A stretch of DNA of 27,705 bases. It comes from a virus. The translations under genes were made by a program, and so were the position numbers. The notes beneath the pieces are model-generated. The model was given only the letters and a program-made list of their open reading frames with translations, ran no database searches and was not told the DNA's origin. The stretch lies in the IMG/VR virus record IMGVR_UViG_3300027763_000193, positions 1 through 27,705 of that record; one strand, 5' to 3'. Positions 1-27,705 of this stretch are shown piece after piece (position 1 is the first letter of the stretch; each line of letters opens with the position of its first letter).

Positions 1-3000
1 CAAATAGTATTGGAATGAAAGTTGATGGTTCCAAGGCAATTGGACCATTAAAGTCAATGGTTCTTGACTCTTATACACAATACAATCAAGGTGGCATTGG
101 AGTTTCTATCACAAATGAAGGATACGCACAGTTAGTTTCTCTCTTTACGATTTGTAGTGATATTGCAGTATTCAGTGGATCTGGTGCTGCTTGTGATCTT
201 ACAAACTCTAACTCATCATTCGGTAATTATGGATTTGTTGCCGATGGTGTAAGTCCTGTTAAATATACTGGAATCATTACAGGTTCGGCTTCGGCAGTAA
301 ACGATGATACTTTTGCCGTAGATTTACGTACTCCAACCTTAAACATTACAAATGCACTCTATGATAATACAACTGGACTTTTAACCGCATATACAAGTGC
401 TCCACACCAGTTCTCAGTTGGAATGGGCATTACTCTTTCCGGACTTGGATTTACTTGCTCATTTGAACCAGGAATTAGATTTTATCCAAGTGGTCAGAAA
501 GGATATGTATTTGAGACAAAGACTGTTGCACCTGGAAGATATGTTGATTCTTATAATTTAATTCAGGCAAACAAACAAGAGATTCAGGATAAGTCTCTGG
601 CAGCAATCGCACTGAATCATCCTGATTTTTATTTTCCTGGTGATGCACAAACAAATGCCAGATCAAGATATTATGATTCTTATCGTTTGATTCAACAGAA
701 TAGACAGGAAATTATTGATAAATCTTTGGCATCGATTGCCGTTGGTTTCCCATCATCCTTTAGATTTCCTACTGATCCTGTTCCCTATAATCAAAATCGT
801 TATTATGATTCTTCGGGATTAATTCAGAGAAACAAACAAGAAATTATTGATAAGTCTCTTGCTGCCGTTGCAATTGGTTATACTGCTTATGCACCATTCT
901 ATTTTCCTGGAGACACTTTAACAAATCCAAGATCCAGATATTATGATGCCTATCGTTTGATTCAGAAAAATAAAACGGAAATTGTCGGTACTGCCTGGAC
1001 AAATACGTATAATGTTTATCCAGCAATTTCGACCACAATAGATAAGTGTAAAAGAGATCTTGGATTTTTTGTTGATGCAGTTTCTACTGATGTCTTTACC
1101 GGTGGAAATAATTATGCAAAACAATTTACACTTCAATATTTTAATGGAGCAGGAGTTCCAATCTCAAATGGATTAGTTGGTGAAGTAACTGAATCAATTT
1201 ATGCTTTTGAGCAGGCAAGAAATTTAATAAAACTTGCAATTGCAAATCAACTTTCATATAAAGAAGTTGGAATTAGTAGTGGACCTGCAAGAACTGGTTC
1301 TGGAAGTCCATTCCCAGTTCCAAATACAAGTCCGACTGCTTGTTCTGATGTACAGGATAATGTTGATACCTTAACAAGTATTGTTACTACTTCAATTGGT
1401 GCCGGAAATACTTCTTCATTGCCAGTAACAAATTTAGGATCTTTTACCACTGGTGGAACCACGTGTGCCAGAGATCTAGGATTCCTGGTTGATGCTATTT
1501 CTACTGATGTTTTCACTGGTGGTAATAAGTATTCGAGAGAATATGTATTCCAGTATTATAACGGAACCACTAGAACTGGTATTGGATCTACCGAAGTAGC
1601 ACCTTCTATTGTTGCATTTAATGCCGCAGGAGATTATGCCAAGAAGGCAATTACGAATCAACTAAATCAAAAGAATCTTGGCATAAGTTCTGGTCCAGCA
1701 ACCTATGGTGGTCCTGGAATTGCAATTACTGTATATCCTTCTGGTAATGCCGATTCTTGTACCGATGTTCAGTCCACAATTAATACTCTTGTGGGTATCG
1801 TAACAGTTGGAGTTGGAATAGGAACTTCTGTTGCTGCCGGATTCCCACAGACAACAAATCTTGGAATTTCAACAATCAATACTTGTGCCAGAGATCTTGG
1901 ATATTTGGTTGATGCCGTTTCTATCGATGTATTCACTGGTGGTAATAAGTATTCAAGGAACTTTACCAACTTCTATTTTAATAGTGCAACCTCTGTTGGA
2001 ATAGGAACTTCTGAAAGAATACAGTCTGTTTATGCATTCAATAGTTTAAGAGATTATGCCAAGAAGGCAATTACAAATCAACTCAATGTTAAGGATGTTG
2101 GCATTAGTTCTGGACCAGCAACCTATGGTGGAATCGGAACTTCAATTCCTGTATATCCTTCTGGTAATCCTAATTCTTGTACCGATGTTCAGGCAAATAT
2201 TAATACTCTGGTTGGAATTGTTACGACTGTAATTGGATCAGGAAGTCAATCTTATCTGAATACTTTTAGTGAAAATGCCGGAACATTTACAACAGGTGGA
2301 AGCAAGTGTTATAGGGACATTGGATACTTGGTTGATGCAGTTTCTTTGGATGTAAGAGACTATACAAATAAAAATACTCGCAATTTTATTAAAGGATACT
2401 TTGATGCAAATGGTAATCCTTTGATTGGTGGAATTGTTGGAGAAGTTGCAGAATCCATTTCGGCATTTAATGGTGTCAGAGATTATTCTAAAAAGGCAAT
2501 TACAAATCAATTAAATGCTCAGGACTTAACTATTGTCGGAGATCCTACAAATACTGATCCTGCAGCTTGTGCGAATGTTCAGACATTTATTGATAACCTT
2601 GTTGCTTCCGTAACTTCTAGTTCTGTCGGAGTTGCCACAAGCAAGTTGAATCTACCGGCAGTTTCGATGGCAAGTACAGTATTTACTTGTAATGTTGGTA
2701 TTGCAACTCAGAAACATTATTATAATTCTGGTGGAACTGCAAAGACTAATATCATTCGTCCTTTTGATGGGCAGGCAATTTATTTTGGTGATTTATATTA
2801 TACAGTCTCTAAGGTCATAGTTGGATCCGGTGGAACTGGATATACTGAAAAACCAACAGTCACATTCACAGATCCTGATACTGATTGGGGAGTTGCGGCA
2901 CAGGCAGTTCCAATTCTATCTAATGGATCAGTAATTGGATTTGATCTTATCTCAAGTGGTAGAGGGTATACTTCAGTTCCTAAGGTTACTATTGGTGCTC

Positions 3001-3446
3001 CTAATGTTGGAATAAATACAGCTACGGCATCTGCGGTATTATTACAATCTTATTACTCTATTAAGAGTTCAACTCCAATCTCTGCTGGAATCTGCACAAT
3101 TACTCTGAATGAAAATATTCCTTATGTAGTTGGTGTTGGAACACAAGTTCCATTCTACAAACAAAGTAGAGTTCTTGCATCTGGTCATTCGTTTGAATAT
3201 ATTGGTTCTGGAACTAATATTGCCTATGCACTACCTGCAACTGGTGGAGTTCCAATTCAAGATAATGAAACTGACGTTCGTAATGGTGGATTGGTTGTTT
3301 ATACAAGCACCGATCAAGCTGGCAATTTCAGAATTGGTGATGGTGTTGTTGTGAATCAACTAACAGGAACTATTTCCGGATCATTCTATTCTAAGAGTTT
3401 GTTCTCGACCGTAACACCATTCATTCTAGCACTAGGAGGAGAATAA
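1..3446 (+). CDS. Giant repeat-rich virion structural protein, 5' end cut off by window
   Basis: The reading frame is open to the window edge: in-frame codons N-S-I-G precede the first ATG at 15, so the true start probably lies upstream and at least 1147 residues are present. Residues are numbered from the ATG at 15. Residues about 175-325 hold four copies of an R-Y-Y-D-S-Y-x-L-I-Q-x-N-K-Q-E-I-x-D-K-S-L-A unit every 43-46 aa. Residues about 345-880 hold four copies of a roughly 140-aa unit opening with C-x-R-D-L/I-G-x-x-V-D-A-x-S-x-D-V. About residues 935-1005 carry two G-G-T-G-Y-T-x-x-P-T-V-T type segments. The tail contains S-T-D-Q-A-G-N-F-R-I-G-D, a motif I know from large cyanomyovirus structural proteins. 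No signal peptide or catalytic motif is seen. It heads the fibre/adhesin cluster and is probably a baseplate, tail or fibre component; the exact role is not determinable. Confidence 0.8.
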   Translation, partial: NSIGMKVDGSKAIGPLKSMVLDSYTQYNQGGIGVSITNEGYAQLVSLFTICSDIAVFSGSGAACDLTNSNSSFGNYGFVADGVSPVKYTGIITGSASAVNDDTFAVDLRTPTLNITNALYDNTTGLLTAYTSAPHQFSVGMGITLSGLGFTCSFEPGIRFYPSGQKGYVFETKTVAPGRYVDSYNLIQANKQEIQDKSLAAIALNHPDFYFPGDAQTNARSRYYDSYRLIQQNRQEIIDKSLASIAVGFPSSFRFPTDPVPYNQNRYYDSSGLIQRNKQEIIDKSLAAVAIGYTAYAPFYFPGDTLTNPRSRYYDAYRLIQKNKTEIVGTAWTNTYNVYPAISTTIDKCKRDLGFFVDAVSTDVFTGGNNYAKQFTLQYFNGAGVPISNGLVGEVTESIYAFEQARNLIKLAIANQLSYKEVGISSGPARTGSGSPFPVPNTSPTACSDVQDNVDTLTSIVTTSIGAGNTSSLPVTNLGSFTTGGTTCARDLGFLVDAISTDVFTGGNKYSREYVFQYYNGTTRTGIGSTEVAPSIVAFNAAGDYAKKAITNQLNQKNLGISSGPATYGGPGIAITVYPSGNADSCTDVQSTINTLVGIVTVGVGIGTSVAAGFPQTTNLGISTINTCARDLGYLVDAVSIDVFTGGNKYSRNFTNFYFNSATSVGIGTSERIQSVYAFNSLRDYAKKAITNQLNVKDVGISSGPATYGGIGTSIPVYPSGNPNSCTDVQANINTLVGIVTTVIGSGSQSYLNTFSENAGTFTTGGSKCYRDIGYLVDAVSLDVRDYTNKNTRNFIKGYFDANGNPLIGGIVGEVAESISAFNGVRDYSKKAITNQLNAQDLTIVGDPTNTDPAACANVQTFIDNLVASVTSSSVGVATSKLNLPAVSMASTVFTCNVGIATQKHYYNSGGTAKTNIIRPFDGQAIYFGDLYYTVSKVIVGSGGTGYTEKPTVTFTDPDTDWGVAAQAVPILSNGSVIGFDLISSGRGYTSVPKVTIGAPNVGINTATASAVLLQSYYSIKSSTPISAGICTITLNENIPYVVGVGTQVPFYKQSRVLASGHSFEYIGSGTNIAYALPATGGVPIQDNETDVRNGGLVVYTSTDQAGNFRIGDGVVVNQLTGTISGSFYSKSLFSTVTPFILALGGE
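537..1000 (+). repeat. Four ~43-46-codon repeats in the giant structural protein
   Basis: Copies begin near 537, 666, 798 and 936 (steps 129, 132, 138 nt), each with R-Y-x-D-S-Y-x-L-I-Q-x-N-K/R-Q-E-I. The first three add D-K-S-L-A-x-I/V-A, and copies 1, 2 and 4 are linked by F-Y-F-P-G-D. The fourth lacks the D-K-S-L-A end and runs into the next repeat family. Confidence 0.85.
1047..2520 (+). repeat. Four ~140-codon tandem repeats in the giant structural protein
   Basis: Cys codons of C-x-R-D-L/I-G start at 1047, 1464, 1884 and 2307: steps of 417, 420 and 423 nt (139, 140, 141 codons). Each copy goes on with V-D-A-V/I-S-x-D-V, a Y/K-Q-L or A-I-T-N-Q-L segment, then A-C/S-C-x-D-V-Q (absent or changed in the last copy). 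Confidence 0.85.
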
Positions 3447-3449
3447 CAA

Positions 3450-3791
3450 ATGGCACTACCATTAAATGTATACAAGACGATTACAAAAATAGCAACAACA
3501 AGTCCGGTTGGGATTTATACGGCACCTGTTGGATATAGTGGTATTGTACTTTTGGCACAAGTGGCAAATATTAGTTCAAATACTCATACAATTTCATTCT
3601 CTCACCGAAGAACTACTGCCGGTATTGCAGTTACGACTGAAATTTTGAAGGATTTTCCAGTTCAGGGAAATGATGCAACTTCTTTATTTCAGGGGAAATT
3701 AACTTTGGAACCTGGTGATGCTCTTGTTTTATCTGCAAGTAACGGTTCTAATATTAAATTTATTGGAAGCATCCTAGAGACACTTAACTAA
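3450..3791 (+). CDS. Small conserved phage structural protein (113 aa)
   Basis: It begins 3 nt after the preceding stop; the purine-rich AGGAGGAGAA at the end of the upstream gene serves as Shine-Dalgarno. The protein is beta-rich and short, without Cys, membrane segment or catalytic motif. Segments such as P-V-G-Y-S-G-I-V-L-L-A-Q-V-A-N and L-E-P-G-D-A-L-V-L-S-A-S-N look like a compact beta-sandwich, typical of small virion decoration or fibre-connector proteins. It sits between the giant repeat protein and the first nonapeptide fibre, with 1 nt to the next ATG, so it is translated as part of the virion cluster. I recognise the general type from cyanomyoviruses but cannot assign a specific function. 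Confidence 0.75.
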   Translation: MALPLNVYKTITKIATTSPVGIYTAPVGYSGIVLLAQVANISSNTHTISFSHRRTTAGIAVTTEILKDFPVQGNDATSLFQGKLTLEPGDALVLSASNGSNIKFIGSILETLN

Positions 3792-3792
3792 A

Positions 3793-5109
3793 ATGCCAAA
3801 ATATACTAGCAATCGCCAAAGAAATCTAAAGGTAGGTATTACTTCATATACTGATAGTTTAACAGTATTGCAAGTTACTGGTGGTGCTTATATTTCCAGT
3901 TCAGTTGGAATTGGCACCACAGTTCCATCTCAATCTTTACACGTTCAAGGAAATGCTAGGATTTCCGGTGCAGTTTACGATAGTACTAATGTATCAGGAA
4001 CACTGGGTCAGGTACTTCAATCTACGGCAACTGGCACTGTATGGGCAAATTCTTCTATTGTCGGAGTACCATCTTATTCTGATAGAGCAGGCATAGCAAC
4101 TTATGCTGATACTGCAGGAATTGCCACTTATGCCAATAGAGCAGGTATAGCAAGCAATTCAACCTATGCTACTTATGCACAGACAGCAGGAATAGCAACG
4201 TATGCAACTAATGCTGGGATTGCTACTTATGCTGCTAATGCTGGGGTTGCTACTTATGCTGCTAATGCTGGAGTTTCCACTTATGCACAGACAGCAGGAA
4301 TAGCAACGTATGCAACTTATGCACAGACATCAGGCATAGCAACTTATGCAACTAATGCTGGGGTTGCTACTTATGCACAGGTAGCAGGTATAGCAACTTA
4401 TGCCACTAATGCTGGGGTTGCTACTTATGCACAGGTAGCAGGTATAGCAACTTATGCTATATTAGCAGGAATCTCTACAAATGTAATTGGCGGCATTGCA
4501 TCAGTTAATTCATTATCAGTATCTGGAATCTCTACACTAGGAACGGTTCAGATTTCTTCTGGTGTTATAAATGCTACTTCTGGTATTGTTTCTTATTTTG
4601 GTGATGGTGCTGGTCTTATCAATATTCAGGCATCTGCTATTGTTGGTGGAGCTGGTTACGTAGATTATGCAGGAATTGCTACAAATGTAATTGGTGGTAT
4701 TGCATCAGTAAGATCATTATCAGTATCTGGTATCTCTACACTTGGAACAGTTTTAATTTCTTCTGGTATTGTAACTGCCACAACCGGGATTGTTACTTAT
4801 TATGGTGATGGGTCTAAACTTATTGGAATATCAAGTGTTGGCAATCAACTTGCAATTACGGATAAAAGTGGAGTTTCTTCTCCAATATATCCAACTTTAG
4901 CAACTAATATTGGAAATTCTGAAATTGGTATTTCCTCAAACAAACTATCTTTTATTCCTTCGACCAATAAACTTGGAATAGGGACAGGAGTACCAAGAGA
5001 AAATCTTGATGTGGTTGGAACGATTGGTATTCAATCTGCCGGATCCTCAAATCGTTTTTATCTTCAGCACAATCCTTCTCAAAGTTCAATCGACTTTATA
5101 TTTGTATAA
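3793..5109 (+). CDS. Tail-fibre-like protein with nonapeptide (A-G-I-A-T-Y-A-T-N) repeats, first paralogue
   Basis: 438 aa, starting 1 nt after the preceding stop with little Shine-Dalgarno, probably translationally coupled. Residues about 35-90 form a G-I-G-T-T-x-P-S-Q-S-L-H-V-Q-G-N module that recurs in the fibre at 6190. Residues about 95-225 are a run of roughly 14 degenerate nine-residue repeats (A-G-I-A-T-Y-A-x-x), low in charge and without Pro, which suits a trimeric fibrous shaft. Two copies of an S-V-S-G-I-S-T-L-G-T-V module ending Y-F/Y-G-D-G follow. The C-terminus, F-Y-L-Q-H-N-P-S-Q-S-S-I-D-F, matches the C-terminus of the larger paralogue. An exact 54-nt tandem duplication lies inside the repeat block. 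No S74 chaperone domain is seen. Fibre identity rests on repeat type and context. Confidence 0.8.
   Translation: MPKYTSNRQRNLKVGITSYTDSLTVLQVTGGAYISSSVGIGTTVPSQSLHVQGNARISGAVYDSTNVSGTLGQVLQSTATGTVWANSSIVGVPSYSDRAGIATYADTAGIATYANRAGIASNSTYATYAQTAGIATYATNAGIATYAANAGVATYAANAGVSTYAQTAGIATYATYAQTSGIATYATNAGVATYAQVAGIATYATNAGVATYAQVAGIATYAILAGISTNVIGGIASVNSLSVSGISTLGTVQISSGVINATSGIVSYFGDGAGLINIQASAIVGGAGYVDYAGIATNVIGGIASVRSLSVSGISTLGTVLISSGIVTATTGIVTYYGDGSKLIGISSVGNQLAITDKSGVSSPIYPTLATNIGNSEIGISSNKLSFIPSTNKLGIGTGVPRENLDVVGTIGIQSAGSSNRFYLQHNPSQSSIDFIFV
4351..4457 (+). repeat. Exact 54-nt tandem duplication in nonapeptide fibre
   Basis: The segment starting ACTAATGCTGGGGTTGCTAC at 4351 recurs at 4405 with a 54-nt period and, by eye, no change over 53 nt. 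Each copy encodes two 9-residue units. Confidence 0.85.
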
Positions 5110-6152
5110 TGGCACTTGTAGGAAGACTTAAATCTAACGGGGTGATGCAGGTTTATACTCGGATCGATGAACTTTCGGATCCGACTAAAAATTCTGGACT
5201 AGATAAAAATGGAATAATGTATGCATCTTTATTTGATGAAAATTCAACACAACTTCAATCCAATAATCCTTTAAGAATTAAAAGTGATAACAGAGCAATA
5301 GCATATAATTATTTTGACGAACTTACACTATCATTTAATACTGATGTAATTGCAGGTATAATACGTTCAACTTTTTCTTTAAAATTAATTACGTCGGTTA
5401 CTAGTAGTAATTTTAAAACTGTTCAAAGTGCAATTCAAGCATCAAATCCAACATTTAATGTTTTTGCCGTAGCAACAAAAAATTATAATTCTGAATTACT
5501 TCCAGGATTTGGAAGTGCGACTGGAAAATATACGTTCACTACTCCTGGATTTGTATATAATACTTCCAATTCTAATATTCTTTCTACTGGAAATCAAATT
5601 GGAATTGTTAATGATGGTGAAAATTATTCATTACCAGAAGTTGATGGTAAAAGATGGATGGCAGCAGCAATATATGATGGAACAACAAATGGATTTCTTG
5701 GTATTTTGATGTGGATTTTTACAAATGATACAATTGATGATTTGAATACAATAGTAACCGATGGCAAAATTGTATCAAATACAAAGAGTATTTTTGATCC
5801 GACATTAAGTAATAATCTTTATATGAGAACTTATCAAATTGTAATCAGTCCATCCGGAAATATTATAGCATCAGATGTGATTGGAAATGCTGGGTGGGGT
5901 TATAGTAATAACCAATTACCCAGTAATACAACAGGATATTATTCTACATCACAATTCTCTTATGATGATGGAATCTGGGCATTTATTCTTGGTGGAAAAA
6001 CTGATGGTAACACCGGCCCAGATTATAGAACAACCAATGGATATGGTTTTGGAAATTATAATTTAAATGATTCAACTGCCCGTTTATATTGGGCAGGATC
6101 CGAAGTTGTAAGTAGTAATTATGTTGGATTTATATTCACAGGTGATGCTTAA
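5109..6152 (+). CDS. Putative fibre-tip or receptor-binding protein with M-A-L-V-G-R-L N-terminus
   Basis: 347 aa. Its ATG overlaps the preceding TAA by one base (TAATG), so it is translationally coupled to the fibre upstream. The N-terminal ~45 residues (M-A-L-V-G-R-L ... D-E-L ... N-G-I-M-Y-A-S-L-F-D-E-N) resemble the start of the LamG protein at 10694, while the rest is unrelated. The body is rich in Tyr, Asn and Gly, with aromatic segments such as G-N-A-G-W-G-Y-S-N-N and D-D-G-I-W-A-F-I-L-G-G, as expected of a beta-rich ligand-binding protein. No recognised domain, TM or signal peptide. Followed by an ATAAATA box, so a transcript boundary may lie here. It could equally be a fibre-assembly factor; placement after the fibre resembles T4 gp37-gp38 order. 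Confidence 0.65.
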   Translation: MALVGRLKSNGVMQVYTRIDELSDPTKNSGLDKNGIMYASLFDENSTQLQSNNPLRIKSDNRAIAYNYFDELTLSFNTDVIAGIIRSTFSLKLITSVTSSNFKTVQSAIQASNPTFNVFAVATKNYNSELLPGFGSATGKYTFTTPGFVYNTSNSNILSTGNQIGIVNDGENYSLPEVDGKRWMAAAIYDGTTNGFLGILMWIFTNDTIDDLNTIVTDGKIVSNTKSIFDPTLSNNLYMRTYQIVISPSGNIIASDVIGNAGWGYSNNQLPSNTTGYYSTSQFSYDDGIWAFILGGKTDGNTGPDYRTTNGYGFGNYNLNDSTARLYWAGSEVVSSNYVGFIFTGDA

Positions 6153-6162
6153 TTTTTAACTA

Positions 6163-6169
6163 ATAAATA
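6163..6169 (+). promoter_or_regulatory. Late-type promoter box ATAAATA before the 6190 fibre
   Basis: T4 late consensus is TATAAATA; here AATAAATA, ending 21 nt before the ATG, in the only gap (37 nt) of this part of the cluster. Confidence 0.55.
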
Positions 6170-6189
6170 ACATTATATAAGAAGACAAG

Positions 6190-9100
6190 ATGGCACTTTT
6201 AAAGGCTAATACCGGCATAGGAATCACTAATCCATCTTCGGCATTGCACGTTATTGGTGATGGATTGTTTGTCGGTGTAGTTAGTGCCACAACATTATAT
6301 GGAAATCTTGGTGGTGGAGTGCAGGGATCTGTTCCATACCAATCCGGAATTAGTAGTACAACATTTTTATCACCAGGACTTGTTGGCCAAGTCTTAGTTA
6401 CTGGTGGCCCAGGACAAAATCCTTATTGGACATCTGCTAGTGCATTATCTGGCAGTTTTACTGGTGTTACTATCAGAGATGAGGGAACTGTTGTTGGTTC
6501 TGCAGCAAGTGTTTCAAGCCTAAACTTTGTCGGTAGCAATATAGTAGCAACCGCATCAGGTATTGGTGCCACGATTACGATTGCCGATAATCTTGTAGGG
6601 ACAGCATTAAGTATTTCTGGTATTTCTACACTTGGGACAGTTAAGATTTCTTCTGGTATTATAACTGCCACTAGTGGTGTCGTAACTTATTATGGTGATG
6701 GTTCTGGTCTTAGTAGGATATCTGCAGTATCTGCAGGCATAGCAACTTATGCAACATCAGCAGGCATAGCAACTTATGCAACTAATGCTGGCATAGCAAC
6801 ATCAGTTATAGGTGGTATTGCATCAGTTACTTCACTTAATGTTTCTGGAATTTCTACACTGGGAATTCTAACAGTAGGTAATGTATATTCTACTGGTATT
6901 ATAACCGCTACACAATTTGTTGGTTCTTTTAGTGGTAATGTTACAACAGCAACTTATGCAACTAATGCTGGAGTAGCAACTTATGCCACATCAGCAGGTA
7001 TAGCAACCTATGCTACTAATGCCGGAGTAGCAACCTATGCTACTAATGCCGGAGTAGCAACCTATGCTACTAATGCAGGAATTGCTACTTATGCAACATC
7101 AGCAGGCATAGCAACTTATGCCACTAATGCCGGAATATCAACAAACCTCAAAGGTGGTGTTGCCGGTAATGTTCCTTATCAGTCAGCATCTGACACGACA
7201 AATTTCGTTAATAATGGAATTGCCGGACAAGTTCTTCTTTTTAGTGGATCTATTCCTTATTGGGGAAATGCAAGTGCTGCATCTGGAGCATTTAGTGGCA
7301 TTACAATTAGAGATGAAGGAACTATTGTAGGTTCAGCAGCAAGTATTTCAAGTATAAACTTTGTTGGTAATAATATAGTAGCAACAGCATCAGGTGCCGG
7401 TGCAACAATTACACTCTCTAATGATGCACAATATCTAACAGGAACTGCTCCCGGAAGTGTTATTTCTCAATCAAATGGATTTACTGTTACTGGCAACTTA
7501 TTTGTTTCTGGCAATGTTAGTATCGGTGGTAGTTCTGTAATCTTAGATGCCGGAACACTTAATATTAGAGATAAGGATATTGTTCTTGGCATTACAACGA
7601 ATGCTTTAAACCAGGATGTTTCTACCGATAATACTGCAAATCACGGTGGTATTGCAATTGCATCCACAGAAGGTTCCCCACTAATTGATATTAATGGTGG
7701 TGTTGGTACTGATAGTATTCCATACACATATAAGCAAATTATGTGGTTGAAGTCTGGGTCTTGGCCTGGATTGAGTACTGATGCTTGGTTATTCAATTAT
7801 GGAGTTGGTATTGGATCTACTCAATTACCAAGTGGAACCAGACTTGCTGTTGGTAGTGTTAAATTCACGGAAAATGATTTATCAGTTGTAAGAAACATTA
7901 ATGCTTCTGGGGTTATAACTGCTACACAATTTGTTGGTTCTTTTACTGGTAATGCTACAAGTGCAACATATGCTACAAGTGCAGGAATTGCTACTTATGC
8001 AACTAATGCAGGGATTGCTACTTATGCACCATCAGCAGGTATATCAACTTATGCGACTTCTAGTGGTATTGCTACTTATGCTACTAATGTCGGTATAGCA
8101 ACAAACATAAAAGGTGGTGTTGCCGGTAATGTTCCTTATCAGTCAGCAACTGATGCAACATCTTTTGTTACGAACGGAACTGCTGGACAAGTTCTTCTTT
8201 TTAATGGATCTGTTCCGTATTGGGGAAGTGCAAGTGCCGCATCCGGATCATTTAGTGGTATTACAATTCGTGATGAAGGATCAACAGTAGGAACAGCATC
8301 AAGTGTCACAAGCATAAACTTTGTTGGCAGTAATATTGTTGCAACTGCATCAGGTGCCGGTGCCACGATTACGATTGCCGATAATCTTGTAGGGACTGCA
8401 TTAAGCATTTCTGGTATTTCTACGTTCACTAACGGACCAGTATTGATTGGTACAGCAACCTCCACAGGAACAGCATCACAACCACTTCAAGTTACTGGTA
8501 GTGCTTATGTTTCTGGCAATCTTGGTATTGGAACCACAAATCCATCCACAACTTTGCAAGTTAATGGAACAACTCAAATACAAAGTTCTGTTGGGAATAA
8601 TAACCTATTAACTTGGTATAATACCTACGATAGTAAGTCTGTTAGCTTTCCACGAGTTAGTTTATTGGTATCACCAGAAACTGCATATGGATCTGCAGGT
8701 GGTGGTATTAATATATCTGCTAGCCCAGTAGTGTTCAGTCATGCAAACCGAACAAACGATGGAGGTTCCTCACTACAGTCATTCACAAACATTACTAATT
8801 TAACTGCAAGTACTGCTATTTCTAGTGTTATAGGAATCGGATTTAGAAATCTTGTGTATAGAAATAGCACAATTGATCTTGGTAGTGCCGCTGGTAGTAA
8901 TATGACAGGCATTGTTAATACTGTAACTCAAGGTACTAATGTAGATCAATCTGTTAGAACTGACAATGCATATGGGACTCAAAATACCATTACCTTTTCA
9001 AAAGCAGGTGCAACTAATATTTTTACAGAGTATAATTCAATTAATATTGCTGATACTGCAAACTTTTCTGCATCTGTAACTAATGCCTATGGTTCTTATA

Positions 9101-10689
9101 ATGTTATGCAGGTTGGTGCTGCATCAGGAACTGGTATTGGAACCCTCACCAATTACTATGGAAATTATGTATTACCAACAGTAGCACTTACAGGGAGACT
9201 TACAAATTATTATGGTTTATATCTAGCAACCCCAATTGTTAGTGGAATTATAACCAATCGTTATTCAATTTATAGTTCTGATACATCTTCACCGATGTAT
9301 CACGCAGGTTCGATTGGTATAGGAACCACAAATCCAACACAATCTTTACACGTTCAAGGTAATGCAAGAATTACCGGTGCTGTTTATGACTCTTCAAATT
9401 CCGCGGGTACTTCTGGTCAAGTACTTCAATCAACAGCATCTGGAACCCAATGGATTAATGTATCTGCTGCATCTGGAGCATTTAGTGGTATCAGTGTTCT
9501 TGATGAGGGATCTATTGTTGGATCGGCATTAAGTGTTTCGAGTCTAAACTTTGTTGGCAGTAATATAGTAGCAACCGCATCAGGCGTTGGTGCAACAATT
9601 ACGATTTCTAGTAATCTTGTAGGAACTGCATTAAGCATTTCTGGTATTTCCACATTAGGTACGGTTCAAATTTCTTCTGGTATTGTTACTGCCACAACTG
9701 GTGTCGTAACTTATTATGGTGATGGTAGTAAACTTACTGGTATTAGTGGTGGTATTTCAAGTGTCTCTATCTCCACAAATACTACAAACCAAGTACAATA
9801 TCTAACTTATGCAACTGGAACCGGAAATACTACTGGACTTGGTGTAAGTCTCACAGGTCTTGTATTTAATCCATCCACCACAAGATTGGGTATTGGAACT
9901 ACAAATCCAACAAGTGCTCTTACAATAACGGGTGGTGATATCAATCTAAATGATGGAGGCACTTACAGCACTGCCTTCCTGACCATCACTCCAACTGCTA
10001 ATAGATTTATTAGTTTGCCAGATGCAACGGGCACGGTGGCTCTAGTTGCCGGATCGAGTGGGCAGGTTACTTATAATAGTGCTGGTATACAATCCGGTAG
10101 TTCTGCATTTACTTTTGATGGCAGTAATGTTGCTATTACCGGCAGACTTAATGTTTCTGGCATTACTACAACAGCAACACTTAATGTAGGAACTGGTGGA
10201 ACTATAATTACCACAACTTCTGCTGGGTTAGTTGGTATAGGAACCACAAATCCATCACAAACTCTACATGTTCAAGGTAATGTAAGAATTACTGGTGGAC
10301 TTTATGACTCTAACAATAACGTAGGAACTGCCGGATCTGTTCTTTCTTCTACTGGTTCTGGTCTTTCTTGGATTGCTGCTGGTAGTGGAGGAGGTATTTC
10401 TAGTATCTCTATCTCCACAAACACCACAAACCAATCACAATACTTAACTTATGCAATTGGAACCGGAAATACCACCGGACTTGGTGTAAGTACCACAGGT
10501 CTTGTATTTAATCCTTCAAGTAATAATCTTGGCATTGGAGTAACTGCACCAGCATTCAAGGCAGATATTGGAGGTGACGCAAGAGTAACCTCCACAAACA
10601 AAATGAGATTTGGTGGGACTGCCGGAACCACAAACTTCTATATACAATACAACTCAACCACAAATAGTTTGGACTTTGTAGCAGGATAA
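6190..10689 (+). CDS. Large modular tail-fibre-like protein (1499 aa), second paralogue
   Basis: Preceded by a late-type ATAAATA box 21 nt upstream. Built from repeated modules. (i) Nonapeptide blocks A-G-I-A-T-Y-A-T-N lie at nt ~6730-6800, 6950-7140 and 7965-8100. (ii) A module with V-P-Y-Q-S at its start, then I-R-D-E-G-T and N-F-V-G-S-N-I-V-A-T-A-S-G, appears in full three times (nt ~6310, 7150, 8110) and once in part (nt ~9450). (iii) G-I-G-T-T-N-P...L-H-V-Q-G-N type units occur at nt ~8525, 9317, 9890 and 10236. (iv) L-S-I-S-G-I-S-T-L-G-T-V units end in Y-Y-G-D-G. The C-terminus F-Y-I-Q-Y-N-S-T-T-N-S-L-D-F matches the 3793 paralogue. No enzymatic motif. Likely a trimeric fibre shaft; whether side fibre, long tail fibre or capsid fibre is not decidable here. 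Confidence 0.8.
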   Translation: MALLKANTGIGITNPSSALHVIGDGLFVGVVSATTLYGNLGGGVQGSVPYQSGISSTTFLSPGLVGQVLVTGGPGQNPYWTSASALSGSFTGVTIRDEGTVVGSAASVSSLNFVGSNIVATASGIGATITIADNLVGTALSISGISTLGTVKISSGIITATSGVVTYYGDGSGLSRISAVSAGIATYATSAGIATYATNAGIATSVIGGIASVTSLNVSGISTLGILTVGNVYSTGIITATQFVGSFSGNVTTATYATNAGVATYATSAGIATYATNAGVATYATNAGVATYATNAGIATYATSAGIATYATNAGISTNLKGGVAGNVPYQSASDTTNFVNNGIAGQVLLFSGSIPYWGNASAASGAFSGITIRDEGTIVGSAASISSINFVGNNIVATASGAGATITLSNDAQYLTGTAPGSVISQSNGFTVTGNLFVSGNVSIGGSSVILDAGTLNIRDKDIVLGITTNALNQDVSTDNTANHGGIAIASTEGSPLIDINGGVGTDSIPYTYKQIMWLKSGSWPGLSTDAWLFNYGVGIGSTQLPSGTRLAVGSVKFTENDLSVVRNINASGVITATQFVGSFTGNATSATYATSAGIATYATNAGIATYAPSAGISTYATSSGIATYATNVGIATNIKGGVAGNVPYQSATDATSFVTNGTAGQVLLFNGSVPYWGSASAASGSFSGITIRDEGSTVGTASSVTSINFVGSNIVATASGAGATITIADNLVGTALSISGISTFTNGPVLIGTATSTGTASQPLQVTGSAYVSGNLGIGTTNPSTTLQVNGTTQIQSSVGNNNLLTWYNTYDSKSVSFPRVSLLVSPETAYGSAGGGINISASPVVFSHANRTNDGGSSLQSFTNITNLTASTAISSVIGIGFRNLVYRNSTIDLGSAAGSNMTGIVNTVTQGTNVDQSVRTDNAYGTQNTITFSKAGATNIFTEYNSINIADTANFSASVTNAYGSYNVMQVGAASGTGIGTLTNYYGNYVLPTVALTGRLTNYYGLYLATPIVSGIITNRYSIYSSDTSSPMYHAGSIGIGTTNPTQSLHVQGNARITGAVYDSSNSAGTSGQVLQSTASGTQWINVSAASGAFSGISVLDEGSIVGSALSVSSLNFVGSNIVATASGVGATITISSNLVGTALSISGISTLGTVQISSGIVTATTGVVTYYGDGSKLTGISGGISSVSISTNTTNQVQYLTYATGTGNTTGLGVSLTGLVFNPSTTRLGIGTTNPTSALTITGGDINLNDGGTYSTAFLTITPTANRFISLPDATGTVALVAGSSGQVTYNSAGIQSGSSAFTFDGSNVAITGRLNVSGITTTATLNVGTGGTIITTTSAGLVGIGTTNPSQTLHVQGNVRITGGLYDSNNNVGTAGSVLSSTGSGLSWIAAGSGGGISSISISTNTTNQSQYLTYAIGTGNTTGLGVSTTGLVFNPSSNNLGIGVTAPAFKADIGGDARVTSTNKMRFGGTAGTTNFYIQYNSTTNSLDFVAG
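6950..7140 (+). repeat. 27-nt tandem repeats coding A-G-I/V-A-T-Y-A-T-N
   Basis: Seven consecutive 27-nt units, two of them (7021-7047 and 7048-7074) identical. Codon choice differs in the others, so both old and recent duplications are present. Confidence 0.85.
10276..10379 (+). repeat. 104-nt dispersed repeat, copy 1 (in fibre at 6190)
   Basis: Compared base by base with 16437-16540: two differences in 104 nt, both third-position C/T. It encodes N-V-R-I-T-G-G-L-Y-D-S-N-N-N followed by the Ser/Gly-rich end. Confidence 0.9.
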
Positions 10690-10693
10690 TAAT

Positions 10694-12337
10694 ATGGGTG
10701 TTGTAGGAAGATTAGATCAATATGCATCAACACTTGCTTGGGAGTTTGATGAGACTACTGCGAACAATCCAAGCATTACTGGACTTGGAACTTATTATGC
10801 CTCAGAGTTTAATGAGAATGTTATTATAGGAACTGCAGCAACAGCAACTATTGTTACTAGTGGGTTGGTTCTTAATTTGGATGCCGGAAATCCTCTTTCT
10901 TATCCTGGAAGTGGAACCACTTGGACTGATATAAGTGGTAGTGGTAATAACGGAACACTTCAAGGTTCTCCAATTCCAACTTATAGTAGTAATAATGGTG
11001 GATTTTTTACTTTTAATGGAACTAATAATGAAGTAACTACAACAACACAATTTGCAAATCCACAAACTTTTAGTATTGGTGCCTGGTTTAAAACATCTAC
11101 CGCATCAGGAAATAAAATAATTGGATTTGAAAATGCTCAAACCGGAACAGGTTCATTCCAATTTGACAGACACATTTGGATTGGCACTGATGGAAAATTA
11201 TATTTTGGAATTTATAGTGGTGGTGCTGTAGTAGCAACTTCACCTTTAACATATAATGATAATATCTGGCATTATGTTATAGCAACTTATGGTGGTGAAG
11301 GAACTACTATGAGATTATATGTTGATGGAGCATCAGTAGCAACAGCATCCGCAAATGCTCCTGCTTATAATGGTTATTGGAGAATTGGTGCATACCAAAG
11401 TTGGGGTGGTACTGGATATTTTCCTGGCAGTATTAGTTTGGCACAGGTTTATAATAGGGGTATAACCGCAGCAGAAGTCTTACAAAACTATAATGCTCTG
11501 GTAGGAAGATATGAAATATCATCATCAATTTCTGCAAATATCTTTTCTCCTTATGACCCAGTATATGATGAATTTGGAGGAACTCTATTTGGTGCAGGAC
11601 AAGGAAGATATATGAGACAAAACACTGATAAGTCGGTGATTGTTTATAATGAGATTGATGAGATTACTGATTTTTATGGTAGAGGTATTGTTAGAGATGG
11701 ATTGGTTTTAGATTTAGATGCTGGAATAACTGCTTCTTATCCTGGTTCTGGAACCACTTGGACTGATTTGAGTGGTAATAATTATACTCATACTTTGGGA
11801 AGTGTTTCTTTTGCCACAGTAGATGGTGCTTCCTGTTTTAACATTTCTTCACCTGGATTTATAAGACCTTCTGGAACTAGTTATACTTTTGGTTCTTCAC
11901 ACACTATGATTGCTTGGGCAAGACCTTTAGCAGATTCCCAAGTTTCTAATTGGAGAACTTTGTGGAGAACATCACCAAATGACCACCCACTTTTAATTCA
12001 GGATGCTACCAATTTAATAGGATACTTTGATAATGATGGTGCAAACTTTGTTTCATATGGATTGAATTTGGGAACTCTTGGTTTAGAGAATAAATGGACT
12101 ATGTTTTCTTTGGTTGCTTCTGGGGGAACAACAACTCTTTATATTAATAATGGTTCCTCAACTGGTAGTGTTGCTTATACTGCCTCTGGAAATTCTCATT
12201 ATGCTATAGGTAGTAATGCTATAGATAGTTCACAACCTTTTGGGTATGTTTCTGTGGCACAACTATACAACAGAGCACTCACAGCAGCAGAAATCTCACA
12301 AAACTTTAATGCTCTTAGAGGTAGGTTTGGATTATGA
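10694..12337 (+). CDS. Protein with two LamG-like (concanavalin-type) domains, putative glycan-binding adhesin
   Basis: 547 aa, starting 4 nt after the fibre gene. Residues 1-45 share the M-x-V-V-G-R-L / D-E / Y-Y-A-S-x-F-x-E-N layout of the protein at 5109. Domain 1 runs from about residue 58 (L-V-L-N-L-D-A-G ... Y-P-G-S-G-T-T-W-T-D) to about 275. Domain 2 starts near 337 with L-V-L-D-L-D-A-G and runs to the end. Both close with A-Q-V/L-Y-N-R-x-x-T-A-A-E-x-x-Q-N-x-N-A-L, the usual end of Laminin_G_3 / LamG jellyroll domains, and domain 1 has the W-H-Y-V ... L-Y-V-D-G core. Such domains commonly bind carbohydrate. Between them a Y-D-E-F-G...R-Y-M-R linker echoes the N-terminal segment. Likely role: recognition of host surface polysaccharide (inference). 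Confidence 0.82.
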   Translation: MGVVGRLDQYASTLAWEFDETTANNPSITGLGTYYASEFNENVIIGTAATATIVTSGLVLNLDAGNPLSYPGSGTTWTDISGSGNNGTLQGSPIPTYSSNNGGFFTFNGTNNEVTTTTQFANPQTFSIGAWFKTSTASGNKIIGFENAQTGTGSFQFDRHIWIGTDGKLYFGIYSGGAVVATSPLTYNDNIWHYVIATYGGEGTTMRLYVDGASVATASANAPAYNGYWRIGAYQSWGGTGYFPGSISLAQVYNRGITAAEVLQNYNALVGRYEISSSISANIFSPYDPVYDEFGGTLFGAGQGRYMRQNTDKSVIVYNEIDEITDFYGRGIVRDGLVLDLDAGITASYPGSGTTWTDLSGNNYTHTLGSVSFATVDGASCFNISSPGFIRPSGTSYTFGSSHTMIAWARPLADSQVSNWRTLWRTSPNDHPLLIQDATNLIGYFDNDGANFVSYGLNLGTLGLENKWTMFSLVASGGTTTLYINNGSSTGSVAYTASGNSHYAIGSNAIDSSQPFGYVSVAQLYNRALTAAEISQNFNALRGRFGL

Positions 12338-12355
12338 ACCTCTATTTCTACTCTA

Positions 12356-12362
12356 ATAAATA
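12356..12362 (+). promoter_or_regulatory. Late-type promoter box ATAAATA before the 12384 gene
   Basis: AATAAATA in a 46-nt gap, ending 22 nt before the ATG. Confidence 0.55.
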
Positions 12363-12383
12363 TATCAAAGGTATTCATTAATT

Positions 12384-15300
12384 ATGGCAAGAAAGGCAAT
12401 ACTGGAAACTGGATATACATTCACTCCTTCCACAAATACTATCGTCATTCCTCGTGTTATACCAAGGGAACGATTAATACTGATTACCAATGTAACGACG
12501 AACACTGTAATCTATAATTTTTCTGATTCAAATCTAAAAGCAAATACTTATACTGTATCAACGACTGGTGGTACAACTACAACCACATTAGTATTGAATT
12601 ATAGTACTTCTGGAATGAGTAGTACTGATAAACTTCAAATCACCGTAGATGAATATGATGAGAAGTTTACGCCTTCTGAAGTATATACTGATCCCGTAAA
12701 CAAGTTTCGTACATCATCACCACAAGCACTGATTGATACTGACTTTGAGTATGGCACTCAAATCTCTAAGTGGGAAAATCTTGCAACAATTAACAATCGT
12801 CCTTTTGCCTTTTCTTCTTCCGTTGGTGTTGGTGCAATTAATTATATTACTATTCCAAATGCTTCCAGAACTGTTACTGTTGGACTAGCTGTGACTGTAC
12901 CCACTGTTGGTACTCCAATTACTGTTCAGGATGCTTATTTAAATATTGCGAATGGAAACTTTCTTGTAGAAACAAATAGTGGTGCTGGAAATACAATCTT
13001 CACTTATACTGCAAGAGCAACAAATACTGGATCAGTCATTAGTGTGTTTGACCCAAATAAAACTGGTATTTTTAGTGGAACTACTTATTCTGGTGCTGCA
13101 ATCGGTGGAACACCAACATTTAACTGGACTTCTGGACAAGCAATTCCTGTAAGTACAACAGTTCCACACGGACTTGCGATTGGAAATGAGGTTGCAATTG
13201 TTGGAACTTCGCAGGCAAATGCAAATGGTTCTTATGTTGTTGCAGGTATTACAAGTTCTAGAACCTTTACATATTACTCAAACACTGCACCAGCAGCAAA
13301 TCCAACTGGTGGTACAATTTATGTAAGACCTCAAGCACAATTCTTACATAGACCATTTGATGGTGGGGTAATTTTTTCAAGTAATGCAACTTCTAACTTT
13401 GAGACGGCAACTCGTCAAACAAGAAGATATTTCCGTTATCAATCTGGTAAAGGTATTCAAGTCAGTTCTGGTACAATTCTTAAACCAAATCTTCAACTTG
13501 ATTCTTTAACTGCTACTGGAATCAGTATTGGAAGTACGATTACAATTCAAACTAAAGAACTACATAATATTCAGGCAGCAACTCCAGGAACTCAAATCAC
13601 AATTACTGGTGCAGATCAAACTGGATATAATGGAACTTACAATGTAACTTCCATAACAGGATATAATACCCTGCAAGTTACGGCAACCGCAGGTCTTACA
13701 ACCACTACTGCTTCTGGTTCTTATAATTGTTCCGTTTCTAGTTGGTATGGATGTGTCAATCGTCTTGGTACATTTGATGCACAAAACGGCATTTTCTTTG
13801 AATTTGATGGACAAACACTTTCTGCGGTTCGTAGAAACTCTACCTATCAACTTGCAGGAAGAGTGAGTGTTATCAACGGAAGCAATACTATAACACAAAC
13901 AAATGCAACATTCCCAACTGCATTTTCAAAACAATTAGATATCGGACACTTTATTATTCTTCGTGGGCAATCCTATCGTGTTGTTGATATTGCAAGTGAT
14001 ACTAGTATGACAATTTCTCCTTCTTATAGGGGAGCAACTGCTGATTATGTAATCATTTCAAGAACACAAGATACAAAATATCCACAATCAACTTGGAACA
14101 TTGATAAGTGTGATGGTACTGGACCTTCTGGTTATAATATTGATCTCACCAAGATGCAGATGTTCTATATGGACTACTCTTGGTATGGTGCTGGATTTAT
14201 TCGTTGGGGATTTAGGGGACCAACGGGTGATATAATTTATTGCCATAAAGTTGCAAACAATAATGTCAATACCGAAGCATATATGCGTTCTGGTAACCTA
14301 CCAGCACGTTATGAATCTGAAAGTAGACCTGCAACAACTTATATTAACACCACTTTAGGAGCATCGGATACCATTGTCGGTGTGGCAAGTACTGCAGGTT
14401 TCCCAACATCTGGAACATTATGCATTAGAAACGCAGAAAATTATGAATATGTGAATTATGCAGGTATCGGTACAACCTCATTTACTGGATTAACTAGAGG
14501 ACGATCTGGTAATGCTTCTCTTGCTCTTACGGTTGCATCAGGATCTAATGTGGCAACTGCAACTACAACAAACCTACAAGTAGGACAAAGAGTAATTAGT
14601 AGTACTGGACTTGGTATTCCTGATGGTACTTATATTAGTGCGATTGGTGTTGGAAATATTACATTAAGTCAGGCAGCAACAGCAGCAAACCCAACAGTGG
14701 CAGCAGTTCCAATGGGAGCAACATCAGGACAGTTATTTACATATTCTGCAACTGATCCAACAGCAGTTGAACTTGCATTCCCAACTTATGGGCCTTCCAT
14801 TTCTCACTGGGGTACAAGTGTTATTATGGATGGACGATTTGATGATGATAAATCTCTGGTCTTTGTTTATGGTCAGTCAACACCAGTTTCTATTGGAGCA
14901 AGTTCAACCAGGGCACTCTTCTCAATTCGTGTAGCACCTTCTGTTGATAATGGTATTTCGGCAACATTTGGTCAAAGAGAATTAATCAATAGAATGCAAC
15001 TAACACTTAGAGCACTTGATGTTTCTGCAATTCCTGCTGCCGGTAATGCAAACTTACTTGTACAGGCATTCTTGAATTCAACTCCAGTTGGAACTCCAAC
15101 GATTTGGACGAATGCAGTTGGTAATATTGCAAACCGTGTAAACTCATCTCTTGCACAAATTGCAGATTATTCTGGTGGTGCTATTACTGTAACTGGTGGT
15201 GAGGTTACTGCTGGATTCTTCGTTGGATCTGGTGCAAATTCGATTGATTTATCTCAGGTTAGAGATCTTGGTAATTCTATTCTTGGTGGTGGAGGAGCAA

Positions 15301-15419
15301 CTTCGGCAACGAATATATACCCTGATGGACCGGATACATTAACGATTGTGGTTACCAACCTTACAGCACAAAGTTGTAATGTGTTTGGTCGTTTATCCTG
15401 GACGGAGGCACAAGCATAA
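12384..15419 (+). CDS. Conserved cyanomyovirus virion structural protein (1011 aa)
   Basis: A late-type ATAAATA box lies 22 nt upstream, marking a likely new transcript. N-terminus M-A-R-K-A-I-L-E-T-G-Y is followed by beta-rich sequence. Two segments near residues 259 and 392 (V-P-H-G-L-A-I-G-N-E-V-A-I-V-G and E-L-H-N-I...G-T-Q-I-T-I-T-G, each with N-G-x-Y-x-V) look like small beta-barrels that in phage proteins often resemble the E1 FCCH fold. Q-F-L-H-R-P-F-D-G-G-V (about residue 325) and M-D-Y-S-W-Y-G-A-G-F-I-R-W-G (about 595) are strongly conserved-looking motifs I associate with large cyanophage structural proteins. E-Y-V-N-Y-A-G-I-G-T-T lies near residue 690. It lacks nonapeptide repeats, so it is a different protein class from its neighbours; baseplate or tail location is a guess. 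Confidence 0.8.
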   Translation: MARKAILETGYTFTPSTNTIVIPRVIPRERLILITNVTTNTVIYNFSDSNLKANTYTVSTTGGTTTTTLVLNYSTSGMSSTDKLQITVDEYDEKFTPSEVYTDPVNKFRTSSPQALIDTDFEYGTQISKWENLATINNRPFAFSSSVGVGAINYITIPNASRTVTVGLAVTVPTVGTPITVQDAYLNIANGNFLVETNSGAGNTIFTYTARATNTGSVISVFDPNKTGIFSGTTYSGAAIGGTPTFNWTSGQAIPVSTTVPHGLAIGNEVAIVGTSQANANGSYVVAGITSSRTFTYYSNTAPAANPTGGTIYVRPQAQFLHRPFDGGVIFSSNATSNFETATRQTRRYFRYQSGKGIQVSSGTILKPNLQLDSLTATGISIGSTITIQTKELHNIQAATPGTQITITGADQTGYNGTYNVTSITGYNTLQVTATAGLTTTTASGSYNCSVSSWYGCVNRLGTFDAQNGIFFEFDGQTLSAVRRNSTYQLAGRVSVINGSNTITQTNATFPTAFSKQLDIGHFIILRGQSYRVVDIASDTSMTISPSYRGATADYVIISRTQDTKYPQSTWNIDKCDGTGPSGYNIDLTKMQMFYMDYSWYGAGFIRWGFRGPTGDIIYCHKVANNNVNTEAYMRSGNLPARYESESRPATTYINTTLGASDTIVGVASTAGFPTSGTLCIRNAENYEYVNYAGIGTTSFTGLTRGRSGNASLALTVASGSNVATATTTNLQVGQRVISSTGLGIPDGTYISAIGVGNITLSQAATAANPTVAAVPMGATSGQLFTYSATDPTAVELAFPTYGPSISHWGTSVIMDGRFDDDKSLVFVYGQSTPVSIGASSTRALFSIRVAPSVDNGISATFGQRELINRMQLTLRALDVSAIPAAGNANLLVQAFLNSTPVGTPTIWTNAVGNIANRVNSSLAQIADYSGGAITVTGGEVTAGFFVGSGANSIDLSQVRDLGNSILGGGGATSATNIYPDGPDTLTIVVTNLTAQSCNVFGRLSWTEAQA

Positions 15420-15422
15420 GAA

Positions 15423-18400
15423 ATGGCAAAACTTAAATCTGGTACAAGAATATACGGAACCTCAACAATTGACACAAGTGTTGTTGTAGGATCTGCCGTA
15501 ACAGCAAATTCTTCTGGTATTCAAGTTACTGGTGTTGTTACTGCCACTTCATTTAGAGGTGATGGGTCACAACTTACTGGGGTTGTTGGTTCTTATGCGC
15601 CAATAGCAGGTATAGCAACTAACGTAAGAGGAACTGCAAATAGAATTCTTTATAATTCTGCAACAGATACCACAACCACAAGTTCTAACTTAACTTTTGA
15701 TGGTACAAATGCAACTGTTGCCGGATCATTAACTGCTAATACTTATAGAAGTAATTTTGTAAGTGCAGGTGGAGGAAGTAATAGTATATTTGTTGGAAAT
15801 AATGTTGGACTTGCAGTTACTACTGAGGGTGGTAATGTAAGTAATAGCTATGATAAACTTATTGGATTTGGATATGACTGTCTAAAGTATGTTTATGAAA
15901 GTGCTGGTGGTGGTGGAAGTAATTCCTGGGCAACACAGATTGCCATGGGTGAAGGGTGCCTTCAAAATGTAACTCTTAATCGTGGTGGTGGTGGTAGTGG
16001 GTCATTTGGAACTAACATTGCTATTGGATATCAGTGTGGTGTAACAGTAAATGCTTCAAGTGGAACATTTAGAAATGTTTTTGTTGGTTATCAAGTTGCC
16101 TTTGCAAATAACTTTGCTGGTGCTGCATATAATAATATATTTGGAACACAGTCTGGTTATAATTTGAGTTCTGGTACTGGTAACTCTTTATTTGGATATC
16201 AGGCAGGATATAACGTTACTAGTGCATCTTATAATGTTGCCATTGGATATGCTGCTGGTGTAACCAATTTAACTGGATCTCAAAATGTTGTAATTGGTTA
16301 TAATCGTGATGTTCCAATTGCTGCAGGAAGCAATCAGCTGGTTATTGGTTCTGGATCTAATGATTGGATTTATGGTAATAGTTCTTATAATGTTGGATTG
16401 GGAACTAATAGTCCATCACAAAAACTACACGTTCAGGGTAATGTAAGAATTACTGGTGGACTTTATGATTCTAACAATAATGTAGGAACTGCCGGATCTG
16501 TTCTTTCTTCTACTGGTTCTGGTCTTTCTTGGATTGCTGCGGGTTCAGGTGGTGGTATTTCCAGTGTTTCTATTTCAACAAGTAGTGCTACTCAATCCCA
16601 ATTCCTAACATTTGTAGCAGGAACCGGAACTACAACCGGATTTGGTGTAAGTACAACAGGTCTTGTATTTACTCCTTCAACAGGAAACCTGGGTATTGGA
16701 ACTACAATTCCACTTCAAAAAGCACATATTCTTGGAAGTCTTTTAGTTGCTGCCGGGTCTTCCACAGGACAGCACATTACTCAAAAGGCATACGAACTCA
16801 ATAGTGGAACATTAAGTTGGGAAGGTAGTGCCGGTCAGTTATTCTCTATTACCAATAACCTAACATCAGGTTCCATCTTCTCTGTAAATGATGTTTCTGG
16901 TATTCCAAGTATTGATGTTGATGCCAATGGAACCGTAAGTATGGCTGCTTATGGTGGTTCTGTTGGCATTGGAACCACAAATCCACAAGGAGCACTTGAT
17001 ATTAGAGTCGGTTCTGCTTCAACAGTAACTATAAATTATGGATATAGTCAACTTATATCTAGCAGCAACCCTGGCATTACTTTTACCAATAATTCTATTG
17101 GAAACAACAATACCACTAATTTTTCTATTAATGCATCCAGAAATAATATTTTTGGTAGTTATAATAATGGCGCCATGTCTGGAAACCAAAATACTATAGT
17201 TGGTTATAACAATAATGGCAACATATCTGGATCTAATAATAATATTTTTGGATCTAGTAATCTTGGTAGTTTAACTGGAAATAATAATATTTTAATTGGA
17301 GATTCTAATAATTATGGAGGAGGTTCTGGAAGCTATAATACTTTAATTGGACAGCAAATATTCTATCAAAATAGTTTTGCTGGATCATATAATGTTGCTA
17401 TGGGATATAGGGCAGCATATACCACTACTAATATTGGGGTAAATGCTTCCTATAATGTAATACTTGGGTATCAAGCAGCAGGACTTGGAGTAATCTCTGC
17501 AAGTAATAATGTTGCCCTTGGTAGTTCTGCTTTATACTCAATATCCACAGGAAACCAGAATGTTGCTCTTGGTAGTTCTACTGGTATTGGTATTACAACT
17601 GGAAATCAAAATGTTGTTATTGGATTTAACCAAACCACTCCAATTCTTACTGGTTCTAACCAATTAGTTATTGGTGCTGGAAATACTTCCTGGATTAATG
17701 GTAATAGTTCTTATAATGTTGGTATTGGAACCACAAATCCACTATATCGATTTACCGTTGTTGGATCTGGTGCTACGGCAACTCCAAGCTTAACTAATGT
17801 ACTTGCCGATTTTACTGGAAATGTAAATAGTTACTCACAAATTAATACCAGAAACTCAAGTACAGGTGCAAATGCTTCTTCTGATATTATTGCAACTGCC
17901 GATACTGGAACTGATACTACAAATTATATTGATCTTGGTATTCATAATAGTGGTTATTCTGTTGCCGGATGGACTATCAATGGAGCACTGGACGGATACT
18001 TATATACATCAAACTCAAACTTATCAATTGGTGCTGCCAGTGCCAATAAATATGTATCAGTCTTTACTGGTGGTACATTAGCAGCAAATGAGAGATTAAG
18101 AATAACAGGTATTGGATCCGTTGGTATAGGAACCACAAATCCAACATCAACACTTCACGTTTCTGGAACTACTGAACTTACGGGAGTATTGGAAACAGTA
18201 TCTGTTGGTAATACAATTGGTATTGCAGGGACAAATAGTGTTATCTTGGAATGTGATGCTTTGAAATCAACTGTATTTACTCATAATTTAACAAATGGAC
18301 CTGTTGGTATTGTATCATTTAAGAATATTCCTGTCAACAAAAACTCTGCTACAACTTTTACAATTCTCTTTACACAAAATGCATTGGGAACAGCAAACAT

Positions 18401-18638
18401 AACAGCATCAACTGGTATTGGAACTAACGTATTTCTTTCACCTCAAGGTGTAACTGGATTCACAACAACTTCTAAAGTTGCAACAGCATCTACAATTACA
18501 CTTTCAACAACAGCACTTGATGTAGACATTGTAAGTTTTATGGTTCATTACAATGGTTCTGGTACTGGCACTAGATCAAACTATACGGTTTATGCAACCA
18601 ACACTACTGGATTTAGATATGGTTCAGTAGGTTTCTAA
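15423..18638 (+). CDS. Tail-fibre-like protein with beta-roll (YadA-head-like) repeats (1071 aa)
   Basis: Begins 3 nt after the previous stop. The N-terminus contains S-G-I-Q-V-T-G-V-V-T-A-T-S-F-R-G-D-G-S-Q-L-T-G, a module frequent in cyanophage fibres. Two blocks of repeating x-N-V-x-I-G-Y/S-x units (nt ~16015-16400 and ~17140-17740) resemble the left-handed beta-roll repeats of YadA-type trimeric adhesin heads. Each block ends with N-Q-L-V-I-G-x-G and then G-N-S-S-Y-N-V-G-x-G-T. Between them lies an L-H-V-Q-G-N-V-R-I-T-G-G-L-Y-D module nearly identical in DNA to the end of the 6190 gene. The last ~120 residues form a separate globular domain ending G-F-R-Y-G-S-V-G-F. No S74 chaperone signature. 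Likely a trimeric fibre whose tip partner is the glycine-rich protein just downstream (inference). Confidence 0.8.
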   Translation: MAKLKSGTRIYGTSTIDTSVVVGSAVTANSSGIQVTGVVTATSFRGDGSQLTGVVGSYAPIAGIATNVRGTANRILYNSATDTTTTSSNLTFDGTNATVAGSLTANTYRSNFVSAGGGSNSIFVGNNVGLAVTTEGGNVSNSYDKLIGFGYDCLKYVYESAGGGGSNSWATQIAMGEGCLQNVTLNRGGGGSGSFGTNIAIGYQCGVTVNASSGTFRNVFVGYQVAFANNFAGAAYNNIFGTQSGYNLSSGTGNSLFGYQAGYNVTSASYNVAIGYAAGVTNLTGSQNVVIGYNRDVPIAAGSNQLVIGSGSNDWIYGNSSYNVGLGTNSPSQKLHVQGNVRITGGLYDSNNNVGTAGSVLSSTGSGLSWIAAGSGGGISSVSISTSSATQSQFLTFVAGTGTTTGFGVSTTGLVFTPSTGNLGIGTTIPLQKAHILGSLLVAAGSSTGQHITQKAYELNSGTLSWEGSAGQLFSITNNLTSGSIFSVNDVSGIPSIDVDANGTVSMAAYGGSVGIGTTNPQGALDIRVGSASTVTINYGYSQLISSSNPGITFTNNSIGNNNTTNFSINASRNNIFGSYNNGAMSGNQNTIVGYNNNGNISGSNNNIFGSSNLGSLTGNNNILIGDSNNYGGGSGSYNTLIGQQIFYQNSFAGSYNVAMGYRAAYTTTNIGVNASYNVILGYQAAGLGVISASNNVALGSSALYSISTGNQNVALGSSTGIGITTGNQNVVIGFNQTTPILTGSNQLVIGAGNTSWINGNSSYNVGIGTTNPLYRFTVVGSGATATPSLTNVLADFTGNVNSYSQINTRNSSTGANASSDIIATADTGTDTTNYIDLGIHNSGYSVAGWTINGALDGYLYTSNSNLSIGAASANKYVSVFTGGTLAANERLRITGIGSVGIGTTNPTSTLHVSGTTELTGVLETVSVGNTIGIAGTNSVILECDALKSTVFTHNLTNGPVGIVSFKNIPVNKNSATTFTILFTQNALGTANITASTGIGTNVFLSPQGVTGFTTTSKVATASTITLSTTALDVDIVSFMVHYNGSGTGTRSNYTVYATNTTGFRYGSVGF
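16437..16540 (+). repeat. 104-nt dispersed repeat, copy 2 (in fibre at 15423)
   Basis: Partner of 10276-10379, in the same reading phase but in a different gene about 6.2 kb away; flanks diverge on both sides. Confidence 0.9.
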
Positions 18639-18650
18639 GAGGAGGTTATT

Positions 18651-21600
18651 ATGAGTATTTTTAACGATTTTCATATAAAAGAAGCACCTTTTTTTAGTGG
18701 AGTAGCAAGAGGTATTGGTGGTTTTGCTTTTGGTGTTAGAAAACTATTGGGAATCTCAAGTAACTCAGTATCAGTAATCCCACCATCAGGTATCACAGCA
18801 ACTGGTGGAACAATTATTGATTATAATTCTGGTAGTACAATATACCGAGCACATGTCTTTACTTCATCAGGTACTTTTAGTGTAAGTCAAGTAACTGGTA
18901 CTGGAACTGTCGAATATCTTGTAGTTGGTTCTGGGGGATCTGGAGTTAACGCAGATGGTGGAAACGGTAGTGGTGGTGGTGGAGGAGGAGAAGTTAAATA
19001 TATTTCGGGATCTGTTACTGCAACATCATATTCGATAACAGTAGGATCTGTACAGGGTAATGTTGCAAATACCAGAGCACCAAGTAGTAGTGCTTTTGGA
19101 ACAACTGCTCTTGGTGGATTTAGTTCACCTGGAGGATCTGGCACAGGTGGTGGTGCTTCAGGTAATGGAAATCCTGGTGGATCTGGATCTGGTATTCCTG
19201 GTTGTGGTGGTGGTAGAGCAGGTGGAGGTGGAGGTGGTGCTGGAGGAGCAGGAACAGCAGCACAACCAGGATCTCCTTGGATTGGTGGTAATGGAGGAGC
19301 AGGATCAGCAGTTCCTCAGTTTCCTGGACCGGCATTCTCTGCAGTATTTCCAGCAGGTTGGGTTTCTGCTGTCGGTCCATCAGGATTGTTTGGTGGTGGG
19401 GGAGGAGGAGCAGATGAAAGAAATCCTTCGCCAGCTGGTTTAGGTGGACCAGGAGGTGGTGGACGAGGTGGTGATTATGATGAAGATGGATTTCCTGGAA
19501 CTGTAAATACTGGTGGTGGTGGAGGTGGATCTGGAGGTGCCGGATGTGTTATTTCGAGAGCAGGTGGAAGTGGTGCCTCCGGGATTGTAATCGTCAGATA
19601 TGCAACAGATATTAGAGCAATTGGTGGAACAATTAGTAGTTATACTATTGCTATACCATACAGAGCACACATATTTACTTCATCAGGTACTTTTCAGGTA
19701 ACTTCTGGATCTGGAAATGTCGAATATCTTGTTGTTGCTGGTGGTGGTGGTGGTGGAAGTGATCAAGGTGGTGGTGGTGGTGCAGGAGGTCTTAGAACCG
19801 GATCATCTGCGGTATCTCCTGGAACTTATACGGTAACAATAGGTTCTGGAGGAGCTTCAGGAACTGGTCAGAGGCAGCGTGGATCCACGGGAAATGATTC
19901 TGTATTTGGTTCTATTACATCAAGTGGTGGTGGTGGAGGTGGTGGACACCCTGGACCTGGACCTACAAATGCATATGGACTATCTGGAGGATCTGGTGGT
20001 GGATCTTATGTTTTGGGAGGAGCAGGAAATACTCCACCAACATCACCACCACAAGGTAATCCAGGTGCTTCAGGTGGAGGTGGAGGAGGGGGATCTGGTT
20101 CTGAAGGTGGGACAAGTGGTGGTTCAGGCAGTCCCTCATCCATAAGTGGTATATCAACCTTCTACGCCGGTGGTGGTGCTGGTGGAAATAATGGTACTGG
20201 TGGTGCCGGTGGTGGAGGAACACCAAGTCCTTATGGATTTCCAGCACCATCAACACAAGCAGGAGCTGGATCTGTAAATACTGGAGGTGGTGGTGGTGGA
20301 CAGGGAAACTCCTACAGTGGAAACGCAACTGGTTCTGGTGGTTCGGGTATCGTAGTAGTCCGATATCTATCTGGATCCATAACAGCAACTGGTGGAACAA
20401 CTGCTGATTATTCTGTACCAGATTCATACATATCACACAAATTTACATCATCGGGAACATTTGCAGTTACTGATCCTTCTTTAACTTCTGTTGAGTATCT
20501 TGTTGTTGCTGGTGGTGGTGGTGGTAACAGTGGAGGAGGTGGAGGAGGAGGAGCAGGTGGATTCCTTACAAATTCAACATCTGTTACTGGTATTACTCCT
20601 TATTCCATAATTGTTGGTGGAGGTGGAGTTGGGGCTGGTAGCTACCCAGCAGGAGGTTATTCTTCTGCAACTTCTGGTGGAAATTCTGGGTTTTCAACTA
20701 TAACTGCTATTGGTGGTGGTTTTGGTGGTGGACAAAATGACAATGCTGCTAGTGGTGGTTCTGGTGGTGGAGGTGGAGGTGGTACTAATGGTCCCTCCCA
20801 ACAAGTAGCAGGTATTGGTACTGCTGGACAAGGAAATGCTGGTGCAGATGGTGTTCAAAATAGTCGTGGAGGTGGTGGAGGTGGATCTGGTTCAGCTGGA
20901 AGTCTTTTAACTGGTGGTTCATCAACAAATAGTTCTATAAGTGGTATATCTACTGCTTATGCTGGGGGTGGTGGTGCTGGTGGTTATAGTACTTCCGGAA
21001 ATGGTGGAGGAGGTGGTGCTGGTAACGGAACTGCGGGAATTAGTGTAAGGGGTGGTGATGCTCTTCTCAACACAGGTTCTGGTGGTGGAGGAGGAGGTGG
21101 AGAAGGGTCTCCCCTGTTCCGTACTGCTGGTGGAGGTTCTGGTGGTTCCGGTATTGTAGTCGTCCGATATCGACCAAATCTAGTATTAACTGTTAAATTA
21201 TGGGGTGCTGGTGGAGGAGGTGGTACAGCAGGTGGATGGTCTTTTGGTGCAACAGGTGGTGGTGGTGGATTTATTAGTGCAACATTATTACTTCCTGGAT
21301 CATTAAGGGGAACAAGTTTAATTTTGCAGGTGGGGCAAGGTGGTCTAGTAAATGGTGCTTCAGTAAGTTTTGGTGGTGGTGGACAAGCAAATAGAACTGG
21401 CAGTGATAATAGATATGGATCTAATGGTGGTGGTTATACTGGATTGTTTATGGGAAGTGTTTCTCAGGCAAATGCATTACTAATTGCTGGTGGTGGTGGA
21501 GGAGGAGGTTCTTCTAGGGCAGGAACTGGTAATATCGGTGGTGCTGGTGGTGGAACTACGGGTCAAGATGGTGTCTCTGCATATGATAGTAAAACAGCAT

Positions 21601-22019
21601 ACAGAGGATTGGGAGGAACTCAAAGTGCTGGTGGAGCAGAATCTAGTACAGACTATGCTAATAATAGTTTTCCAGCAGGTGCTTTGATTGGAGGAACTGC
21701 TAGAGGAAATGGATATGGTGGAGCAGGTGGTGGTGGATATTGGGGAGGTTCTGCTGGTGGTTATTCTGAAGCAAATACCATGGCTGGTGGTGGAGGTGGA
21801 TCTGGATATGTAAATTCTGCATATGTATCTGGTCCATCTACTAATGATCAAGGAAATTATCAAACTTCTGCGGGAACTAGTGATCCTGGATATCCTGGTT
21901 CGGTTGCTACTGGAGGGGCAGTTGCCACTGCTGGAAGTAATGGATTTGCTCGTATTACCTATAATGGAGTAGAAACCACATATTCTTATACTGGTAGTAA
22001 TATTGTAATTACATTATAA
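18651..22019 (+). CDS. Glycine-rich multi-module adhesin (1122 aa)
   Basis: Strong Shine-Dalgarno GAGGAGG at 18639-18645, 5 nt before the ATG. After an N-terminal segment of ~45 aa, three homologous modules start near residues 47, 325 and 578. Each has G-G-T-x-x-x-Y, then T-S-S-G-T-F-x-V, V-E-Y-L-V-V, long G-G-G-G-G runs, and a closing S-G-I-V-V-V-R-Y. A fourth, related region (about 843-1122) has L-W-G-A-G-G-G-G and L-L-I-A-G-G-G-G-G-G, like eukaryote-type Gly_rich domains. The layout matches the phage Gly_rich adhesin domain family. Polyglycine stretches with regular spacing suggest packed polyglycine-II helices, as known for T-even-type gp38 adhesins. Position directly behind a fibre gene agrees with a tip adhesin. 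Receptor specificity cannot be read from the sequence. Confidence 0.82.
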   Translation: MSIFNDFHIKEAPFFSGVARGIGGFAFGVRKLLGISSNSVSVIPPSGITATGGTIIDYNSGSTIYRAHVFTSSGTFSVSQVTGTGTVEYLVVGSGGSGVNADGGNGSGGGGGGEVKYISGSVTATSYSITVGSVQGNVANTRAPSSSAFGTTALGGFSSPGGSGTGGGASGNGNPGGSGSGIPGCGGGRAGGGGGGAGGAGTAAQPGSPWIGGNGGAGSAVPQFPGPAFSAVFPAGWVSAVGPSGLFGGGGGGADERNPSPAGLGGPGGGGRGGDYDEDGFPGTVNTGGGGGGSGGAGCVISRAGGSGASGIVIVRYATDIRAIGGTISSYTIAIPYRAHIFTSSGTFQVTSGSGNVEYLVVAGGGGGGSDQGGGGGAGGLRTGSSAVSPGTYTVTIGSGGASGTGQRQRGSTGNDSVFGSITSSGGGGGGGHPGPGPTNAYGLSGGSGGGSYVLGGAGNTPPTSPPQGNPGASGGGGGGGSGSEGGTSGGSGSPSSISGISTFYAGGGAGGNNGTGGAGGGGTPSPYGFPAPSTQAGAGSVNTGGGGGGQGNSYSGNATGSGGSGIVVVRYLSGSITATGGTTADYSVPDSYISHKFTSSGTFAVTDPSLTSVEYLVVAGGGGGNSGGGGGGGAGGFLTNSTSVTGITPYSIIVGGGGVGAGSYPAGGYSSATSGGNSGFSTITAIGGGFGGGQNDNAASGGSGGGGGGGTNGPSQQVAGIGTAGQGNAGADGVQNSRGGGGGGSGSAGSLLTGGSSTNSSISGISTAYAGGGGAGGYSTSGNGGGGGAGNGTAGISVRGGDALLNTGSGGGGGGGEGSPLFRTAGGGSGGSGIVVVRYRPNLVLTVKLWGAGGGGGTAGGWSFGATGGGGGFISATLLLPGSLRGTSLILQVGQGGLVNGASVSFGGGGQANRTGSDNRYGSNGGGYTGLFMGSVSQANALLIAGGGGGGGSSRAGTGNIGGAGGGTTGQDGVSAYDSKTAYRGLGGTQSAGGAESSTDYANNSFPAGALIGGTARGNGYGGAGGGGYWGGSAGGYSEANTMAGGGGGSGYVNSAYVSGPSTNDQGNYQTSAGTSDPGYPGSVATGGAVATAGSNGFARITYNGVETTYSYTGSNIVITL

Positions 22020-22052
22020 TATATTGGATATATAATCTAAAATACTAGAAAA

Positions 22053-22274
22053 ATGCAAGAAAACATTCCTTTTTTACATAGTGATACGCAATTATATCCA
22101 TCTTGGGTGTACGTTATCCCATTTGATTGTTGGGCTCCTCCTGTGGGAGCACCAGAATTAACACAAGAACAAAGAGAACAAAATTATGAATATAAATGGG
22201 ACGAAGATTTATATCAACAAAATGGTGCTATGGGAAATATATTTGGGTGGGTTCTAGTTGTAGTTACATCATAA
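22053..22274 (+). CDS. Small acidic protein of unknown function (73 aa)
   Basis: 73 aa, with an aromatic, Pro-rich first half (P-S-W-V-Y-V-I-P-F-D-C-W-A-P-P) and a charged middle (T-Q-E-Q-R-E-Q-N-Y-E-Y-K-W-D-E) followed by a hydrophobic end (F-G-W-V-L-V-V-V). The ATG follows the purine-rich AGAAAA without a strong Shine-Dalgarno. It lies 33 nt behind the glycine-rich adhesin and its stop overlaps the late promoter box of the next gene, so it is co-transcribed with the fibre cluster. I do not recognise a family; a small virion or fibre-assembly protein is the contextual guess. ATG start, reasonable composition and tight packing favour a real gene. Confidence 0.6.
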   Translation: MQENIPFLHSDTQLYPSWVYVIPFDCWAPPVGAPELTQEQREQNYEYKWDEDLYQQNGAMGNIFGWVLVVVTS

Positions 22275-22277
22275 ATA
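22271..22277 (+). promoter_or_regulatory. Late-type promoter box ATAAATA before the 22306 gene
   Basis: CATAAATA overlaps the stop codon of the 73-aa gene and ends 29 nt before the next ATG. Confidence 0.55.
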
Positions 22278-22305
22278 ACAAAAATATTTACATTTAATAG
22301 TTCTT

Positions 22306-22710
22306 ATGGCACACTACGCACAACTTGATGAAAATAACATCGTTACTCAAGTTATCGTTGTAGCAAATAGTGATATCACTGATGAAAACGGTAACGAAGT
22401 AGAAGAAATTGGTATTGCATTCTGTAAGAAACTTTTGGGAGAAGATACCAACTGGAAGCAGACTTCATATAACAATAACATTCGTGTAAGATATGCAGGT
22501 ATTGGATATTCTTATAATGAAGAACTTGATGCATTTGTTGCACCAAAACCATTTGCATCTTGGTTATTGGATACTGAAACTGCAGACTGGGTATCACCTA
22601 TTGGTACTGCTCCTGCACTTACAGAAGAAGAAATTGAAGCACGTTCTTTCTATGTTTGGGATGAAGAGAATGGTGTGTGGAAATTAATGACACCAGAACC
22701 AGTAGAATAA
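22306..22710 (+). CDS. Conserved small marine-phage structural protein (134 aa)
   Basis: M-A-H-Y-A-Q-L-D-E-N-N-I-V-T-Q-V-I-V-V, then I-G-I-A-F-C-K-K-L-L-G, W-K-Q-T-S-Y-N-N-N-I-R and Y-A-G-I-G-Y-S-Y. This layout recurs in many cyanophages and pelagiphages, where small proteins of this type occur among virion or tail genes. The C-terminal half (F-A-S-W-L-L-D-T-E-T-A-D-W, then F-Y-V-W-D-E-E-N-G-V-W-K) carries W-x-W-type strand pairs common at fibre tips. A late-type ATAAATA box lies 29 nt upstream. No enzyme motif. Biochemical role unknown; I would place it in the virion because of company and promoter type. It is the last gene before the consensus sigma70 promoter of the accessory block. Confidence 0.75.
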   Translation: MAHYAQLDENNIVTQVIVVANSDITDENGNEVEEIGIAFCKKLLGEDTNWKQTSYNNNIRVRYAGIGYSYNEELDAFVAPKPFASWLLDTETADWVSPIGTAPALTEEEIEARSFYVWDEENGVWKLMTPEPVE

Positions 22711-22720
22711 AAGTTTGGTA

Positions 22721-22749
22721 TTGACATTATATCAAAACTGATATATAAT
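22721..22749 (+). promoter_or_regulatory. Consensus sigma70-type promoter of the oxygenase pair
   Basis: TTGACA (22721-22726), 17-nt spacer, TATAAT (22744-22749): full match to both hexamers. Predicted start near 22756, giving a leader of about 19 nt before the ATG at 22775. It lies directly behind the virion cluster and allows host-polymerase transcription. Confidence 0.85.
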
Positions 22750-22774
22750 ATCACTGAATATATTATAAAAGTTT

Positions 22775-23395
22775 ATGGCCTTTCAGTCCGTATGGTATTA
22801 TACAGACCTTCCAGAAGACATTGTAGATATCATTGAAAAAGATTTAACAGAAAAATTTGACTCATCAATGGCAGACTCCAAACTTCACGGAGATGCCCTG
22901 AATAAGGAGAAGAGAAACTCTCAAAACACCTGGATTCCTACAACTCATTGGGTTGCTGGTTTTCTGTGGCACTATGTTCAACGTGCAAATCGTGAGAACT
23001 TCTTGTATGACCTAAGAAATATTGATGGTGAAAATCTTCAATATACACGTTATAGTGAAGGTGAGTTTTATGGTTGGCACAATGATGCAGGACTTCAAAC
23101 TCAATACAAACCTCAATCTGTTGGTAATCTTGCCGAAGGACTTGCAAATGATTTTGTGAATGAGAATATTGAACTTGTAAGGAAACTTTCTTTTTCCCTG
23201 CAACTTTCTGGTCCTGATGATTATGAGGGAGGAAATGTTCAGTTCATTGATGAAGCAGGAAAGAGTTACTTTGCTCCAAGAAAACGTGGAACGATTGTAC
23301 TCTTTGACTCACGTACTCAACATCGGGTTCTTAAAGTAACAAAAGGTGTTCGTAAGAGTATTGTCGGTTGGACTGTTGGACCACGTTGGCATTGA
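22775..23395 (+). CDS. 2-oxoglutarate/Fe(II)-dependent oxygenase (PiuC/prolyl-hydroxylase-like), first of two
   Basis: 206 aa. The iron triad of the 2OG-Fe(II) dioxygenase superfamily is visible: H102-N-D104 in G-W-H-N-D-A-G and H183 in S-R-T-Q-H-R-V, plus R193 in G-V-R-K-S as the likely 2-oxoglutarate ligand. E-G-G-N-V-Q-F (151-157) and R-G-T-I-V-L-F-D-S (171-179) are typical of the double-stranded beta-helix core of P4H/PKHD-type hydroxylases. Family chemistry: substrate hydroxylation coupled to 2-oxoglutarate decarboxylation to succinate and CO2; substrate unknown. A consensus promoter sits just upstream, so expression early by host polymerase is likely. Such genes are common in cyanophages. 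The second oxygenase begins 10 nt downstream. Length fits the family, and no catalytic residue is missing. Confidence 0.9.
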   Translation: MAFQSVWYYTDLPEDIVDIIEKDLTEKFDSSMADSKLHGDALNKEKRNSQNTWIPTTHWVAGFLWHYVQRANRENFLYDLRNIDGENLQYTRYSEGEFYGWHNDAGLQTQYKPQSVGNLAEGLANDFVNENIELVRKLSFSLQLSGPDDYEGGNVQFIDEAGKSYFAPRKRGTIVLFDSRTQHRVLKVTKGVRKSIVGWTVGPRWH

Positions 23396-23405
23396 GGTAT
23401 AAAAT

Positions 23406-24098
23406 ATGAACGAACTAGAATTGATAATGCAGGAACGTAGAAATACGGGAACTGCATGGACACGTAATGAGAGTTTTGATAAGAACGGATACTTAGTTTT
23501 AAAGGATTTATGGGATCCACAGGAACTTTATCATCCAGTTCCTGCTGAAAGAGGACAGATTAACTATTTTGGTTCTGTTGATAGGTTTAATCACGAACCA
23601 GAAGAAGCACAAGTTAATGGTTCTTTGGCACGATACTCTCATCCAATGTATAAGACAATTCATACTGGAATTCGTCTGAAACTGGAAAAGGAAATTGGAC
23701 GGAAACTTTATAATACTTATTATTATGATAGGTTTTATTTTCCAGGACAAGAATTAAAAAAACACGCAGACAGAGATGCCTGTGAAATTTCAGTGTCTGT
23801 TCATATCAGCACTAATCTAAAACAAGATTGGCCAATCTGGATTAAAACTCCCGATATCTATGCTGATAAGAAAAAGGAGGTTGTTTTTGTTCCTGGTGAA
23901 AATCGTGCGGTAGTTCTTTCTGCCGGTGACGGAATGGTTTATAAAGGATGTGAAAGACCACATTGGAGAGAAGCAATGCCTGGAACTAATAGAAAGGTAT
24001 TTGGCAAGAAAGAAGAACTTTATTATCACCAAATCTTCTTTCATTATGTTCTTGCTGATGGAGAACGTGCTCACTGTGCATTTGATGCTGCTAGATAA
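23406..24098 (+). CDS. 2-oxoglutarate/Fe(II)-dependent oxygenase-like protein, second of two
   Basis: 230 aa. G-Q-E-L-K-K-H-A-D-R-D-A-C-E contains H120-x-D122, spaced as the first two iron ligands. The distal His is probably H186 in C-E-R-P-H-W-R-E, with R188 close by; H208 is an alternative. The frame E-I-S-V-S-V-H-I ... G-D-G-M-V-Y-K-G is beta-helix-like. It differs from the first oxygenase in sequence and in the length between ligands, so the two are distant relatives, not a recent duplication. GAGG overlapping the preceding stop serves as Shine-Dalgarno and the gap is 10 nt, so one transcript carries both. The stop codon lies inside a small AT-rich terminator hairpin. Substrate unknown; fibre or host-protein hydroxylation is possible (inference). 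Confidence 0.8.
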   Translation: MNELELIMQERRNTGTAWTRNESFDKNGYLVLKDLWDPQELYHPVPAERGQINYFGSVDRFNHEPEEAQVNGSLARYSHPMYKTIHTGIRLKLEKEIGRKLYNTYYYDRFYFPGQELKKHADRDACEISVSVHISTNLKQDWPIWIKTPDIYADKKKEVVFVPGENRAVVLSAGDGMVYKGCERPHWREAMPGTNRKVFGKKEELYYHQIFFHYVLADGERAHCAFDAAR

Positions 24099-24112
24099 AA
24101 CTTTATCTTTTT
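24093..24112 (+). terminator. Weak AT-rich intrinsic terminator after the second oxygenase
   Basis: AGATAA (24093-24098) pairs with TTATCT (24103-24108), loop AACT, followed by T's to 24112. The 5' arm includes the stop codon. Confidence 0.5.
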
Positions 24113-24127
24113 AAATCCAAGTGATAT

Positions 24128-24135
24128 TATAAATA
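24128..24135 (+). promoter_or_regulatory. Full-consensus late promoter TATAAATA before the small RNA
   Basis: Exact T4 late consensus, 21 nt upstream of the sigma70 -35 box of the same unit, so the unit could be read by both early and late systems. Confidence 0.6.
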
Positions 24136-24155
24136 AATCTTGATTTATTGACCCC

Positions 24156-24184
24156 TTGACACCGAAATGTAAATCCCTTATACT
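24156..24184 (+). promoter_or_regulatory. Strong sigma70-type promoter of the small RNA
   Basis: TTGACA (24156-24161), 17-nt spacer, TATACT (24179-24184). Predicted start 24190-24191, exactly where the first hairpin begins. Confidence 0.85.
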
Positions 24185-24187
24185 ATG

Positions 24188-24291
24188 AAGGTCTTCAAGA
24201 TTCCTTGTATCTCTGGGAATTGAAGACCCTTTCCGTGGTGGGAAAGGTAGGATGGTGGTATAATAAGAGGAGAGAAATCTCCTCTTTTTTT
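24188..24291 (+). ncRNA. Putative small structured RNA with own promoter and terminator
   Basis: Predicted transcript from about 24191 to 24291. The -10 box ends at 24184, and the first hairpin begins at the predicted 5' end. Hairpin 1: GGTCTTCAA (24190-24198) with TTGAAGACC (24220-24228), extended by TTCC/GGAA across a 2-nt bulge. Hairpin 2: CTTTCC (229-234) with GGAAAG (241-246), 6-nt loop. A 17-nt purine-rich linker leads to a 9-bp, GAAA-looped terminator. No ORF of useful size fits. It is either a free-standing small RNA or a transcription-attenuating leader of the glutaredoxin gene that starts 33 nt beyond the terminator. I know no matching RNA family. Confidence 0.6.
24265..24291 (+). 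terminator. Strong intrinsic terminator ending the small RNA
   Basis: AAGAGGAGA (24265-24273) pairs with TCTCCTCTT (24278-24286) over a GAAA tetraloop, and the T-run reaches 24291. Confidence 0.85.
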
Positions 24292-24323
24292 CTTATATAA
24301 ATTATTACAGATATTAAACAATT

Positions 24324-24560
24324 ATGAATTTTGCAGTTTATTCCAAAGAAGATTGTCCTTATTGCTATAAAGTCAAACAAGTCCTAGAGTTGACAGGAAG
24401 TAACTTTGTGGTGTATACTTTAGGAGAAGATTTTACCAAAGAAGAATTCTATTCAGAGTTTGGTGAAGGTTCTACATTTCCTCAGGTTATTTGTGACGAT
24501 CAAAAACTTGGTGGATGCACTGATACCGTTAAGTTTCTAAAAGAGCAGCAAATTGTCTGA
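24324..24560 (+). CDS. Glutaredoxin
   Basis: 78 aa, typical of small phage and bacterial glutaredoxins. Active site C11-P-Y-C14 in the E-D-C-P-Y-C-Y-K context, T-F-P-Q-V with cis-Pro53, and G-G-C-T-D (63-67) for glutathione binding are all present, so both Cys of the dithiol mechanism are kept. Likely role: electron donor to the phage or host ribonucleotide reductase (the job of T4 NrdC) and general thiol-disulphide exchange in the cytoplasm. The protein lies 33 nt after a strong intrinsic terminator and has only a weak Shine-Dalgarno, so its level may depend on read-through. A late promoter box follows directly behind the stop. Confidence 0.92.
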   Translation: MNFAVYSKEDCPYCYKVKQVLELTGSNFVVYTLGEDFTKEEFYSEFGEGSTFPQVICDDQKLGGCTDTVKFLKEQQIV

Positions 24561-24777
24561 TAGTATCATAAATAACAATAACTACCACGGTATCAATCGT
24601 GGTGTAGAACTTATACTTAGTGGAGGTAAAAAGAGGCAACCAAAAGATTTTCATATTATTTTTGAAAAGTTACTTTGCTTTCTAAGACGAGAAGTAACTA
24701 TCTATTTTGAATTTTCTTTGACCGTAAAGAAAAGAAAAACAATCCCTATAAGGAGAAAAAAAGATGTTAGCAGTTAG
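24553..24777 (+). CDS. Doubtful small ORF (TTG start) in the glutaredoxin to TM-protein gap
   Basis: This frame has no ATG or GTG; its only usual start is TTG at 24553, overlapping the glutaredoxin end. It runs through the Shine-Dalgarno and 14 nt into the next gene. For: the C-terminal half (F-E-K-L-L-C-F-L-R-R-E-V-T-I-Y-F-E-F-S-L-T-V-K) reads like real protein with alternating beta-strand pattern. Against: a late promoter at 24568 would start RNA after the TTG, and two hairpins (24584-24603, 24668-24699) suggest a structured leader instead. Could be a remnant gene whose start was lost. Low confidence. Confidence 0.3.
   Translation: MSDSIINNNNYHGINRGVELILSGGKKRQPKDFHIIFEKLLCFLRREVTIYFEFSLTVKKRKTIPIRRKKDVSS
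24568..24574 (+). promoter_or_regulatory. Late-type promoter box ATAAATA upstream of the TM-protein gene
   Basis: CATAAATA, 8 nt after the glutaredoxin stop. Predicted start near 24580 leaves a leader of about 185 nt, unusually long compared with the other late boxes here, with hairpins ACCACG/CGTGGT (24584-24603) and AGTTACTT/AAGTAACT (24668-24699). Confidence 0.5.
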
Positions 24778-24991
24778 CTTAGTATTAGGTTCTTTTTTAA
24801 TCATAATGTTCTTTATAGTAGGAATTGTAACTGGATGGGTTGCCAGAGAGTATATGATGAGTTATAGGGAGATTCCTAGAATTCACCCTGAAATGTTTGA
24901 TAATCAGGGAAACCTAATTCCCGACGAAGTATTAGCAATTCGTTTTGAGGAAGGTTATTTTGACTCTGACGAAGAAGACGACGAAGATTAA
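24764..24991 (+). CDS. Small single-TM acidic protein, conserved type in cyanomyoviruses
   Basis: 75 aa. Good Shine-Dalgarno AAGGAG (24750-24755). Residues 3-28 form one hydrophobic membrane segment (L-A-V-S-L-V-L-G-S-F-L-I-I-M-F-F-I-V-G-I); the rest is soluble, with I-H-P-E-M-F-D-N-Q-G-N-L-I-P-D-E-V-L-A and a strongly acidic tail (D-S-D-E-E-D-D-E-D). The H-P-E-M-F-D...G-N-L-I-P-D-E segment looks familiar to me from many T4-like cyanophages. Orientation is probably N-out/C-in with the acidic tail in the cytoplasm (Lys/Arg follow the TM segment). Function unknown; membrane remodelling, lysis control or photosystem-membrane association are open guesses. Transcribed from the late box at 24568. 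Confidence 0.75.
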   Translation: MLAVSLVLGSFLIIMFFIVGIVTGWVAREYMMSYREIPRIHPEMFDNQGNLIPDEVLAIRFEEGYFDSDEEDDED

Positions 24992-25012
24992 TTTTTTTAA
25001 CTGATAATAATT

Positions 25013-25612
25013 ATGACTACAACTACAACAAAAACTAAGACAACTACTACCAAAAGAGTTGCTCCTGTCATTGATAATCTACCAACTAATCCATTTGCCT
25101 TTGAGGTTTTTGATTTGGTATCTCGTCAAAAGACCAATGCAAAGAAAGTAGAAGTTCTACAAAAGTATGATCATCCATCACTCAGAGCACTTTTTATTTG
25201 GAACTTTGATGAGAGTGTGATTTCTATGCTCCCCGATGGCCCTGTACCTTATTCTGGTTATAAGGATCAGACAACTTTTAATGGATCAATGAGTGATAAA
25301 CTTACGGAAGAAATTCGTAAGATGCACGAAGTTGGTTCCTTCTCTATTGGAAATGCCGCAGATGCAAATAAGGGGCACAGCACAATTCGTAGAGAGTTTA
25401 AGCACTTCTATCACTTCATTAAAGGTGGTAATGACGCAATAAATAGTATTCGTAGAGAATCTATGTTCATTAATATCCTAGAAGGACTTCATCCACTAGA
25501 AGCAGAAATTCTAATTCTTGTAAAAGATAAGAAACTTGATACCAAATATAAGATTACAAAAGAAATTGTAAGTCAGGCATACCCATCTATTACTTGGGGA
25601 GGTCGTTCGTGA
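25013..25612 (+). CDS. Conserved cyanophage protein of unknown function (DUF6433-like)
   Basis: 199 aa. A Thr/Lys-rich disordered N-terminus (~16 aa) is followed by a compact helical domain: P-T-N-P-F-A-F-E-V-F-D-L-V-S-R-Q-K-T, K-K-V-E-V-L-Q-K-Y-D-H-P-S-L-R-A-L-F-I-W-N-F-D, then F-K-H-F-Y-H-F-I-K-G-G and L-H-P-L-E-A-E-I-L-I-L-V-K-D-K-K-L. I associate this pattern with the conserved T4-like cyanophage family named DUF6433, from memory. No catalytic motif is evident. Its 3' end overlaps the next gene by GTGA, so the two are translated together. Possible DNA or transcription role by company with replication-type genes, but the sequence does not show one. Confidence 0.75.
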   Translation: MTTTTTKTKTTTTKRVAPVIDNLPTNPFAFEVFDLVSRQKTNAKKVEVLQKYDHPSLRALFIWNFDESVISMLPDGPVPYSGYKDQTTFNGSMSDKLTEEIRKMHEVGSFSIGNAADANKGHSTIRREFKHFYHFIKGGNDAINSIRRESMFINILEGLHPLEAEILILVKDKKLDTKYKITKEIVSQAYPSITWGGRS

Positions 25613-25950
25613 GTAAAACCAGCAGTGTCGCAGAGGAAAAAACAACTGTGGAATGGACGGCAGAAGAAAAGAAAGATATTCCTTCCCGTTATGGATGCGA
25701 AATTCTTTTAGAAAAAGCAACACTACAACAATTAAAGGATCCATCATTTCCCCTTGATGCTCATATCGTAACTTATATTGTTAAAGGTGAGACTTATACC
25801 GACCTCTGCCGTGGAAGTAAAGTAAAAATCTTTGACTTATATTTTGATAAGTTTGGGCACGGTGCAGTTCAGAAGATTGCCTGGGGTTATGGTAAAGTAA
25901 GTCCAAAGATCTGGGGGTATAAAGCACCCGAAAAGAAAAAACGCAAGTAA
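25609..25950 (+). CDS. Unknown protein, GTG start overlapping upstream gene (113 aa)
   Basis: GTG at 25609 forms a GTGA overlap with the stop of the gene at 25013, and AGGTCG ahead gives a weak Shine-Dalgarno; an in-frame TTG at 25594 is the longer but less likely alternative. The product is basic at the end (P-E-K-K-K-R-K). It contains I-P-S-R-Y-G-C-E-I-L-L-E-K-A-T-L, D-A-H-I-V-T-Y-I-V-K-G-E-T-Y-T-D-L-C-R-G and V-K-I-F-D-L-Y-F-D-K-F-G-H-G. The latter two look like a small beta-rich nucleic-acid or protein-binding fold. I cannot name a family. Followed directly by an intrinsic terminator, so it is the last gene of its transcript. Confidence 0.7.
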   Translation: MSKTSSVAEEKTTVEWTAEEKKDIPSRYGCEILLEKATLQQLKDPSFPLDAHIVTYIVKGETYTDLCRGSKVKIFDLYFDKFGHGAVQKIAWGYGKVSPKIWGYKAPEKKKRK

Positions 25951-25951
25951 C

Positions 25952-25995
25952 AGTAGCAGCACGATACACTTAAAGTATCGGTTGCTACTTTTTTA
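25952..25995 (+). terminator. Intrinsic terminator after the 25609 gene
   Basis: AGTAGCA (25952-25958) with TGCTACT (25983-25989) and an inner GATAC/GTATC stem across an asymmetric bulge, followed by a T-run to 25994. Confidence 0.75.
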
Positions 25996-26010
25996 ATTTT
26001 ATGCTAATAT
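25982..26010 (+). promoter_or_regulatory. Extended -10 sigma70-type promoter of the riboswitch unit
   Basis: TTGCTA (25982-25987), 17-nt spacer, TAATAT (26005-26010) with TGC ahead (extended -10). It overlaps the terminator above: the -35 is in the hairpin arm and the T-run forms the spacer. Predicted start near 26017. Confidence 0.7.
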
Positions 26011-26017
26011 ATACAGT

Positions 26018-26063
26018 ACGTTGGCCGGAAAACCGGTGGAAGTACCAATAAGGGAAGCAACGC
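26018..26063 (+). promoter_or_regulatory. Glutamine-riboswitch-like RNA (glnA / Downstream-peptide type)
   Basis: Predicted at the very 5' end of the transcript from the promoter at 25982. P1: CGTTG (26019-26023) with CAACG (26058-26062). An inner hairpin CCGG-AAAA-CCGG (26025-26036) follows, then GGAAGTA (26038-26044) and GGGAAG (26052-26057). From memory, the glutamine-binding glnA and Downstream-peptide RNAs share a CGUU...GGAAGUA...GGAACGC layout, and the latter sit before short peptide genes in cyanobacteria and marine phages, as here. The closing pair is swapped (G-C for C-G), which keeps the helix. RBS AAAGGAG follows 18 nt downstream, so control is probably at translation initiation. 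Ligand not tested. Confidence 0.75.
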
Positions 26064-26094
26064 ACCAATACCCACAAAGTAAAGGAGCACCCTA

Positions 26095-26187
26095 ATGAAA
26101 AATAACTGGCAGCTTGTCTTAATCAAGCAACAAAAAGAAAAAGAACAACGCAAACATCAAGCAAAACTTGCAATGGCAATGCGATAA
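26095..26187 (+). CDS. 30-aa peptide downstream of the glutamine-riboswitch-like RNA
   Basis: M-K-N-N-W-Q-L-V-L-I-K-Q-Q-K-E-K, then E-Q-R-K-H-Q-A-K-L-A-M-A-M-R: 30 residues, highly basic (7 Lys, 2 Arg), with five Gln, probably one helix. Shine-Dalgarno AAAGGAG (26081-26087) lies 7 nt before the ATG. It is alone between a dedicated promoter and a terminator, and the riboswitch-like RNA precedes it, so the peptide is the sole product of a glutamine-controlled unit. In cyanobacteria related RNAs control small glutamine synthetase inactivating factors (IF17 type); the length and basic helical character here are compatible with a mini-inhibitor of a host enzyme, but no sequence match is visible to me. 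Function unknown. Confidence 0.7.
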   Translation: MKNNWQLVLIKQQKEKEQRKHQAKLAMAMR

Positions 26188-26193
26188 ATCATT

Positions 26194-26220
26194 AGAGACC
26201 TTGACAGGTCTCTTTTTTTT
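26194..26220 (+). terminator. Intrinsic terminator after the 30-aa peptide gene
   Basis: AGAGACCT (26194-26201) pairs with AGGTCTCT (26206-26213), loop TGAC, then seven T's to 26220. Confidence 0.88.
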
Positions 26221-26229
26221 ATGTAAAAT
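26201..26229 (+). promoter_or_regulatory. Sigma70-type promoter of the thyX operon, overlapping the terminator
   Basis: TTGACA (26201-26206) lies in the terminator loop and arm, then a 17-nt spacer including the T-run, then TAAAAT (26224-26229). Predicted start near 26236. Confidence 0.7.
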
Positions 26230-26250
26230 GGGATGAAAGAACTATATGAA

Positions 26251-26406
26251 ATGGACAAAGACAAACTAAAACTGATTGTCCGTAATTTAGAACTTCTTGT
26301 TGATTCCCTGAAAGCAGAATTATATTCTGATGTTCAGGCATATAAGTTTGATGATATCAAACCAAAAGAGTTAGATTACGACGAAATTTTTGAGGATTCT
26401 GAATGA
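26251..26406 (+). CDS. Small acidic protein of unknown function (51 aa)
   Basis: M-D-K-D-K-L-K-L-I-V-R-N-L-E-L-L-V-D-S-L helix, then Y-S-D-V-Q-A-Y and an acidic end with D-Y-D-E-I-F-E-D. I chose ATG 26251 because the promoter at 26201-26229 would start RNA near 26236, after the in-frame ATG at 26233 that would add six residues (57 aa). Read-through from upstream would permit the longer form. ATGA overlap (26403-26406) couples it to the next gene. The acidic tail with one bulky hydrophobic pair (I-F) resembles the clamp-binding tails of T4 gp33/gp55 only superficially. I recognise the type from cyanophages, without function. Confidence 0.65.
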   Translation: MDKDKLKLIVRNLELLVDSLKAELYSDVQAYKFDDIKPKELDYDEIFEDSE

Positions 26407-26558
26407 GAAACAAAAAAGCAATTCAATTAATTAAGGAAGCACTGAAGCAAGATTATTTGTATTCCAGTGATGAGATTCAATTTATGAAGACACAACTTTC
26501 TGTGCTAGAATTAGAAAAGCAAAAATCAAAAGAATACAAAGGATTTGGAAAGAAATGA
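26403..26558 (+). CDS. Small basic helical protein of unknown function (51 aa)
   Basis: M-R-N-K-K-A-I-Q-L-I-K-E-A-L-K-Q-D-Y-L-Y, then S-S-D-E-I-Q-F-M-K-T-Q-L-S-V-L-E-L-E-K and K-E-Y-K-G-F-G-K-K. It is predicted as two amphipathic helices with a short turn, net positive. Start and stop both overlap neighbours by ATGA (26403-26406 and 26555-26558), so translation is tightly coupled in the chain upstream gene - this gene - thyX. The ending G-F-G-K-K is usual in small phage proteins that bind partners or nucleic acid. The double overlap and lack of spare DNA argue that it is expressed. No known family seen. Confidence 0.65.
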   Translation: MRNKKAIQLIKEALKQDYLYSSDEIQFMKTQLSVLELEKQKSKEYKGFGKK

Positions 26559-27190
26559 CTGTAAAATTAATTAGCATTACACCAGATGCAGAAAAAACAA
26601 TGGCATTTATTGCGAGAGTTTCTAATCCTGCAAATCAGGACAACGAAAACTATTCCAAGTTGCTTGCTTATTGTATTAAGCATAATCATTGGTCTGTGTT
26701 TGAGCAGTCTTCTATGACACTGGAGATTGAGACTACTCGTGGTATTGCGGCACAAATTCTGCGTCACCGTAGTTTCACATTCCAAGAGTTCTCACAGAGG
26801 TATGCAGACACAAATCTGATTGCCGAGGACATTCCCCTACCAGAACTTCGTAGGCAGGACACAAAGAACCGTCAGAACTCCACAGACGACCTTCCAGCAG
26901 ACCTTAAGATCGAACTCTACTCCAAGATCCAAGATCACTTTGATGCTGCTCAGAACCTCTACAAGGAACTCCTAGAGGCAGAGGTCGCAAAGGAGTGTGC
27001 TAGGTTCGTATTGCCTCTGGCAGTTCCCACACGGATTTATATGACTGGTTCTTGCAGGTCGTGGATCCATTATATCAATCTGCGTTCTGCACACGGAACT
27101 CAGAAAGAACATATGGTAATTGCCGAAGAGTGTAAGAAAGTGTTTACCGAACAATTTCCAGCAGTCTCGGAAGCCCTTGAGTGGGTCTAA
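26555..27190 (+). CDS. thyX: Flavin-dependent thymidylate synthase ThyX
   Basis: 211 aa, normal ThyX length. The signature RHR-X7-S is present as R70-H71-R72...S80 within L-R-H-R-S-F-T-F-Q-E-F-S-Q-R-Y, and A-R-V-S-N-P (20-25) and N-H-W-S-V-F-E (44-50) are the usual ThyX segments. The C-terminal region has W-I-H-Y-I-N-L-R and H-G-T-Q-K-E-H in place of the common A-Q-x-E-I-R. It converts dUMP to dTMP using methylene-tetrahydrofolate, FAD and NADPH, supplying thymidylate for phage DNA synthesis in the cytoplasm; the gene is common in cyanomyoviruses. Nucleotides about 26821-27060 have roughly 50% GC with many C-ending codons, against about 28% just upstream, which suggests a recombinant patch inside the gene. 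Confidence 0.95.
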   Translation: MTVKLISITPDAEKTMAFIARVSNPANQDNENYSKLLAYCIKHNHWSVFEQSSMTLEIETTRGIAAQILRHRSFTFQEFSQRYADTNLIAEDIPLPELRRQDTKNRQNSTDDLPADLKIELYSKIQDHFDAAQNLYKELLEAEVAKECARFVLPLAVPTRIYMTGSCRSWIHYINLRSAHGTQKEHMVIAEECKKVFTEQFPAVSEALEWV

Positions 27191-27193
27191 ATA
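27187..27193 (+). promoter_or_regulatory. Late-type promoter box CTAAATA before the 27216 gene
   Basis: TCTAAATA overlapping the thyX stop codon and ending 23 nt before the ATG; same spacing as the other late boxes. Confidence 0.45.
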
Positions 27194-27215
27194 ACGATAC
27201 ACATTATTATAAACA

Positions 27216-27458
27216 ATGGCAATTTATCCGATTATTCATAAAGAAACTGGTGAGACGAAAGTGATTGAAATGAGTGTTCACGACATCACACAGTGGTATC
27301 AGGACAATTCCGAATGGCAAAGGGATTGGTCACAGGGATCCGCAAGTCCAGGAGAAGTCGGTGAGTGGAAAGACAAACTCGTTGCACGAAATCCTGGATG
27401 GAACGAAGTACTTGAAAAATCAAGCAGGGCTCCTGGGTCAAGAGTAAAGAAAATCTAA
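27216..27458 (+). CDS. Small protein resembling FmdB-type phage regulators but without zinc cysteines (80 aa)
   Basis: M-A-I-Y-P-I-I-H-K-E-T-G-E-T-K-V-I-E-M-S starts like the FmdB/CxxC-ribbon proteins of cyanophages (x-Y-x-x-x-x-x-E-T-G-E...x-M-S), and the end L-V-A-R-N-P-G-W-N-E-V-L-E-K resembles their F-R-x-V-L-x-x-I tail, but there is no Cys, so a zinc ribbon cannot form. The middle is Trp-rich (W-Y-Q-D-N-S-E-W-Q-R-D-W). A late-type CTAAATA box lies 23 nt upstream, overlapping the thyX stop, so this gene and phoH are expressed at least in the late phase. Function unknown. Confidence 0.6.
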   Translation: MAIYPIIHKETGETKVIEMSVHDITQWYQDNSEWQRDWSQGSASPGEVGEWKDKLVARNPGWNEVLEKSSRAPGSRVKKI

Positions 27459-27468
27459 CCTACCTAAT

Positions 27469-27705
27469 ATGGCAAGAAGAAAAAGAACAAACGATCAACA
27501 AACTGATGTTGGTCTTACAAACCGTCAGGCAAAGAAAAAGAAAGCACTTGGGAATGAATATCTATTAGATATTGAACCCCTCACAGACAATCAAAGAAAA
27601 CTTTTTGATGCATATGCCGAAGGTAAGCACCTTGTTGCATATGGATGTGCAGGAACGGGTAAGACTTTCATTACTCTTTATAATGCTCTCCGTGAAGTTC
27701 TTGAT
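27469..27705 (+). CDS. phoH: PhoH-like P-loop ATPase, 3' end cut off by window
   Basis: The first 79 codons are visible, open to the window end. After a basic, disordered start (M-A-R-R-K-R-T-N-D-Q-Q), residues 39-58 (L-T-D-N-Q-R-K-L-F-D-A-Y-A) match the common P-L-T-x-N-Q lead of phage PhoH. The Walker A motif is G59-C-A-G-T-G-K-T66, the usual phage PhoH form. The rest (Walker B, sensor) lies outside. Family: cytoplasmic ATPase/RNA-helicase-like protein, frequent in marine phages and linked to phosphate stress in some hosts; the biochemical job in phages is unsettled. It follows the FmdB-like gene by 10 nt in the same direction. Start at ATG 27469 chosen by length and spacing. Confidence 0.88.
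   Translation, partial: MARRKRTNDQQTDVGLTNRQAKKKKALGNEYLLDIEPLTDNQRKLFDAYAEGKHLVAYGCAGTGKTFITLYNALREVLD

Follow-up and report, generated by a model that had tools for sequence, protein, structure and literature searches.

A glutamine-I-type riboswitch that probably controls a small, predicted helical peptide in a T4-like cyanophage, with related peptides behind glutamine-II riboswitches in cyanobacterial hosts

Layout of the riboswitch-peptide cassette

The 27.7-kb IMG/VR record analysed here (IMGVR_UViG_3300027763_000193; the window, 27,705 nucleotides in total) is a piece of a T4-like cyanophage and encodes tail proteins, 2OG-Fe(II) oxygenase-like proteins, glutaredoxin and a ThyX-like protein. 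Between a 118-aa ORF upstream and a small ORF from 26244 downstream lies a separate unit, with the following features:

25952..25994, + strand: hairpin resembling a terminator, with a T run, at the end of the upstream gene (AGTAGCA..CGATAC/GTATCG..TGCTACTTTTTT), found by direct reading; it sets the cassette apart from the 118-aa ORF
26000..26015, + strand: putative promoter, extended -10-like TATGCTAATATATACA; the start would fall just 5' of P1
26017..26066, + strand: glutamine-I-type (glnA) riboswitch aptamer, P1/P2/P3 three-way junction, RF01739 34.1 bits
26063..26094, + strand: leader from aptamer to start codon, with the Shine-Dalgarno (SD) sequence GGAG at 26084-26087; a possible GCxCC..GGxGC pairing covers the SD
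26095..26187, + strand: 30-codon gene for a basic peptide, MKNNWQLVLIKQQKEKEQRKHQAKLAMAMR, predicted to form one helix, pN/pS 0.068
26194..26220, + strand: intrinsic terminator that ends the cassette (AGAGACCT TGAC AGGTCTCT and T7), stem 26194-26213 followed by the T run

An earlier sequence-only reading had described a self-contained unit of promoter, riboswitch-like fold, ribosome binding site, 30-codon peptide and terminator. The ribosome binding site, the ORF and the terminator were all recovered at the positions given above. The start that it had set for the unit, 25982, had to be moved, as this position belongs to the terminator hairpin of the preceding gene, on its 3' side. That hairpin is the same in phage S-SRM01 and partly present in the related viral locus L098. 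The promoter stands in part: the -10-like element TATGCTAATAT at about 26000-26010 recurs in S-SRM01 and L098, but is absent from the list returned by a consensus promoter scan.

Orthologous cassettes differ in their promoter, with the extended -10-like element in the window, S-SRM01 and L098 and a late-promoter-like ACTAAATA in others, the latter at the same distance to CGTT as the -10-like element. The timing of expression may therefore differ among relatives, and promoter exchange would represent a possible shift of expression time. In the window and L010-L181, either promoter type would have transcription begin with the first base of the aptamer.

In the terminator, the stem letters of relatives differ on both arms, while the loop TTGAC/TTGAT is kept. 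Several matches to greA, speF, MicX and similar Rfam families at 26116-26240 were sub-threshold and were discarded as terminator look-alikes. As a side observation, the terminator loop and 3' arm (26201-26229) hold a TTGACA located 17 nt 5' of TAAAAT, agreeing with the consensus at 11 of 12 positions, which we read as a promoter for the next gene; the TTGACA/TTGATC loop is retained in relatives despite the altered stem sequence. In one locus (L132:1263-1500), a deletion joins a window-type peptide to the next ORF and also turns the conserved CACCAAT spacer into CAAATTT.

Identity and covariation of the aptamer

Direct reading and the Rfam alignment confirmed the fold proposed earlier. P1 is formed by CGTTG (26019-26023) and CAACG (26058-26062), P2 by CCGG/CCGG around an AAAA loop, and P3 by CC/GG, with the core motifs GGAAGTA at 26038-26044 and GAAG at 26054-26057. 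In a cmscan search of 301 nt against 4227 Rfam families, the glutamine-I (glnA) model RF01739 matched 26017-26066 along its full length of 53 positions and scored 34.1 bits (E=6.7e-6; E=1.4e-7 when the single-family search covers the 27.7-kb record). The Rfam gathering cut-off for this family is 35 bits, which leaves the window copy 0.9 bit below it. The model scored over the cut-off, with 42.8-56.4 bits, at 12 of 14 related viral loci, and we therefore call the window aptamer a variant homologous to RF01739 rather than a curated member. The Downstream-peptide (glutamine-II) model RF01704 had no match at E<=10 in 25940-26240. Of the two identities that the sequence-only reading had proposed and offered for checking against Rfam, the glnA one is thus upheld, if just under the cut-off, and the Downstream-peptide one is ruled out; judged by its sequence, the window aptamer is of the glutamine-I and not of the Downstream-peptide class.

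IMG/VR was searched with a degenerate core pattern that left the helices and the closing base free, and this pattern occurred in at least 120 stretches. The matches listed together with the locus relatives gave 113 distinct viral aptamers. Among these, P2 formed at least three pairs with fixed linkers in 113/113 and P3 at least two pairs in 110/113, so that all three helices were formed in those 110, and covariation was seen in P1, P2 and P3. A control pattern with a scrambled core yielded 47 matches (35 distinct), none of which formed all three helices (0/35) and half of which had a mismatched closing pair.

The closing pair of P1 was C-G in 96 and G-C in 17 of the 113 aptamers and mismatched in none, which amounts to 113 paired closing positions compared with a mean of 84 when partners were shuffled among sequences. 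The sequence-only reading had remarked that the closing pair of the window is inverted and that this supports the helix; with inverted pairs in 17 of 113 aptamers and no mismatches, the remark was right and the inversion is a natural variant. The linker 'pair' beside P2 was A/C in 104, G/U in 4, A/U in 3 and G/C in 2 of the aptamers, and no other combination occurred. The window aptamer, to which that of L004 is identical, carries a G-C closing pair and a G/U linker in place of A/C, and these two features are probably the reason for its low score.

The same two features, along with 34.1 bits against 42.8-56.3 in most orthologues, might also be taken to mean that this RNA now recognises a different ligand or no longer binds one. 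We consider this improbable: the core motifs are all intact, an identical aptamer is present in L004, the linker is pairing-compatible throughout the 113 viral aptamers and 17 of these share the inverted closing pair. By homology to glutamine-I aptamers, the window RNA very likely senses glutamine.

With the glutamine-I riboswitches (RF01739; type 1, for example gifB of Synechocystis) the window copy shares the P1-P2-P3 architecture, the GGAAGUA and GAAG cores, the ACGC 3' end and the placement about 30 nt 5' of the start codon. It departs from the RF01739 norm in the inverted P1 closing pair, in the G-U linker instead of A/C and in its score 0.9 bit below the cut-off, and it controls a 30-aa helical peptide, whereas known glutamine-I riboswitches control glnA, amt, IF17 and the like. 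Glutamine-I aptamers have previously been reported in cyanophages such as S-CREM1 (PMC9964418). The Melnitz-type phages of OM43 and SAR11 also carry a glutamine-I aptamer, but there it is tied to ssrA/tmRNA and not to a peptide as in the window (PMC9004378).

A conserved peptide gene

The peptide ORF is conserved in relatives and under strong purifying selection. Across 15 distinct ORFs from 17 full-length relatives, pN/pS is 0.068, and 19 of the 24 variable columns fall at third codon positions; the low pN/pS identifies the 30-aa ORF as a real gene. These values also bear on whether the RNA itself, a short terminated transcript of about 200 nt resembling yfr6, is the product and the ORF incidental. 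The transcript is short and self-contained, and yfr6 was originally termed a non-coding RNA (PMC2864571), but such selection on the ORF, and the retention of the peptide as a second gene in other loci and in hosts (see below), make this explanation very improbable.

AlphaFold2 predicts the window peptide as one helix comprising residues 2-29 (mean pLDDT 91.5). It had no match in Pfam, including the YRG-motif domain DUF4278 (PF14105), in PHROGs or in NCBIfam, and a tblastn search against isolate phages was likewise without match, possibly owing to low-complexity masking. The window peptide does align with other phage peptides encoded behind the same aptamer, namely MALILIKQK.., ..FVQYLKNK.., MEKLNFLQLIKEQK.. 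and the helix half of the L041 protein. Further peptide families were noticed behind this aptamer (L007, L013, L032, L081, L281 and others), with sequences such as ..GNGTSGYVVKNGPNKGKVLGH.., ..LWTQYCR.., ..YRPFSWKRFC.. and ..PHYIRENPFYP; they are viral, apart from one peptide from a Pelagibacteraceae MAG.

Related peptides behind glutamine-II riboswitches in hosts

A search of 386 cyanobacterial genomes with a profile of the phage peptides gave matches in 20. The Rfam models were run only after this profile search, on the 20 matched host loci, and placed an RF01704 glutamine-II aptamer above cut-off directly upstream of the matched ORF in 14 of them. Three more host loci (L393, L405, L406) look similar by inspection. 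Typical host peptides are MNTLLLIKEKELKAQRLQDAQRCFAAHSEGIDYTSAHLSPAKLAS and MNNLLQIRDKIKRANRLHQAQLLATKNGE..., and the family is also represented by the MNTLLLIKEKELK type. Glutamine-II RNAs are known to be restricted to picocyanobacteria, and from this and from their size, 1.7-2.9 Mb in most cases, we infer that the matched host genomes belong to this group.

The reverse search, with a profile built from host peptides only, covered 10,422 viral ORFs and recovered the window peptide at E 4.7e-4, the MALILIKQK peptides at 1e-7 and the helix-YRG protein of L188 at 5e-8; the best match on control contigs was 0.24. The search for small-ORF homologues suggested by the sequence-only reading was thus productive in both directions. 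As the phage-to-host and host-to-phage searches agree, we conclude that one peptide family occurs under two glutamine aptamer classes, with type I used by most of these phages and type II by the hosts. The glutamine-II system of marine picocyanobacteria (RF01704; type 2) has the ligand class and the logic of aptamer, short spacer and small peptide in common with the window, and its peptides are homologous to the window peptide, but its aptamer core is unlike that of the window. In two viral loci (L178, L188), helix or helix-DUF4278 peptides were also observed behind glutamine-II-like aptamers with a GACGCA core, so that phages, too, seem able to exchange one aptamer class for the other.

The RNA class and its occurrence in cyanophages were already known (PMC9964418, PMC9602691, PMC9004378), as were host peptides behind Downstream-peptide RNAs (PMC2864571). 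We found no prior report in the open-access literature of phage-host peptide homology across the two aptamer classes. To our knowledge, glutamine riboswitches have been annotated in cyanophages without a demonstrated regulon. The regulated product described here belongs to a peptide family that the phages share with their hosts, in which another class of glutamine aptamer precedes it. That two unrelated sensors of a single ligand serve the one peptide family is independent evidence that the job of the peptide is tied to the glutamine level, and we regard this as the strongest evidence on its function.

The DUF4278 partner and comparison with IF7 and IF17

The sequence-only reading had spoken of a lone peptide, a description that does not extend to relatives, which have a DUF4278-like partner gene and tandem aptamers. 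A combined helix profile retrieved 39 distinct viral ORFs, 19 of them directly behind an aptamer and another 13 later in the riboswitch unit, mostly behind a DUF4278-like peptide (MSKVVYRGVEYD...YRGVKF...). In L128, L130 and L179, for example, the window-type peptide is the second gene after a riboswitch (RF01739 sub-threshold or at threshold) and a DUF4278-like peptide. The DUF4278-like neighbours in relatives reach 19.5 bits versus a cut-off of 25.3. L041 and phrog_545 each join a helix and a DUF4278 part in one protein, and phrog_545 occurs in 372 cyanophage records. The cyanophage proteins phrog_545 and phrog_5049 are DUF4278-like with or without a basic helix, and the N-terminal 25 residues of phrog_545 form a basic helix of the window-peptide kind. 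The window peptide consists of just the helix and itself stays below significance against PHROGs. In the open-access literature we found no earlier paper that describes the peptide/DUF4278 cassette as a riboswitch unit.

This architecture raises the question whether the phage peptide is a glutamine synthetase (GS) inactivating factor of the IF7/IF17 type, either as a homologue or as a functional equivalent acting at the same GS site. IF7 and IF17 (gifA and gifB) are likewise small, basic and nitrogen-regulated. Synechocystis IF17, whose mRNA carries a glutamine-I riboswitch, combines a DUF4278-like N-terminus with an IF7-like C-terminus (PMC6316151), which resembles the phage cassettes in which a DUF4278-like peptide is paired or fused with a basic helix (L041, L128, L130, L179, phrog_545). 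In several of the cyanobacteria covered, glutamine-I riboswitches moreover precede IF7-like proteins that are 44-53 aa long (NF052599, E about 1e-7), and cyanobacterial riboswitches of this type also control DUF4278 proteins. Homology to IF7 was nevertheless rejected statistically, though the residue pattern is suggestive by eye: aligning the profile of the helix family to that of IF7 (hhalign) scored 0.8, with 96 of 100 column shuffles equal or better, the NCBIfam model IF7A (NF052599) had no match to the window peptide, and inspection of the helix peptides showed no clear equivalents of the three IF7 arginines. Kinship of the peptide with the GS inhibitors IF7/IF17 was thus not supported and we do not class the peptide as an inactivating factor, a role we hold to be rather unlikely overall. 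Riboswitch-adjoining IF7-like proteins below the IF7A cut-off were seen in L205, L215, L248, L251, L258, L288, L291 and L302, genomes in which a full IF7/IF17 is also present.

Switching mechanism and proposed role

Taken as a phage version of a host family controlled by glutamine-II riboswitches, the peptide most likely has its place in the nitrogen-status response that its host relatives serve. We thus posit, as the likely explanation, that the window encodes a glutamine-I switch for a basic helical peptide of this host family. The mRNA of the T4-like cyanophage would begin at or beside the aptamer and encode the one 30-residue peptide; plentiful glutamine would fold the aptamer and thereby raise translation of the peptide. 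By binding a protein, the peptide would act as a small effector on nitrogen assimilation in the host; the first candidate target is glutamine synthetase or one of its regulators. The relation of the viral peptide to host peptides that likewise stand under a glutamine-sensing RNA suggests that these viruses tap into the nitrogen control of their hosts.

The leader offers a candidate element for such translational control, since GCxCC/GGxGC could cover the SD, and the spacer GCACCAATACC..AAAGTAAAGGAGCACC is nearly invariant in the 17 full-length relatives. A switch by SD sequestration was apparent in single-sequence minimum free energy folds, but was rejected because constrained ensembles computed for 104 leaders, with swapped tails as controls, showed no sign of it. 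When the aptamer fold was imposed, SD access changed by a mean of +0.008 over the 104 leaders, no better than with swapped tails, and in the window's own leader constrained folding changed it in the wrong direction. The ON direction is therefore taken from the literature, where glutamine raises expression via both studied riboswitch types, cyanobacterial gifB and Downstream-peptide (PMC6316151). A glutamine OFF switch, or an action on RNA stability or termination instead of translation, would agree with the absence of computed SD switching, and the window scan found no terminator between aptamer and ORF, which likewise counts in its favour. Given that glutamine activates in both studied types (PMC6316151) and that the peptide family is common to glutamine-II-controlled host peptides, we judge such a mechanism unlikely and favour the translational ON switch.

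The small size of the peptides, the presence of the two-part relative phrog_545 in hundreds of sequenced cyanophage records and the use of hosts such as Synechococcus WH7803 and WH8102 as laboratory strains make the phage handling of host nitrogen control directly testable.

Tandem aptamers with a nested ORF

Two tandem aptamers are found in the isolates S-SRM01, DSL-LC02, P-SSM2, S-SM2, S-CAM8 and SynMITS9220M01 and in many IMG/VR contigs. The second of them holds a complete ORF of about 50 codons (phrog_504) within its P2 loop, which starts in or beside the 5' P2 strand and runs to a stop codon within the aptamer's 3' half (GACGCAAAAGCCGACTGAAGGAACGC). Such nested-ORF aptamers lie at:

L001:3070-3325, L002:1798-2045, L411:950-1200, L412:2110-2400, L540, L541 and L419-L538

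S-SRM01 had been considered a broken aptamer with an inserted ORF, a reading dismissed in favour of tandem aptamers with a nested ORF on the basis of P-SSM2, DSL-LC02 and 92 IMG/VR ORFs.

A pattern for the junction matched at least 120 stretches, at least 98 of them with the 3' half at an ORF end, and gave 92 distinct ORFs among the matches listed. The outer four P2 positions are fully paired in 90 of these 92, with the combinations TCTA/TAGA (49), TCCC/GGGA (16), TCTC/GGGA (11), TCCT/AGGA (7) and GACT/AGTC (1) among the matches listed. The mean number of P2 pairs is 6.4 compared with 4.2 for shuffled partners, a comparison that ignores kinship among the sequences; on the same terms, P2 appears to covary across the 92 distinct ORFs. 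The nested phrog_504 has a pN/pS of 0.31 and homologues in 311 phage records, and a search of 377 host genomes returned one weak match and none that was convincing. With this ORF inside the P2 loop, a translating ribosome and the glutamine-bound aptamer would exclude each other. We found no paper on an ORF nested in a glutamine aptamer in the open-access literature, and the arrangement is apparently undescribed.

Among the matches listed, the gene following the nested-ORF aptamer encodes a DUF4278-like protein in 68 cases, a helix-DUF4278 protein (phrog_545) in 15 and a helix peptide in 2; in L455 and L494 it is the window's peptide that is encoded directly after the nested-ORF aptamer. Tentatively, and with the odds somewhat against so broad a reading, we propose that cyanophages at large share a glutamine-gated cassette of tandem aptamers with a DUF4278-like peptide and/or a basic-helix peptide of the family found behind host glutamine-II riboswitches, that the complete version also has the nested phrog_504, and that the peptides retune host nitrogen assimilation; the window with its one aptamer and one peptide would be a stripped-down form.

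Tandem, and up to triple, glutamine-I-type aptamers were also noticed in marine Alphaproteobacteria, SAR116 and SAR86 (L207, L219, L236, L250, L266 and others), where they precede apparent ammonium transporter and glutamine synthetase genes.
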